From: Lachnospiraceae bacterium
GTDB taxonomy: Bacteria > Bacillota > Clostridia > Lachnospirales > Lachnospiraceae
Assembly: GCA_015056765.1 (NCBI GenBank)
Contig: SVFQ01000003.1
Coordinates: forward strand, 90,433-154,432
Direction: 5' to 3'
Length of the DNA stretch: 64,000 nucleotides
Below are positions 1 through 64,000 of this stretch, one piece after another (the stretch's first letter is position 1; each line of letters opens with the position of its first letter). Under the pieces are notes generated by a model. The model was given only the letters and a program-made list of their open reading frames with translations. It searched no databases and was not told the origin of the DNA. A program made the position numbers and the translations under genes.

Positions 1-1413
1 TGTAGAAAAGGTCTTGAGTATGGCGACTTTGCAGTGCTGTATCGTACCAATGCCCAGGCTCGACTTCTAGAAGAGCGATTCGTGGTAGCAGGTACTCCTT
101 ATGAAGTCGTAGGCGGTACCAACTTCTATGCGAGACGTGAAATCAAAGACGTACTTGCTTACTTAAAGACCATCGCCAACGGCGTGGATGATGTGGCAGT
201 AAAGCGTATCCTGAACGTACCAAAGCGTGGCATCGGTGCCACCAGTGTGACGAAAATTCAGGCCTATGCAGATGCCCATGGTATGAGCTTCTATGACGCA
301 TTATGCGTAGCAAAAGATATCCCGGATTTAAGCAGAGGGGCTTCTAAGGTAGAGCCTTTTGTGAATCTGATTCAGAGACAGAGAAGTATCCTGCCGCACT
401 ATACTTTACAGGAATTCGTAGAGAAACTCTTAGAAGATATCGGATACTACGAGTATTTGAAAGACTCCGACGATGAAGATGCAGAAGACCGTATCGAAAA
501 CGTGCAGGAACTTGTGAATAAAGTGGTAGCTTACGAAGAAAGCGCCAGCGAAGCCACAGAAGAAGGCGGCGAAGGCCCTACTCTTAGCGGCTTTTTGGAA
601 GAAGTAGCGTTGGTAGCAGATATCGATGCCATCAAAGAAGATGACAACCACGTACTCCTTATGACATTGCATGCTGCTAAAGGTTTGGAGTTCCCACATG
701 TATACTTAGCAGGTATGGAAGATGGTGTCTTCCCCAGCTATATGACTATCGTCAGCGATGACCCTACCGATGTAGAGGAAGAGCGACGTTTAGCATATGT
801 AGGTATCACCAGAGCAAAACAGGATTTGACTCTGACAGCAGCCAAATTCCGTATGATTCACGGTGAGACCCAGCAGAATGCGGTAAGCCGTTTCGTACAT
901 GAGATTCCGAGTCCTTTATTAGATGGCTTCGTACCCAAGACGAGACGCCGTAGCGACTATGATGACGACAATCTGGGCTTTGCCAGCGAGCCAAGTAACC
1001 GAGGATTTGGCGGAAGCGGATTTGGCGGCGAACGTTCCGGATTTGGAAGCAGCCAGAGCAGCAGTAATCTGCGTACTGTAAACTACCAGAGCGTAGATTA
1101 TAGTAAGGTCCAGCAGAGTCGTACCGCGTTTGGCTCTACTCCGGGACGAGCTATCCCTGATATGAGACCTGTAGGTATCAAGTCTCCAAGTAAGCCGGGA
1201 CTTGGCGGCATCGGCGGACTATCCAAGGGTGCTCCATCAGCCCCTGTTACCATCGATTACACAGTAGGAGACCGCGTATCACATATCAAGTTTGGCGAAG
1301 GCAAAGTACTGGCTATGGAAAAGGGCCCGAAGGACACCAAAGTCACAGTAGAATTCGATGGCGCAGGACAGCGTACCATGTATGCAGCCTTTGCAAAACT
1401 CAAGAAATTGTAA
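1..1413 (+). CDS. pcrA: UvrD/PcrA-type ATP-dependent DNA helicase, C-terminal part (5' end outside window)
   Basis: Frame open from base 1; SF1 helicase motifs (YRTNAQAR, VGGTNFYARREIKD, LMTLHAAKGLEFPHVYLAGMEDGVFP, EERRLAYVGITRAK); Gly/Ser-rich linker then Tudor-like tail (VGDRVSHIKFGEGKVL). Confidence 0.95.
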   Translation, partial: CRKGLEYGDFAVLYRTNAQARLLEERFVVAGTPYEVVGGTNFYARREIKDVLAYLKTIANGVDDVAVKRILNVPKRGIGATSVTKIQAYADAHGMSFYDALCVAKDIPDLSRGASKVEPFVNLIQRQRSILPHYTLQEFVEKLLEDIGYYEYLKDSDDEDAEDRIENVQELVNKVVAYEESASEATEEGGEGPTLSGFLEEVALVADIDAIKEDDNHVLLMTLHAAKGLEFPHVYLAGMEDGVFPSYMTIVSDDPTDVEEERRLAYVGITRAKQDLTLTAAKFRMIHGETQQNAVSRFVHEIPSPLLDGFVPKTRRRSDYDDDNLGFASEPSNRGFGGSGFGGERSGFGSSQSSSNLRTVNYQSVDYSKVQQSRTAFGSTPGRAIPDMRPVGIKSPSKPGLGGIGGLSKGAPSAPVTIDYTVGDRVSHIKFGEGKVLAMEKGPKDTKVTVEFDGAGQRTMYAAFAKLKKL

Positions 1414-1428
1414 GCCTTAAATCTTCAT

Positions 1429-1453
1429 AAACTCCTAGCCACGCTAGGAGTTT
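1429..1453 (+). terminator. hairpin downstream of pcrA
   Basis: AAACTCCTAGC-cac-GCTAGGAGTTT, 11-bp perfect stem, weak U-tract. Confidence 0.6.
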
Positions 1454-1495
1454 AGTTGTATAATGAACACATAATATGTACTGGGGAGGTGCAGT

Positions 1496-1771
1496 ATGGA
1501 CTACATTAAAGATTTAATCGAGAAAAACAAAAAAGAAGAGGAAGATAACAAAACTCTTATTTTTATTCTTTGTGCTGTACTATTGTTGGTACTTCTTGGT
1601 GGAGTTATCTATCTGATTTTCAAAAAACGCCAGGAGTGTGAGCTGAGTGCTTTCGATGAAGAATTGGAAGACGAAGAAGGCTACGAAGACGAGTTTGACG
1701 AGTCCGATCATCATTCCGTGTACATTGATTTACGCAAGGAAGAAGATAATACTAATTCAGAGGATGCCTAA
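1496..1771 (+). CDS. small single-TM membrane protein with acidic cytoplasmic tail
   Basis: SD GGGGAGG; one hydrophobic helix (LIFILCAVLLLVLLGGVIYLIF) then Asp/Glu-rich tail. Confidence 0.8.
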   Translation: MDYIKDLIEKNKKEEEDNKTLIFILCAVLLLVLLGGVIYLIFKKRQECELSAFDEELEDEEGYEDEFDESDHHSVYIDLRKEEDNTNSEDA

Positions 1772-1785
1772 GGCATCCTCTTTTC
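1759..1785 (+). terminator. Rho-independent terminator overlapping the end of the upstream CDS
   Basis: AGAGGATGCC-TAA-GGCATCCTCT followed by TTTTC; the TAA loop is the stop codon. Confidence 0.85.
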
Positions 1786-1884
1786 TTCTTCTGATCAACT
1801 GTAGATTGGTCGACAAATCCCGTAATTGGCCAACCAAAAGGAAACTTTGAATACTTTATAGAGTTTTTAGAACTCGTTCACAGT

Positions 1885-1913
1885 TTGTACATATTTCCGA
1901 TGTAGACTATCAA
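1885..1913 (+). promoter_or_regulatory. putative sigma-A promoter for the 48-aa small ORF
   Basis: TTGTAC - 17 nt - TATCAA. Confidence 0.35.
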
Positions 1914-1948
1914 ACGTTGAGTTTTTAAGAAAGGAAATATGAATTAGT

Positions 1949-2095
1949 ATGAATACTGGTTTTGGTGCAGCAGCTGATTTCATGGCTAAAGTGAATCAGC
2001 AGTGTGAAGAGCTGTTTTCTTCCGAAGACGGCAAAGTGATTAAGAAAACCCCTGCAAACGTAGAAAAAGAACCTAAAAAGTTGCAGGAGCGGTAA
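1949..2095 (+). CDS. 48-aa small protein (not in supplied ORF track)
   Basis: ATG...TAA encoding MNTGFGAAADFMAKVNQQCEELFSSEDGKVIKKTPANVEKEPKKLQER; AAGGAAA upstream; flanked by its own promoter-like and terminator sequences. Confidence 0.5.
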   Translation: MNTGFGAAADFMAKVNQQCEELFSSEDGKVIKKTPANVEKEPKKLQER

Positions 2096-2198
2096 CATGC
2101 TAAAAGGGGATATACTTGATTTTTGGCTAGAGACATGTTAAAGTTTCAATTGACTAATTGTCCACGGAGCTTTCGTGGTAAACCAAAAATGAGAAATA

Positions 2199-2229
2199 AT
2201 GAGGATACGTTAGGTATCCTCATTTTTTT
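2199..2229 (+). terminator. Rho-independent terminator
   Basis: ATGAGGATAC-gttag-GTATCCTCAT followed by TTTTTT. Confidence 0.9.
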
Positions 2230-2272
2230 GCTTATAGCACCCGTATTTCTTGGTGCTAAACCGGAGTAGTAG

Positions 2273-3655
2273 ATGAAAAAAGGCGAAATCGTAGAGGGTA
2301 TCATCACGCAGGTGGACTTCCCGAATAAGGGGAGGATGACAGTAGAAGATGCTGAAGTGATGGTAAAGAATGGCTTGCCGGGACAGAAGGTGCAGGCTAG
2401 ATTAAAGAAGAAAAGATCCGGGAAATGGGAGGCAGACCTTTTAGAAGTCCTGGAGAAGTCTCCTGATGAGATAGAGAGTCCATGTCCACACTTTGGTACG
2501 TGCGGCGGATGCGCGTATCTATCTCTTCCCTATGAGAAAAGTATTGAACTGAAAAGACAGCAGGTACAGCGCCTCTTAGAAAAGCCACTGGCGAGACAGA
2601 CGAAACCTTGGGTATTAGAAGGTATCAAGGAAAGCCCAGCAAGATACGGCTATCGTAATAAGATGGAGCTGACCTTTGGAGATGAAGTAAAGGGCGGAGA
2701 GCTTTCACTGGGGATGCATAAGAAGGGAAGCTTTTATGATATCGTGAATGTACCACAGTGTCAGATTATGGATGCTGACTATCGTGCCATCGTGACCTAT
2801 ACCAGAGAGTACTTCTTAAAGGCAGGCATTCCTTTCTATCATAAGATGTCCAAGGAAGGCTACTTAAGACATCTGATGGTGCGTAAGGCTATGGCTACCG
2901 GCGAAATCCTGATTGCCCTGGTGACTACTACCCAGATGGACCTTGACTTGACAGAGTATGTGGAGGGACTGAAGGCATTGCCATTAGAGGGCACCATCGC
3001 CGGTATCCTGCATACCTTAAATGACACTTTGGCAGACACCATTCAAAGTGATGAAACCAGAGTATTATATGGCAGAGATTTCTTTGAAGAGAAGCTGCTG
3101 GGCCTGACTTTCCAGGTGACAGAGTTTTCCTTCTTCCAGACCAATTCTCATAGCGCGGAAGTGCTGTATGATACAGCCAGAGAGTTCATCGGCTCTATCG
3201 ATGTGGAGAATCCTGTCATCTATGACTTATACAGCGGAACCGGCACCATCGCACAGCTGATGGCTCCTGTAGCAGGCAAAGTCATCGGTGTGGAAATCGT
3301 GGAAGAGGCAGTAGAAGCAGCCAAAGAAAATGCCAAGAAGAATGGTTTATCTAACTGTGAATTCATCGCAGGCGATGTACTGAAAGTGATCGATGATATC
3401 GAAGAAAAGCCGGACTTTATCATATTAGATCCGCCGAGAGATGGGGTGCATCCAAAGGCACTGCAGAAGATTTTATCCTATGACCTGCCAAGACTTCTCT
3501 ATATTTCCTGCAAGCCTACCAGCTTGGCTAGAGACTTAGAAGCCTTCTTAGATCATGGATACTATATGGAAAAAGCAATTTGCGTGGATCAGTTCCCTTG
3601 GACCACGGGGGTAGAGACCATCGCACTTTTGGTAAAAGAAGAAAAGGCAAATTAA
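2273..3655 (+). CDS. rlmD: 23S rRNA (uracil-5-)-methyltransferase, RumA/RlmD family
   Basis: N-terminal TRAM-like region, CPHFGTCGGCAYLSL Fe-S type cysteines, DLYSGTGTIAQLMA SAM motif, LDPPRDGVHPKAL and YISCKPTSLARDL. Confidence 0.92.
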   Translation: MKKGEIVEGIITQVDFPNKGRMTVEDAEVMVKNGLPGQKVQARLKKKRSGKWEADLLEVLEKSPDEIESPCPHFGTCGGCAYLSLPYEKSIELKRQQVQRLLEKPLARQTKPWVLEGIKESPARYGYRNKMELTFGDEVKGGELSLGMHKKGSFYDIVNVPQCQIMDADYRAIVTYTREYFLKAGIPFYHKMSKEGYLRHLMVRKAMATGEILIALVTTTQMDLDLTEYVEGLKALPLEGTIAGILHTLNDTLADTIQSDETRVLYGRDFFEEKLLGLTFQVTEFSFFQTNSHSAEVLYDTAREFIGSIDVENPVIYDLYSGTGTIAQLMAPVAGKVIGVEIVEEAVEAAKENAKKNGLSNCEFIAGDVLKVIDDIEEKPDFIILDPPRDGVHPKALQKILSYDLPRLLYISCKPTSLARDLEAFLDHGYYMEKAICVDQFPWTTGVETIALLVKEEKAN

Positions 3656-3674
3656 AGAAAGAGAGAGCGTACTT

Positions 3675-4943
3675 ATGAAAATTGCAGCAATTATTATCTT
3701 TATATTGATGTATGTCTTGATGATTCTGCTTCCCAAGCATCGTTATCTGGTGGCTTTGGGGACAGCACTTGTGTACATCATCGGTGGCATCCTGCCATTT
3801 GGCCAGGTATGGGGTGTCATAGACTGGAACGTCCTTTTGATGCTGTGGGGTACCATGATGCTTGTGGACTACTTCATTGCTTCCAAGATGCCGGCGAGAG
3901 TAGCAGACTGGCTTTTGAAGATTTCTAAAAATGTCATGTGGGTTACCATCGCCATGTCCTTATTCTCCGGACTGATTTCTGCGTTTATCGATAACGTGGC
4001 TACAGTTCTGATGGTGGCACCTGTTGGTCTTGCAGTATGTAAGAAGTTGAAAATCAATCCGGTACCCATGATTATTAGTATCGCAGTATCTTCTAATCTA
4101 CAGGGTGCAGCTACTTTAGTAGGTGATACGACTTCCATTATGCTGGCAGCTGCAGCGAAGATGGACTTCAATGATTTCTTCTGGATGAATGGAAAACCGG
4201 GTATCTTCTTTGCAGTAGAGCTGGGTGCTTTGGCAACCGTATTTATCATGCTGATTCTATTCCGCAAGGATACCCAAAAGGTAGACAGTGATCAGCTGAC
4301 AGAAGTAACAGATTATGTACCTACCATCATGATGCTGGCACATATCGTATTCCTGATCATCGCATCCTTTATTCCAAATAAGCCGGAAATCACCAACGGT
4401 GTGATCTGCGTGGTATGTGGTATTATTAATATTGTATGGGAATACCTCAAACACAAAGATAAAGAAGAGCTGATTAGCTGCCTGAAGAATATGGATTATC
4501 AGACCATGGCGTTACTGCTTGGCCTTTTCATGGTCATCGGTGGTATCACGGAGATTGGTTTGATTGATGATTTGGCAAATGGAATCGCCAGCATCGGTAC
4601 AGGCAATATCTTCTTGCTTTATACCATTATCGTATGGGGATCTGTATTGATTTCTGCATTTATCGATAATATTCCATATGTAGCTACCATGCTGCCGGTA
4701 CTTGGCGGTGTAGCATCTGTTATGGGTGGTGATCCGAACCTTTTATACTTCGGTCTTTTGATCGGTGCTACCTTGGGCGGTAATATCACTCCAATCGGCG
4801 CTTCTGCCAATATCGCAGGCGTTGGTATGCTTCGTAAAGAGGGTTATGAGGTTCGATTTAGAGACTTTATGCGTATCGGTGTGCCTTTTACACTGACAGC
4901 TGTACTAGTTGGTTACCTCTTCATTTGGTTTGTGTGGAAATAG
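3675..4943 (+). CDS. ArsB/NhaD/SLC13-type ion permease
   Basis: 422 aa, many TM helices; repeated ...FSGLISAFIDNVATVLMVAP... / ...VLISAFIDNIPYVATMLP... motif and TLGGNITPIGASANI. Confidence 0.8.
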   Translation: MKIAAIIIFILMYVLMILLPKHRYLVALGTALVYIIGGILPFGQVWGVIDWNVLLMLWGTMMLVDYFIASKMPARVADWLLKISKNVMWVTIAMSLFSGLISAFIDNVATVLMVAPVGLAVCKKLKINPVPMIISIAVSSNLQGAATLVGDTTSIMLAAAAKMDFNDFFWMNGKPGIFFAVELGALATVFIMLILFRKDTQKVDSDQLTEVTDYVPTIMMLAHIVFLIIASFIPNKPEITNGVICVVCGIINIVWEYLKHKDKEELISCLKNMDYQTMALLLGLFMVIGGITEIGLIDDLANGIASIGTGNIFLLYTIIVWGSVLISAFIDNIPYVATMLPVLGGVASVMGGDPNLLYFGLLIGATLGGNITPIGASANIAGVGMLRKEGYEVRFRDFMRIGVPFTLTAVLVGYLFIWFVWK

Positions 4944-4961
4944 AATTAGAAAGAGAAAGAA

Positions 4962-5720
4962 ATGAATAAGAATCAAAGACAGAGAAAGCCATGGGTGATT
5001 CCTCTTCATATTGCGGTAGGAATCCTGGGGGTGCTGGCTGTTTTTGCATGTGTATTTAAATTTTATGCGCTGCATTATTATCATGCAGATGAAAAGACAA
5101 TCGCTGCCATAGAGCAATCAGGCAACGCGATTGAAACAAAAATTGATAAAGATACCTATCTGTTTTATCCTGCTAGTGGACAGGTGAAATGCGGTATCAT
5201 ATTTTATCCCGGTGGAAGGGTAGAGTATTCTGCCTATAGGGGGCTGATGTATCGCCTGGCTGAGGAAGGCTTTGTATGTGTCCTTCCCAGAATGCCGGAG
5301 AATCTGGCTATCCTTAGTGAGTCGGCAGCAGAGGCTATACCGGAGAAAGTACCACAGATCAAAGAGTGGTATTTGGCAGGGCATTCCCTTGGCGGAGTGG
5401 CGGCCAGCAAATACATTGGAGAACACGCAGACGAGTTTGCTGGTATGATTTTCTGTGCCAGCTATACTTTGACAGATTTAAGCGAATCCGGACTAAGGGT
5501 TCTTAGCATCTATGGTACCGAGGATAAGGTTTTGAATCGGGAAAAGTACGCAGAGTGTATGAGTAATCTTCCGGATGAAACAGAAACCTTCTTGATTGAA
5601 GGCGGTTGCCATTCTTATTTTGGATGCTATGGCATGCAAGAAGGGGATGGAAATCCTACTATCACGAACGAAGAACAAATCAATCTGGTGGCAGAAGAAA
5701 TCGCCAGATGGATTCCATAA
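4962..5720 (+). CDS. alpha/beta hydrolase
   Basis: N-terminal TM helix; GHSLGG nucleophile elbow; late Asp (YGTEDKVL) and His (GGCHSYFG). Confidence 0.85.
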   Translation: MNKNQRQRKPWVIPLHIAVGILGVLAVFACVFKFYALHYYHADEKTIAAIEQSGNAIETKIDKDTYLFYPASGQVKCGIIFYPGGRVEYSAYRGLMYRLAEEGFVCVLPRMPENLAILSESAAEAIPEKVPQIKEWYLAGHSLGGVAASKYIGEHADEFAGMIFCASYTLTDLSESGLRVLSIYGTEDKVLNREKYAECMSNLPDETETFLIEGGCHSYFGCYGMQEGDGNPTITNEEQINLVAEEIARWIP

Positions 5721-5729
5721 GACAAAGAC

Positions 5730-5765
5730 AAAAGCACCGATAGGCATTGCCTGTTCGGTGCTTTT
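5730..5765 (+). terminator. bidirectional terminator between convergent genes
   Basis: AAAAGCACCGA ... TCGGTGCTTTT with nested AGGC-att-GCCT; symmetric A/T tracts. Confidence 0.85.
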
Positions 5766-5785
5766 GCTATGAGGAGATATAAAAA

Positions 5786-6082
5786 TTAAAAAACGGTAAG
5801 ATTCTTAAGTGGAGCGGCGCGTCTAATCTCGCCTCTTCTGACGCGGAGCACATCTCCGCCTACCAGTTCAATCATTTGCTGGCCCTGGCTGATCTTTTCC
5901 CAGATGGCCTGCTCTAGTTTGCGATAGTCTTCTTCATCCAAGGGAATGATGTAATCATGATGCGTGTGCTCTGTAGAGATAATGGCAGAACGGTTTACTT
6001 TATCATAGCGAAAGCCGTGAAAAGAACATATCTCTGGCAATACGAAGTCGTAGGTGTCTAAACACTGCATTTTGATAAACAT
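5786..6082 (-). CDS. hypothetical protein, about 98 aa
   Basis: Start chosen at MFIKMQCL because GGGAGG lies just upstream of that ATG on the minus strand; the annotated ORF start at 6121 has no SD. Confidence 0.65.
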   Translation of the reverse strand: MFIKMQCLDTYDFVLPEICSFHGFRYDKVNRSAIISTEHTHHDYIIPLDEEDYRKLEQAIWEKISQGQQMIELVGGDVLRVRRGEIRRAAPLKNLTVF

Positions 6083-6189
6083 AATCAGCCTCCCTTGCAT
6101 ATAGTCTAACTCTTTACCCATATTATACTGCTGGTGTCAGAAAATAGCACGTAAAATTCGCAATAGTAGTCAAAAATTAAAGAAAATGA

Positions 6190-6195
6190 TAAAAT
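6190..6195 (+). promoter_or_regulatory. -10 element of a putative leaderless promoter
   Basis: TAGTCA - 17 nt - TAAAAT ending 6 nt before the ATG at 6202; no SD. Confidence 0.5.
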
Positions 6196-6201
6196 GAGTC
6201 T

Positions 6202-7746
6202 ATGAAACTGGAGCAGTATAGTCGCGACGAATTAGATAGAATACTGCGAATCTTGCAACACGCTTTTTCGCAAGTTTATCTGATAGACCCGGATAGGGAA
6301 GAGATTTTACAACTGGGAGATGACGGAATGATTCTACCTACAGGGTCTTATTTACGTGAGGTGGAAGCCTTCGATATGAATCATTGTGAGTCCATCCCGG
6401 TGCGACTTAGTATCGAAAACGGAGAGCAGTATTCAGCACTTTTATGCTACAGCTCCTTACTGAATCAGGAAGCAGCCGGAGAGGAAGCAGAGTATTTCCT
6501 CTATCATGACACGCTGACAGGTCTTTTGAATCAGGAGGGGGTATGCCGCAGAATCAGGGAAGCCCTGGAGCAAAATCCGGACAGACCTTTGGTGTTGGTG
6601 GCTGCCAATCTTTGGAACTACCGGATTTTGACTGATTTATTTGGCAGAGCCAAAGGGACAGAAGTGATTCAAAAAATTGCGGACCTTTTAAGAGAACAAT
6701 GCGGAGAGGGCACCATATACGGCAGAATTCGAGATGATCATTTTGTGGTATGTATGCCTGCAGAGCGTTTCAGTGAAGAAGTGCTGGAAGGCGCTGCTCG
6801 TCAGATCAGGGCTATTCCCATCAGTTCCTCTTATCAGCTTTATATGCATATGGGGGTCTATGTGGTGTCCGATGTCCATATGCCGGTACAGCACATGATC
6901 GATCGAGCTACTTTTGCTATCCATAATATACACAAAGAAGACGATCACTTTATCGCGTATTTCACGGATTCCATGCAGGAAAAGCTGCAGTTGGAAGAGC
7001 AGATACTAGATGAATTTAAGCAGAATCTGGAAGAAGGACGTTTCCAGATTTATTTACAGGCCAGGGTGAATAACAATGCCAGAATAGAGGGAGCAGAAGT
7101 GCTGGTGCGCTGGGTATTACCGGATGGCACCATAAAGGAGCCGGCGGAGTTTTTGGGAATCCTGGAGAAGACAGATTTTATTACCCACATGGATTACTAT
7201 GTATGGGAACAAAGCGTGAAGCTTTTGCATAAGTGGGACGGTAGCAGATTTGGCCATTTGTTTTTGTCTATCAATGTTTCACCAAGGGATTTCTACTATA
7301 TCGACGTAGAACAGGTGCTGACGGAACTTTTGGAGAAGCATCAGGTGCCCAAGGAGAGACTTCGCATTGAGGTGACAGTAAATGCTTTGGCTACGGATTT
7401 AAGTAGACAGATGTTTTATATCAATCGTCTAAAGGCAGCGGGGTTTACCGTTGAGATAGACGATTTTACAAAGAATATGTCTGCTGTGGGGGTGCTGATG
7501 GACACCAAAGCAGACACGTTAAAATTCAACTTAAGATATTTCAGAGATGCCATGGATAATTCACGAAGCAGACAGATGACCTTATCTTTTATCGAAATGT
7601 CGAAAAAACTGGGTATGAAAGTGGCAATCGAAGGAATCGAGACAGAAAAGCAGTTTGAAGAAGCAAAACTGTTAGGCTCCGACACTCTGCAGGGATACTA
7701 TTTTTCAAAGCCTATTCCGGTAGAGCAATTTGAGGCGAATTTATAA
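6202..7746 (+). CDS. GGDEF-EAL domain protein, degenerate GGDEF and partly degenerate EAL
   Basis: DTLTGLLN linker; GGDEF replaced by RIRDDHFVV; EAL region EVLVRW, SINVSPRDF, EIDDFT, TLKFNL, AIEGIETEKQ, LQGYYFSKP. Confidence 0.9.
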   Translation: MKLEQYSRDELDRILRILQHAFSQVYLIDPDREEILQLGDDGMILPTGSYLREVEAFDMNHCESIPVRLSIENGEQYSALLCYSSLLNQEAAGEEAEYFLYHDTLTGLLNQEGVCRRIREALEQNPDRPLVLVAANLWNYRILTDLFGRAKGTEVIQKIADLLREQCGEGTIYGRIRDDHFVVCMPAERFSEEVLEGAARQIRAIPISSSYQLYMHMGVYVVSDVHMPVQHMIDRATFAIHNIHKEDDHFIAYFTDSMQEKLQLEEQILDEFKQNLEEGRFQIYLQARVNNNARIEGAEVLVRWVLPDGTIKEPAEFLGILEKTDFITHMDYYVWEQSVKLLHKWDGSRFGHLFLSINVSPRDFYYIDVEQVLTELLEKHQVPKERLRIEVTVNALATDLSRQMFYINRLKAAGFTVEIDDFTKNMSAVGVLMDTKADTLKFNLRYFRDAMDNSRSRQMTLSFIEMSKKLGMKVAIEGIETEKQFEEAKLLGSDTLQGYYFSKPIPVEQFEANL

Positions 7747-7773
7747 ATCGGGGAAGAACTATAGGGGAATACC

Positions 7774-10700
7774 ATGCCAGAAATCAGTCATGACACAATT
7801 TGGGTTATTGATGATTCCATCATTAACCAAAAAATCTTGAAGAGAATATTAGAACCGTATTATCCGGTAAAGTGCGAAAGCGATGCAAGAGTTGCCATTG
7901 AAAGAATGCATGCAGAGATGCAGCAGCTGGGTGGTATCATCGTGGATTTACACATGCCGGGATTTAGCGGTCTGGATTTTCTGGAGCACTGCCATCAGGA
8001 TAGGATTTTCACGGACATTCCGATTTTGGTTGCCACTTCGGAAGAGCAGTACCGAGTGGAGAAAAAGTGCTTAGAAATGGGGGCCTGGGATTTTTTGTCC
8101 AGTCCTTTTGAGCCTACGGTAGTGAGACATCGTGTGGACAATGCCATGCATAGAAGTCTTCTTCGTCATAATGATTACGATCAGCTCACAGGACTGTATA
8201 CCAGAGAACGTTTTAATCAAGAAGTACGTCAGATCCTGGATTTGAAACTGGACCAGCAGTATCTCATTATGATGGTGGACATCGATAACTTCAAAGGATA
8301 CAACACCTTCTATGGGATTGAGGAAGGAAACCGCCTTTTGCGTTACCTGGGAAAAGAACTGGGTGACTTGATGCTGAATGTGCCACAGGGTATTTTTGCC
8401 AGATATAGTGCAGATACCTTTTTAGTATTTGGCCCTTATGTAGAGGGCGTGGTAGAGCGTTTCGTGTCTCAAATGACCACCAGACTATCCAGCTTTAACA
8501 GCAGCTACCGTTTAAAGCCTTCTATCGGTGTGTACATCATCGAGGATGAGTCCCTCCCTATCGATATGATGGAAGACCGTGTTCGCCTGGCGGCCAGACA
8601 GTGTAAGGGAAAATACAGAGAATATGTGGGCTACTATGACAGCTCCATGGGAGATAGTATCGTAAGAGAGCAATTCTTGGTCAATAGCATGGAAAAGGCC
8701 CTAAAGAACAAGGAATTCAAGGTGTACTATCAGCCTAAATATAGTCTGACCACCGGAAAGCCTCACGGAGCGGAAGCTTTGGTACGTTGGCAGATGGAAG
8801 ATGGCACCATGGTGATGCCGGGAGAGTTCATTCCGATTTTCGAAAAGAATGTCAGCATCAATACCCTGGATGACTATGTGCTTGAACAGGTATGTATTCA
8901 CCAAAAACAGATTTTGGATAAAGGCTATCAGGCCATTCCTATATCTGTGAATGTATCCTTGCTGAACTTGTATAATCCGAATTTTGCCAGAAAGACCATC
9001 GATTTGATTCGCTCCTATGGGCTTACCAGCAAACATATCGAGTTGGAATTCACAGAGAGCGCATTTCTGGAAAACAGGGATATGATTTTGGATGTGATGC
9101 ATGAACTTCACGAAGCAGGATTTGTGATTTACATGGATGATTTCGGAAAGGGATCAGCCAGCCTTGGTATGCTACGAGATTTGCCTGTGGATTATCTGAA
9201 AATCGATATGTCTCTTTTGCCAAAGAATCCGGCAAGAGAGCGTGGCGGCAAAATCCTCACCTCCATCATCCGTATGGCGGAACAGCTGAAGCTTGCGGTG
9301 GTGATGGAAGGCGTGGAAAACGAAGACCAGGTACGCTTCTTGCAGGATGTAAACTGTGATTACGTACAGGGCTTCTTCTTTGCAAAACCGATGCCGGAAA
9401 CGGAGTATGACGCCATTGTGGAGGCGGGATATCCACCGGTTACGTTGCCGATAGAAAGCAGTTATGTGACTAGCCTAACCGGTATTTGGAGCTCCGAAAA
9501 TGCATTGCAGAGATTCTTCGATCATGTAGAGTCTCCTATGCTTGTGGTGATGAATACCCCTAGTGGTTATGAGGTGGTACGTACCAATCACGCCTATCAG
9601 GAACAGTTCGGAGACGGTGCTCCGGATGAGAAAGGTAAGTGCAAGTTAAACTGGGATGTATCAGCAGATGACCAGGCCATGATGGATATAGAATTTACGA
9701 AAGCATGGCAGACAGGAAAAGACGTGACATTCTCTTTGCGCTTACAGCCGGGAGAAGACCTGGAGAAAGAGACGTTCTGGGCAGAAGTGAAAGTTTCACC
9801 TATTACCAGAGTGGCGCAGCGTGTTTACTTTTTGGTAAAAGTAGAGAACTTTGTACATATGAACAAAGAGGATGTGACTTTCGACGAAGAATGTCATACA
9901 GAGGGGCCGGGATTAATTGCACTGAAAATGGCTGGGGTTCTGAGTTGGATTTATCATCCAAAGACCCACGAGATTCATCAGTTCAAGGAGCTTCGTATGC
10001 TCTATAACTTTGGCGAACGAATCTCTAATGTACCTCAGTCTTTGATTGATTTGAAGGTGGTGCATCCGGATGATGTGGAGGAGTTTTTGGATGTATTTAC
10101 CAGACTGGACCGCGGGGAACCTTATGTAGAGGCCAGCCTTCGTATGAAACGTGCTGTAACTTCGCCGCAGTATTACTATGTGCATTTCTGCTATAGCACC
10201 CAGTATGATGCAAATGGAGAGCCGGAGCGATGTGTAGGTGTGCTTTTGGAGACCAAGAATGGTCCAAAGGTGGCCAAAGATGATATGGTGACCATACGTC
10301 AAATGCGCAGCATGACACCGGATACCTATTTCTTATGCGTGCTGAATCTCAATAGAGAGATTATGGAAAGCGTACAGACCTCTGTGCCGGAGATGGATAG
10401 AAAGCTAGAGAATATCACTTCGGAAAATGTGTTTGAGCAGATTGCAGAGCTGTTCTGCACAGATCCATCCAAGAAAAAGCAGATGAGTACTATCACTACG
10501 GAGATGCTTCTCCGCTATTATTACAAGCATCCGAAGGAGAACTACGAGTTATCCTTTAGAAAAATCTGGGGCGCCACAGGTCGAATCCAGTACCTTGCCT
10601 TGGAAGTATACTTCATGAAGAATAAACGTGGTGAAATCTATGCCTTCTGCTATATCAGGGATGTGGATCGCCGCTTCAAAGAAAAGAAGATGCTGGAAAA

Positions 10701-11190
10701 CAGGGCAAGCCAAGATGGTATGACGGGCCTTTTGAATCATGCTGCTACGGTAGAGCAAATTGAAGACTACCTGCGGGGAGATGGCAAAGATGGTTCTCAC
10801 GCTTTGTATATGATCGATGTGAACCATTTTAAGAAAATCAATGATACCTATGGGCATCTGGCCGGAGATAAGGTCATCAAGGAAATCGCTCATAAATTGG
10901 AAAGTCAGTTTAGACGTTCTGATGTAGTGGGACGTTTCGGCGGCGATGAATTTGTGGTATTTATGAAGGATATCCGCAATGATGACAGGGCCGCGGAGAA
11001 GGAAAAAGAACTGGCCGAGTTCCTTAGCTTTAAAAACTGGGAAGACGGAAAGGGCTTTGTGTGCTCCTGCAGTATCGGCACTTCGGTATGTCACCAGGGA
11101 GACAAAGACTTCACCACCATGCTGAAAGAAGCAGATGAACGGATGTACAAAGCCAAAAAGAAACACAAAAGTTTGGCAGGCCTGGAGTAG
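7774..11190 (+). CDS. REC - GGDEF(degenerate) - EAL - PAS-like - GGDEF cyclic-di-GMP signalling protein
   Basis: WVIDDS/IIVDLHMPG receiver; ARYSADTFLVF; EALVRW, NVSLLN, ELEFTES, MDDFGKG, YLKIDM, MEGVENEDQ, VQGFFFAKP; C-terminal IDVNHFKKINDTYGHLAGD and GRFGGDEFVVF. Confidence 0.93.
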   Translation: MPEISHDTIWVIDDSIINQKILKRILEPYYPVKCESDARVAIERMHAEMQQLGGIIVDLHMPGFSGLDFLEHCHQDRIFTDIPILVATSEEQYRVEKKCLEMGAWDFLSSPFEPTVVRHRVDNAMHRSLLRHNDYDQLTGLYTRERFNQEVRQILDLKLDQQYLIMMVDIDNFKGYNTFYGIEEGNRLLRYLGKELGDLMLNVPQGIFARYSADTFLVFGPYVEGVVERFVSQMTTRLSSFNSSYRLKPSIGVYIIEDESLPIDMMEDRVRLAARQCKGKYREYVGYYDSSMGDSIVREQFLVNSMEKALKNKEFKVYYQPKYSLTTGKPHGAEALVRWQMEDGTMVMPGEFIPIFEKNVSINTLDDYVLEQVCIHQKQILDKGYQAIPISVNVSLLNLYNPNFARKTIDLIRSYGLTSKHIELEFTESAFLENRDMILDVMHELHEAGFVIYMDDFGKGSASLGMLRDLPVDYLKIDMSLLPKNPARERGGKILTSIIRMAEQLKLAVVMEGVENEDQVRFLQDVNCDYVQGFFFAKPMPETEYDAIVEAGYPPVTLPIESSYVTSLTGIWSSENALQRFFDHVESPMLVVMNTPSGYEVVRTNHAYQEQFGDGAPDEKGKCKLNWDVSADDQAMMDIEFTKAWQTGKDVTFSLRLQPGEDLEKETFWAEVKVSPITRVAQRVYFLVKVENFVHMNKEDVTFDEECHTEGPGLIALKMAGVLSWIYHPKTHEIHQFKELRMLYNFGERISNVPQSLIDLKVVHPDDVEEFLDVFTRLDRGEPYVEASLRMKRAVTSPQYYYVHFCYSTQYDANGEPERCVGVLLETKNGPKVAKDDMVTIRQMRSMTPDTYFLCVLNLNREIMESVQTSVPEMDRKLENITSENVFEQIAELFCTDPSKKKQMSTITTEMLLRYYYKHPKENYELSFRKIWGATGRIQYLALEVYFMKNKRGEIYAFCYIRDVDRRFKEKKMLENRASQDGMTGLLNHAATVEQIEDYLRGDGKDGSHALYMIDVNHFKKINDTYGHLAGDKVIKEIAHKLESQFRRSDVVGRFGGDEFVVFMKDIRNDDRAAEKEKELAEFLSFKNWEDGKGFVCSCSIGTSVCHQGDKDFTTMLKEADERMYKAKKKHKSLAGLE

Positions 11191-11203
11191 TTAGTGTTAT
11201 AAT
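11173..11203 (+). promoter_or_regulatory. putative promoter for the Hpt gene
   Basis: TTGGCA - 19 nt - TATAAT upstream of SD AAAGGAG. Confidence 0.35.
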
Positions 11204-11233
11204 AAAGGTATCATGTGGTAAAAGGAGAAATTT

Positions 11234-11575
11234 ATGAGCAAACTGACAGAACAATTAGAACTGATGGGTTGCGATATGGAAGGCGCCCTGAATCGTTTTT
11301 TGAATGATGAAGAGTTCTATGAAGAGTGCTATGGCGACGTGCTTGTAGATCCTGCATTTGGAAAGCTGAAAGAAGCACTGGAAGCCAAAGATGCTGAGAC
11401 AGCATTTCAGTGTGCCCACACGTTAAAGGGTGTGATTTCCAATATGGGACTTACTTCTATGTACGATATCATCGTACGTATTGTAGAGCCGCTTCGCAGT
11501 GGAAATGCAGATAACCTGATGCCAATTTACGATGAATTGATGAAAGACTTTGAGAGATACAAAGCTTTGGTCTAG
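11234..11575 (+). CDS. stand-alone Hpt (histidine phosphotransfer) protein
   Basis: 113 aa with CAHTLKGVISNMGLTSM Hpt motif. Confidence 0.88.
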   Translation: MSKLTEQLELMGCDMEGALNRFLNDEEFYEECYGDVLVDPAFGKLKEALEAKDAETAFQCAHTLKGVISNMGLTSMYDIIVRIVEPLRSGNADNLMPIYDELMKDFERYKALV

Positions 11576-11579
11576 TATG

Positions 11580-11615
11580 ACAGTTCCCACCTCGTCATGG
11601 GGTGGGACTTTTTGA
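11580..11615 (+). terminator. terminator after Hpt gene
   Basis: GTTCCCACC-tcgtcatg-GGGTGGGACT followed by TTTTT, imperfect stem. Confidence 0.6.
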
Positions 11616-11632
11616 GTCTGAGGAGTGACAGG

Positions 11633-12487
11633 ATGAAGACAGGACTTGTATTAGAAGGCGGCGCTATGCGTGGTATTTTTACCTGCGGCGTGCTGGATGT
11701 ATTTTTGGAAAACGGGATTACTTTTGAGGGTGCGGCAGGAATCTCTGCCGGTGCTGTATTTGGCTGTAATTTTAAGTCTCGCCAAATCGGACGTACCCTG
11801 CGATATAACAAACGCTTCTGCAATGATGAACGTTACTGTAGCTTGAAGTCTCTCATCAAGACGGGAGATATGTACAATGTAGACTTTTGCTATCATCAGA
11901 TTCCGGATGTGTTAGACGTATTCGATCGTAAGACCTACAGAGAGAATCCCATGAAGTTTTACGTGGGCGCCACAGATGTGGAGACCGGAAAAGCAGTGTA
12001 TCATCTTTGCCAGGATGGGGAAGAAAATGACATGAAGTGGTTTCAGGCTTCTGCCTCTATGCCTATGGTGTCCCGCATCGTGGAAGTGGATGGCATGAAG
12101 CTGCTAGATGGTGGCATCGCAGATTCCGTGCCCTTTGCATTCTTAAAATCCATGGGGTATGACAGACAGGTGATTATCCTGACCCAGGCAGCAGGCTATC
12201 GAAAAAAGAAAGCTTCCATGCTTCCTCTTTTCAAGGCATCTTTGCGAAAGTATCCGAAAGCCTATGAGGCAGTGGTAAATCGCCATGTCATGTACAATAA
12301 AGAGATGGAAGCAATAGATGCGTTAGAGGCTAGTGGGGAAGCGCTGGTCATCAGACCTTCCGTGCCACTAGGTATTTCCCGTACGGAAAAAGATCCGGAA
12401 GAATTGCAACGTGTCTATGACATGGGAAGAGAAGTCGCGTTAGAAAGACTGGACGAGATAAAGGCATTTTTAAGTAATAAAGAATAA
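11633..12487 (+). CDS. patatin-like phospholipase
   Basis: LEGGAMRG oxyanion motif, GISAG nucleophile elbow, LLDGGIADS catalytic Asp; start at MKTG with SD GAGGAG. Confidence 0.9.
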   Translation: MKTGLVLEGGAMRGIFTCGVLDVFLENGITFEGAAGISAGAVFGCNFKSRQIGRTLRYNKRFCNDERYCSLKSLIKTGDMYNVDFCYHQIPDVLDVFDRKTYRENPMKFYVGATDVETGKAVYHLCQDGEENDMKWFQASASMPMVSRIVEVDGMKLLDGGIADSVPFAFLKSMGYDRQVIILTQAAGYRKKKASMLPLFKASLRKYPKAYEAVVNRHVMYNKEMEAIDALEASGEALVIRPSVPLGISRTEKDPEELQRVYDMGREVALERLDEIKAFLSNKE

Positions 12488-12495
12488 AGGATAGA

Positions 12496-12562
12496 AAAAG
12501 AAATGGGTTTTCACCGTACAGCGTTATTGCTCAAGCGGGCTGCTCGTTTCTTTTTTTATTGT
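12496..12562 (+). terminator. probable bidirectional terminator between convergent genes
   Basis: AAAAAGAAATGGG ... GCTCGTTTCTTTTTTT with an internal GCT-ca-AGC element. Confidence 0.5.
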
Positions 12563-12605
12563 AGTTATATCATGAAGGTATTTGTTTCCGTCTTACAGGT
12601 CTTTC

Positions 12606-13460
12606 TTAAATAGCCATAAATGATGGTATATGTTTTTCGTAAATCACGTATTCGTTATAGTCTAGTGATTCTAATAAAGCAAAGAGATGCTGGAAGTCAG
12701 CTGCGATATCATGTGGATTATGCGCATCACTTCCGATGGTTAAAAGCTTGCCTCCCATTTCTTTGTAGATGGACAGTACTTCTCGACGGGGATTCGGCTC
12801 CTTCATACCTTTTCTATAGGAAGCTGAATTGACTTCTAGGGCTTTATCCTTCTTTATTAAATACTCAAGTATTGCACGGATGATCTCTTCCTCCTGCTTC
12901 ATGTCATAGGTTTGACCGATGGAAGTGCAGTAGCGAATCATGTAGTCCAAATGACCGAGACTGTCAAAGTTTGGGAAGGCCTGGATATTCTCGTAGGTTT
13001 CTTCTAAGTACTGGTGGAATTTGGCTGCGGTATCCGGATACAATTGATGGAATTCCGGATAGTAAGCGTCCATACCGCCGCACAGGTGCTGGGAGGCTAT
13101 GACGAAGTCGAAAGGATGGGCACTGACTAGCTGACTGTTTTTGGCTGCACAGCATTTCTGCATGCCACATTCTACTCCGAAGCGAAGATGAAAAGAAGCA
13201 GTGCTACCATCTGGTAAGCTGACTTTCTCCCCTTCGTATCTATCCCTCAGACTATTCCACTCTTTCCGGTAGGCATCTACATCCAGCATGAAAGCGCCTT
13301 CCGGTAAATCCGGCATATCCGGATAGTCGAAGTCCTGATGATCCGTAAAACAAATATTTGTAAGTCCTTTTTGGATGGCAGATGCAATCATCTCTTCCAT
13401 GGGGGCTTCCGAGTCTGTGGAAAAATGGGTATGCATATGAGAATCTGTAAGAATCGGCAT
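12606..13460 (-). CDS. PHP-domain phosphoesterase, histidinol-phosphatase-like
   Basis: MPILTDSHMHTHFSTDSEAPMEEM, FTDHQDFDY, GSDAHNP motifs; SD AAGGAGG upstream of this ATG. Confidence 0.85.
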   Translation of the reverse strand: MPILTDSHMHTHFSTDSEAPMEEMIASAIQKGLTNICFTDHQDFDYPDMPDLPEGAFMLDVDAYRKEWNSLRDRYEGEKVSLPDGSTASFHLRFGVECGMQKCCAAKNSQLVSAHPFDFVIASQHLCGGMDAYYPEFHQLYPDTAAKFHQYLEETYENIQAFPNFDSLGHLDYMIRYCTSIGQTYDMKQEEEIIRAILEYLIKKDKALEVNSASYRKGMKEPNPRREVLSIYKEMGGKLLTIGSDAHNPHDIAADFQHLFALLESLDYNEYVIYEKHIPSFMAI

Positions 13461-13630
13461 ATTTTCCTCCTTGAGCCTAATCATTCTAATGCTAAAAAGG
13501 TATCTACGTGTTAGTTTACACTATTTCATATAAATGGGAAATCTTTACATAATTTTTATAGAATATGGCTGCAGCTTGTACTAAAATAAAACCGTATCGT
13601 GGTTAGACGCTGTAGAAGGGGTAAACTTAT

Positions 13631-16024
13631 ATGATGGAATTCCTAAAGGCGCACCAGCTCAATCTGATGCTGATTCTAATGGGAGTTAATCTAGGCATGG
13701 CAGTTCTGGCATCTTTTACCAAGGTGATTCCCAAAAAAAGAAAACATATTCTGGTGTCTATCGAGCTTGGCGCTGCCTTACTCTTGTTTTTTGACCGGTT
13801 GGCTTATCTGTACCGTGGAGATGTATCCACAGCCGGTTATTATGTCGTGCGTATCGCAAACTTTGCCACTTTTTTTCTGACAATTATATTAATCACTTTG
13901 TTTGAAGCTTATTTACGTGACTTATATACGAAAGAGGGCGGCTTGAAGCAAGCACCAAGACGTCTAAACGCCTGCTGGGGTATGAGTATGATGGCCTGCT
14001 GGCTTTTGATTGTGTCACAGTTTACAGGTTGGTATTACACATTTGATGCCCAAAATTTCTATCACAGGGGACCCTTATTTGTTTTGTGTTATGTCTTTCC
14101 GGTAGGTATGATGGTAATCCTTTTGTCTGTAATCATACAGTATCGGAACAGACTATCCAGATATGTTTATATGGGTATCCTGCTGTTTACTTTAGTTCCA
14201 TTTATCGCTTCCATCATTCAGATTTTCTGTTATGGCTTGTCACTGATTAATATTTCCATGGTGGGAATGGCTGTCCTTTTGTATTTCCTGGTACTGGATG
14301 ATATGAACCTCAAAGCCAGAAAAGCTACGGAAATGGAAATCTCTTATGCAAAGGCCGGACAGAGAATTTCCCAGACACTTTTCGAACAGACAGCAGAGAC
14401 TTTGGCTACGGCCATCGATGCAAAGGATAGATACGCCAAAGGTCATTCTTTACGTGTGGCAGAGTATGCCAGAAAAATAGCAGAAGCAGCAGGCAAAGAT
14501 TCAGCACGATGCTATGAAATCTATTACGCTGCACTGCTTCATGATGTAGGTAAGCTTGGTATCCGGGATAGCATCATCGGAAAGATGGGCAAACTGACGG
14601 ATGAGGAATACGAGGAAATGAAAACCCATTCCCAAATCGGCAGCGACATTCTTTCCAGTATCACCAAATTCCCGTATTTAAGTATCGCGGCGAAGTATCA
14701 TCACGAACGATATGATGGGAAGGGATATCCGGAGCATTTAAAAGGCGAGGATACACCGGAGATTGCCAGAATCATTGCAGTGGCTGATGCTTATGATGCT
14801 ATGAGTTCCAATCGAAGCTATAGAAGTATGCTTCCGCAACAAAAGGTAAGAGAAGAGATTTTGAAGGGCTCAGGCACACAGTTTGATCCTAAATTTGCAA
14901 AGATTATGCTTCATCTCATAGACGAAGATGTGAACTATGAGATGAAGCAGAGAGAGTCTTTGAAGGAATTGTCCGGCCGAGATTCTTTGTATTGCAATGA
15001 ATATGGTAGCGAGTATTCGGAAGGTATCCATCTTTCGGATTGTATTACCAGAATCCATATTCATAGTAGAAGTGATAACGAGCATACTTCCAGAAACACC
15101 GTGCCAAGTTTGATTTTGTTCGATTCTTTGGATGAACGTGTTCATTACAAAGACGGCAAAGAGCAGGAAATGAACTATATGGAATTTGGTGTGATTTCCC
15201 TGAACGGCACGGTACAATGCAAAGAGGCAAGAAAAATACAAAAGGATGTAAACTACCTAAACGATAACGTAGACATGGTAAGTGTGTACAGGGAAGGCTT
15301 GGACTATGATATCGATGCGGTTCGCGTGAAAGACCATATCAGCATCAAAGTCAGAAACAAATACCAAAACGTGGATTACACCATTGCCTTGCCGGACAGT
15401 ATCCGATTTGCTTACATAGCTTTAACCGGTGAGTATTGTAATATTACCCAGGTTGGCATCCATACAGATGATAAGAAGGTATCTGACAGGTACATTTCTC
15501 GTATTGCTGATGAAGTATCTTATATCGATGGACCGGTGGGAGACATACCCAATGTACAGATAAATAACTGGTGCAGTGATACCTCTCAGGCTGTTCCGTT
15601 AAAGGACAAAATGACCATTCGGTTCCATGCAAAGACCATGCCACCTGCCAGATTGATATGGCATTGTCCATACATCAGATTGTTTTATTCTGAGGACCAA
15701 AAGGTGGATGGCCCAGGCTATAAAAACTTTATCGTAGTCAGACTGGATGGTGAAAACTGGGATTCCGACCCTACGGCAGATAATGAGGTAAACGTAGAAG
15801 TAGGAGATGATTTTGTAGGCTGGGATGTGTGGAAAGAAAGGCACAGACAGGGCTTTGAATGCGAAGTCAGAATTACCCGGGAAGACGATAAAATCCACAT
15901 CGAAACAGAGAACTTCGGCTTAAAGGTTAGCGCCACTACAGTAATCAAACAGAAAACGCCGGAAGTCTATGTATGTTTAACTGGAGATATTGTAGCGCTG
16001 ACAAACATTAGAATTACAGAATAA
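13631..16024 (+). CDS. 7TM - HD-GYP - tandem beta-rich C-terminal domain protein (intact HD-GYP copy)
   Basis: About 7 TM helices; HSLRVAEYARKIA, LLHDVGKLGI, KTHSQIGSDIL, YHHERYDGKGYPEHLKG; C-terminal about 350 aa ending VYVCLTGDIVALTNIRI. Confidence 0.88.
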   Translation: MMEFLKAHQLNLMLILMGVNLGMAVLASFTKVIPKKRKHILVSIELGAALLLFFDRLAYLYRGDVSTAGYYVVRIANFATFFLTIILITLFEAYLRDLYTKEGGLKQAPRRLNACWGMSMMACWLLIVSQFTGWYYTFDAQNFYHRGPLFVLCYVFPVGMMVILLSVIIQYRNRLSRYVYMGILLFTLVPFIASIIQIFCYGLSLINISMVGMAVLLYFLVLDDMNLKARKATEMEISYAKAGQRISQTLFEQTAETLATAIDAKDRYAKGHSLRVAEYARKIAEAAGKDSARCYEIYYAALLHDVGKLGIRDSIIGKMGKLTDEEYEEMKTHSQIGSDILSSITKFPYLSIAAKYHHERYDGKGYPEHLKGEDTPEIARIIAVADAYDAMSSNRSYRSMLPQQKVREEILKGSGTQFDPKFAKIMLHLIDEDVNYEMKQRESLKELSGRDSLYCNEYGSEYSEGIHLSDCITRIHIHSRSDNEHTSRNTVPSLILFDSLDERVHYKDGKEQEMNYMEFGVISLNGTVQCKEARKIQKDVNYLNDNVDMVSVYREGLDYDIDAVRVKDHISIKVRNKYQNVDYTIALPDSIRFAYIALTGEYCNITQVGIHTDDKKVSDRYISRIADEVSYIDGPVGDIPNVQINNWCSDTSQAVPLKDKMTIRFHAKTMPPARLIWHCPYIRLFYSEDQKVDGPGYKNFIVVRLDGENWDSDPTADNEVNVEVGDDFVGWDVWKERHRQGFECEVRITREDDKIHIETENFGLKVSATTVIKQKTPEVYVCLTGDIVALTNIRITE

Positions 16025-16074
16025 GGGTTGAATTTTATCCTAGAATTAGATAGAATATAACTGCTGATAAAAAT

Positions 16075-16103
16075 TTGACAATCGCGAAGTTTTTTGCGAT
16101 TTA
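16075..16103 (+). promoter_or_regulatory. putative gap promoter with inverted repeat between -35 and -10
   Basis: TTGACA at 16075; AATCGC-10 nt-GCGATT inverted repeat at 16080-16101; weak -10 (GATTTA). Confidence 0.4.
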
Positions 16104-16153
16104 GCTACAAAGTCAGAACTAAAATAATAATATTTTTTAGGAGGAACTAAGAA

Positions 16154-17167
16154 ATGGCAGTAAGAGTAGCAATCAACGGTTTTGGTCGTATCGGTCGTCT
16201 TGCATTCAGACAGATGTTTGATGCAGAAGGATACGAAGTAGTAGCAATCAACGACTTAACAAGTCCTGAAATGCTTGCTCACTTATTAAAGTATGATACC
16301 GCTCAGGGTACATACAAATATGCTTCCACAGTAGAAGCTGGTGAGGATTCCATCACTGTTAACGGCAAAAAAATCACAATTTACAAAGAAGCAGATGCTT
16401 CCAAACTTCCTTGGGGAGAATTAAAAGTAGACGTTGTTCTTGAATGTACAGGTTTCTATACATCCAAAGAAAAAGCAAGCGCACACATCACAGCTGGCGC
16501 TCGTAAAGTAGTTATCTCTGCACCTGCAGGTAACGACCTTCCTACAATCGTTTACAACGTAAACCACAAAACATTAAAAGCAAGTGATACTGTTATTTCT
16601 GCAGCTTCTTGTACAACAAACTGCTTAGCACCTATGGCTAAAGCACTGAACGAATTAGCACCTATCCAGTCTGGTATCATGACAACTGTACACGCTTACA
16701 CAGGTGATCAGATGATCCTTGACGGACCTCAGAGAAAAGGCGATAAGAGAAGAAGCCGTGCAGGCGCTTGCAACATCGTTCCTAACTCCACTGGTGCTGC
16801 AAAAGCAATCGGTCTTGTTATTCCTGAATTAAATGGCAAGCTCATCGGTTCCGCTCAGCGTGTACCTACCCCTACAGGTTCTACAACTATCCTTGTAGCA
16901 GTAGTAAAAGGTAACGTTACAAAAGAGCAGATCAACGAAAAGATGAAAGCTTCCGTAACAGAGTCTTATGGCTACAACACAGATGAAATCGTATCTTCCG
17001 ATGTTATCGGTATGACATACGGTTCCCTGTTCGATGCTACTCAGACCATGGTTATTCCTATGGAAGATGGCAACACTCAGGTTCAGGTAGTTTCTTGGTA
17101 TGATAACGAGAACTCCTACACAAGCCAGATGGTTAGAACAATCAAATACTTCGCTGAATTAGCATAA
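16154..17167 (+). CDS. gap: glyceraldehyde-3-phosphate dehydrogenase
   Basis: [31 protein letters not shown] active site, SWYDNENSY. Confidence 0.98.
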
Positions 17168-17183
17168 TTCTTGTGACGTATAC

Positions 17184-17217
17184 AAAGGTCCGGTCCCATA
17201 AGGGCCGGACCTTTTTT
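17184..17217 (+). terminator. intercistronic terminator gap/pgk
   Basis: AAAGGTCCGG ... CCGGACCTTTTTT. Confidence 0.85.
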
Positions 17218-17273
17218 CAAACACTTATGTTTTGGCATAGTGCCAAAAACAAAACACAAAAAGGAGAATAGTC

Positions 17274-18500
17274 ATGGGTTTAAACAAAAAATCTGTAGAT
17301 GACATTAACGCAAAGGGAAGACGCGTACTTGTTCGTTGCGATTTCAACGTACCTTTGAAAAACGGCGAGATCACTGATGAAACTCGTATCGTAGCAGCAC
17401 TTCCTACAATTCAGAAATTAATCAAAGATGGTGGTAAAGTAATCCTTTGCTCTCACCTTGGTAAAGTAAAAAATGGCCCTAACGAAGGCGAATCTCTTGC
17501 TCCTGTAGCAAAGAGACTGTCTGAAAAATTAGGCAAAGAAGTAAAATTTGTAGCTGATTACAATGTAACAGGCGAAGCTGCAACAGCAGCAGTAGCAGCT
17601 ATGAACGAAGGTGACGTAGTACTTCTTCAGAACACCAGATTCCGTGGCGCTGAAGAGACAAAGAACGGCGAAGCTTTCTCCAAAGAATTAGCTGATCTTT
17701 GCGATGACTATGTATGCGACGCTTTCGGTTCTTCTCATAGAGCACATGCTTCTGTAGCAGGTGTGACTGAAGAAGTCCGCAAAAAAGGCGGCTCTTGCGT
17801 AGTTGGTTACTTAATGCAGAAAGAAATTGAATTCCTTGGCAATGCTGTAGAGAATCCGGTTCGTCCTTTCGTAGCTATCCTTGGTGGTGCTAAAGTAGCT
17901 GATAAATTAAATGTTATCAACAACCTGCTTGAAAAGTGCGATACCCTTATTATCGGTGGTGGTATGGCTTACACCTTCTTAAAAGCAAAAGGTTATGAAG
18001 TAGGTCTTTCTTTAGTAGATAATGAGAAGATTGACTACTGTAAAGAAATGATGGAGAAAGCTGAGAAGAATGGTAAGAAGCTTCTGCTTCCTATCGATAC
18101 AGTTGTATCTGCAGGCTTCCCTGATCCTATTGACAATCCTAACATTGAAACCGCTATCGTTCCTTCCAATGCAATTCCTGCAGACAAAGAAGGTCTTGAT
18201 ATCGGTGTTGAAACCAGAAAACTCTTCGGCGATGCTGTTAAATCCGCTAAGACTGTAGTTTGGAACGGACCTATGGGTGTATTTGAAAACCCTGTACTTG
18301 CTGAAGGTACAAAGGCTGTAGCAAAAGCTTTGGCTGAAACAGACGCTACTACAATCATCGGTGGTGGTGATAGTGCAGCAGCTGTTAACCAGCTTGGTTT
18401 CGCAGACAAGATGAGCCACATCTCCACAGGTGGTGGTGCATCTCTTGAATTCCTGGAAGGTAAAGAGCTTCCTGGTGTAGTAAGCGCAGACGACAAATAA
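17274..18500 (+). CDS. pgk: phosphoglycerate kinase
   Basis: [52 protein letters not shown]. Confidence 0.98.
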
Positions 18501-18514
18501 AAAGGAGATTAGCC

Positions 18515-19261
18515 ATGGCTAGAAGAAGAATTATTGCCGGCAACTGGAAGATGAACATGACTCCATCTGAAGCTGTTAAGCTTGTTGCTGAGCTGAAAGA
18601 TTTAGTAGTAAACGATGCTGTAGACGTAGTATACTGCGTACCTGCAATTGACATCGTACCTGTAGTAGAAGCTGTAAAAGGTACCAACGTAAACATAGGT
18701 GCTGAGAACTTCTACATCGAAGATAAGGGTGCTTTCACAGGTGAAATCTCTGCACCTATGCTTGTAGATGCAGGCGTTAAATATGTGATCATGGGTCACT
18801 CCGAAAGAAGAGATATCTTCGGTGAGGATGATATCCTGATCAATGCAAAAGTAAAGAAAGCTTTTGCAGCAGGTCTTAATCCTATTCTTTGCTGCGGTGA
18901 GTCCCTGGCTCTTCGTAAAGCAGGTACTTACAAAGAATGGATTGAGAGACAGATTACTTGGGATCTTTCCGGCGTAACAGCTGATCAGGTAAAGAATCTG
19001 GTTATCGCTTACGAACCAATCTGGGCTATCGGTACAGGCGAAACCGCAACAGCTGATCAGGCAGAAGAAGTATGCGGATTCATCCGTGAACTGATTGCAA
19101 AACTGTACGATGCACCTACTGCAGAAGCAGTACGTATCCAGTACGGCGGCTCCATGAATGCAGGTAATGCAGCTGAGCTTTTATCCAAACCAAACATCGA
19201 TGGTGGTTTGATTGGTGGCGCAAGCTTAAAACCTGATTTTGGCAAGATTGTTAACGCTTAA
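18515..19261 (+). CDS. tpiA: triosephosphate isomerase
   Basis: [40 protein letters not shown]. Confidence 0.98.
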
Positions 19262-19265
19262 GATT

Positions 19266-19294
19266 TTGTCATAGGCACTTTTTTATGCTATAGT
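19266..19294 (+). promoter_or_regulatory. strong sigma-A-like promoter of an intergenic transcript
   Basis: TTGTCA - 17 nt - TATAGT. Confidence 0.6.
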
Positions 19295-19300
19295 AGATTA

Positions 19301-19390
19301 TAGTAATCGTGCCAGGGCTTAGGCATCAAAAGAATTAGATAACGACTAAGTCGAATGTAATAAAGGAGATGGCAGATGCCATCTCCTTTT
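19301..19390 (+). ncRNA. candidate structured leader/attenuator or small RNA upstream of an HD-GYP operon
   Basis: Bounded by the promoter above and the terminator AAAGGAGATGGC-agat-GCCATCTCCTTTT; 7-bp helix GGCTTAG:CTAAGTC and a competing GGCATC:GATGCC pairing. Confidence 0.5.
19362..19390 (+). terminator. strong Rho-independent terminator about 60 nt upstream of the HD-GYP start
   Basis: AAAGGAGATGGC / GCCATCTCCTTT stem followed by a short T tract. Confidence 0.8.
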
Positions 19391-19451
19391 GTGTTGTGCG
19401 GCACCTTCCTTTACAACTGAATAGTGATTGTCTTATTAGGAGGAACATTGA

Positions 19452-21602
19452 GTGAAGGGGAATACTCATAGATCAAACAAAGACAGTATGCTTCGAGCAG
19501 AGTGCACTATGCTTGCTGTGGCGATTAATGTGGTATTGGCTTATCTGTCAAATAGATTAGGCCTTCCGATTTATTTGGACACCATAGGTACTATGTGCAT
19601 TGCGGCAATGGCAGGATTGTTTCCTGGCATTATGGCGGCAATCGCAACTAACGTGCTTTGCATCATGTTTGATGATACGGCGATTTACTTCGGTATTGTC
19701 AACGTGATAGTTGCCATGTATACCGCTTGGAGCGTACGAGAGAAAAACTTTCGGAAAGTTAAGACAGTTGTCGTATTTATCCTGACTGCAGGTGTACTTG
19801 CGGGCAGTTTAAGTGCTATTCTACAATACGGCCTTTTTAGAGGCACCCAAAATGCAGCGATTAACACCCTCATGGAAACCGTGGTGGGACCCGGCAAGAC
19901 ACCGGGATTTACTGCTTTATTTGTGGTGAACGTATTTCTCAATATCTTTAATTTGGGGCTGTCTATAGTCGTCACCTTAATTATCTTATATCTGGTACCA
20001 GATGAAACTCAAAAAAGAATTCGATATAGCGGTTGGAGGCAAAAACCTCTGACAAAAGAAGAACTGAAGGAAATGGATTTCCTCAGTAGGTCAGTGGATT
20101 TTTCGGTGAAAAAAAGAACGACGATCATGCTTTTCGGCGTTGCTTTTACGTTGTCACTTATCATGGCTTGGATCGGCATAAGATTGTATTTCAAAAGCTA
20201 TAAAGAAAGCCGAATTGATTCTGCTACATACGCGGCCAAATTTGCTGCTGAATTGATTGATGGCGACCAAATGGCAGAGTATTTGGCAAAAGGAGAAAAA
20301 GCACCGGGCTATGCAGAGACGGAGCATATGCTTACTCACATTAGAGAAACGGCTGCCGGTGTGACCAATCTTTATGCAGTTCAGTTTAGAGAGAATGGCG
20401 TTCATATCGCTTTTGACTTGGATACGGAGGATATGGATGGGGTAGAAGCCGGAACGATACTGCCGCTGAAAGAAGCTTTCAAACCGTACATCAACGATTT
20501 TTATGCAGGCAGAGAAGTGGAACCTATCGAGAATGACTCTTTAGAAGGCTGGCTGGTAACCGCTTGTGCACCTATCTTTGATAGCAAAGGCAGATGTGTA
20601 GGGTATGCAGCTGCTGATGTTGTTATGAGCTATGTAACAGAGTATATGGGGGATTTCTTTAGGAGAGCCTTCATGATTCTGTCCGGGTTCTTTATTCTGG
20701 TACTTGGTTATGGGCTTTGGACCGCAGGTATTTATATGGTTTATCCTTTGGATAAAATGATGGAGGGTGTGGAAGAATTCATTGAGGCCGGTGCTGATCA
20801 GCAAAAGTTAGATGATGCAGTCAGACACCTAAGAACCATTGATGTACATACCGGAGATGAGATAGAGAAACTATATGAACTTATCTGCAACATGGCATCA
20901 AATCAAACGGAACAGATTCGCAGCATTCAGAGATTCAATGAAAATACAGCGAAACTACAAGATGGTCTTATTATTACCATGGCTGATTTGGTGGAAAATC
21001 GTGATTCCGATACGGGAGACCATATTCAAAAGACTGCTGCCTACGTGAAGATTATCGTAGAAGGATTGAAAAAGAAGGGATATTACGCGGAAAAACTTAC
21101 TCCGAAATTTATGTCAGATGTGGTAAGGTCTGCGCCATTACATGACATCGGGAAAATCAATATTTCGGATAAAGTATTAAACAAGCCCGGTAAACTTACG
21201 GATGAGGAGTACGAGATCATTAAGACTCATACTACTGCGGGTAAGGACATCATAGAAAAGGCTATCAATACGGTAAAAGGAGAAAGCTACTTAAAAGAAG
21301 CAAGAAACATGGCAGCTTATCACCATGAGCGTTGGGATGGCAATGGGTATCCGGAAGGATTACATGGAGAAGTGATTCCACTTTCAGCCAGAATCATGGC
21401 TGTGGCGGATGTATTCGATGCCTTGACCTCTCCAAGAGTATATAAGGAGGCGTATCCATTGGATGTGGCTCTGAAAATGTTGGAGGATGGATCCGGTACA
21501 CAGTTTGATCCAAAATGCGTCGAGGTCTTTATAGAAGCGCTTCCGGAAGTGAAAGTCATCTGGAGAAGATACAACCAAGGTAAGCAGAAAGGCTTGTCAT
21601 GA
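19452..21602 (+). CDS. membrane HD-GYP phosphodiesterase with ECF-S-like TM domain and Cache-like extracytoplasmic region
   Basis: GTG start with AGGAGGA; multi-TM N-terminus, second TM pair around about 200 aa; HD-GYP motifs APLHDIGKINI, KTHTTAGKDI, YHHERWDGNGYPEGL. Confidence 0.88.
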   Translation: MKGNTHRSNKDSMLRAECTMLAVAINVVLAYLSNRLGLPIYLDTIGTMCIAAMAGLFPGIMAAIATNVLCIMFDDTAIYFGIVNVIVAMYTAWSVREKNFRKVKTVVVFILTAGVLAGSLSAILQYGLFRGTQNAAINTLMETVVGPGKTPGFTALFVVNVFLNIFNLGLSIVVTLIILYLVPDETQKRIRYSGWRQKPLTKEELKEMDFLSRSVDFSVKKRTTIMLFGVAFTLSLIMAWIGIRLYFKSYKESRIDSATYAAKFAAELIDGDQMAEYLAKGEKAPGYAETEHMLTHIRETAAGVTNLYAVQFRENGVHIAFDLDTEDMDGVEAGTILPLKEAFKPYINDFYAGREVEPIENDSLEGWLVTACAPIFDSKGRCVGYAAADVVMSYVTEYMGDFFRRAFMILSGFFILVLGYGLWTAGIYMVYPLDKMMEGVEEFIEAGADQQKLDDAVRHLRTIDVHTGDEIEKLYELICNMASNQTEQIRSIQRFNENTAKLQDGLIITMADLVENRDSDTGDHIQKTAAYVKIIVEGLKKKGYYAEKLTPKFMSDVVRSAPLHDIGKINISDKVLNKPGKLTDEEYEIIKTHTTAGKDIIEKAINTVKGESYLKEARNMAAYHHERWDGNGYPEGLHGEVIPLSARIMAVADVFDALTSPRVYKEAYPLDVALKMLEDGSGTQFDPKCVEVFIEALPEVKVIWRRYNQGKQKGLS

Positions 21603-24600
21603 AGAAAAGAAAAAACAGAATTGCGGCGGCTATTATGGCTGTAGCAATAGCCGCTGTACAGATACAGACAAATACAATGCTGGTGGAAGCCGCAGAAGCA
21701 GGTTACGATGATTATGGAGGTGCCTATGCTGCAACCAAGCAGATTTATGGGGTGGGATACACCACGGAAGTGTATGATGCCACCAATGGTCTGCCTACCA
21801 GTGATGCTATGTTTATTCTAGGCGCCCGGGATGGGCGAGTATGGATAGGCGGCTACAGTGGTGTGATCCGCTATGATGGAACTACATTTGAACGTATGGA
21901 TACCCAAAATGGACTCACCAGTGCAAGAGGATTCTTTCAGGATAGCAAGGACAGAGTCTGGGTGGGAACCAACGACAATGGTGTCGTTGTCTTAGATGGA
22001 AATGAACGTACTTGGCTCACCTATAAGGAGGGGCTTCCTTCATCCTCTATTCGTATTTTTTCTGAGGACCAGAACGGGAATGTCTTTATTGGTACCACTG
22101 CCGGAGTTTGCTATGCAGATCAGGATTTGAAAATTCACGCTGTAACAGGGGCAGATTTTTCGGATGAACGAGTACTGAAATTACAGGCTGATGCAACAGG
22201 TAAGATTTATGGACAGACTTCCAATGGCATTATCTTTACCATTGAGAACTGCCAGGTTACAGAGCAGTACACCGGAGAGTTGCTGGGTATGGAGAAAATC
22301 TCCACTATTATGGTGGATCCGAAACAGGATGGATATGTCTACATCGGTACCGACAATTCCATCGTGTATCATGGTAAATTCGGGGATCATGCCTGGCAAA
22401 TGGAAATGATTGATACGGACCAGTTAAAGGGCATACACTGGCTGGAGTATTCCTGTAATCGCGTGTGGGTTAGTTCCTCCACCAGACTTGGTTATATAGA
22501 TGGCAATCATGACTATCATGAATTAGAAGATATTCCGTTAGACAGTGGTATTGAAATGATGACCACAGATTATCAGGGGAATCTATGGGTGGCAAGTTCC
22601 ACACAGGGCGCCATGAAAATCGTCACCAACAATTATACGGATCTAAGCAGCAGGTCGGGGCTTCCGGCGGAAGTAGTAAATGCCACTTGTCTCCATCAGG
22701 GAGACTTATACATTGGCACGGATAATGGCTTGCAGATTCTGGGAATCAGCGGCAGGCTTATTAGCAATAGTCTGACAGAGTACTTAGAAGGCGTAAGAAT
22801 TCGATGCATCAAAGAAGACTTGAAAGGAAATCTTTGGATTGCCACCTATACAGGTGATATTGGACTTATATGCTATTGCCAAGATGGCTCCATCAAACGG
22901 TATACTATCAAAGATGGATTATTGGACAATCGTGTTAGATCCATAGATGTTACCGACGATGGCAAGATGCTAATCGGTACCAATGGCGGATTATCTATCA
23001 TTGAAAAAGACCGTATTATCCACAGCTACGGAAATGAGGACGGTATTGAAAATACTGTACTTTTGACTGTGTGCGAAGGAACAAATGGAGAGTATCTGAC
23101 AGGTTCGGATGGCGGTGGACTTTATGTGATCAAAGGGGATAAGGTAACGCACTTGGGGTTAGAGGATGGCCTTACCAGTGAAGTTATCATGCGCATCAAA
23201 AAAGACAGCACAGAAGAGAATCTTTTTTGGATTGTTACTTCCAACTCCATCGAAATGATGAAGAACGGTGTGATTACAGAGATATCTAACTTCCCTTTCA
23301 ATAATAACTACGATATTTATTTCGACCATGATGATCATATGTGGATTCTTTCTTCTTACGGTGTATATACCTTGACGAAAGACCAAATGCTACACAATGA
23401 GATTACAGATTATGAGTTATACACAGTAGAAAACGGATTACCCTATGGTATTACGGGAAATTCCTACAGTGCGCAGGATGAAAACGGAAATCTGTTGATT
23501 CCGGGTCGAAATGGTGTGATTCAGGTCAATGTGGATCATTATTTTGAAGAGCAGATACCGATTCTGATTGATATCAATGGAATCTTTTGCGATGACAATA
23601 GAATAGAACCGGATGAAAATGGCGTCTATCAGATTCCTGCTTCCGAGGGACGTGTACAATTCCAAGCATCTGTGCTGGATTATACCATGATCAACCCTAC
23701 TATCCATATGTATTTGGAGGGTGGCCCGGATGGAGGATTCACTGTTCCGAGAAGTAGATTGACAGCTTTGGAATACACAAATCTGCCCTACGGGGAGTAC
23801 ACGTTACATATCCAAGTTTTGGATAAAAAGACAGACGCAGTTTTACAGGATGAAGTATTCAAAATTAAAAAAGCGGCAAGATTTAGCGAACTAATGACAA
23901 TCAAAATCCTAATCGTAGTGCTGGTAGGACTTTTGGTGGGATTTATTGTATGGAGAACCATGCGTGCTACAGTCGTTGCCAGACAGTATGAGGAAATTAG
24001 GCAGGCAAAGGAAGAAGCTGAAAATGCCAATTCCGCAAAGTCCAGATTCCTGGCAAATATGTCTCATGAAATTCGTACCCCGATTAACACCATTATGGGT
24101 ATGAATGAGATGATGATGCGTGAAGATCCTACGGGAGTACCTAAGGGCTATTTCATGTCCATGATGAATTACGCCTTTGATGTGGAAAATGCAGCGGAAT
24201 CTCTTTTGGGCTTGATTAATGACTTATTGGATATTTCCAAAATCGAATCCGGCAAGATGCATCTGGTGGAGCAGGAATATGATGTGCAGGAAGCTTTGCG
24301 CAGCATCGTTTCAATGATTCGCGTCAGAGCCAATGCGAAGGAACTGAATTTTGATGTTGTTGTAGATGAAATCCTTCCAAGACGCATGTATGGCGATGTG
24401 GGCAAAATCAAACAGATTATTCTGAATCTTTTGACCAATGCCGTGAAGTACACGGAAGCCGGTGGTTTTATCCTGGATGTAACACTAGAAGAACGCTATA
24501 ACAATATCGCCAAATTGAAAATCTCTGTAAAAGATACCGGTATGGGTGTCAAAGAGGAAGATTTAGATAAGCTCTTCCACGCATACGAACGTCTGGACGA

Positions 24601-25825
24601 AGAAAAGAACAGCGGTATTCAGGGAACGGGCCTTGGTTTGAATATTTCCAGTAAGTTTGCGGAATTATTAAATGGTACCCTGGTGTGCGAAAGTGTTTAT
24701 GGAGAAGGGAGTACGTTTACCCTCACCATTCAGCAAAGGATTGTGGATGATACACCGCTTGGGGCTTTTGCAGAACACGATGAGACCAGTGTCAAAGGCC
24801 CTTATGTACCACAGTTTATTGCCCCGGATGCAGATATTCTGGTAGTAGATGACAATCCGATGAATTTGAATGTTATCAAGGGGCTTTTGAAGGCTACCAA
24901 AGCCTTTGTTACCACTTCCTCCAGTGGAGAAGATGCCATTGATAAGATTAAGGATAATCATTTTGATGTGGTACTGCTAGACCACATGATGCCGGGACTA
25001 GATGGTGTGGAAACCTTGCAAATCATTCGTAAAACGCATCCGGACTTACCGGTATATGCGCTAACCGCAAACTCTACTGCCGGAGAAGAGTATTATAAGT
25101 CCAAAGGCTTTAATGGATATTTAGCTAAGCCGATTGAAAGCGAAGTGCTTGAGAAGACCATCATGCAGCATCTGTCTAAAGATATGATGGAAATACCTAC
25201 TGCAGCAGATGCGGTAGAAGAAATGGCAGAGATGCCGCAGGATCTTTCCTGGATTTACGAGACAGATGGTATTGTGCCGGAAGAGGGTATCAAGAATTCC
25301 GGTGGTATTTCCGGATACATTTTTGCATTGAATCTTTTCTTAGATACTATTGATGAAAATGCGAAGGTGATAAAGGACGCTTATCAGGCAGATAATCTAA
25401 GACTGTATACCATTAAGGTACATGCCTTGAAGAGCTCAGCCAGAATCATCGGCGCTATGGATTTGTCCCACATGGCACAAAAACTGGAAGATGCCGGCAA
25501 CAAACAGGATAAGGCGTATATCGATGAGTATCACGCAGACTTTATGGCAGAATACGAAAGCTTTAAAGAGAAACTTAGTCAGTTAAAAGAAGAAGCTGCT
25601 GGAGAAGATAAAAAGCCGATTCCGGAAAATCAGTTGCGAGAAGCTTTTGAAGCTTTGCAAGAAGTGGTTCCGCAGATGGACTATGATGCGGTGGAGGTTA
25701 TTTTGGAACAATTGCAGGAGTATAAGCTTCCGGAAAAAGAAGCGGAGATTATCAAGCAACTTGCACAGAAGATGAAGAAGTTCGATTGGGATGGTGTAGA
25801 AGAACTTGTAAAAGGCGTTCACTAG
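21599..25825 (+). CDS. hybrid sensor histidine kinase: signal peptide - two-component propeller repeats - Y_Y_Y-like - TM - HisKA - HATPase - REC - Hpt
   Basis: Repeats of the type DGRVWIGGYSGVIRYDG, DRVWVGTNDNGVVVLDG, GNLWVASSTQGAMKI; FLANMSHEIRTPINTIMG; GTGLGLNISS; ILVVDDNPMNL ... LLDHMMPG; KVHALKSSARIIG. Confidence 0.93.
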   Translation: MKKRKNRIAAAIMAVAIAAVQIQTNTMLVEAAEAGYDDYGGAYAATKQIYGVGYTTEVYDATNGLPTSDAMFILGARDGRVWIGGYSGVIRYDGTTFERMDTQNGLTSARGFFQDSKDRVWVGTNDNGVVVLDGNERTWLTYKEGLPSSSIRIFSEDQNGNVFIGTTAGVCYADQDLKIHAVTGADFSDERVLKLQADATGKIYGQTSNGIIFTIENCQVTEQYTGELLGMEKISTIMVDPKQDGYVYIGTDNSIVYHGKFGDHAWQMEMIDTDQLKGIHWLEYSCNRVWVSSSTRLGYIDGNHDYHELEDIPLDSGIEMMTTDYQGNLWVASSTQGAMKIVTNNYTDLSSRSGLPAEVVNATCLHQGDLYIGTDNGLQILGISGRLISNSLTEYLEGVRIRCIKEDLKGNLWIATYTGDIGLICYCQDGSIKRYTIKDGLLDNRVRSIDVTDDGKMLIGTNGGLSIIEKDRIIHSYGNEDGIENTVLLTVCEGTNGEYLTGSDGGGLYVIKGDKVTHLGLEDGLTSEVIMRIKKDSTEENLFWIVTSNSIEMMKNGVITEISNFPFNNNYDIYFDHDDHMWILSSYGVYTLTKDQMLHNEITDYELYTVENGLPYGITGNSYSAQDENGNLLIPGRNGVIQVNVDHYFEEQIPILIDINGIFCDDNRIEPDENGVYQIPASEGRVQFQASVLDYTMINPTIHMYLEGGPDGGFTVPRSRLTALEYTNLPYGEYTLHIQVLDKKTDAVLQDEVFKIKKAARFSELMTIKILIVVLVGLLVGFIVWRTMRATVVARQYEEIRQAKEEAENANSAKSRFLANMSHEIRTPINTIMGMNEMMMREDPTGVPKGYFMSMMNYAFDVENAAESLLGLINDLLDISKIESGKMHLVEQEYDVQEALRSIVSMIRVRANAKELNFDVVVDEILPRRMYGDVGKIKQIILNLLTNAVKYTEAGGFILDVTLEERYNNIAKLKISVKDTGMGVKEEDLDKLFHAYERLDEEKNSGIQGTGLGLNISSKFAELLNGTLVCESVYGEGSTFTLTIQQRIVDDTPLGAFAEHDETSVKGPYVPQFIAPDADILVVDDNPMNLNVIKGLLKATKAFVTTSSSGEDAIDKIKDNHFDVVLLDHMMPGLDGVETLQIIRKTHPDLPVYALTANSTAGEEYYKSKGFNGYLAKPIESEVLEKTIMQHLSKDMMEIPTAADAVEEMAEMPQDLSWIYETDGIVPEEGIKNSGGISGYIFALNLFLDTIDENAKVIKDAYQADNLRLYTIKVHALKSSARIIGAMDLSHMAQKLEDAGNKQDKAYIDEYHADFMAEYESFKEKLSQLKEEAAGEDKKPIPENQLREAFEALQEVVPQMDYDAVEVILEQLQEYKLPEKEAEIIKQLAQKMKKFDWDGVEELVKGVH

Positions 25826-25843
25826 CATAAGGAGATAAGGGGA

Positions 25844-28222
25844 ATGATTTATAACTTTATATTGAAAAACCAAATGGACATTATGCTGGGCTTGTGCGCT
25901 GTTTCCATCATGATGGTCATCATGCTTCTTCTGACAAGATTCATGGCACCCAAGAGAAAGCGAATCCTGCTTATGGTGGAAGTCGTGGCGGCACTTTTAC
26001 TTGCTTCTGATCGAGCTGCTTACCTGTATCGCGGAGACGTGAGCCAAAAAGGGTACTTCATGGTGAGATTCTCGAATTTCATGGTGTTCTTTTTGACACC
26101 GGCAGTGGTGCTGGGGTTCAATAGTTATCTGACAGACCTTTTGGAAACAGAGGGCAAGTTAGAAAAGATTCCCAGGCGATTGACCATATCGGGACTAGCT
26201 GCTGTTATGGGGATGTTACTGGCGATTCTGGCTCACTTTACAGGCCTGTACTATACCTTTGATGCGCAGAATGTGTATCACAGGGGCCCGGGCTTTCTGA
26301 TTGCATATATCATACCGGTGGTTTTTCCACTGATTCAATTTACGGTCATTCAGCAATATCGGAAAACCTTTAGTAAACTGATTTATGTATCCTTGGTTCT
26401 GTTCATCTTCGTGCCAATTGCTATGGGAATTCTGCAGATTTTTGCCTATGGGATATCCATTGTGAATATGGCTATGGTGCTGGTATCCTTATCTTTGTAC
26501 TTTTTCTCTTACCTGGACATCAACGAAGTGGTAGAGAAAGCGCATGAGATGGAAGTGGAAGACTTGCACAAAGAACAGGACAGCATGAAAAGACTGTTCA
26601 ATCAGACGGCTACCGCCTTTGTTTCAGCAGTTGAGAAAAGGGATGTGTTTTCCGAAGGTCATGCTACCAGGGTGGCAGAACTAGCCAGACGTATCGCCAC
26701 AGCTGCCGGCAAAAGCGAAGAGGAAAGTGAAAAGGTATACTATGCGGCCTTGCTTCATGATGTAGGTATGATCGGCATCTCGGATGCGGTGATAGAAAAA
26801 GCGGAAGATTTAAATAGCGAGGAATACGAGGAAGTAAGACATAAGCCGGAACTAAGTGCACAAATCCTTTCGGCGATTGAAGAGTATCCTTATCTCAGTG
26901 AAGGGGCTAAGTACTCCTGTGAAAGATACGATGGAAAAGGATATCCTAATGGCCTGAAAGGGGAAGAGATTCCGGAAATCTCTCGTATTATCACGGTGGC
27001 GGATGCCTATGATAACATGCATTCCAGAAAGAGGTTCAGGGATCCACTTTCCTATATCGTGATCCGAGAAGAATTTGTCAAAGAATCCGGCGGACAGTTC
27101 GATCCGAACTATGCAGAAATCATGCTGCAGATTATGGATGCAGAGCATTTGAAAAATGAAACACAGGAATACAGGCCACTGGAAACAGAGCTTTCCTGCA
27201 AAGAGTACAGAGAGCATGTGTCTTCCGGCATTCCGATAGAAGAAGAGGAGACGCGAATCACCTTTGACTATCGGGAAGATAAGGAGAATAAAGAAGAATT
27301 CTCAGCACCATCGTTAATCCTGTTTGATGCATATGATAGACAGACTCATGTGAATATCAAATCCATTGAGGCTTACCGGTATCAGGAATATGGAGAGGTT
27401 TGGTTTGATGGAAAGTATATTTCCACCAGTGCCAGAGATATGGAACTGGAGGAACTGGAAAAAGAAAAAAGAGGTCGTAAGATAAAATTTTCCGGAGGAA
27501 GTTATGAAATTACTACCGGAAGGTTTGAGGATCATTTTTTCGTCAGGATGATCAGCCCTAATCGAAGTCAGGAACTGGTTGTGGCGCTGCCCAATATCTC
27601 CAAATCAGCATACATTGGACTTACCTGCGAGCATGGTACCTTGTCGAATATCCGGACAGAAAAGACCGGAAGGGTGATGGAAGACGGAGATATCAAAAGA
27701 TTGGTGGGGGAAATCAGTTATACCAATAGACTGGAATCAGACTTGCCAAATCTCCAAATCGATAAAACCAGGTCAGCCGCCACTGTAGGGCTTTTGCTGA
27801 GAGACTATATGAGGATTGATTTCCATACCATGAGCCTTCCTACAGCGAATCTGGTTTGGCACTGTGCGTATATTCTGATTTTTAATTCTGAGGATGGCAT
27901 GGTGTTTGGGAAGAATTACAAAGAGTATGCTATGATAAAGATAAACGGGGAAGTTTCGCAGGATGAAGGCACTGCAGAAAATGACTTCGAGATGAAAAAG
28001 GAAAGTTCTTTCCAGGGCTTCAATGCATGGAAAGAAGCCAATAAAGAAGGCATCGAATGTACTGTCGAGCTGGTTCGCAAGGGCAATACGGTTCGATTGA
28101 AAACAGAGAATTTAGGTGTGTTTATTCAAAACACCACCACCATCAAAGAAGGTGATGGGAAAGTGTATGTAGCCCTGACGGGAGATCAGGTTGCATTAAC
28201 AGACATTAGAGTAAGAAGCTAA
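25844..28222 (+). CDS. 7TM - degenerate HD-GYP - tandem beta-rich C-terminal domain protein (paralogue of 13631-16024)
   Basis: Shared AYLYRGDVS, FTG.YYTFDAQN.YHRGP and C-terminal NLVWHCAYI/VYVALTGDQVALTDIRV; HD-GYP residues substituted (HDVGM, YSCERYDGKGYP). Confidence 0.85.
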   Translation: MIYNFILKNQMDIMLGLCAVSIMMVIMLLLTRFMAPKRKRILLMVEVVAALLLASDRAAYLYRGDVSQKGYFMVRFSNFMVFFLTPAVVLGFNSYLTDLLETEGKLEKIPRRLTISGLAAVMGMLLAILAHFTGLYYTFDAQNVYHRGPGFLIAYIIPVVFPLIQFTVIQQYRKTFSKLIYVSLVLFIFVPIAMGILQIFAYGISIVNMAMVLVSLSLYFFSYLDINEVVEKAHEMEVEDLHKEQDSMKRLFNQTATAFVSAVEKRDVFSEGHATRVAELARRIATAAGKSEEESEKVYYAALLHDVGMIGISDAVIEKAEDLNSEEYEEVRHKPELSAQILSAIEEYPYLSEGAKYSCERYDGKGYPNGLKGEEIPEISRIITVADAYDNMHSRKRFRDPLSYIVIREEFVKESGGQFDPNYAEIMLQIMDAEHLKNETQEYRPLETELSCKEYREHVSSGIPIEEEETRITFDYREDKENKEEFSAPSLILFDAYDRQTHVNIKSIEAYRYQEYGEVWFDGKYISTSARDMELEELEKEKRGRKIKFSGGSYEITTGRFEDHFFVRMISPNRSQELVVALPNISKSAYIGLTCEHGTLSNIRTEKTGRVMEDGDIKRLVGEISYTNRLESDLPNLQIDKTRSAATVGLLLRDYMRIDFHTMSLPTANLVWHCAYILIFNSEDGMVFGKNYKEYAMIKINGEVSQDEGTAENDFEMKKESSFQGFNAWKEANKEGIECTVELVRKGNTVRLKTENLGVFIQNTTTIKEGDGKVYVALTGDQVALTDIRVRS

Positions 28223-28236
28223 GAGAGGGATAAGAC

Positions 28237-29718
28237 ATGAATGAAAAAGCAAGAGTCAACAAAGTAATGATTACCTGTTATACCACCATGGTGGTGATTT
28301 TAGCACTGGCATATTTGCTGGAGCTTGCAAAGGGTGCAAAGACAGTAGGGTACATCGTGATTTTCTTATTACTGGATTTGGTACCGTGGGGATTTACATT
28401 CTTTCTATATAAGAAAGATGCTACATTAGAACTTGTACAAAAGGGCAGTGCTTACGGCTTTTGCCTGCTGTATATTTTCGCATTATTGACCAGTGATTCA
28501 CAGCTTAGCTTTATCTATGCATTTGTGCTTTTGACGGCAATGATTGTAACCAATAATTTCCCCCTTATGAGAAATTATGCCATTGCGGTTGTACTTGCCA
28601 ATATCGTAGCGGTAGCCATGGCGTTTTTGACTAATCCGGAAAAGGCAAAAGCCAATATGGCTTCCTATGAGATTCAGATTATCGCCACGATTTTAATGTC
28701 GATTTTTGCACTGGTAGGTATCAATACATCCAGCAGAATCAATGCAGAGAAGTTGGAAGAATCTGAGCGAAATGCAAAGAGCGAAGAAGAACTGCTTAGA
28801 ACAACCTATAGCGTTGTGAATAACGTAACGGAAAGAGCTACAGAAGTAGGTAGTAATGTAGACCTGCTTTCTGCTTCTGCAAAAGATACTGTAGAATCTA
28901 TGCACCGGGTGAGCAGTGGAGCGCAGCAGACTGCGGATGCGTTAGAGCAGCAGATGACTATGACAGGAGAAATCCAGGGTATTATCAAAGAGGCGAATGA
29001 TTTATCCGATGAAATCAAAGAGCTTTCTGAGAACGCTGCTTCTCATGTAAAGGTGGGCATGAAGAATGTGGAGGAATTACATTCCAGTTCCGAGCAGTCC
29101 AAAGAAAGCAGTGAAAATGTAACCAATGAAATGGATGTGCTGACTGCGAAAACAGAGGATGCCATTAAAATTACCAGTATCATCAATGGCATCGCAAAAC
29201 AGACCAGCCTCCTAGCACTGAATGCTTCCATCGAAGCAGCAAGAGCAGGAGAAGCCGGCAGAGGATTTGCGGTTGTTGCTACTGAAATCAATAATTTGGC
29301 AAGCCAAACCCAGGGGGCTACAGCAGACATTGAAAAAATTATCGATGAACTGAAAGCGGCTAGTGGCGCTGCCAGAACTGCAGTAGAGCAGCTTTCCGAG
29401 CAGGCTTCCAAACAGTCGACGCTGATCGAAGAGACCAAAGAGGGCTTTACCAGCATCAAAGACAGTGTGGAGACGGTAAATGAAAACGCCAAAACACAGG
29501 CTAGTAAGATGAAAGAACTAGAGAAGAGCAATCAGGCTATTGTGGAAAGTATCGATCACATTTCTGCGGTATCTCAGGAACTGACTGCCAATGCCCAGCA
29601 GACGGTGGAAGTATCCGATCAGAATGAAGAGATTTCTGAAGGCATCAAAGAGAGTATGAAGAAAGTTCTGAATATTCTGGATGCATTTAAAAAGAAATAT
29701 ATGGTAGATGCAGAATAG
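28237..29718 (+). CDS. methyl-accepting chemotaxis protein with multi-TM N-terminus
   Basis: [40 protein letters not shown] hairpin tip signature. Confidence 0.95.
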
Positions 29719-29737
29719 TACCCGGCAGACCGGAATG

Positions 29738-29766
29738 AAAAAGGGTGTTTACAGACGCCCTTTTTT
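29738..29766 (+). terminator. terminator of the signalling operon
   Basis: AAAGGGTGT-ttacag-ACGCCC followed by TTTTTT. Confidence 0.8.
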
Positions 29767-29774
29767 ATGTTAAA

Positions 29775-29872
29775 CTTACCGAGTATGATTTTGTTGCTGA
29801 TACTCAGCCTACGGACACTCCGACCGGGACTTAGTATACGGCGTATTTTAGAAGTATAGGAGGATTTTACAA
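29775..29872 (+). promoter_or_regulatory. structured 5' leader of rpsO
   Basis: GAGTAT...ATACTC stem, CGG-acact-CCG hairpin, TATAC...GTATA pairing next to AGGAGG. Confidence 0.45.
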
Positions 29873-30139
29873 ATGATTACAAAAGAGAAAAAAGCTGAAA
29901 TCATGAAAGAGTTTGCTAGAAGCGAAGGCGATACAGGTTCACCAGAAGTACAGGTTGCTGTATTAACTGAGAGAATCAAAGAGCTGACAGCACACTTACA
30001 GGAGCATCCAAAGGATCACCACTCCAGAAGAGGTCTTCTGATGATGGTTGGTCAGAGAAGAGGTCTTCTTGGTTACCTTAAGAAAAAAGATATCGAGAGA
30101 TACCGTGCTCTGATTGAGAAGCTTGGTCTTAGAAAATAA
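29873..30139 (+). CDS. rpsO: 30S ribosomal protein S15
   Basis: 88 aa; [45 protein letters not shown]. Confidence 0.98.
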
Positions 30140-30149
30140 TTTCAAAGAA

Positions 30150-30183
30150 GAAGCGGAAGCGAATCATTCGTTTCCGCTTTTTG
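30150..30183 (+). terminator. rpsO/pnp intercistronic terminator
   Basis: AAGCGGAAGCGAAT-c-ATTCGTTTCCGCTTTTT. Confidence 0.8.
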
Positions 30184-30283
30184 AAGTATTAAGAATACCA
30201 ATTTTTCATCAGATTGGTAAGTGTATGGCGATGGCAGTCTTATCGTGGGATTGCAGGAAGAACATCGCAGAAGGAGAAAAAAT

Positions 30284-32377
30284 ATGTATAAAACTTATTC
30301 CATGGAACTTGCTGGTAGAACTCTGAAAGTTGAAATCGGCAAAGTCGGCAAACAGGCTAATGGTTGCGCATTTATGAGCTACGGTGATACCACTGTGCTT
30401 TCTACCGCAACTGCAAGTGATGCACCAAGAGATGGCATCGACTTTTTCCCTTGTAGCGTAGAGTACGAGGAGAAATTCTATTCCGTAGGCAAAATGCCAG
30501 GCGGTTTCAACAAAAGAGAGGGTAAAGCATCCGAGAACGCTATTCTGACAAGCCGTGTAATCGACCGTCCTATGCGTCCTCTGTTCCCAAAGGATTATCG
30601 CAACGATGTAACTTTGAATAACATGGTTATGTCTGTAGATCCAGAATGCAGACCTGAATTAGTAGCTATGCTGGGTACAGCCATCGCTACCACCATTTCT
30701 GATATTCCTTTCGATGGTCCTGTATCTATGACCCAGATTGGTATGATGGATGGACAGTTCATCATTAACCCAAGCCAGGAGCAGTGGGATAAGGGTGATT
30801 TACAGATGACAGTAGCTTCCACAGAGAAGAAAGTCATCATGATTGAAGCAGGTGCAAATGAGATTCCTGAAGATAAAATCATCGAAGCAATCTACACGGC
30901 TGATGGTGTAAATAAGCAGGTTATCGAATTCATCAAAGGCATCGTAGCTGAAGTCGGCAAACCAAAACATGATTATGTATCCTGCGCTATTCCGGAGCAG
31001 ATGTTTGAGGATATCAAGAAAATCGTTCCTCCTGCTGAAATGGAAGAAGCAGTATTCTCTGATGACAAACAGACCAGAGAAGCAAATGTAAAAGCTGTAA
31101 CAGAGAAACTTGCAGAGGCATTTGCAGATAACGAAGACTACTTAGCAGTACTTGGCGAAGCTGTATATCAGTATCAGAAGAAGACTGTACGTAAGATGAT
31201 TCTGAAAGATCACAAGCGTCCAGACGGTCGTGCAATCGACCAGATTCGTCCTCTGTCTGCAGAAGTAGATCTGATTCCTAGAGTACATGGTTCCGCTATG
31301 TTTACTCGTGGACAAACACAGATTTGTGATGTTGTTACACTGGCACCACTTTCTGAAGCACAGAAAATCGATGGACTTGATCCAAACGTAACAGAGAAGA
31401 GATACATCCACCACTATAACTTCCCTGCATATTCTGTAGGTGAGACAAAAGTTAGCCGTGGTCCTGGACGTAGAGAAATCGGTCATGGTGCACTTGCTGA
31501 AAGAGCATTGAAACCAGTGATTCCTTCTGCAACTGATTTCCCATATGCAATCCGTGCCGTATCCGAGACCTTCGAGTCTAACGGATCCACTTCTATGGCT
31601 TCCACTTGCGCAAGCTGTATGGCACTGATGGCTGCCGGTGTTCCGATTAAGAGAATGGTAGCCGGTATCTCTTGTGGTCTGGTTACAGGTGATACAGATG
31701 ACGATTTCTTAGTACTGACTGATATCCAGGGTCTCGAAGATTTCTTCGGTGATATGGACTTCAAGGTAACCGGTACTACAGAAGGTATCACAGCAATCCA
31801 GATGGATATCAAGATCCACGGACTTACCCGTCCAATCGTAGAAGAAGCAATCAGAAGAGCTAGAGAAGCAAGACTTTTCATCATGGATACTTGTATGAAA
31901 CCTGCTATTTCTGCTCCAAGACCTACTGTAAATGAGTACGCACCAAAGATTATCACAATCCAGATCGATCCTGACAGAATTGGTGATGTAGTAGGACAGA
32001 AGGGCAAGACAATCAACGAAATCATCGCTCGTACAGGCGTTAAGATTGATATCACAGATGACGGTATGGTTAGCGTATGTGGTATTGATAAAGAGAAGAT
32101 GGATCAGGCAATCGAGATGATCAAGATCATCACTACCGATTTTGAAGCCGGTCAGATCTTCAAGGGTACAGTAGTATCCATCAAAGAGTTCGGTGCTTTC
32201 ATCGAGTTCGCACCTGGCAAAGAAGGTATGGTTCATATCTCCAAGATTGCCAATGAGAGAATCAACCATGTAGAAGATGTACTGACACTTGGCGACAAGG
32301 TAACAGTTGTTTGCCTTGGCAAAGACAAGATGGGACGTATCTCCTTCTCCATGAAAGACGTAGCACAGAACGCATAA
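30284..32377 (+). CDS. pnp: polyribonucleotide nucleotidyltransferase (PNPase)
   Basis: Two RNase PH domains, KH (GRIGDVVGQKGKTINEI-like) and S1 (GTVVSIKEFGAFIEFAPGKEGMVHISKI); start MYKTYSM with SD AAGGAG. Confidence 0.97.
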   Translation: MYKTYSMELAGRTLKVEIGKVGKQANGCAFMSYGDTTVLSTATASDAPRDGIDFFPCSVEYEEKFYSVGKMPGGFNKREGKASENAILTSRVIDRPMRPLFPKDYRNDVTLNNMVMSVDPECRPELVAMLGTAIATTISDIPFDGPVSMTQIGMMDGQFIINPSQEQWDKGDLQMTVASTEKKVIMIEAGANEIPEDKIIEAIYTADGVNKQVIEFIKGIVAEVGKPKHDYVSCAIPEQMFEDIKKIVPPAEMEEAVFSDDKQTREANVKAVTEKLAEAFADNEDYLAVLGEAVYQYQKKTVRKMILKDHKRPDGRAIDQIRPLSAEVDLIPRVHGSAMFTRGQTQICDVVTLAPLSEAQKIDGLDPNVTEKRYIHHYNFPAYSVGETKVSRGPGRREIGHGALAERALKPVIPSATDFPYAIRAVSETFESNGSTSMASTCASCMALMAAGVPIKRMVAGISCGLVTGDTDDDFLVLTDIQGLEDFFGDMDFKVTGTTEGITAIQMDIKIHGLTRPIVEEAIRRAREARLFIMDTCMKPAISAPRPTVNEYAPKIITIQIDPDRIGDVVGQKGKTINEIIARTGVKIDITDDGMVSVCGIDKEKMDQAIEMIKIITTDFEAGQIFKGTVVSIKEFGAFIEFAPGKEGMVHISKIANERINHVEDVLTLGDKVTVVCLGKDKMGRISFSMKDVAQNA

Positions 32378-32431
32378 TTACAAGCCCAGGTGGCAACACC
32401 TGGGCATAACTATGTAAGAAAGGTTATTACA

Positions 32432-34039
32432 GTGGCTAATTTAACACAGGAAATCAATAGAAGAAGAACCTTTGCGATTATTTCTCACCCGGATGCCGGT
32501 AAAACCACTCTGACTGAGAAATTTTTGCTTTACGGAGGTGCTATTAATTTAGCCGGTTCCGTAAAGGGAAAAGCCACCGCCAGACACGCAGTATCTGACT
32601 GGATGGAAATCGAAAAGGAAAGAGGTATTTCCGTTACTTCTTCTGTTTTACAGTTTGAATATGATGGTTATTGCATCAACATTCTGGACACACCGGGACA
32701 TCAGGACTTCTCTGAAGATACCTATCGTACTTTGATGGCAGCTGACTCTGCAGTCATGGTAATCGACGGTTCCAAGGGTGTGGAGCCACAGACCAGAAAG
32801 CTTTTCAAGGTCTGTGCCATGAGACATATTCCGATTTTCACTTTTATTAATAAAATGGATCGTGATGCAAAAGATACCTTTGATTTATTGGATGAAGTAG
32901 AGAAGGAACTTGGTATCGCTACCTGTCCTATGAACTGGCCAATCGGTTCCGGTAAAGGATTCAAGGGTGTCTATGACCGCGAGAAGAAACAGGTGCTGAC
33001 TTTCTCCGATACGGAAAAGGGTACCAAAGAAGGTCATACAGAAGTTATCGATGTGAATGATGCTGATAAATTAGTATCTTTTATTGGTGCTGAAGCACAG
33101 GATAAATTAAACGAAGAACTGGAGCTTTTAGAAGGGGCCGGTGCAGAGTATGATTTGGATATGGTCAGAGCAGGTGAGCTGACTCCGGTATTCTTTGGTT
33201 CTGCACTGACCAACTTTGGTGTAGAAGTATTCTTACAGCACTTTTTAAAGATGGCTATGAATCCTAGCGGACGTAAGACCGCAAGCGGTGAGGTGGTGGA
33301 TCCTACTACCAATGATTTCTCCGCTTTTGTTTTTAAGATTCAGGCTAATATGAATAAAGCACACCGCGACCGTATCGCATTTATGCGTATCTGCTCCGGT
33401 AAGTATGATGCTACCATGAACGTAAAGCATGTACAGTCCGGCCGTGAAATGAGACTTTCTCAGCCACAGCAGATTATGGCAGATGAGCGTAAGATTCTGA
33501 CGGAAGCTTATGCAGGTGATATCATCGGTGTATTTGATCCGGGTATCTTCTCTATCGGTGACACCATTTGTGCACCAAAGGAAAACGTGCGTTATGAAGG
33601 TATTCCTACTTTTGCACCGGAGCATTTTGCCAGAGTGCGTCAGATGGATACCATGAAGAGAAAGCAGTTCGTGAAAGGTATCACCCAGATTGCCCAGGAA
33701 GGTGCTATCCAGATTTTCCAGGAGTTTAACACAGGTCTTGAGGAAATCATCGTAGGTGTAGTAGGTGTCCTGCAGTTCGAAGTATTGGAATATCGTCTGA
33801 AAAACGAATATAATGTAGAAATAAAGCTGGAAAAATTACCGTATGAATATATCCGTTGGATTGAAAACGATACGGAGATTGATTTGGCAAGACTTCAGGG
33901 TACTTCTGATATGAAGAAGATCAAAGACCTGAAGGATAGACCTTTGCTTTTATTCATCAATGAGTGGAGCATTGGTATGACACTGGATCGTAACAAAGAT
34001 TTGAAACTATCTGAGTTCGGTCGCAATGATGATATTTAA
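32432..34039 (+). CDS. prfC: peptide chain release factor 3
   Basis: FAIISHPDAGKTTLTEKFLLYGGAI, SDWMEIEKERGISVTSSV, NILDTPGHQDFSEDTYRTL; GTG start preferred over the ORF-track start at 32390, which lies in a hairpin. Confidence 0.94.
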   Translation: MANLTQEINRRRTFAIISHPDAGKTTLTEKFLLYGGAINLAGSVKGKATARHAVSDWMEIEKERGISVTSSVLQFEYDGYCINILDTPGHQDFSEDTYRTLMAADSAVMVIDGSKGVEPQTRKLFKVCAMRHIPIFTFINKMDRDAKDTFDLLDEVEKELGIATCPMNWPIGSGKGFKGVYDREKKQVLTFSDTEKGTKEGHTEVIDVNDADKLVSFIGAEAQDKLNEELELLEGAGAEYDLDMVRAGELTPVFFGSALTNFGVEVFLQHFLKMAMNPSGRKTASGEVVDPTTNDFSAFVFKIQANMNKAHRDRIAFMRICSGKYDATMNVKHVQSGREMRLSQPQQIMADERKILTEAYAGDIIGVFDPGIFSIGDTICAPKENVRYEGIPTFAPEHFARVRQMDTMKRKQFVKGITQIAQEGAIQIFQEFNTGLEEIIVGVVGVLQFEVLEYRLKNEYNVEIKLEKLPYEYIRWIENDTEIDLARLQGTSDMKKIKDLKDRPLLLFINEWSIGMTLDRNKDLKLSEFGRNDDI

Positions 34040-34068
34040 TTTGCACAGGAAGTAGGAAAGGGAAAAGC

Positions 34069-35292
34069 ATGAGAAACGCATGGCTAAATAGAGGTATCGT
34101 GGCGGCGTTTGTCATGCTGCTTTCTTTTTCACAGGTTGGCTGTGAATTACCGGATACTCTGGATGGATATCGAGATATCATCGAGAGTGAGCTTTTTGTT
34201 ACCACAGAAGAAGCCTCTTTGCCTGAAGAAGAGCAGAGCGAGACAGCGGAGTCTACTGTACTATCCGGAAAAGAGATTATCGAAGGCAATGATAGTTTTA
34301 GCGAAGATGGGTATTACTACAGCCTTTTGAGTAGTGAAGAACAGACCGTTTATCAGGAAGTGGTGGAAGCAATTCAAAATAGATCTTCCAAGCAGGTTTC
34401 TACGCTTTCAGAGGACATTTTAAAAAAGACCTATCAGGCTTATTTAAACGATCATCCGGAAGTCTTTTATCTGCAAGGATATACCTTTACCAAACATATG
34501 GTGGGAGATAAACTGGACCATATGTCAGTGGAAGGAAAGTTTGCCTATACTGCGGAAGAGATAGCGGAAAAGCAGGCTCAGGTAGATGCGGTGGTAGATC
34601 AGTTCCTGCAAAGCGTGCCGGAACCTGCATCGGATTATGAGAAATCCAAGCTGGTGTATGAGTACCTGGTGAAAGAAACCACCTATCAGCAAGGTGTGTC
34701 CGATAATCAGAACTATCTGTCCGTCTTTTTGGAACACAAATCTGTGTGCAACGGCTATGCCAAGGCAGCCCAGTATATGTTCCACAAAATGGGAATCCCT
34801 TGCATCGTGGTAAACGGAGATGCCGGAGGAGATAAACACGCCTGGAATATGGTGGTGCTGGACGGCAGTTATTGTGAGTTCGATGCTACCTGGGGTGATA
34901 TGTCTTATCATGGAGAGGGCAAAGAGAATGCCCCTGAAATCAATTACAGTTATCTGAATCTTTCCAGCGAAATGATGGGCAAAACCCACGCGGTGGATGG
35001 CATGTTTCCGGTGCCAAAGGCAGAAAGTGATGATCACAGCTACTATCAGCAGGAGGGAAGATACTTTACCTCTTATGACAAGGAGCAGTTAAAGGCTGTA
35101 GCCCTGGATTCCGCAAAGGATGGTGTGATTCGCATACAAGCCCGGGACGAGGCTCTCTATCAGGAACTTTATCAAAGCTTAATCGAGGATCAGGACATTT
35201 TCGATTACCTGGAATATGCAGGACTTACAACAGACGGAAATCTATCTTTTGTGACGGAAGATGAACTATACACCCTAAGCTTTTGGAAATGA
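34069..35292 (+). CDS. transglutaminase-like domain lipoprotein
   Basis: Signal peptide with FSQVGC lipobox; transglutaminase core HKSVCNGYAKAAQYM ... DKHAWNMVVLDG ... EFDATWGD. Confidence 0.85.
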   Translation: MRNAWLNRGIVAAFVMLLSFSQVGCELPDTLDGYRDIIESELFVTTEEASLPEEEQSETAESTVLSGKEIIEGNDSFSEDGYYYSLLSSEEQTVYQEVVEAIQNRSSKQVSTLSEDILKKTYQAYLNDHPEVFYLQGYTFTKHMVGDKLDHMSVEGKFAYTAEEIAEKQAQVDAVVDQFLQSVPEPASDYEKSKLVYEYLVKETTYQQGVSDNQNYLSVFLEHKSVCNGYAKAAQYMFHKMGIPCIVVNGDAGGDKHAWNMVVLDGSYCEFDATWGDMSYHGEGKENAPEINYSYLNLSSEMMGKTHAVDGMFPVPKAESDDHSYYQQEGRYFTSYDKEQLKAVALDSAKDGVIRIQARDEALYQELYQSLIEDQDIFDYLEYAGLTTDGNLSFVTEDELYTLSFWK

Positions 35293-35300
35293 TAGAAGCG

Positions 35301-35330
35301 TTTACTTGCCTTAGTCTTTCGTGATATAAT
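35301..35330 (+). promoter_or_regulatory. sigma-A-like promoter upstream of the Asp23 gene
   Basis: TTTACT - 18 nt - TATAAT. Confidence 0.5.
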
Positions 35331-35363
35331 AGAGCGGAAATGAACGCAGAAAGAGGTATCAGT

Positions 35364-35741
35364 ATGGAAAAAGAAAACCTGAATCAAGCAATTGAAAATC
35401 AAGCTGAGAATAGCCTTGGCGTTGTGAAGATAGCTGACGATGTGGTAGCTATGATTGCAGTTCTTGCTGCATTAGAAGTAGATGGCATCGTATCCCCTGT
35501 TGGAAAGAAAACACAGGAATGGGTGAATAAATTTGGATATAACACCTTAGCCAAAGTAGCGAAGGTGAAAGTATATGGTAAAAAGGTGATGGTAGACATT
35601 GCCTTGACGGTAGAGTATGGGTTTAATATTCCTTCTACCTGCAGTCAGGTACAGACCAAAATCCAGACTGCAATTGAGAATATGACAGGATTAGAAGTGA
35701 CAGATGTGAATGTCCGTATTAATTCTGTACACGTGAATTAG
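35364..35741 (+). CDS. Asp23/Gls24 family envelope stress protein
   Basis: VVKIADDVVAMIAVLAALEVDGI ... VMVDIALTVEYGFNIP; SD GAAAGAGG upstream of this start. Confidence 0.92.
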   Translation: MEKENLNQAIENQAENSLGVVKIADDVVAMIAVLAALEVDGIVSPVGKKTQEWVNKFGYNTLAKVAKVKVYGKKVMVDIALTVEYGFNIPSTCSQVQTKIQTAIENMTGLEVTDVNVRINSVHVN

Positions 35742-35749
35742 GAGATCAC

Positions 35750-36184
35750 ATGGGAAGACGAGCAGTACGAGATCAATTATTTAAACTCTTATTTCGTGTA
35801 GAGTTTAATGAACCAGAAGATATGACAGAACAGGAAAGACTGTTCTTTGAACTTGCCAAAGCAGATAGAGGCGAAGAAGGCGTAAAGCACATCTCTAAAG
35901 CAGATGAGGAAGAAATCAAAGCAAAGTTTGATTTGATTTTAGAAAAGCTTTCCGGAATCGACGATATGATCAATGAAAAAACCACCGGATGGAAAACCAC
36001 TCGTATGGGTAAGGTGGATTTGACTATTTTACGTCTGGCAGTATTTGAGATTTGCTTTGACGATAGTGTACCTGATAATGTGGCGATTAACGAAGCCGTG
36101 GAACTGGCCAAGAAATATGGACAAGATGAATCCGCCGGATTTGTAAACGGTGTCCTGGCTAAGTTCGCCGGAAAAGAGTCCTAA
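35750..36184 (+). CDS. nusB: transcription antitermination factor NusB
   Basis: GRRAVRDQLFKLLFRVEF ... LRLAVFEICFDDSVPDNVAINEAVELAKKYGQDESAGFVNGVL. Confidence 0.96.
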   Translation: MGRRAVRDQLFKLLFRVEFNEPEDMTEQERLFFELAKADRGEEGVKHISKADEEEIKAKFDLILEKLSGIDDMINEKTTGWKTTRMGKVDLTILRLAVFEICFDDSVPDNVAINEAVELAKKYGQDESAGFVNGVLAKFAGKES

Positions 36185-37399
36185 GTGCAGAATATATATT
36201 CCGTAGCACAGATCAATTCTTATATCAAAAACATGTTTGCGCAAGACTTCATGCTGAAATCCGTTCTGGTAAGGGGTGAAGTCAGTAACGTCAAATATCA
36301 TTCTTCCGGACACATTTATTTTACGTTGAAGGATGCTTCCGGTGCGATGGCCTGTGTCATGTTCAGCGGGTACCGTACCGGACTTTCATTTCATATGGAA
36401 AGTGGCCATCGGGTCATTGTTCAAGGTAGTGTGGAAGTGTATGAGAGAGACGGCAAATATCAACTCTATGCCAAAGCCATTCAAAAAGATGGCATCGGCG
36501 ACCTCCACGAGAAATACGAACAATTAAAAAAGGACCTGTATGAACGAGGCATGTTTGACGAGATGTACAAGCAGCCTATTCCGAAGTATATTCGTACCTT
36601 AGGCGTGGTGACTGCATCTACCGGTGCGGCTTTGCAGGATATCATCAATATCACCACCAGACGGAATCCTTATGTGCAGATTATCCTTTGTCCGGCCCAG
36701 GTGCAGGGAGATGGGGCAGCACAGAGCATCGTGAAGGCCATTGAGACACTGGAGAAGATAGGCGTAGACGTGATGATTGTAGGCCGTGGTGGTGGTTCTA
36801 TTGAGGATTTGTGGGCCTTTAACGAAGAGTGCGTGGCTCAGGCTGTGTTTGACTGTTCTGTCCCAATCATCTCAGCTGTAGGACATGAGACAGATACTAC
36901 CATTATTGATTTCGTATCTGACCTTAGAGCTCCCACACCTTCTGCAGCAGCAGAACTGGCTGTATACTCTTATCTGGAATTGCAAGAGAAGTTCCATGTG
37001 TATAAGAGTACCTTGGCTCATCAGATGGAACGCAAAGTGGACCGTTATCAGCAGCGGGTGGACTACTATGAGAAAGCGCTTCAGCATTTAAGCCCGGAGA
37101 CCAAACTGCGAGAGAACAGACACCATACCGTGATGCTGGAAGAACGCCTGCATCTGGCTATGGAACGCATATTTGATAGAAGACAGCATGCTTTTTATAT
37201 GTATGTGGAACGAATGAGGGGCCTTTCTCCTTTGGATAAGATATCCGGCGGTTTTGGTTATGTATCGAAAGAAGGTAAAGCAGTGAAGTCGGCAGAGCAA
37301 TTAAGTAAGGGAGATGCCTTTACCTTATATCTATCAGATGGAAAGGTGGATGCACAGGTAACCGGAAAGGAAGAGATGACCTATGGCCAAAAAGGATGA
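36185..37399 (+). CDS. xseA: exodeoxyribonuclease VII large subunit
   Basis: VRGEVSNVKYHSSGHIYFTLKD, VVTASTGAALQDI, IVGRGGGSIEDLWAFN, SAVGHETDTTIIDFVSDLRAPTPSAAAE; GTG start. Confidence 0.97.
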   Translation: MQNIYSVAQINSYIKNMFAQDFMLKSVLVRGEVSNVKYHSSGHIYFTLKDASGAMACVMFSGYRTGLSFHMESGHRVIVQGSVEVYERDGKYQLYAKAIQKDGIGDLHEKYEQLKKDLYERGMFDEMYKQPIPKYIRTLGVVTASTGAALQDIINITTRRNPYVQIILCPAQVQGDGAAQSIVKAIETLEKIGVDVMIVGRGGGSIEDLWAFNEECVAQAVFDCSVPIISAVGHETDTTIIDFVSDLRAPTPSAAAELAVYSYLELQEKFHVYKSTLAHQMERKVDRYQQRVDYYEKALQHLSPETKLRENRHHTVMLEERLHLAMERIFDRRQHAFYMYVERMRGLSPLDKISGGFGYVSKEGKAVKSAEQLSKGDAFTLYLSDGKVDAQVTGKEEMTYGQKG

Positions 37400-37598
37400 A
37401 GAAAAAAAGATTTCTTTAGAGGAATCCTTTGAAATGTTAGATCAGTTGATTGAAGAAATGGAATCCGATGAGATTAGCTTAGAAGATTCTTTTACGAAAT
37501 ACGAGCAAGGCATGAAGCTTTTAAGAGAGTGCAATGAAACTCTGGATACAGTAGAAAAGAAAATCCAAATCATACGTGGTGTGGAGGAAGAAGCATAA
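37383..37598 (+). CDS. xseB: exodeoxyribonuclease VII small subunit
   Basis: SFEMLDQLIEEMESDEISLEDSFTKYEQGMKLLREC; overlaps xseA. Confidence 0.95.
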   Translation: MAKKDEEKKISLEESFEMLDQLIEEMESDEISLEDSFTKYEQGMKLLRECNETLDTVEKKIQIIRGVEEEA

Positions 37599-38491
37599 TG
37601 GCACTAGAGGAGACAATCAAAGAAAAAGCAGCAGCGATAGACGAAATCGTGGCAGCATATACACCGGAGGTGACCGGCTTTCAGAAAACCTTGTTTGAAG
37701 CCATGGATTACAGCTTACAGGCAGGTGGTAAGCGCCTTCGTCCGATGCTCATGCAGGAAAGTTTTGCCATGTTTGGTGGCAACGGAGATAGTTTACAGGC
37801 TTTTATGGCAGCTCAGGAAATGATTCATACCTATTCTTTGATTCATGACGATTTGCCGGCTATGGACAATGATGACTATCGTAGAGGCCGCAAGACCAAC
37901 CACGTGGTATTTGGTGAAGCGATGGCCATTCTGGCCGGAGATGGACTTCTCAACTACGCCTATGAGGTAGCAGCGAAGTGCTTTGAGACTTCTAAGTATC
38001 CGGAGCGTATCGGTAAGGCTATGATGATTCTGACGAAGAAAGCCGGTGTATATGGCATGGTAGGCGGTCAGGCTGTAGACGTAGAGGCAGAAAAAAAGGA
38101 CCTGGCACTGACAGAAGATACCTTACTTTTTATTCATGAGAATAAAACTGCAGCCTTGATTCAATCATCTCTTATGATAGGAGCAGTACTGGCAGGAGCC
38201 ACAGATGAAGAGGTGTCGCAACTGGAAAAAGCCGGCTACGATATCGGCATCGCATTCCAAATTCAGGATGATATCCTGGATGTCATCGGAGACGAAGCAA
38301 AGCTTGGCAAACCGCTGCACAGTGATGAGAAAAACGGCAAGCTGACTTATGTATCCGCGCATGGTCTGGAAGAATCCAAAAAGCAGGTGGAAGCATACTC
38401 AGAGGAAGCCATTCGTATCCTGCAGGGCTTTGGCCACCGCAATCTGTTCCTGGAGGAACTGGTAAAATCACTGATCTCCCGAGAGAAATAG
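37598..38491 (+). CDS. ispA: polyprenyl (farnesyl) diphosphate synthase
   Basis: GGKRLRPML, LIHDDLPAMDNDDYRRG, FQIQDDILDV. Confidence 0.95.
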   Translation: MALEETIKEKAAAIDEIVAAYTPEVTGFQKTLFEAMDYSLQAGGKRLRPMLMQESFAMFGGNGDSLQAFMAAQEMIHTYSLIHDDLPAMDNDDYRRGRKTNHVVFGEAMAILAGDGLLNYAYEVAAKCFETSKYPERIGKAMMILTKKAGVYGMVGGQAVDVEAEKKDLALTEDTLLFIHENKTAALIQSSLMIGAVLAGATDEEVSQLEKAGYDIGIAFQIQDDILDVIGDEAKLGKPLHSDEKNGKLTYVSAHGLEESKKQVEAYSEEAIRILQGFGHRNLFLEELVKSLISREK

Positions 38492-38510
38492 TCGGGAGCA
38501 AGGAGCTTGT

Positions 38511-40373
38511 ATGTATTTAGAGCAAATACAAAAAGAAAATGATATTAAGAAAATCGATGCAGCGCATTATGATGAGTTGGCGCAGGAAATCCGCGATTTT
38601 TTGATTCAAAAGATATCTGTAACCGGCGGTCATTTGGGTGCAAATCTGGGTTGTGTGGAATTGACCATGGCCCTTCATTTGGCATTAAACTTGCCGGAAG
38701 ATAAAATTATCTGGGATGTGGGACATCAGTCCTATACCCATAAACTGTTAACGGGGCGTAGGGAAGGGTTTGATACCTTGCGTACCTTTGGTGGCATGAG
38801 CGGCTTCCCGAAAAGAAGTGAAAGCCCATGCGATCCTTTTAACACCGGACACAGTTCTACGTCTATTTCCGCAGGTCTTGGTATGGTGAAAGCCAGAGAC
38901 CTAAAGGGCGAGAATTACTCTGTGGTTTCTGTGATCGGAGATGGTGCGTTAACAGGCGGTATGGCTTTTGAAGCCATTAATAATGCAGCTAAGCTGAATA
39001 CCAATTTCATCATCGTTTTGAACGACAATAATATGTCTATCTCAGAAAACGTAGGTGGTATCAGCAAATACCTAAATGGCATTCGTAGTGCTCAAGGGTA
39101 TCTAACTTTTAAGGAGGATATCTATCATAGACTTCTGGATACCAAACACGGAGAATCTCTGGTGCAAGGCATCAAGCACGTAAAGAAAAACGTAAAACGT
39201 ATGATGGTTCCGGGGGCTTATTTCGAGGATTTGGGCCTTCTTTACATGGGACCGGTGGATGGACATGATATCATTACCATGCGCCGTATGCTGACAGAAG
39301 CGAAGAAGGTGGATGGCCCGGTACTTTTACATGTCCTGACCCATAAGGGAAAGGGCTATGCGCCGGCGGAAAGACATCCGGCCAGATTCCATGGAGCGGA
39401 ACCTTTTGATATCGAAACAGGACTTCCGTCTCATCCCAGAACCAAAGCCAGCTATACGGATATCTTCTCTACCGTTATGCTGAAGATGGCAGCCAGAAAG
39501 AAGGACGTAGTAGCCATTACAGCAGCTATGCCGGACGGCGTAGGATTAAAGCGTTTCCGTAATGTCTATCCGGATAGATTCTTTGATGTGGGCATCGCAG
39601 AACAGCATGCGGTGACTTTTGCAGCCGGATTAGCGGCGGGAGGCTTGCATCCTGTGGTAGCGGTGTATTCTTCCTTTTTACAAAGAGCCTATGATCAGAT
39701 TATCCACGATGTCTGTCTGCAGAATCTTCCGGTGGTCTTTGCGGTAGATCGTGCAGGACTGGTAGGCAGTGACGGAGAGACTCACCAGGGAATCTTTGAT
39801 TTATCCTATATGACGTCTATTCCGAATCTGACGGTAATGGCGCCGAAGAATAAATGGGAATTGTCTGATATGCTGAAGTTCGCCTTTGATATGCAAAGCC
39901 CTGTGGCAATCCGTTATCCGAGAGGAGAGGCTTATGATGGCCTTGCGGAGTGGAGAGCACCGATAGAGATGGGCAAAAGCGAAAGCATCTATGAGGAAGA
40001 GGATATCTGCCTGGTGGCTTTTGGCAGCATGGTGAAGACAGCGGTGGAAGTGCGAAAGAAACTGAAGGAAAAGGGCTATGCCTGTTCTTTGGTCAATGCC
40101 AGATTTGCCAAGCCGGTAGATGAAGAGATGTTAAAAAGCCTGGAAAAGGACCACAAACTGGTGGTTACCTTAGAGGAAAATGTGGAACAGGGCGGTTTCG
40201 GAGAAGCGGTACTAGAGATTTGTGTAAACCGGAATCTGTCCTTTGATGTACTGAATATCGCATTACCGGATATGTATGTCGAGCATGGTAATGTGGATAT
40301 CTTAAAGCAAGAAATCGGTGTGGATCCTGATTCCATTACAAAGCGTATCATCAGTAGATACGTGGGATTGTAG
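38511..40373 (+). CDS. dxs: 1-deoxy-D-xylulose-5-phosphate synthase
   Basis: GGHLGANLGCVELTMALH, GDGALTGGMAFEAINNA, GIAEQHAVTFAAG, DRAGLVGSDGETHQG. Confidence 0.97.
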   Translation: MYLEQIQKENDIKKIDAAHYDELAQEIRDFLIQKISVTGGHLGANLGCVELTMALHLALNLPEDKIIWDVGHQSYTHKLLTGRREGFDTLRTFGGMSGFPKRSESPCDPFNTGHSSTSISAGLGMVKARDLKGENYSVVSVIGDGALTGGMAFEAINNAAKLNTNFIIVLNDNNMSISENVGGISKYLNGIRSAQGYLTFKEDIYHRLLDTKHGESLVQGIKHVKKNVKRMMVPGAYFEDLGLLYMGPVDGHDIITMRRMLTEAKKVDGPVLLHVLTHKGKGYAPAERHPARFHGAEPFDIETGLPSHPRTKASYTDIFSTVMLKMAARKKDVVAITAAMPDGVGLKRFRNVYPDRFFDVGIAEQHAVTFAAGLAAGGLHPVVAVYSSFLQRAYDQIIHDVCLQNLPVVFAVDRAGLVGSDGETHQGIFDLSYMTSIPNLTVMAPKNKWELSDMLKFAFDMQSPVAIRYPRGEAYDGLAEWRAPIEMGKSESIYEEEDICLVAFGSMVKTAVEVRKKLKEKGYACSLVNARFAKPVDEEMLKSLEKDHKLVVTLEENVEQGGFGEAVLEICVNRNLSFDVLNIALPDMYVEHGNVDILKQEIGVDPDSITKRIISRYVGL

Positions 40374-40392
40374 CACCAAAGGAGTTTAAAAG

Positions 40393-41283
40393 TTGAAGGA
40401 ACGTTTAGATGTTTTGATTACCAGACTGGGATATGCACCTTCCAGAGAAAAGGCGAAAGCCATCATCATGGCGGGAGATGTGTTTATCAATGGCCAGCGA
40501 GAGGACAAAGCGGGAACTGCCTTTGATCCTGAGAAAATCAAAACCATAGAAGTAAAAAACGTAGAGCAAAAATATGTATCTCGTGGCGGCTTTAAGTTGG
40601 AAAAAGCCATGGAAGCCTTTCCTATCACGTTGCAGGATAAAATCTGCATGGATATCGGTGCTTCTACCGGCGGGTTCACAGATTGTATGTTGCAAAACGG
40701 CGCAAAGCTGGTATATGCCATAGACGTAGGCACCAACCAGCTGGCTTGGAAACTTCGCAGCGATGAGCGGGTGGTCTGCATGGAAAAAACCAATTTTCGC
40801 TTGATGAAAGAAGGGGATATTGAGGATCATCCGGACTTCGCATCCTGTGATGTAGCCTTTATTTCTCTTACGAAAATCCTGATTCCGGCTAGAAATTTGC
40901 TGGCAAAAGATGGCGAGATGGTGTGCCTGATTAAGCCACAGTTCGAAGCTGGGAAGGATAAAGTCGGCAAAAAGGGCGTTGTCCGAGATCCGGCAGTTCA
41001 CAGAGAAGTGATTGAGAAGGTGGTGGATTTCGCTGACCTGGTAGGCTTTGATATACTGGGACTATCCCATTCTCCGATTAAAGGACCGGAAGGGAACATT
41101 GAATACTTGGTATATTTAAAGAAAAATGATGAGAAAGAAGCTGAGGGTAGAGCCTTAGAAGAAAAAGAAGCAGAGGAACTGCTGGATCAGGTGCGGGCAG
41201 AGAAGAGGGGCTTCTCTACCAAAGACATCATGCAGGCTCAAATCCGAGAGTTGGTGGCAAGCAGCCACGATACTTTGGATTAA
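40393..41283 (+). CDS. tlyA: TlyA family rRNA methyltransferase (S4 + FtsJ-like)
   Basis: TTG start; RLDVLITRLGYAPSREKAKAIIMAGDVFING, DIGASTGGFTDCMLQNGA, IKPQFEAGKDKVGKKGVVRDP. Confidence 0.93.
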   Translation: MKERLDVLITRLGYAPSREKAKAIIMAGDVFINGQREDKAGTAFDPEKIKTIEVKNVEQKYVSRGGFKLEKAMEAFPITLQDKICMDIGASTGGFTDCMLQNGAKLVYAIDVGTNQLAWKLRSDERVVCMEKTNFRLMKEGDIEDHPDFASCDVAFISLTKILIPARNLLAKDGEMVCLIKPQFEAGKDKVGKKGVVRDPAVHREVIEKVVDFADLVGFDILGLSHSPIKGPEGNIEYLVYLKKNDEKEAEGRALEEKEAEELLDQVRAEKRGFSTKDIMQAQIRELVASSHDTLD

Positions 41284-41313
41284 AAGATTCAGATGGAATA
41301 GGAAACAGAAATC

Positions 41314-42132
41314 ATGAAAGAGTTTTTGATCATACCCAATGGGGAAAAAGACCCGGGCTATGAAATGACAAAAAAAATTCAGGCATATCTGAAAGAAAAA
41401 GGTGCAACTGCCAGAGTATTTGCCGAAGAAGGCAAAGTGACACCGGATATTGCAGGAGCAGCGGAAGCGATTTTGGTACTGGGAGGAGATGGTACCATGC
41501 TTCGAGCAGCCAGAGCAACCAGATCCTTAGATATTCCGCTTTTGGGTATCAATATGGGTACCCTAGGATACCTGGCGGAAATCGAGAAATCCCAGGTGGA
41601 GTACGCACTTGATATGCTGGTGTCCGACAATTTTACTACGGAAGCCAGACTGATGCTACGCGGAGAAAGCGGCGGCAAAATCTACCATGCCTTAAATGAT
41701 GTAGCGATTGTACGTCGAGGCTCCATGCAAATGGTAAGCTTCCAAATTACGGTCAATGGACAGATTCTTACCACTTACTATGCCGATGGTGTGCTGATTG
41801 CATCCCCTACCGGTTCTACCGGCTACAACCTGTCGGCCGGTGGTCCTATCGTGGAGCCTAGTGCAGAAATCTTACTGCTGACACCGATCTGTCCACATTC
41901 GATGCATGCCAGATCCATCCTTTTGTCTAAGGATGATGTGATTCAGGTGAAAATCTTAGAGGGCAGAAGAGACCGTACCAGTGAGGCAGAGGCTTGCTTT
42001 GACGGAGCGGACAGAGTGATCCTTGGCGTGGGAGATGAAATCGAGATTCGCAGATCCCACAGAACTACAGATATTATCAAGCTTAGTAAGAAAAGCTTTT
42101 TGGAAGTACTACATAAGAAGTTAAATCAATAG
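41314..42132 (+). CDS. nadK: NAD(+) kinase
   Basis: VLGGDGTMLRAAR, LGINMGTLGYLAE, ASPTGSTGYNLSAGGPI. Confidence 0.95.
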   Translation: MKEFLIIPNGEKDPGYEMTKKIQAYLKEKGATARVFAEEGKVTPDIAGAAEAILVLGGDGTMLRAARATRSLDIPLLGINMGTLGYLAEIEKSQVEYALDMLVSDNFTTEARLMLRGESGGKIYHALNDVAIVRRGSMQMVSFQITVNGQILTTYYADGVLIASPTGSTGYNLSAGGPIVEPSAEILLLTPICPHSMHARSILLSKDDVIQVKILEGRRDRTSEAEACFDGADRVILGVGDEIEIRRSHRTTDIIKLSKKSFLEVLHKKLNQ

Positions 42133-42139
42133 GGGAAGT

Positions 42140-42586
42140 ATGAATAAGAAAGAACGACATAGCATTATTCTGGAATTGATAGAGAACCATCCGGTGGGAA
42201 CCCAGGAAGAACTGGTGAGCCTTTTGCAAAAAGAAGGCTATATGGCCACTCAGGCTACCGTGTCTAGAGACATCAGGGAACTGGGCCTTCTGAAAGTAGA
42301 CCATGGGGATGGGGTGCGCTATGTGCAGATGAATGATAACAATCGAAATGCGCGCCGTTATGAGGGTATTTTAAAAGAAGAGGTCCAGTCTGTGGACTAT
42401 GCTTCTTCTATGCTTGTGATTAAAACAGGTAGCGGCATGGCTATGGCTGTGGCAGCTGCCATTGATAGCATGCAGATGGAAGAAATTGTGGGGAGCATTG
42501 CAGGGGATGATACGATTTTCCTTGCGCTACATTCAGCCGAAGACGCAAAAGCAGTAAAGGAGGCTATTTGGCAAATACTATGCTAG
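42140..42586 (+). CDS. argR: arginine repressor
   Basis: Winged HTH ATQATVSRDIRELGLLKV and C-terminal SIAGDDTIFLAL. Confidence 0.94.
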   Translation: MNKKERHSIILELIENHPVGTQEELVSLLQKEGYMATQATVSRDIRELGLLKVDHGDGVRYVQMNDNNRNARRYEGILKEEVQSVDYASSMLVIKTGSGMAMAVAAAIDSMQMEEIVGSIAGDDTIFLALHSAEDAKAVKEAIWQILC

Positions 42587-44262
42587 TAGGGTTACATGTA
42601 AAAAATCTGGCACTGATCAGAGAGGAAGAAGTGGACTTTGAAGAAGGTCTGAATATCCTCTCCGGTGAAACAGGTGCCGGTAAATCTATACTAATCGGTT
42701 CTATTAATCTGGCTTTGGGAGAAAGAGCAACTCCGGATTTAATTCGGGAAGGTGCTGACGCGGCCTTGGTAGAACTGACTTTTCAGACGAAGGACAAGCT
42801 GGTCCTAGATAAAATGGAAGAACTGGACCTTCCCATGGAAGAGGACGGGACCATTCTTTTAACCAGAAGAATACAGGCGGGCAAGTCCACCAGTAAAGTA
42901 AATGGGGAGACGGTCACAGCCAGAACGGTAAAACAGCTGGCGGAGGTACTTCTGGACATCCATGGTCAGCATGAGCACCAGTCTCTGCTGAAGGTGGAGA
43001 AGCATAAAAGCATCTTGGATGGCTATGCAGGGGAAGAGTTAGAGAAGGCAAAAGCTTCCTGCAAGGAACAGGTGCAACGATACAAAAAAGCAGTGAAAGA
43101 ACTGGAAATGCTATCAGTAGATGATAGTACCAGAAAACGAGAATTAGACCTCTTAAGCTTCGAAGTGGAAGAAATCCGGGAAGCAAACCTGCAAAAGGGA
43201 GAGGATGAAACCTTAGAAAAACAATATCAGAAGATGGTGTCCGGACAGAAAATCGCCGAATCTTTGGGACAGATTCAGCAGATTCTGGATGGAAACGGAG
43301 ACGGGGTACAAAGTCAAATCGGAAGAGCTATCAGAGAAATGCAAGGGGTGACCAGATTTGATGAGGAGCTAGAAGGCATGCTGCAGACTTTGCAGGATGT
43401 GGATGGTCTCTTATCTGATTTTGGACATGACTTATCCAGATACGAAAGTTCATTAGAATTCGACGGGGAAGCTTTTGCATCCTGCGAGGAAAGACTCAAT
43501 CAAGTCAATCATCTAAAGGACAAGTACGGCAAAACCATAGAAGAAGTACTGGCCTATGGGGAAGAGAAGGCAGAAGCATTAGAGAAGCTTTCTCATATCG
43601 AAGAGACAAAAGCGGAACTGGAAAAGACCATACAGGTAGCAAAAGAGAAGGCCCTGAAAGATGCTGCGAAGGTGCATGATTTGAGAGTGAAGGCCGGAAA
43701 AAGACTGCAGAAGGAATTGACGGAAGCCCTGATGGAAATGAACTTCCTTCATGTGGATTTTGCTGTGGAGGTAAGAGCAGAGGAAGAAAAACTCACCACA
43801 GATGGATATGATGAAGTGGAGTTCCTTATATCTACCAATCCGGGCGAAAAGAGAAAGCCTTTGCAGATGGTAGCCAGTGGTGGTGAGTTATCCAGAATTA
43901 TGCTGGGGCTTAAGACCGTTTTTGCAGAAAAAGATGATATCCATACCTTGATTTTCGATGAAATCGATACGGGAATCAGTGGGAAAACTGCTTGGAAAAT
44001 AGCAGAAAAACTGGGCAAACTTTCGAAAAATCATCAGGTGCTGTGCATCACGCATTTGCCGCAGATTGCCGCTATGGCGGATGCCCATTACTGCATCGAG
44101 AAAAGGGTGGAAGAGAATCGTTCTGTCACCAGGATGACCAGATTGCAGGAAGCAGAGCGCATTGGCGAACTGGCCCGCATGCTTGGCAGTGATGAAAGCA
44201 GCGAGGCAGCAAGGGAGAATGCGAAGGATTTAATCGCGCAAGCACAATCTGTGAAAGCGTAG
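42580..44262 (+). CDS. recN: DNA repair protein RecN
   Basis: LSGETGAGKSILIGSINLALGERA, LDIHGQHEHQSLL, VASGGELSRIMLGLK, IFDEIDTGISGKTA; start ATG overlaps the argR stop. Confidence 0.95.
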   Translation: MLVGLHVKNLALIREEEVDFEEGLNILSGETGAGKSILIGSINLALGERATPDLIREGADAALVELTFQTKDKLVLDKMEELDLPMEEDGTILLTRRIQAGKSTSKVNGETVTARTVKQLAEVLLDIHGQHEHQSLLKVEKHKSILDGYAGEELEKAKASCKEQVQRYKKAVKELEMLSVDDSTRKRELDLLSFEVEEIREANLQKGEDETLEKQYQKMVSGQKIAESLGQIQQILDGNGDGVQSQIGRAIREMQGVTRFDEELEGMLQTLQDVDGLLSDFGHDLSRYESSLEFDGEAFASCEERLNQVNHLKDKYGKTIEEVLAYGEEKAEALEKLSHIEETKAELEKTIQVAKEKALKDAAKVHDLRVKAGKRLQKELTEALMEMNFLHVDFAVEVRAEEEKLTTDGYDEVEFLISTNPGEKRKPLQMVASGGELSRIMLGLKTVFAEKDDIHTLIFDEIDTGISGKTAWKIAEKLGKLSKNHQVLCITHLPQIAAMADAHYCIEKRVEENRSVTRMTRLQEAERIGELARMLGSDESSEAARENAKDLIAQAQSVKA

Positions 44263-44297
44263 TAAAATAGAAGGTAAGAAAACGTGTGGAGGGAAAT

Positions 44298-45746
44298 ATG
44301 AAGAACGTATTGTTTGTAGCATCAGAGGGGGTACCCTTTATCAAAACCGGAGGTCTTGCCGATGTAGTAGGCGCATTGCCAAAGTACATCGATAAGAAAT
44401 ACTATGACACCAGAGTGATGATGCCAAAGTACTCTTGCATGAAGCAGGAGATGAAGGATAAGATGACCTACAAGACCCATTTCTATATGGATTTTGACTG
44501 GAAAGAAGTGTATGTAGGTGTATTAGAGGCAGAAGTAGATGGGGTGAAATACTACTTCATCGATAATGAAGACTATTTTACCAACTCTACTTGTTATACA
44601 GACGATGCTTTATTTGAAATCAAAAAGTATGCGTTCTTCTGCAAGGCTGTTTTATCAGCTTTGCCACTATTGGATTTCAGACCGGAACTGATTCATTGCC
44701 ATGATTGGCAGACAGGCCTTTTGCCGGTATATCTCCATGAGAGATTTCAGGGAAATGATTTCTTCCATGGAATAAAGACGGTCATGACCATTCATAACCT
44801 GAAATTCCAGGGAAAATGGGATGTAAAGGATGTACAGGCTATTACCGGATTGCCGGATTATTATTTTACCTCAGATAAACTGGAAGCCTACAAAGATGCC
44901 AATCTTTTAAAGGGTGGACTTGTCTTTGCAGATGCCATTACGACAGTAAGTAATACTTATGCAGAAGAGATTAAGACAGAGTTTTACGGGGAAGGATTAG
45001 ACGGCCTTTTAAATGCCAGAGCAGGAGACCTGCGTGGTATCGTAAACGGTATCGACTATGCGTTATTTGATCCGAAAACAGATAAGCAGATTCCATATCC
45101 TTATGATCCCATTACCTTCCGTAAAGAAAAATCCAAGAATAAGAAGGCTTTGCAAAAGGAACTTGGTCTTGAAGAAAATGAGAAAATCATGATGATTGGT
45201 GTGGTTTCCCGCCTTACCGATCAGAAGGGTTTTGACCTAATCAATTATGTGATGGATGAGCTTTGCCAGGATGCAGTGCAGATTGTAGTGCTAGGTACCG
45301 GCGAAGAGCGCTATGAGAATTCCTTCCGTCACTTTGACTGGAAATATGGACAGAAAGTCTCTGCCAATATCTATTATTCCGATGAGTTGGCACATAAAAT
45401 TTATGCAGCCAGTGATGCATTCCTGATGCCATCTTTATTTGAGCCTTGCGGATTGTCTCAGCTGATTGCATTAAAGTACGGTAGTCTTCCTATTGTACGT
45501 GAGACCGGTGGTCTTAAAGATACTGTGGAGCCATACAATGAGTATGAAGGTACAGGCACAGGCTTCTCCTTCTTGAATTACAATGCTCACGAAATGCTTC
45601 GCACCATTCGTTACGCGGAAAAAATCTACTATGACAAAAAGCGCGAATGGAACAAAATGACAGATAGAGCCATGGCACAGGATTTCTCCTGGGCAGTATC
45701 GGCACTCAAATACCAAGAGATGTACGATTGGCTGATTGGATATTAG
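44298..45746 (+). CDS. glgA: glycogen synthase
   Basis: VASEGVPFIKTGGLADVVGALPK, LIHCHDWQTGLLPVYL, SLFEPCGLSQLIALKYGSLPIVRETGGLKDTV; SD GGAGGG. Confidence 0.96.
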   Translation: MKNVLFVASEGVPFIKTGGLADVVGALPKYIDKKYYDTRVMMPKYSCMKQEMKDKMTYKTHFYMDFDWKEVYVGVLEAEVDGVKYYFIDNEDYFTNSTCYTDDALFEIKKYAFFCKAVLSALPLLDFRPELIHCHDWQTGLLPVYLHERFQGNDFFHGIKTVMTIHNLKFQGKWDVKDVQAITGLPDYYFTSDKLEAYKDANLLKGGLVFADAITTVSNTYAEEIKTEFYGEGLDGLLNARAGDLRGIVNGIDYALFDPKTDKQIPYPYDPITFRKEKSKNKKALQKELGLEENEKIMMIGVVSRLTDQKGFDLINYVMDELCQDAVQIVVLGTGEERYENSFRHFDWKYGQKVSANIYYSDELAHKIYAASDAFLMPSLFEPCGLSQLIALKYGSLPIVRETGGLKDTVEPYNEYEGTGTGFSFLNYNAHEMLRTIRYAEKIYYDKKREWNKMTDRAMAQDFSWAVSALKYQEMYDWLIGY

Positions 45747-45752
45747 TGATTC

Positions 45753-47420
45753 ATGCAACAGACTAAAGGTAGAACAGCAAAAAAAGAAAACTTTGTAAAG
45801 CAGGCAGGGATTCTGGCAGTGGCAGGTATCATCGTTCGTATCATCGGACTTTTATACCGTAGCCCATTGACCAGCATCATCGGAGATGAAGGCAATGGAT
45901 ATTATACCTTTGCGTATAATATCTATGTCATCATTCTTTTGATTTCCTCTTATTCCATTCCTTCTGCTATTTCAAAGGTTATGGCCCAGCGCTTGGCTTT
46001 TGAGGAGTATAAAAATGCCTACAGGCTTTTTTATACTGCAGTAGGATATGTCATCGTCGTGGGAGGACTTGCCAGCTTATTTGCTTTTTTTGCTGCACCT
46101 TTTTTGGTAGTAGAAAATGCAGTGTTGGTGCTCAGGTTTTTTGCACCAACTATTTTTTTGTCAGGATTATTGGGGGTTTTAAGAGGTTATTTCCAGGCAC
46201 ATCGAACCATGACGCCTACCTCCTTTTCCCAGATTTTAGAGCAGATTGCCAATGCGGCGGTCAGCATTGGGGCAGCGTATCTTTTTATTCATTTTACTCT
46301 GCCTATCATGGGAAGTCCCAATGCAGAGGATACTACAGACAGGGCAGTGAGAGGTGCTCTTGGCAGTAGTCTTGGTACCGGCATCGGTGTTTTGATTGCG
46401 CTGATTTTTATGTTTATCCTTTTCATGCGGAATCATAATGAGCGCAAGTACCTGATGGAAATCGACCGGACGAAAAAGATGGATATTGAAACCTATGGAA
46501 GTTTGTTGAAAACCATACTTACCATTGTGACTCCATTTATCCTTAGCACTTTTATTTATAATTTTTCTACATCTATGAATCAGACGGTGTATGCCAAGGT
46601 GATGATGAAATATCATGCCTTTACCCAGGTGGAAGCTGCTACGAATTATGGTATTTTTGCAGGAAAAGCAGTGGTAATCGCCAATATCCCCATCGCCTTT
46701 TCTTCGGCTATGGCATCCGCACTGATTCCGGGTATCTCTGCTTCCTTTGCAAAGGGAGAGAAGAAGTCCACCAAGGAGAAAGTCAGCCTTGCCACTAAAG
46801 TGACGATGCTGATTGCCATTCCATCGGCGTTTGGATTTTTGTTTTTGGCAAAGCCTATTATGCAGCTGTTATTCCCACAGAAGGCTTCTTTAGACACAGC
46901 ATCTGCTTTGCTTCGCGCTTTGGCAGTGACGGTGGTATTTTATTCCCTTTCTACTTTGACCAATGCTATTTTGCAGAGTATCGGGAAGGTGACAGCACCG
47001 GTAGTACATGCCAGCATCGCACTGGTTGTACAGGCTATCGTGCTTGTCATTGGGCTTTTTACTTTAAAGCACAGTCTATATGCGTTGGTGCTTGCCCAGA
47101 TTGCTTATAGTTTTGTGATGTGTCTTTTAAATGGATATGCGGTGAGAAAACACCTGAGATTTCGACAGAGACCGCAGCGCGTCTATATCTTGCCTACCAT
47201 AGCAAGCCTTATTATGGGAGCGTTGGCTTTTGCTACGTATCGCCTTCTTAACCTAGCTGTGGCTAGTAACGTGATATGCCTGGCAGCTGCCATCTTTGTG
47301 GCAGTGCTGGTGTACTTCACTTTGGTAATCAAACTCCACATTGTAGGAGAGCGCCAGCTCCTGGCTATCCCTAAGGGCACCAGCATCGTGCGATTTGCCA
47401 AGAAACTTAAACTACTATAA
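45753..47420 (+). CDS. polysaccharide/lipid flippase, SpoVB/MurJ (MOP) superfamily
   Basis: About 14 TM helices; KQAGILAVAGIIVRIIGLLYRSPLTSIIGDEGNGYYTFAYNIY. Confidence 0.88.
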   Translation: MQQTKGRTAKKENFVKQAGILAVAGIIVRIIGLLYRSPLTSIIGDEGNGYYTFAYNIYVIILLISSYSIPSAISKVMAQRLAFEEYKNAYRLFYTAVGYVIVVGGLASLFAFFAAPFLVVENAVLVLRFFAPTIFLSGLLGVLRGYFQAHRTMTPTSFSQILEQIANAAVSIGAAYLFIHFTLPIMGSPNAEDTTDRAVRGALGSSLGTGIGVLIALIFMFILFMRNHNERKYLMEIDRTKKMDIETYGSLLKTILTIVTPFILSTFIYNFSTSMNQTVYAKVMMKYHAFTQVEAATNYGIFAGKAVVIANIPIAFSSAMASALIPGISASFAKGEKKSTKEKVSLATKVTMLIAIPSAFGFLFLAKPIMQLLFPQKASLDTASALLRALAVTVVFYSLSTLTNAILQSIGKVTAPVVHASIALVVQAIVLVIGLFTLKHSLYALVLAQIAYSFVMCLLNGYAVRKHLRFRQRPQRVYILPTIASLIMGALAFATYRLLNLAVASNVICLAAAIFVAVLVYFTLVIKLHIVGERQLLAIPKGTSIVRFAKKLKLL

Positions 47421-47435
47421 TGATCAAATTTGATG

Positions 47436-47458
47436 GCGGCCTCATCGGCCGCCTATTT
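47436..47458 (+). terminator. terminator between convergent flippase and araC-type genes
   Basis: GGCGGCC-tcatc-GGCCGCC followed by TATTTTA. Confidence 0.7.
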
Positions 47459-48324
47459 TATTTCTTTCGCATAGATCTAAAGTCGGAAGGAGAGTAGTCC
47501 TTCAACTGGCGGAAAGTTCTGGCGAAGGTGGAACCACTGGAAAAGCCGGAACGATACGCGATTTCTGTAATGCTGAGAGATGGATTAGTAAGCAAAAACT
47601 CAGCATAAGAAATACGTTTTTGAGTCAGATACTGATAAAAGGTAAGTCCGGTGGACTGTTTAAAGAGTCTTTCGAAGTGGAACTTGCTGAATCCTGCATA
47701 TTCGGCCATCTGATCCAAGGTTAGGTTTTCGGAGCAATGGATGCTGATATAATTGCATACATTGGTCATGGTTTCATTGTATTTACTATTGGATTGAGAG
47801 ACACCCTCTGTCATATGAAGTGTCATGGGATGAGATTCATATTCCCGGCCCAGGATGGCTATCATTTCCAAAGTACGACTCATGATGGAAGCTTCATAGA
47901 GCAGCGGCCCTTCTGTGTAGAGCTTTTGAATCTCCTGCATCATAGGAAAAATCTTTTTGTGTAATTCCGGTGTGGCTTTGGCGGAAACGTGCACCGCCGG
48001 TGCCATTAAAGAAAAGATGGTTTTCACATCATGGATGGTATTTAGAAAATTGCCATCTACCTGAAAAATGATACGCTTTCCAACAGGTGTGGCAGGTAGT
48101 TCATGGACCACTCCTGGAAAGATAAAGAGCATATCTGTTTCATTTAGTGTGTAGCGCACATTGTTACAAATGGCTACGTAATCTTCATGGATGGGACATA
48201 AGATTTCCAGTTCTGTATGCCAATGCATAGGATAGTGCTCGTTTTCGCTGTTGTAATACAGACGCAAATGGGTATTGGTCTTGTAACTGACAGTCTCATG
48301 TATCCCTTTTAGTTGTTCAATCAT
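47458..48324 (-). CDS. AraC family transcriptional regulator (cupin + AraC HTH)
   Basis: YPMHWHTELEI N-terminus; LTLDQMAEYAGFSKFHFERLFKQSTGLTFYQYLTQKRI ... ITEIAYRSGFSSGSTFARTFRQ. Confidence 0.94.
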   Translation of the reverse strand: MIEQLKGIHETVSYKTNTHLRLYYNSENEHYPMHWHTELEILCPIHEDYVAICNNVRYTLNETDMLFIFPGVVHELPATPVGKRIIFQVDGNFLNTIHDVKTIFSLMAPAVHVSAKATPELHKKIFPMMQEIQKLYTEGPLLYEASIMSRTLEMIAILGREYESHPMTLHMTEGVSQSNSKYNETMTNVCNYISIHCSENLTLDQMAEYAGFSKFHFERLFKQSTGLTFYQYLTQKRISYAEFLLTNPSLSITEIAYRSGFSSGSTFARTFRQLKDYSPSDFRSMRKK

Positions 48325-48405
48325 ATTTACTTAACCCCCGACTTAAAAGCAATATCTCCCTAGTCTTTTTCTATTTTAACAATGTTGTAGGTGGAAAGTC
48401 TAGTA

Positions 48406-48414
48406 TGGTAAAAT
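48406..48414 (+). promoter_or_regulatory. extended -10 of a putative leaderless promoter for the BrkB gene
   Basis: TGG-TAAAAT, 7 nt before ATG 48422; no SD. Confidence 0.45.
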
Positions 48415-48421
48415 ATTTGTT

Positions 48422-49297
48422 ATGAGTAAAGGAACAAAAAGAAAAATTGATTTTAAGGATATGGCTGCGGTTTTCGCAGCAGATATGACTTCTAAGAATA
48501 TCAGCGCGTATGCCAGTAGTACAGCGTTTTTTTTCTTTATCTCTTTGATTCCCACACTTGTGGTGCTGATGGCACTGGTTGTTCCCATCGGTGTGAACTA
48601 TGATATTTTGGTGGAGCGCATCTTACAGCTGATTCCCACAGTTACATCAGACTTTGTTTTGGGCCTTTTAGGGGAAGCTTTTTCCAAGTCCCAAAGTATG
48701 TTGCCGATTTTCTTTCTTTTGCTTTTGTGGTCGGCAGCCATGGGTATGATGGCTTTGATTCGTGGACTGAATGAAATCTATAATATCAAAGAGACAAGAA
48801 ATTATTTTTATCTGCGTTTTATCGCAGCGATGTATACGTTAGCCCTTTTGGCTTTTATCGTGGTAATGCTTGTGTTCACGGTGGTGGATACAAAGATGAT
48901 TTCTTATTTGAAGAACAGCTTACCGTTTTTGCAGGTGATGAGTACCGGCGCTAAAGCAATTCGTATGCTGATTTTGGCCGGTGTTTCCATTTTATTTTTC
49001 GCGCTTTTGTATGCGTATGTACCAGGTAAGAAGCAGCGATACCTTGGACAAATCCCCGGTGCTATCTTTGTAGCGGTGGCATGGTGGATTTTTTCGTATG
49101 TCTTTTCTACCCTGGTTAGCAAATTTCATGGGTACAGTATGTACTATGGAAGTCTGGCTACCTTGGTGGTGTTACTGTTTTGGCTATATTATTTTATGTA
49201 TATCCTCTTGATTGGCGCTTTCATCAATAGTTATTTGGCAGCCGCTACAGGTAAGTTTATCGACCTGCGGAAAAAGAGGTTAAAAGGAGAACTATGA
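48422..49297 (+). CDS. YihY/BrkB family membrane protein
   Basis: SAYASSTAFFFFISLIPTLVVL ... LLLWSAAMGMMALIRGLNEIYN ... YVPGKKQRYLGQIPGAIFVAVAWWIFSYVFS. Confidence 0.92.
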   Translation: MSKGTKRKIDFKDMAAVFAADMTSKNISAYASSTAFFFFISLIPTLVVLMALVVPIGVNYDILVERILQLIPTVTSDFVLGLLGEAFSKSQSMLPIFFLLLLWSAAMGMMALIRGLNEIYNIKETRNYFYLRFIAAMYTLALLAFIVVMLVFTVVDTKMISYLKNSLPFLQVMSTGAKAIRMLILAGVSILFFALLYAYVPGKKQRYLGQIPGAIFVAVAWWIFSYVFSTLVSKFHGYSMYYGSLATLVVLLFWLYYFMYILLIGAFINSYLAAATGKFIDLRKKRLKGEL

Positions 49298-50982
49298 GTC
49301 AGGTTTGGTCTGTGTATCCAAGACCACAGTTAAAAAGGGATTCTTATCTGAATCTCAATGGAACTTGGGAATTTACAGTTTCAAAAGAAAAGAAAAAACC
49401 AGAATCTTATCCACTTAAGATTCTGGTTCCATTTTGCCCGGAATCTCCGCTATCCGGTGTAGGAAAGCGAATTCATAACGGACGATATTTATACTATCAC
49501 AGATTTTTTAACTTCCCAGAGAACTTCAGGAAGGACAGAGTGATTCTGCATGTGGACGCCTGCGATTATGAGGCACAGATTTTTGTAGACGATACCTTTG
49601 TGTCTCTGCATTATGGCGGATATGAGCATATTGTAGTGGATATTACAGATGCTTTGCAGGATAGAGAAGAGCACGAGCTTTTGATCTGCACCAAGGATGA
49701 TTTAAGAGATCATGTGCAGGCTTTTGGCAAGCAGATGCATAAAAGAGGCGGCATGTGGTATACACCGGTTTCCGGCATTTGGCAATCTGTCTGGATAGAG
49801 TCTGTTCCCAGCAGTTATGTAAAGGCGGTATCCTTTCAGGTACAGGGGAACCAGGTGGAATTAGACTTAGGAGATGCTTCCCTGCGAGGCACCGCCACTG
49901 TACAGACCCCTGAGGGAGAGAAGACCTTTACTATTTCCGGCGGAAAAAGCGTTTTTACCATGGAGCATCCTAGAATGTGGTCTCCGGAGGACCCCTATCT
50001 GTATCAGGTACTGATTCGAGTAGGCGTGGATGAAGTAGAGACCTATTTTGCATTCCGCACAGTGGAAGCAAAGGAAGTGAATGGTGTATGGCGTATTTGT
50101 CTCAATGGAAAGCCATACTTCTTCCACGGGGTGTTAGATCAGGGGTATTATCAGGAAGGTATCTTTACACCGGCATCACCGGAAGGCTATGAAAAAGATA
50201 TCCTGTCCATGAAGGAACTGGGATTTAATACCATGCGTAAGCACATCAAAGTAGAACCGGATGTGTTCTATTATCTGTGCGATAAACTGGGCATGGTGGT
50301 ATTCCAGGATATGGTGAATAATTCTAACTATTCGTTCCTGAGAGATACGGCACTGCCCAATGTCTTTATGAGAGGACAGTGGAAGGATGATATCAATATG
50401 CACCCAGACCCAAGCGGACGAAAAGAATTCCTCCGCACCATGAAGTACACGGTGAAGCAGCTTTCCTTCTTCCCTTGTATTTGCTATTGGACGATTTTCA
50501 ATGAGGGATGGGGACAGTTCCATTCCAGCATGGTTTACGAAGAACTTCGCAGCCAGGACAGCAGTCGTATCATTGACTCTGCATCCGGTTGGTTTAGAGG
50601 CGGTACCAGCGACGTGGACAGCAATCATATCTACGGTCACCAGTATCATTTTGCTCCGGCAGATAAGCCGGTGGTGCTGACAGAATTCGGCGGGGTGTCC
50701 TATAAGGTGGAGGGCCATACTTTCCAGCCAAAGAAAGTCTATGGGTATGGAAAATGCAAGACCACAGAAGAACTGGAAAAGGCTGTGACGAAACTGTATG
50801 AGCAGCAGGTGCTGCCTTTTATCGAACGGGGCCTATGTGCGTCTATCTATACGCAGGTTTCCGATGTGGAAGACGAAATCAATGGCTTCTGGACCTATGA
50901 CAGGGAAATCCTCAAAGTGTCCAAAGAAGTGATGCAAAGCATCCAGGCAAGAATTAAGCAGGAGGCTGATAAGACTAGATGA
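49294..50982 (+). CDS. glycoside hydrolase family 2 protein, no signal peptide
   Basis: LNLNGTWEFTV, GFNTMRKHIKVEPDVFYYLCDKLGMVVFQDM, CYWTIFNEGWGQF acid/base, VVLTEFGG nucleophile. Confidence 0.92.
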   Translation: MSQVWSVYPRPQLKRDSYLNLNGTWEFTVSKEKKKPESYPLKILVPFCPESPLSGVGKRIHNGRYLYYHRFFNFPENFRKDRVILHVDACDYEAQIFVDDTFVSLHYGGYEHIVVDITDALQDREEHELLICTKDDLRDHVQAFGKQMHKRGGMWYTPVSGIWQSVWIESVPSSYVKAVSFQVQGNQVELDLGDASLRGTATVQTPEGEKTFTISGGKSVFTMEHPRMWSPEDPYLYQVLIRVGVDEVETYFAFRTVEAKEVNGVWRICLNGKPYFFHGVLDQGYYQEGIFTPASPEGYEKDILSMKELGFNTMRKHIKVEPDVFYYLCDKLGMVVFQDMVNNSNYSFLRDTALPNVFMRGQWKDDINMHPDPSGRKEFLRTMKYTVKQLSFFPCICYWTIFNEGWGQFHSSMVYEELRSQDSSRIIDSASGWFRGGTSDVDSNHIYGHQYHFAPADKPVVLTEFGGVSYKVEGHTFQPKKVYGYGKCKTTEELEKAVTKLYEQQVLPFIERGLCASIYTQVSDVEDEINGFWTYDREILKVSKEVMQSIQARIKQEADKTR

Positions 50983-51533
50983 TTGCCTATATTGCGAAAT
51001 TTACCATATTGATTATTATTCTGTTACCGCTCTATTTGGTGGTGAGAAGGCCCCATGAAAAGAAAGAAGGACAGTTTCGGGAAATCGCATTGTCCATGTT
51101 TGTACTTTTTATGGCAGCGCTGATTATCCTGGTATTGGAAGGGGATTATGCAAAACCTTCCACCATGCTGGTGCGAGCCAGATATCGTTTGCAGAATGAT
51201 GTACATATTAACCTAGAACTATTTAAAACAATCAGACGATACTTAATCCATCCCTCCATCAATGGAATCGGCATTAATCTTTTGGGAAATACCTTTATGT
51301 TTATGCCGTGGGGCTTTGGATTATGTGCCTTATGGAAGAAGAATCAAACCCTCCGCAGGGTGATGCTTTTCTCCTTAGGCTTTCCCATCGTAATAGAGTT
51401 TATTCAGCTCTTCATTAATCGAAATGTGGATATTGATGATGTATTGCTGAATTTCCTTGGTAGTGTCCTTGGGGCACTGATATATACATTCCTTAGAAAG
51501 AAATTTCCGGAATTTGCATTAATTGAGAAATAA
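50979..51533 (+). CDS. VanZ-like family membrane protein
   Basis: NLLGNTFMFMPWGFGLCALW ... IEFIQLFINRNVDIDDVLLNFLGSVLGALIY. Confidence 0.9.
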   Translation: MIAYIAKFTILIIILLPLYLVVRRPHEKKEGQFREIALSMFVLFMAALIILVLEGDYAKPSTMLVRARYRLQNDVHINLELFKTIRRYLIHPSINGIGINLLGNTFMFMPWGFGLCALWKKNQTLRRVMLFSLGFPIVIEFIQLFINRNVDIDDVLLNFLGSVLGALIYTFLRKKFPEFALIEK

Positions 51534-51550
51534 GAAAGCGTAGTTGAAAT

Positions 51551-52405
51551 ATGAGACAAGAATTGGAAGATGGGATTAGCAAGGAACTGACAGCGCTAAA
51601 ACCTGTCTCTTTGGGATATGAATTAAGTCCGGATTTGCCCATCGGCTTTATGGATTCCGGCATGGGAGGACTTAGCGTCCTTAGAGAGGCCAGAAAGGTC
51701 ATGCCGGAAGAGGACTTTATCTATTTTGGGGATTCTGCCAATGCACCCTATGGTACGAAGCCGGAAGAAGAGATTCGTAGATGCACCTTTCAGGTGGTGG
51801 ACTATTTATTAAATCGTAAAATCAAAGGCTTAGCCATTGCTTGCAATACAGCCACAAGCGCTGCAGTAGCAAGACTAAGACTCCTTTATCCGGAACTTCC
51901 GCTGGTAGGCATCGAGCCGGCACTAAAACCTGCTGCCGAGCGGTTCCCCGGAAAGGAAATTCTGGTGATGGCCACGCCTATGACCATCGAACAGGAGAAG
52001 TTTCACAATCTCTTAGCCAGATATGAGAATCAGGCAAAAATCGTGCCGGTGCCATGTGCAGGGCTGATGGAATTTGTAGAGCAGGGCAGCATCTATGGAG
52101 ATGAACTGGATGGATACTTTGAAGAGCATCTCGGAAAGTATATGCACGATGATGTAAAAGCTATCGTACTTGGTTGCACCCATTATCCGTTTTTGAAAAA
52201 GCAGTTACGAGCTTATTTAGGAGACCGGGATGTGCAGCTTTTAGACGGCAGTCTTGGCACATCCAGAGAATTGCGAAGAAGATTAGAAGAGAAGCATTTG
52301 CTAAAGACTAAGTCAGGGGAAGGAAGCTTGGAACTACTAAACTCCGCCGGGGAAGAGAAGACCACTTTGGCCAAGAAACTCCTTGCCTTACCAAACGTAG
52401 AGTAA
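51551..52405 (+). CDS. murI: glutamate racemase
   Basis: IGFMDSGMGGLSVLREARKVMP, YFGDSANAPYGTK, ACNTATSAA, VLGCTHYPFL. Confidence 0.95.
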   Translation: MRQELEDGISKELTALKPVSLGYELSPDLPIGFMDSGMGGLSVLREARKVMPEEDFIYFGDSANAPYGTKPEEEIRRCTFQVVDYLLNRKIKGLAIACNTATSAAVARLRLLYPELPLVGIEPALKPAAERFPGKEILVMATPMTIEQEKFHNLLARYENQAKIVPVPCAGLMEFVEQGSIYGDELDGYFEEHLGKYMHDDVKAIVLGCTHYPFLKKQLRAYLGDRDVQLLDGSLGTSRELRRRLEEKHLLKTKSGEGSLELLNSAGEEKTTLAKKLLALPNVE

Positions 52406-52457
52406 CCCTTACCGGTAGTAAAGTAGTCCTGAAAGGGACTACGAGAAAGAGGTACCC

Positions 52458-53129
52458 ATGAAAAAAGAGAACATTCAGATTTTGATGAAAAGAATTGCCA
52501 TGTCCTTGTTTGGTGTGATTATTTGTGCCATTAGCGTTGGGATTTTTAAAATCGCTGCATTGGGCGTAGATCCTTTCCAGTCCTTTATGGCCGGATTAGA
52601 TGCCCTTGTACCTATCGAGTTTGGAAATTTGTATGTGATAAGCAATGCAGTCCTCTTACTGTTTGCACTGGTATTTGACAGACATTATATCGGTATTGCC
52701 ACTTTTATCAATTTGTTTCTATTAGGCTATATCACCCAATATACCTATGCGTTCTTACAGACCGTGATTGTAAATCCTTCTATGGTGGTAAGGGTTCTTT
52801 GCCTGGTAATCGCAGTAGTAATCATCTGCTTTGGTTCTGCCTTTTATATGACAGCAGACCTGGGTGTATCTACCTATGATGCCGTTGCCCTGATTATTGT
52901 AAATACCTGGAAAAAAGGAAAGTTCCAGTATGTGCGTATCATGACAGACCTGGTTTGCGTCAGCTTGGGAGCGGCCCTTTTCCTACTGGCAGGTGGCACG
53001 GTGATGCAGATTCCTACTATTATCGGTGTGGGAACCATTATCACGGCCTTCTTCATGGGACCTTTGATTGAATTCTTTAATGTGAAGATTGCTAGACCTT
53101 TTTTACACGGGAAAAACAGTAGTATTTAG
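52458..53129 (+). CDS. YczE/YyaS/YitT-like membrane protein
   Basis: ALGVDPFQSFMAGL ... FGSAFYMTADLGVSTYDAV. Confidence 0.8.
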   Translation: MKKENIQILMKRIAMSLFGVIICAISVGIFKIAALGVDPFQSFMAGLDALVPIEFGNLYVISNAVLLLFALVFDRHYIGIATFINLFLLGYITQYTYAFLQTVIVNPSMVVRVLCLVIAVVIICFGSAFYMTADLGVSTYDAVALIIVNTWKKGKFQYVRIMTDLVCVSLGAALFLLAGGTVMQIPTIIGVGTIITAFFMGPLIEFFNVKIARPFLHGKNSSI

Positions 53130-53137
53130 CTGAAAAC

Positions 53138-53170
53138 TTGCACTTCTTCTTATGGTATAGTAGTATACTA
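53138..53170 (+). promoter_or_regulatory. gntR promoter with palindromic operator over the -10
   Basis: TTGCAC - 17 nt - TAGTAT; perfect palindrome TAGTATACTA at 53161-53170. Confidence 0.55.
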
Positions 53171-53195
53171 GTTAAAATGCGTAAGGGGTAAAAGT

Positions 53196-53876
53196 ATGAG
53201 AAAAATTGAAAAACTACCGGTGGAGACGGTAAGAGAGTATGCTTTTCGTGCCATAACAGAAAACATCATTTCTTTAGACCTGGCTCCGGGTACCGCCATT
53301 AGTGAAAATGAAATAGCCGGATTCTTAGGAATCAGTAGGACACCGGTAAGAGAGTCTATTCAGGAACTGCATAAGGCTGCCATTATTGAAATCTATCCAC
53401 AAAGGGGAAGCTATGTATCCCTTATTGATAATCAATACGTGGAGGAAGCAGTTTTCTTACGTACCGTATTAGATAAAGCGGTCATTGAGGAAGCTTGTTA
53501 CATGGCTACGCCGGAAGATATTGCAGCCATGGAAGAGAATATAGCGTTGCAGGAATTTTACCTGTCCAACAATGCCACAGAGAAAATCTACGAGTTGGAT
53601 AATGCTTTCCATAAAATGATTTATACCTGTTCGAAGAAAGAGATTATCCATGAAATGCGTAAGACTATTATGATTCATTTCGATCGTGTTCGTAGTTTGG
53701 CAATGATTGCGGTAAAGGATACCAAAATCGTCAATGACCATAAACTGATGCTAAAAGCCATCAAAGAAAAGGATAAAGAGACGGCAAAAGAACTTGTGGA
53801 GAAGCATTTGAACAGATATCGTGTGGATCAGGAAGCACTTTTGAAAGCTTATCCGCAATATTTCAAAAATGAATAG
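53196..53876 (+). CDS. GntR family (FCD-type) transcriptional regulator
   Basis: LAPGTAISENEIAGFLGISRTPVRESIQELHKAAIIEIYPQRGSYVSLI; helical C-terminal domain. Confidence 0.95.
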   Translation: MRKIEKLPVETVREYAFRAITENIISLDLAPGTAISENEIAGFLGISRTPVRESIQELHKAAIIEIYPQRGSYVSLIDNQYVEEAVFLRTVLDKAVIEEACYMATPEDIAAMEENIALQEFYLSNNATEKIYELDNAFHKMIYTCSKKEIIHEMRKTIMIHFDRVRSLAMIAVKDTKIVNDHKLMLKAIKEKDKETAKELVEKHLNRYRVDQEALLKAYPQYFKNE

Positions 53877-53910
53877 CAAGAAAAGTTGACATTTTTCAGA
53901 TTCTATCTAT

Positions 53911-53946
53911 AGCGACCAAAATTCCAATGGGATTTTGGTCGCTTTT
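53911..53946 (+). terminator. terminator after gntR
   Basis: AGCGACCAAAAT-tccaatggg-ATTTTGGTCGCTTTTT. Confidence 0.9.
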
Positions 53947-53977
53947 TCTTGTAGATTTTTTACAATAAATATCCTAA

Positions 53978-53994
53978 TATACTTGTATACTAGG
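53978..53994 (+). promoter_or_regulatory. putative operator for the glucuronate ABC operon
   Basis: TATACTTGTATACTAGG shares GTATACTAG with the gntR promoter palindrome. Confidence 0.5.
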
Positions 53995-54024
53995 TTACTA
54001 AGAAACAAATCGGGGAGGACATGT

Positions 54025-54984
54025 ATGAGTGCGATGTCAAAAGAACAAAAGGGGAATGCACTGGTAGAGAAGACCAATTGGAAAGTCTACCTGAAAAGAT
54101 ATTGGCAATTGTATGTACTGCTGTTTTTACCAATGGTATATCTGTTTGTTTTCAAGTACGTGCCTATGAAGTACGTTCTGATTGCCTTTAAGAAATACAG
54201 TATTGTACAAAAAGTGGGAGAGATGCCATGGGCTGATAATCACGGTATGCAGTATTTCATCCAGGCATTTCAAAACAAAGATTTTATCAATGCTTTGAAA
54301 AACACAGTTGTATTAAATGTGCTGGATTTGCTGATCGGATTTCCGATTCCTATTATCTTTGCACTGATTCTAAATGAACTGACACTGAAAAGATTCAAAA
54401 AGACAGTACAGACCATAGCTTATATGCCTCACTTTTTATCCTGGGTTATCATCTATGGTTTGGCCATCCAGCTTTTCACACCAACTAACGGTCTTGTGAA
54501 TATGCTGATTACTAAATTGGGTGGTACACCGGTTCCATTCTTAAATGATCCCGGTAAATGGGTAGGAACTTACATCTTCCTGGGAATCTGGCAGAGCTTT
54601 GGCTGGAACTCCATCATCTATCTGGCAGCGATTGCCGGTATTTCTCCAGAGTTATACGAGGCAGCCAGTGTGGATGGAGCTGGACGATTCAAAAAAATGT
54701 GGCATATTACTTTGCCCGGTATTAAAGGAACCATCATCGTGCTGCTGATTATGGCACTTGGTAATATTATGGGCTCTGCTTTTGATAGACCATTTGCTTT
54801 ACAGAACAACCTGGTTATGAAGAATGCGGAAGTGATTTCTACCTTCGTATACAAAAACGGTATTAAGGGCTTACAGTTCTCACTTACAACGGCCGTAGGT
54901 CTGTTCCAATCTGTAGTAGGTGTAGCATTCTTACTGTTTGCAAACTGGTTATCCAGAAAATTCGGCGAACGAGGAATTTGGTAG
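54025..54984 (+). CDS. sugar ABC transporter permease (LplB-like)
   Basis: EAASVDGAGRFKKMWHITLPGIKGTIIVLLIMALGNIM permease signature; SD GGGGAGG. Confidence 0.93.
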   Translation: MSAMSKEQKGNALVEKTNWKVYLKRYWQLYVLLFLPMVYLFVFKYVPMKYVLIAFKKYSIVQKVGEMPWADNHGMQYFIQAFQNKDFINALKNTVVLNVLDLLIGFPIPIIFALILNELTLKRFKKTVQTIAYMPHFLSWVIIYGLAIQLFTPTNGLVNMLITKLGGTPVPFLNDPGKWVGTYIFLGIWQSFGWNSIIYLAAIAGISPELYEAASVDGAGRFKKMWHITLPGIKGTIIVLLIMALGNIMGSAFDRPFALQNNLVMKNAEVISTFVYKNGIKGLQFSLTTAVGLFQSVVGVAFLLFANWLSRKFGERGIW

Positions 54985-54996
54985 GAGGTAGAAAGC

Positions 54997-55908
54997 GTGG
55001 CTAAAGCAAAATATAAAGACGAAAACGAAACTACCAGAATGGTACGTTCCGGTGATTCAAAAGTTGGAGATATCGTATTCATCATTATCTGTGTGCTGAT
55101 TAGTTTGATTTGTCTGGTTCCTATGATTAACCTTTTGGCCAGATCTTTATCCGGTACAGATTACCTGGTAAGACATCAGGTTTACCTGATTCCAAAAGGC
55201 CTGAATTTCAAGGCATATCAGACAGTATTAGGAGACCCCAAGTATGTAAAGAGTTTTATTTGGACCGTGTTCCTGACGGTGATTTGCACGTTGGTATCCC
55301 TTACCATGACCACCTTATGCGCGTATCCGCTTATTTTCAATAAATTAAAGGGTCGTGGTATTTTCAACATCATCATTACCATCACTATGTTCTTCAATGC
55401 AGGTACCATTCCAAACTACTTGCTGATGAAAGATCTGGATTTGTTGGATAATCCACTGGTACTGATCGTGCCGGGATGTATGAGCGTCTACAACATGATC
55501 ATTATGAGAAGTTTCTTCTATGGTATTCCGGAGTCTTTACAGGAATCCGCAGAAATCGATGGCGCTTCCTTCTTCCGCATTTTGTGGAGCATCTACTTAC
55601 CATTATCGAAACCGGTACTTGCCACCTTGGCACTGTTTTATGCAGTAGGTAGATGGAATGGATATTCTGATGCGCTGATGTACATGAAGAACAAGGATTT
55701 TTATCCATTACAGCTTCTTCTGTATAACATCTTAAATAATATGAACTCAGTAGAAGTAGCCACACAGGAAGGCTTCTCTACACCAGGACTTTCCGAGTCC
55801 TTGAAAGCAGCCATCGTTATGTTCTCCACAATTCCGATTCTCTGCATTTATCCATTCTTGCAGAAGTATTTCATCCATGGAGTGACACTGGGTGCTGTGA
55901 AAGAGTAA
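54997..55908 (+). CDS. sugar ABC transporter permease (YtcP/AraQ-like)
   Basis: ESAEIDGASFFRILWSIYLPLSKPVLATLALFYAVGRWN. Confidence 0.93.
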   Translation: MAKAKYKDENETTRMVRSGDSKVGDIVFIIICVLISLICLVPMINLLARSLSGTDYLVRHQVYLIPKGLNFKAYQTVLGDPKYVKSFIWTVFLTVICTLVSLTMTTLCAYPLIFNKLKGRGIFNIIITITMFFNAGTIPNYLLMKDLDLLDNPLVLIVPGCMSVYNMIIMRSFFYGIPESLQESAEIDGASFFRILWSIYLPLSKPVLATLALFYAVGRWNGYSDALMYMKNKDFYPLQLLLYNILNNMNSVEVATQEGFSTPGLSESLKAAIVMFSTIPILCIYPFLQKYFIHGVTLGAVKE

Positions 55909-55974
55909 TCATTCACTTGGTCAATACGCCGGTGGGCGTTTTTGATAAAACAAACAACAATTGGGAGGTTAGAA

Positions 55975-57669
55975 ATGAAGAAAAAGATTGTTTCCATCAT
56001 CTTAGCATGCTCTATGCTTGCAAGCCTTACAGCATGCGGAAGCAAAAGCTCTGAAACTACCGGAACTGATGCAGGTGCTGCACAGACTACTACCGGAACA
56101 GAAACCGCAGCAAGCGGCACATCTGAACTTGTAGACGGTAAGTTCGCAGAGACCAAACACATTACTGTCGAGGTATATGACAGAGGTAACGACGGTGGTA
56201 CAGACCCTACAAACAACATGTACACCGACTACATCAAGAAAGGTATGTTGGAAGACCACAACGTAGAAGTAGAATTTGTAGCTGTTCCACGTTGGACAGA
56301 GACAGAAGAAATCAACAACCTGCTTGCATCTGGTGGTGCACCGGATATCTGTCTGACATACTCTTATCCAACTATCCAGACTTATGCCAACATGGGTGGT
56401 GTACTGGATATGAAACCACTTCTTGATCAGTATAGCGGTGAACTGACCAACTTACAGAACTGGCTTGGCGATACCAATATCTATTGGGATTTGGATGATG
56501 AAAAAGGTACCTTATGGGCTATCGAAGGTAAAAGAGCAAACTCCAGAAGAATCCTTACATTCATGAGAAAAGACTGGCTTGATACTTTAGGTCTGGAAGA
56601 GCCTAAGACACAGGAAGAGTTCTACAATGCAATTTGCGCATTTAGAGACAATGCTGATAAACTTCTTGGCGCTGATGCAGACAAGATGGTTCCATTCTCC
56701 GTATCCTATGACGTAGGTTGGAGAGCTGCCCTTTTAATCGAATCTCAGATGGATCCTGACATCACAGATAAAGAGTTCTACATCAATGGCTTTGATGATC
56801 GTAAACTGACTCAGAACGGTACCAAAGAAGCTATGAGAATTCTGAACAAATGGTATAACGAAGGTCTTCTTTGGAATGACTTCGCATTATACACAGCAGG
56901 CGATTCCACAGAAGATGACATGATGAAAGCCGGCTATGTAGGTGCATTCCAGCACAACTGGGATTATCCTTTCAGAAATGGCGAAGATTCCATCCAGGCA
57001 AATCTGCAGAGACTGATTGGACCTGAAGCAAAATACGTAGCAGTAGACTGCTTCGAAAACAGCAAGGGTGAAACTCTGAAATATGTTGACTCCACCGCTG
57101 GTGATAGAAAGATTTTCTTCCCATCCACCAACGATGAACCTTTAGCTTCTTTACTGTACTTAGACTGGATTTCTCAGCCAGAACACATCCAGTACTTACA
57201 GATTGGTGATGAAGGTGTAACACACAAAACTTTGGATGATGGTGCTATTGAAGTCATGGCAGCTACAGGAGATCCAATTATGAACTCCGGTAACAACATT
57301 GACTACACCATCACTTGCAACGGTTTAAACCTTGTAGACAGCAACCTGACAAAACTTTCTGCTGCCCACAGCTATGCACCAGCAGATGCAGCTGACGTAC
57401 AGCAAGCAATTGATTACGCAGATACCTGCAACAAAGTAGCAAAGAACGTAAAAGTTCCTGAAATCAAAGCAGAAGACGGTATGGGTGAAGCATTATCTTC
57501 TAAGAGAGACGTGGTTTACGATACTGCCTTAGTAGCAAAACCTGATCAGTTCGACGCAGTTTGGGATGAAGCAATCGCTGATTACCTTGCATCCGGCGGA
57601 CAGGCTATTATGGATGAGCGTAAAGCTGCATTCGAAGCAAAATACGGTTCTTCTACATCTGTAGAATAA
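55975..57669 (+). CDS. ABC transporter extracellular solute-binding lipoprotein
   Basis: Signal peptide and lipobox SLTACGS; family 1 SBP-like; SD GGGAGG. Confidence 0.92.
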   Translation: MKKKIVSIILACSMLASLTACGSKSSETTGTDAGAAQTTTGTETAASGTSELVDGKFAETKHITVEVYDRGNDGGTDPTNNMYTDYIKKGMLEDHNVEVEFVAVPRWTETEEINNLLASGGAPDICLTYSYPTIQTYANMGGVLDMKPLLDQYSGELTNLQNWLGDTNIYWDLDDEKGTLWAIEGKRANSRRILTFMRKDWLDTLGLEEPKTQEEFYNAICAFRDNADKLLGADADKMVPFSVSYDVGWRAALLIESQMDPDITDKEFYINGFDDRKLTQNGTKEAMRILNKWYNEGLLWNDFALYTAGDSTEDDMMKAGYVGAFQHNWDYPFRNGEDSIQANLQRLIGPEAKYVAVDCFENSKGETLKYVDSTAGDRKIFFPSTNDEPLASLLYLDWISQPEHIQYLQIGDEGVTHKTLDDGAIEVMAATGDPIMNSGNNIDYTITCNGLNLVDSNLTKLSAAHSYAPADAADVQQAIDYADTCNKVAKNVKVPEIKAEDGMGEALSSKRDVVYDTALVAKPDQFDAVWDEAIADYLASGGQAIMDERKAAFEAKYGSSTSVE

Positions 57670-57680
57670 TATTACCTATT

Positions 57681-57715
57681 AAAGACGCTCCGTCTTTCCA
57701 TGGATGGGGCGTCTT
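57681..57715 (+). terminator. hairpin between SBP gene and uxuA
   Basis: AAGACGC ... GCGTCTT, weak U tract; may be partial terminator or mRNA stabiliser. Confidence 0.5.
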
Positions 57716-57748
57716 ACTATAAAAAAGAAAAACAGGAGAGTAGCTATC

Positions 57749-58822
57749 ATGGAAATGACGCTTCGCTGGTTCGGAAGCCAGTTTGACACAGTAACCTTAA
57801 AACAAATTCGTCAGATTCCCGGTGTTACCGGTGTCATCACAACTTTATATGATACAACCCCGGGGGAAGTGTGGACGAGAGAAAAAATCAGAGCTTTGAA
57901 AGAGGAAGTAGAAGCATCGGGACTGCATATATCCGGCATCGAATCCGTCAACATTCATGATGCAATCAAAATCGGTAGCGAAGACCGTGACCTGTATATC
58001 GACAATTATATCGAAACCCTCAAAAACTTAGGGGAAGAGGATATCCACCTGGTATGCTATAATTTCATGCCGGTATTTGACTGGACCAGAACGGAACTTG
58101 CAAGAGTTCGCCCGGATGGTTCCACGGTACTTGCCTATACGCAAGAAGCTATCGATGCACTAGATCCGGAGAAAATGTTTGCATCCATCAGCGGAGATGC
58201 CAATGGGGCTATCCTTCCGGGATGGGAACCGGAGCGTATGGCAAAAATCAAAGAGCTTTTTGCACTTTATAAAGACGTAGACGATGAGAAATTATTTGCG
58301 AATTTGAAATACTTCTTAGAGCGTATCATGCCGGTGTGCGATGCGTATAATATAAATATGGCCATTCATCCGGATGATCCGGCTTGGTCCGTATTTGGAC
58401 TGCCTCGTATCATTATCAATCTGGAAAACATTCAGAGGATGATGAAGATGGTAGATAATCCACATAATGGTGTGACTTTCTGCGCCGGGTCCTATGGTAC
58501 CAACAGAGAAAATGATTTACCTACCATGATACGTGCACTAAAGGGCAGAATTCATTTTGCTCATGTGAGAAATCTGAAATTCCATTCAGATGATAACTTT
58601 GAAGAAGCAGCGCATTTGTCTTCGGACGGTGATTTCGATATGTATGAAATCATGAAAGCGCTATATGATATAGAATTTGAAGGTCCCATCAGACCGGATC
58701 ACGGTCGTATGATTTGGGACGAGGTGGCAATGCCGGGGTACGGACTTTATGATAGAGCCTTAGGCGCCACTTATCTAAATGGCTTATGGGAAGCCATCGA
58801 CAAATCTCAGAAAAGAGGTTAG
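57749..58822 (+). CDS. uxuA: mannonate dehydratase
   Basis: MTLRWFGSQFDTVTLKQIRQIPGVTGVITTLYD, MAIHPDDPAWSVFGLPRII, HFAHVRNLK, GPIRPDHGRMIW. Confidence 0.96.
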   Translation: MEMTLRWFGSQFDTVTLKQIRQIPGVTGVITTLYDTTPGEVWTREKIRALKEEVEASGLHISGIESVNIHDAIKIGSEDRDLYIDNYIETLKNLGEEDIHLVCYNFMPVFDWTRTELARVRPDGSTVLAYTQEAIDALDPEKMFASISGDANGAILPGWEPERMAKIKELFALYKDVDDEKLFANLKYFLERIMPVCDAYNINMAIHPDDPAWSVFGLPRIIINLENIQRMMKMVDNPHNGVTFCAGSYGTNRENDLPTMIRALKGRIHFAHVRNLKFHSDDNFEEAAHLSSDGDFDMYEIMKALYDIEFEGPIRPDHGRMIWDEVAMPGYGLYDRALGATYLNGLWEAIDKSQKRG

Positions 58823-58828
58823 AAAGAA

Positions 58829-60331
58829 ATGCTAGCATTAAATAAAGAGGGACTTAAAGATACAGCAGCTTGGCAGAAAAAAGGCTATGCTCTTCCTACC
58901 TTTGACAGAGAAGCTGTTAGTAAGCGGACAAAAGAAAATCCTACCTGGATTCATTTTGGAGCAGGTAATATCTTTCGTGCTTTTCAGGCAAATGTGTGCC
59001 AAACCCTGTTAAACCAGGGGGTATTAGACACGGGCCTTATCGTAGCAGAGGGCTATGATTATGAGATTCTGGAAAGCTATAACAGACCCCATGATGAATT
59101 CAGCATTCTGGTTACTTTAAAGGCAGACGGAACAGTAGAAAAAACGGTAGTTGGTTCCGTAATGGAATCTTGTATGTTAGACGAAGAGAACGAAACAGAA
59201 ATCGCCAGGTTACGAGAAATCTTCAGAGCTCCGTCCCTGCAGATGGTGAGCTTTACCATTACAGAAAAGGGCTACAAGACTGCTGCTTATATGAAAAAGG
59301 TGACAGGACTTTTGCTGGAAAGATATAAAGCAGGTGCTTTGCCGGTAGCCATGGTAAGCATGGATAACTGCAGCCACAACGGAGACAAGTTAAAAGAAGC
59401 ATGCCTTTTGATGGCAAAGGATTTCCTGACACAGGGCCTTTGTGATCAGGGCTTTATAGACTATTTAGAGAATGGAGAGAAGGTATCCTTCCCGCTGTCC
59501 ATGATAGATAAAATCACCCCCAGACCGGATGACAAAATCAAAGAGATGCTGATCGCGGATGGGGTAGCAGATATGGAACCTGTTATCACAAAGAAAAATA
59601 CCTATGTGGCACCTTTTGTAAACGCGGAAGAGACGGAATATCTGGTCATCGAAGATCTGTTTCCAAATGGTAGACCTGCACTGGAAAAAGGCGGTATCTA
59701 CTTTACGGACCGTGAAACCGTAGATCGTACAGAGAAAATGAAGGTTTGTACATGCCTGAATCCTTTGCACACGGCACTGGCTATCTTTGGATGCCTTCTA
59801 GGGTATACCACCATCCATGATGAAATGGAAGATGAGACATTAAAGAAGCTTGTGACCAAATTAGGACATGAGGAAGGTATGCCGGTAGTGGTAAATCCAG
59901 GCATTATCAAGCCGGAAGACTTCTTAGAAGCCGTATTGACGAAACGTTTGCCCAATCCTTTTATGCCGGATACACCACAGCGTATCGCCTGTGATACTTC
60001 TCAGAAACTGGCCATTCGTTTCGGGGAAACCATAAAAGCATATCGAGCTCGTAATGACCTCTCCACAGAGAGTCTTACCTTAATTCCTGTTGTATTTGCC
60101 GGGTATTTGCGATATCTGCAGGGCATCGATGATAAGGGCAATGCATTTGAGCAGAGTCCAGATCCATTATTGGAGGAATTAAAGGCATTATCTCCGGAAG
60201 ACGTGTTGCATCGTCAGGATGTGTTCCTGGTGGATTTGTTTGCTGATTCTATGGGACAGCGCTGTCTGGATCTTTTTCATCAGATGCAGGGAGCAGGAAA
60301 CGTACGAAAGACATTGGAGGGGTTAGTATGA
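58829..60331 (+). CDS. uxuB: mannitol dehydrogenase family / fructuronate reductase
   Basis: WIHFGAGNIFRAFQANV, VSMDNCSHNGDKL, LNPLHTALAIFGCLLGY; context in the glucuronate operon. Confidence 0.88.
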   Translation: MLALNKEGLKDTAAWQKKGYALPTFDREAVSKRTKENPTWIHFGAGNIFRAFQANVCQTLLNQGVLDTGLIVAEGYDYEILESYNRPHDEFSILVTLKADGTVEKTVVGSVMESCMLDEENETEIARLREIFRAPSLQMVSFTITEKGYKTAAYMKKVTGLLLERYKAGALPVAMVSMDNCSHNGDKLKEACLLMAKDFLTQGLCDQGFIDYLENGEKVSFPLSMIDKITPRPDDKIKEMLIADGVADMEPVITKKNTYVAPFVNAEETEYLVIEDLFPNGRPALEKGGIYFTDRETVDRTEKMKVCTCLNPLHTALAIFGCLLGYTTIHDEMEDETLKKLVTKLGHEEGMPVVVNPGIIKPEDFLEAVLTKRLPNPFMPDTPQRIACDTSQKLAIRFGETIKAYRARNDLSTESLTLIPVVFAGYLRYLQGIDDKGNAFEQSPDPLLEELKALSPEDVLHRQDVFLVDLFADSMGQRCLDLFHQMQGAGNVRKTLEGLV

Positions 60332-60966
60332 ATACAGTGATTGAACAGCTGGGAAGCTTTGGGATAGTTCCGGTTGTAGTGTTAGAGTCTGCAGAATCTG
60401 CAGAACCTTTGGCAGATGCCCTTTGCGAAGCAGGACTTGCTTGTGCAGAGGTGACATTCCGTACAGAAGCGGCGGAAGAATCCATTAGACGTATGGTAGA
60501 GGCGCATCCGGAGATGGTAGTAGGGGCTGGAACTGTCCTCACCATCGACCAGGTGGAAAGAGCCGTACAGGCAGGAGCGAAATTCATTGTGGCTCCCGGC
60601 TTTGACTCGGAAATCGTTGACTATTGTTTAGAGAAAGATATCCCGGTAGTACCGGGGTGCATCACGCCATCTGAAGTGGCACAGTGTGTGAAAAGAGGCC
60701 TTGAGGTGCTGAAGTTCTTCCCGGCAGAGCAAGCCGGTGGACTTGCTATGCTAAAGGCGATGGCAGCTCCCTATACTTCCGTAAGATTTATGCCTACCGG
60801 TGGCATTTCCACCGCCAATTTGGCAGATTATCTGGGCTTTCAGAAGATTCTGTGTTGCGGTGGCAGCTGGATGGTAAAGGCAGATATGATCGAAAAGGGT
60901 GATTTTGACTCTATCAAAGCAAAAACAAAAGAAGCAGTAGAAATCGTTAGGAGGGTAAGAGCATGA
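60328..60966 (+). CDS. eda: 2-keto-3-deoxy-6-phosphogluconate aldolase
   Basis: IVPVVVLESAESAEPLADALCEAGLACAEVTFRT, VGAGTVLT, KFFPAEQAGG, RFMPTGGIS. Confidence 0.95.
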   Translation: MNTVIEQLGSFGIVPVVVLESAESAEPLADALCEAGLACAEVTFRTEAAEESIRRMVEAHPEMVVGAGTVLTIDQVERAVQAGAKFIVAPGFDSEIVDYCLEKDIPVVPGCITPSEVAQCVKRGLEVLKFFPAEQAGGLAMLKAMAAPYTSVRFMPTGGISTANLADYLGFQKILCCGGSWMVKADMIEKGDFDSIKAKTKEAVEIVRRVRA

Positions 60967-61994
60967 AAAAAGTAGTAACCATGGGAGAAATCATGCTTAG
61001 ACTCTCTACACCGAATCACGAGAGACTGATTCAGGCAGATGAGTTTGACGTATGCTATGGTGGCGGAGAAGCCAATGTAGCAGTTTCTCTTTCCAATTAC
61101 GGATATGAAACAGAATTTGTGACAGCACTTCCGGAGCATGCTATGGGAGATTGTGCTATAGCAGCTTTGCGTAAATATGGAGTAGGCACCCATCACATTG
61201 CAAGATGTGGTGAGAGACTTGGCATTTATTATTTAGAGTCCGGTTCTGCCATGAGACCAAGTAATGTGATCTATGACAGGGCAGGCAGCTCCATGGCCAC
61301 AGCTTCAGGAGCAGACTTTGATTTTGATGCGATTTTCCGGGATGCAGATCACTTCCACTTTACAGGCATTACCCCTGCTATCAGTGATGCAGCAGCAAAG
61401 CTGACAAAAGAAGCGCTGATTGCTGCCAAAAAGCATGGCGTGACCGTATCCGTAGATTTAAACTTTAGAAAGAAACTTTGGAGCAGCGAAAAAGCCAAAG
61501 AAGTGATGACCGATTTGATGCAGTATGTGGATATCTGCATCGGCAACGAAGAGGATGCAGAAAAGGTACTGGGCTTCAAAGCAGCCAATAGTAATGTAGA
61601 AAAAGGGGAACTGAACCTAGCAGGTTATGAAGAAATCTTTAAACAGATGGTAGAAAAGTTCCACTTTAAATATGTGGTATCTTCTTTGCGTCAGTCTATT
61701 TCTGCTTCCAATAATGGCTGGAGTGCGTGTATCATGGATGGAGAGAGTGGAAAGTTTTATCACTCCAAGACCTATTCCATTACACCGATAGTAGACCGTG
61801 TAGGTGGTGGAGACAGCTTCGCGGCAGGATTGCTTTGTGGCTTATTAGATGAAAAATCAATGGAAGACGCGCTGGAATTTGCAGTAGCGGCTTCTGCATT
61901 AAAACATACGATTCCCGGTGACTTTAACCATGTGACCCGTGCAGAGGTAGAGAACCTGGCTGGTGGAGATGGCTCGGGAAGAGTACAGAGATAA
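60963..61994 (+). CDS. kdgK: 2-keto-3-deoxygluconate kinase (PfkB family)
   Basis: MGEIMLRLSTPNHERL, GGGEANVAVSLSNYG, VDRVGGGDSFAAGLLCGLL; operon context. Confidence 0.92.
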   Translation: MKKVVTMGEIMLRLSTPNHERLIQADEFDVCYGGGEANVAVSLSNYGYETEFVTALPEHAMGDCAIAALRKYGVGTHHIARCGERLGIYYLESGSAMRPSNVIYDRAGSSMATASGADFDFDAIFRDADHFHFTGITPAISDAAAKLTKEALIAAKKHGVTVSVDLNFRKKLWSSEKAKEVMTDLMQYVDICIGNEEDAEKVLGFKAANSNVEKGELNLAGYEEIFKQMVEKFHFKYVVSSLRQSISASNNGWSACIMDGESGKFYHSKTYSITPIVDRVGGGDSFAAGLLCGLLDEKSMEDALEFAVAASALKHTIPGDFNHVTRAEVENLAGGDGSGRVQR

Positions 61995-62006
61995 AAGAGG
62001 AATGTA

Positions 62007-63422
62007 ATGCGTCAGTTTTTAGATGAAGATTTCATGCTTTCAAACAAAACGGCATCCAGGCTGTATCATGCCTATGCGGATGTAAAGAAAGTGCCGATTA
62101 TTGATTACCATTGTCATATTCCGGTGGAAGAAATATGGGAAGATAAAAAGTTTCGAAATATGACGGAACTATGGCTGTCTGCAGATCACTATAAGTGGAG
62201 ACAGATGCGCGTGTGTGGCATTCCGGAGAAGTATATTACCGGGGATGGCTCAGATTACGAGAAATTCGAGGCCTTTGCCTCTATTATGCCAAAACTTTTG
62301 GGCAATCCTTTGTATCACTGGTCTCATCTGGAACTAAAGCGGTACTTTGGCATTAAGGAAACCTTAGGTCCGGATACGGCAGAAGAAATCTGGAATCGTT
62401 GTAATGAGATACTTTCCGATTCTTCTTTTTCTGCCAGAGGCCTGATTAAGCGCTCCAATGTGGCATTGATTTGTACCACAGATGATCCGTTGGATGACTT
62501 GCATTGTCACGAGAAACTGGCAGAGGATACTACTTTCGATACGGTGGTATTGCCGGCGTTCCGTCCGGATGAGGTACTCGCTCTTTACAAGCATTCCTGG
62601 AACTCCTATATCGATAAACTGGCGGCTGCAGCAGAAGTGGAGATTGATTCCATAGACGCACTGTTAGAGGCCTTAGAGAAACGAATTGATTATTTCGTAG
62701 CCAGAGGTTGTAAGGTATCGGATCATGGACTTTTCGATGCCAGATTCGAAGCCTGCACGCAGGCAGAAGCAGAAGCGATTTTCCAGAAATGCAGAAGAGG
62801 GGAAAACGCTACGGTGATGGACTGCAAACAGTTTGACTCTTATATGCTGATCAAACTGGCGAAGATGTATCATGATAGAGATATGGTGATGCAGCTGCAT
62901 TTCGGTGTAGTGAGAGATACCAATACCATGGCCTTTATGAAAATGGGCATCAATACCGGTTTCGACTCTATGCACAATGAAACGTATACAAGACCTCTAT
63001 TAAAGCTTTTGGACGCCATGAACGTGGGCGAGGGCTTGCCAAAGACCATCCTGTATTCTCTGAATCCTATCGACAATGCGGCTATAGACTGTGTCATTGG
63101 TTGTTTTGCTGAAGAAGGGATAAAAGGTAAGATACAGCATGGTAGCGCCTGGTGGTTTAATGATCATATGGAAGGTATGGAAAGTCAGTTAAAGAGTTAT
63201 GCCGCTTTATCAACTCTTGGCAATCATATCGGAATGCTGACAGATTCCAGATCACTTTTGTCCTACACCAGACATGAGTATTTCCGCCGAATTTTGTGTA
63301 ATTATATCGGTTCTTATGTGGAAAATGGTATGTATCCGGAGGAGGACCGTTATTTAGAAGAAATGATACGTGGCATTAGCTTTGAAAATGCCAATACCTA
63401 TTTTGGATTTGGATTAGAATAA
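62007..63422 (+). CDS. uxaC: glucuronate isomerase
   Basis: VPIIDYHCHIPVEEIWEDKKF, TTDDPLDDL, LHFGVVRDTNT, MLTDSRSLLSYTRHEYFRRILC. Confidence 0.96.
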   Translation: MRQFLDEDFMLSNKTASRLYHAYADVKKVPIIDYHCHIPVEEIWEDKKFRNMTELWLSADHYKWRQMRVCGIPEKYITGDGSDYEKFEAFASIMPKLLGNPLYHWSHLELKRYFGIKETLGPDTAEEIWNRCNEILSDSSFSARGLIKRSNVALICTTDDPLDDLHCHEKLAEDTTFDTVVLPAFRPDEVLALYKHSWNSYIDKLAAAAEVEIDSIDALLEALEKRIDYFVARGCKVSDHGLFDARFEACTQAEAEAIFQKCRRGENATVMDCKQFDSYMLIKLAKMYHDRDMVMQLHFGVVRDTNTMAFMKMGINTGFDSMHNETYTRPLLKLLDAMNVGEGLPKTILYSLNPIDNAAIDCVIGCFAEEGIKGKIQHGSAWWFNDHMEGMESQLKSYAALSTLGNHIGMLTDSRSLLSYTRHEYFRRILCNYIGSYVENGMYPEEDRYLEEMIRGISFENANTYFGFGLE

Positions 63423-63440
63423 TAAAAAAGAGGGTAAGAC

Positions 63441-64000
63441 ATGAAAACAGTAAAGGCGCCAACAGATCCAGAGAAGAACAGACCTTATTTTTATATCATT
63501 AAGGACAAGGAAATTTTTAGTGCAAAGGCTGAGGATGGCACCGGAGTGTGCTTCTTATATCAAAGTGATGGAAGATTAAAAAGCAGCGCAGACTTTGTGG
63601 GTAATGTAAAAGACCAAAGTCAAATCGAGATGCTTGGAACGGTAGAAGGCTTCCGCAAACTGGTACACTCTGTGGGTATTTCTATGGAGTGCGAGAATCA
63701 GGAAGAACTGAAATTTGTGTTCCAGATGTATGGTAAGAAGGATTTATATGGTGGTGGTGCAAACCTCGTAGCAACTGTAAAAGCTGACGGAAGTGAGCAT
63801 CGCATTTACTTAAAAGATGTGGACTGGCAGGAAGATGATGACGTGCCGGGACAGATTCGTATTCATTTTCCAAAACCGGAACAGACGGCGTATTTAAATG
63901 TGCGCTTTTATTTAAACGACGGCTTTGAAGGTCCGGAGCAGATAGAAGCAAAGCCGGTGGATACTTCGTCAGCAGCGTACAAAGCCATGATTCAGAAGTC
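63441..64000 (+). CDS. partial ORF running off the window; N-terminal beta-rich module
   Basis: ATG with SD AGAGGG; open to the window end; MKTVKAPTDPEKNRPYFYIIKDKEIFSAKAEDG ... SSAAYKAMIQKS. Confidence 0.75.
   Translation, partial: MKTVKAPTDPEKNRPYFYIIKDKEIFSAKAEDGTGVCFLYQSDGRLKSSADFVGNVKDQSQIEMLGTVEGFRKLVHSVGISMECENQEELKFVFQMYGKKDLYGGGANLVATVKADGSEHRIYLKDVDWQEDDDVPGQIRIHFPKPEQTAYLNVRFYLNDGFEGPEQIEAKPVDTSSAAYKAMIQK

Follow-up and report, generated by a model that had tools for sequence, protein, structure and literature searches.

A predicted pseudo-phosphodiesterase with a degenerate HD-GYP domain in a conserved c-di-GMP operon of rumen-associated bacteria

The protein that we call D, encoded in a 64,000-nucleotide stretch of Lachnospiraceae DNA (the window), joins a 7TM sensor module to an HD-GYP domain in which catalytic residues have been replaced, and these replacements are shared by a whole clade of relatives. 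We consider it probable, with moderate confidence, that D is a pseudo-phosphodiesterase, acting as a non-catalytic 7TM receptor or regulator in a conserved c-di-GMP operon. This description covers two overlapping cases, in which D is a receptor for c-di-GMP or a regulator of A, the intact HD-GYP protein of the same operon (Table 1).

Table 1. Features of D, of its operon and of its surroundings in the window
Feature	Position	Strand	Remark
Terminator-like hairpin between TIM gene and A	19362..19389	+	Found by pattern alone; shuffles give at least as many hairpins overall
A: intact HD-GYP phosphodiesterase, N-terminal ECF-S-like membrane region	19452..21602	+	All ligands in 65/65 orthologues
B: hybrid sensor kinase, Reg_prop propeller, HisKA, HATPase, REC, Hpt	21599..25825	+	4 bp overlap with A; ends 18 bp before D
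D: 7TM, degenerate HD-GYP, tandem lectin-like protein, 792 aa	25844..28222	+	AF2 full-length mean pLDDT 88.3
D 7TM sensor module, residues 1-225	25844..26518	+	Helices in AF2 model
D degenerate HD-GYP domain, residues 255-432	26606..27139	+	Pfam HD_5 2.7e-27
M309 replacing catalytic lysine K225 (HDVGM)	26768..26770	+	M/L/I in most of 76 orthologues
K334 replacing metal ligand H250	26843..26845	+	K in 58/76 orthologues, H in 0/76
S358-C359 replacing metal ligands H276-H277	26915..26920	+	First position S in 48/76; second still H in 45/76
GYP motif kept, residues 366-368	26939..26947	+	G, P in 76/76; Y in 69/76
D C-terminal tandem beta-sandwich, galectin/laminin-G-like, residues 440-792	27161..28219	+	AF2 pLDDT 92.6
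Methyl-accepting chemotaxis protein (MCP)	28237..29718	+	14 bp downstream of D
Intact paralogue of D, 797 aa	13631..16024	+	Outside conserved operon

The open reading frame of D has an ATG start and no internal stops. Two conserved motifs of the 7TM module, LYRGDVS and FTG.YYTFDAQN.YHRGP, both lie in loops, which would be extracellular if the HD-GYP domain is cytoplasmic and the basic loops are inside; the basic loops and the position of the HD-GYP domain would likewise place the C-terminus in the cytoplasm. No Pfam family scored significantly against the 7TM module. A related 7TM, also without a Pfam family, is fused to a GGDEF domain in another protein of the same genome (L012), and this type of 7TM may be an undescribed MASE-like sensor. 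A long stalk helix spans residues 206-264. The HD-GYP domain has retained its fold: it scores 96 bits against the HD_5 profile (curated cut-off 27.2), carries the GYP motif and, in Foldseek searches with the AF2 model, matches the solved HD-GYP structures of PA4781 (4R8Z, TM 0.82) and of DvhD with c-di-GMP (9RBZ, TM 0.81-0.84). The C-terminal module gave no sequence match in Pfam or PDB searches; its Foldseek matches are tandem galectins and laminin LG4-5 (E about 1e-6 to 1e-5, single-domain TM about 0.45), and we regard it as an unclassified, putatively lectin-like module on the likeness of the fold.

We compared the catalytic residues of D with those of PmGH (4MCW) and DvhD (9RBZ) by alignment. 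In PmGH numbering, K225 is replaced by M309, H250 by K334, H276 by S358 and H277 by C359, whereas the equivalents of D183, H189, H221, D222, Y285 (the tyrosine of GYP), D305 and D308 are kept. The three motifs on which the original prediction was built, HDVGM, RHKPELS and YSCERYDGKGYP, are all present in D. That prediction had taken the loss of the His ligands to suggest the loss of the metal centre. Three of the five histidine ligands are indeed gone, together with the catalytic lysine, but the H...HD...D quartet remains, so that for D alone this claim goes too far. Of the residues that define an active HD-GYP phosphodiesterase (H189, H221, D222, H250, H276, H277, D305 and K225), D lacks H250, H276, H277 and K225. 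Substitution of Ala at any one of these four essentially abolishes the activity of PmGH, whereas changing GYP or the base contacts has no such effect (PMC4159591). Because four PmGH-essential positions are replaced, loss of c-di-GMP hydrolysis is strongly predicted for D, in a domain that still matches HD-GYPs in Foldseek, as originally proposed. VCA0681 is active though it is without one PmGH-essential residue (PMC4212101), and with this precedent and an intact quartet D may keep one metal and some residual activity.

Relatives of D were retrieved from genome collections and their open reading frames called by a simple script; the named loci were found by two 7TM-region peptide patterns and are the best 80 of 118 by similarity to D, a sample that favours D-like proteins and includes many MAGs. 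The 107 relatives with a C-terminal module were kept for a tree. In this quick, midpoint-rooted tree, made without bootstrap from the C-terminal module alone with the HD-GYP columns left out, 83 degenerate proteins form one clade (SH-aLRT 99). Its members belong to Lachnospiraceae, Ruminococcus and Treponema, mostly rumen bacteria, and come from MAGs as well as from isolates of Ruminococcus albus, Butyrivibrio, Agathobacter ruminis, Acetitomaculum ruminis, Eubacterium xylanophilum and Treponema bryantii. Loss at the same positions runs through this clade of 83 homologues, which excludes chance or a sequencing error as its cause and answers the original call for a check of conservation in orthologues.

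Residues were counted in the 76 degenerate sequences with a full HD-GYP domain. Histidine never occurs at the H250 position, where lysine is the usual replacement (Table 1), the H276 position holds S, C, V, A or T in nearly all and the K225 position is mostly M, L or I. There is no variation at G364, G366, P368, I376, P377 or R381, and little at Y367. H189 is lost in 33 of the 76 and D222 in 17 (15 N, 2 E). The recurrence of the same replacements (K, S, M/L), unlike random drift, suggests that a new constraint acts on these positions. The dN/dS of the dead domain is about 0.03-0.14 for close degenerate pairs with usable dS, a rough range with several dS values saturated, and at these low ratios the HD-GYP domain of the clade is under purifying selection. 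Outside the main clade, H250, H276 and D305 have been lost independently in a protein (L036, G112:C57:219312-221711) that adjoins a homologue of A. An HD-domain protein in the same genome as D (L181, G000:C19:98718-99083) has HDIGM in place of HDxGK and an intact HH pair.

Seven members on the tree have lost the GYP region altogether, with an HD-GYP span of 126-134 residues against 178. Two different in-frame deletions occur in separate parts of the tree and arose independently. The Treponema-type deletion consists of three smaller excisions, around residues 313-341, around 364-373 and at the R314 loop, and the other takes out some 50 residues in a single block (around 319-371), with the equivalents of H250, HH and GYP. 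The flanking HD-GYP helices are still present in these proteins, which in their 7TM and C-terminal modules are no less conserved than other members. Because the GYP-deleted members are otherwise normal, the function of the family as a whole cannot need catalysis, and because the cleft has been removed, the function in these lineages cannot need the canonical nucleotide site.

D is encoded in a conserved operon. We clustered the genes neighbouring it across the retrieved loci, and in these D is preceded by A and then B, all in one orientation and mostly no more than some tens of bases apart, A being about 715 aa and B about 1200-1440 aa, with an Hpt domain in most. In 31 loci B and D are separated by C, a 252-aa pair of receivers; the phospho-Asp of the second receiver is present in every one of the 37 cluster members. 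C is found only where B has Hpt (29/57 vs 0/13, Fisher p = 0.0004, kinship ignored). Linkage to A and/or B holds for 75 of 79 degenerate or GYP-deleted D genes, the other four being at contig ends. Among 299 genomes drawn from the same family, 24 have an operon-type D, and A lies on the same contig within 10 kb in 22; the remaining two are fragmented, with A on another contig. A itself keeps every ligand in all of its 65 orthologues and the DDHHDKHHHGYPDDRK pattern in 63 of them. Its N-terminal membrane region, which resembles ECF transporter S components, scores 66 bits against the CD3073 family, below the cut-off of 180, and could possibly sense a vitamin-like ligand. The hairpin upstream of A would fit with A being the first gene of an operon of its own. 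Other c-di-GMP genes lie nearby, encoding GGDEF-EAL (6202-7746) and REC-EAL-PAS-GGDEF (7774-11190) proteins, as does a gene for a lone Hpt protein (11234-11575).

The slot of D is in some loci filled by an intact or nearly intact copy. Seven same-slot proteins (L106, L108, L113, L114, L116, L121 and L168) keep all or all but one catalytic residue, and those on the tree (all but L121, with L168 appearing as L025) have their branches outside the degenerate clade. Because these intact or near-intact copies fall outside, an active D probably lost catalysis within an operon that was already assembled with an active A; this is the simplest reading of a tree whose root was placed at the midpoint. In three loci (L081, L117 and L119) a degenerate or GYP-deleted copy is followed directly by an intact HD-GYP member of the family, which in L119 is cut off where the contig ends.

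D was originally paired with the protein at 13631-16024 as an inactive and an active partner. The two are paralogues from end to end (41% identity) and the latter has all of the PmGH residues compared above, both those replaced and those kept in D, but it lies outside the operon, and in nine of the 24 genomes with an operon-type D (G011, G135, G153, G203, G207, G224, G240, G252 and G290) a degenerate D is the sole full-length bearer of the C-terminal module, with no intact second copy; G135 has besides it only a 43-position fragment. Because these nine genomes have D without it, this paralogue is not a required partner, and we reject the two as a conserved unit. The conserved active partner of D is A, two genes upstream.

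How D works if it does not hydrolyse c-di-GMP can be read in two ways. D could be a receptor of the DvhD type, in which metal-free binding of c-di-GMP splays the stalk helices and either drives the lectin-like output or signals from inside to outside via the 7TM module; this is a serious possibility, to which we give somewhat less than an even chance. The HD-GYP domain of DvhD is without metal and binds c-di-GMP with movement of the stalk helices and without hydrolysis (PMC13090378), and D shares its combination of lost metal ligands and a kept fold in both the alignment and Foldseek. The nearest solved ligand-bound fold is DvhD with c-di-GMP, and the contacts of DvhD correspond largely to residues of the same or similar type in D (L577 to L323, Y621 to Y367, M646 to M392, R650 to K396 and Y652 to F398), with K582 differing as Y328. 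With five contacts the same or similar, binding of c-di-GMP by D is plausible, and the receptor role in the original prediction is plausible by the analogy with DvhD. In the clade, the tyrosine of GYP is found in 69 of 76 proteins, M392 in 66 and R399 in 56, with lysine at the K396 site in 43 and leucine at the L323 site in 28. However, the clade varies more than intact copies do at the base-contact positions, and members that are otherwise normal have lost the GYP loop and the segments next to it through the two in-frame deletions. With two lineages lacking the cleft and the contact positions only partly kept, c-di-GMP binding cannot be a universal function of the clade. Alternatively, D could be a regulatory subunit of A, as heterodimer partner or allosteric modulator, with the HD-GYP fold kept as a dimerization surface. 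We hold this tentatively: the operon linkage, from which contact between D and A is inferred, is near-invariant and is to an intact HD-GYP gene, HD-GYP domains dimerize in PmGH and DvhD (PMC13090378), some D members without the cleft keep the flanking helices and degenerate HD-GYPs reportedly exert their effects via other c-di-GMP proteins (PMC12570481). A and D differ, however, in membrane region and in HD-GYP subtype, the E185 position being Asp in A and F or Y in D.

Mononuclear HD hydrolases exist, and D might still hydrolyse c-di-GMP or another phosphodiester with a single metal held by the intact quartet (H273, H305, D306 and D387). We consider this very unlikely, given the effect of each single Ala substitution on PmGH (PMC4159591). 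In the clade, losses at H189 and D222 and deletion of much of the site in two lineages indicate that the quartet is not under catalytic constraint. A decaying pseudogene or sequencing artefact, which the departure of some key residues of D from the family consensus might suggest, is next to inconceivable: full-length reading frames occur in dozens of species within a conserved operon, and we reject this explanation on the substitutions shared clade-wide and the low dN/dS. The decoy role first suggested found no support.

For D as a pseudo-phosphodiesterase we propose the following working. The input would be a ligand at the extracellular 7TM loops or c-di-GMP in the metal-poor HD-GYP cleft, and, as in DvhD, it would shift the stalk helix together with the HD helical bundle. 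The shift would be passed to the tandem lectin-like module, to A or to both, so that D would report or tune the c-di-GMP pool set by A. In the lineages without a cleft, only a role as transmembrane-to-output relay or in partner regulation would remain.

Degenerate HD-GYPs are already known from DvhD, PA2572, NosR, HdgB and VC1087/VCA0895. DvhD of Desulfovibrio vulgaris (9RBZ/9RC0, PMC13090378) resembles D in connecting a degenerate HD-GYP domain to a transmembrane sensor through a stalk helix, in having lost metal ligands including the HH pair and in keeping the GYP tyrosine. It differs in having dCache and PAS domains and in having lost the HD dyad and kept H250 and K225, whereas D has a 7TM module, keeps HD, has lost H250 and K225 and has gained the C-terminal tandem lectin-like module. 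The locus survey showed no recurrent gene for a LapG-like protease next to D; a Transglut_core protein is encoded at 34069-35292, several genes from D. PA2572 of Pseudomonas aeruginosa (YN-GYP) is also a non-catalytic variant with a regulatory role, but is a REC-HD-GYP response regulator (PMC3411652). PA2572 binds the MCP PA2573 (PMC3411652); an MCP gene adjoins D too, but in the window only, and we reject it as a conserved partner. The hdgA and hdgB genes of Streptomyces venezuelae, like A and D, are an intact and a degenerate HD-GYP gene, with consecutive-looking numbers (vnz24090, vnz24095); HdgB is described as lacking the GYP residues, and neither a hybrid kinase nor a lectin-like module is reported for the pair (PMC6205966). 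NosR of Burkholderia pseudomallei is a degenerate HD-GYP whose operon also encodes a sensor kinase, but is of REC-HD-GYP type (HG-GTP), without a membrane or lectin-like domain (PMC12570481). We found no description of the architecture of D, its operon or the graded series of losses in the literature searched (HD-GYP with Lachnospiraceae, rumen or Butyrivibrio; few subscription journals covered).

A more speculative picture, which as a whole we consider rather unlikely, is an undescribed operon of rumen-associated Lachnospiraceae, Ruminococcus and Treponema in which a 7TM receptor with a pseudo-HD-GYP domain and a cytoplasmic tandem galectin-like module is coupled to an active HD-GYP enzyme and to a hybrid kinase of the propeller type. 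One protein would then read both c-di-GMP and glycan, with the HD-GYP domain now a conformational relay whose nucleotide site two lineages have discarded. Degenerate HD-GYPs have so far been studied singly, and here a large clade of them stands beside intact relatives in the same operon slot. The fixed loss of H250 and H276 and the two independent deletions of the cleft form a natural series in which to study how a phosphodiesterase may become a receptor, and the finding points to a c-di-GMP system in rumen bacteria.
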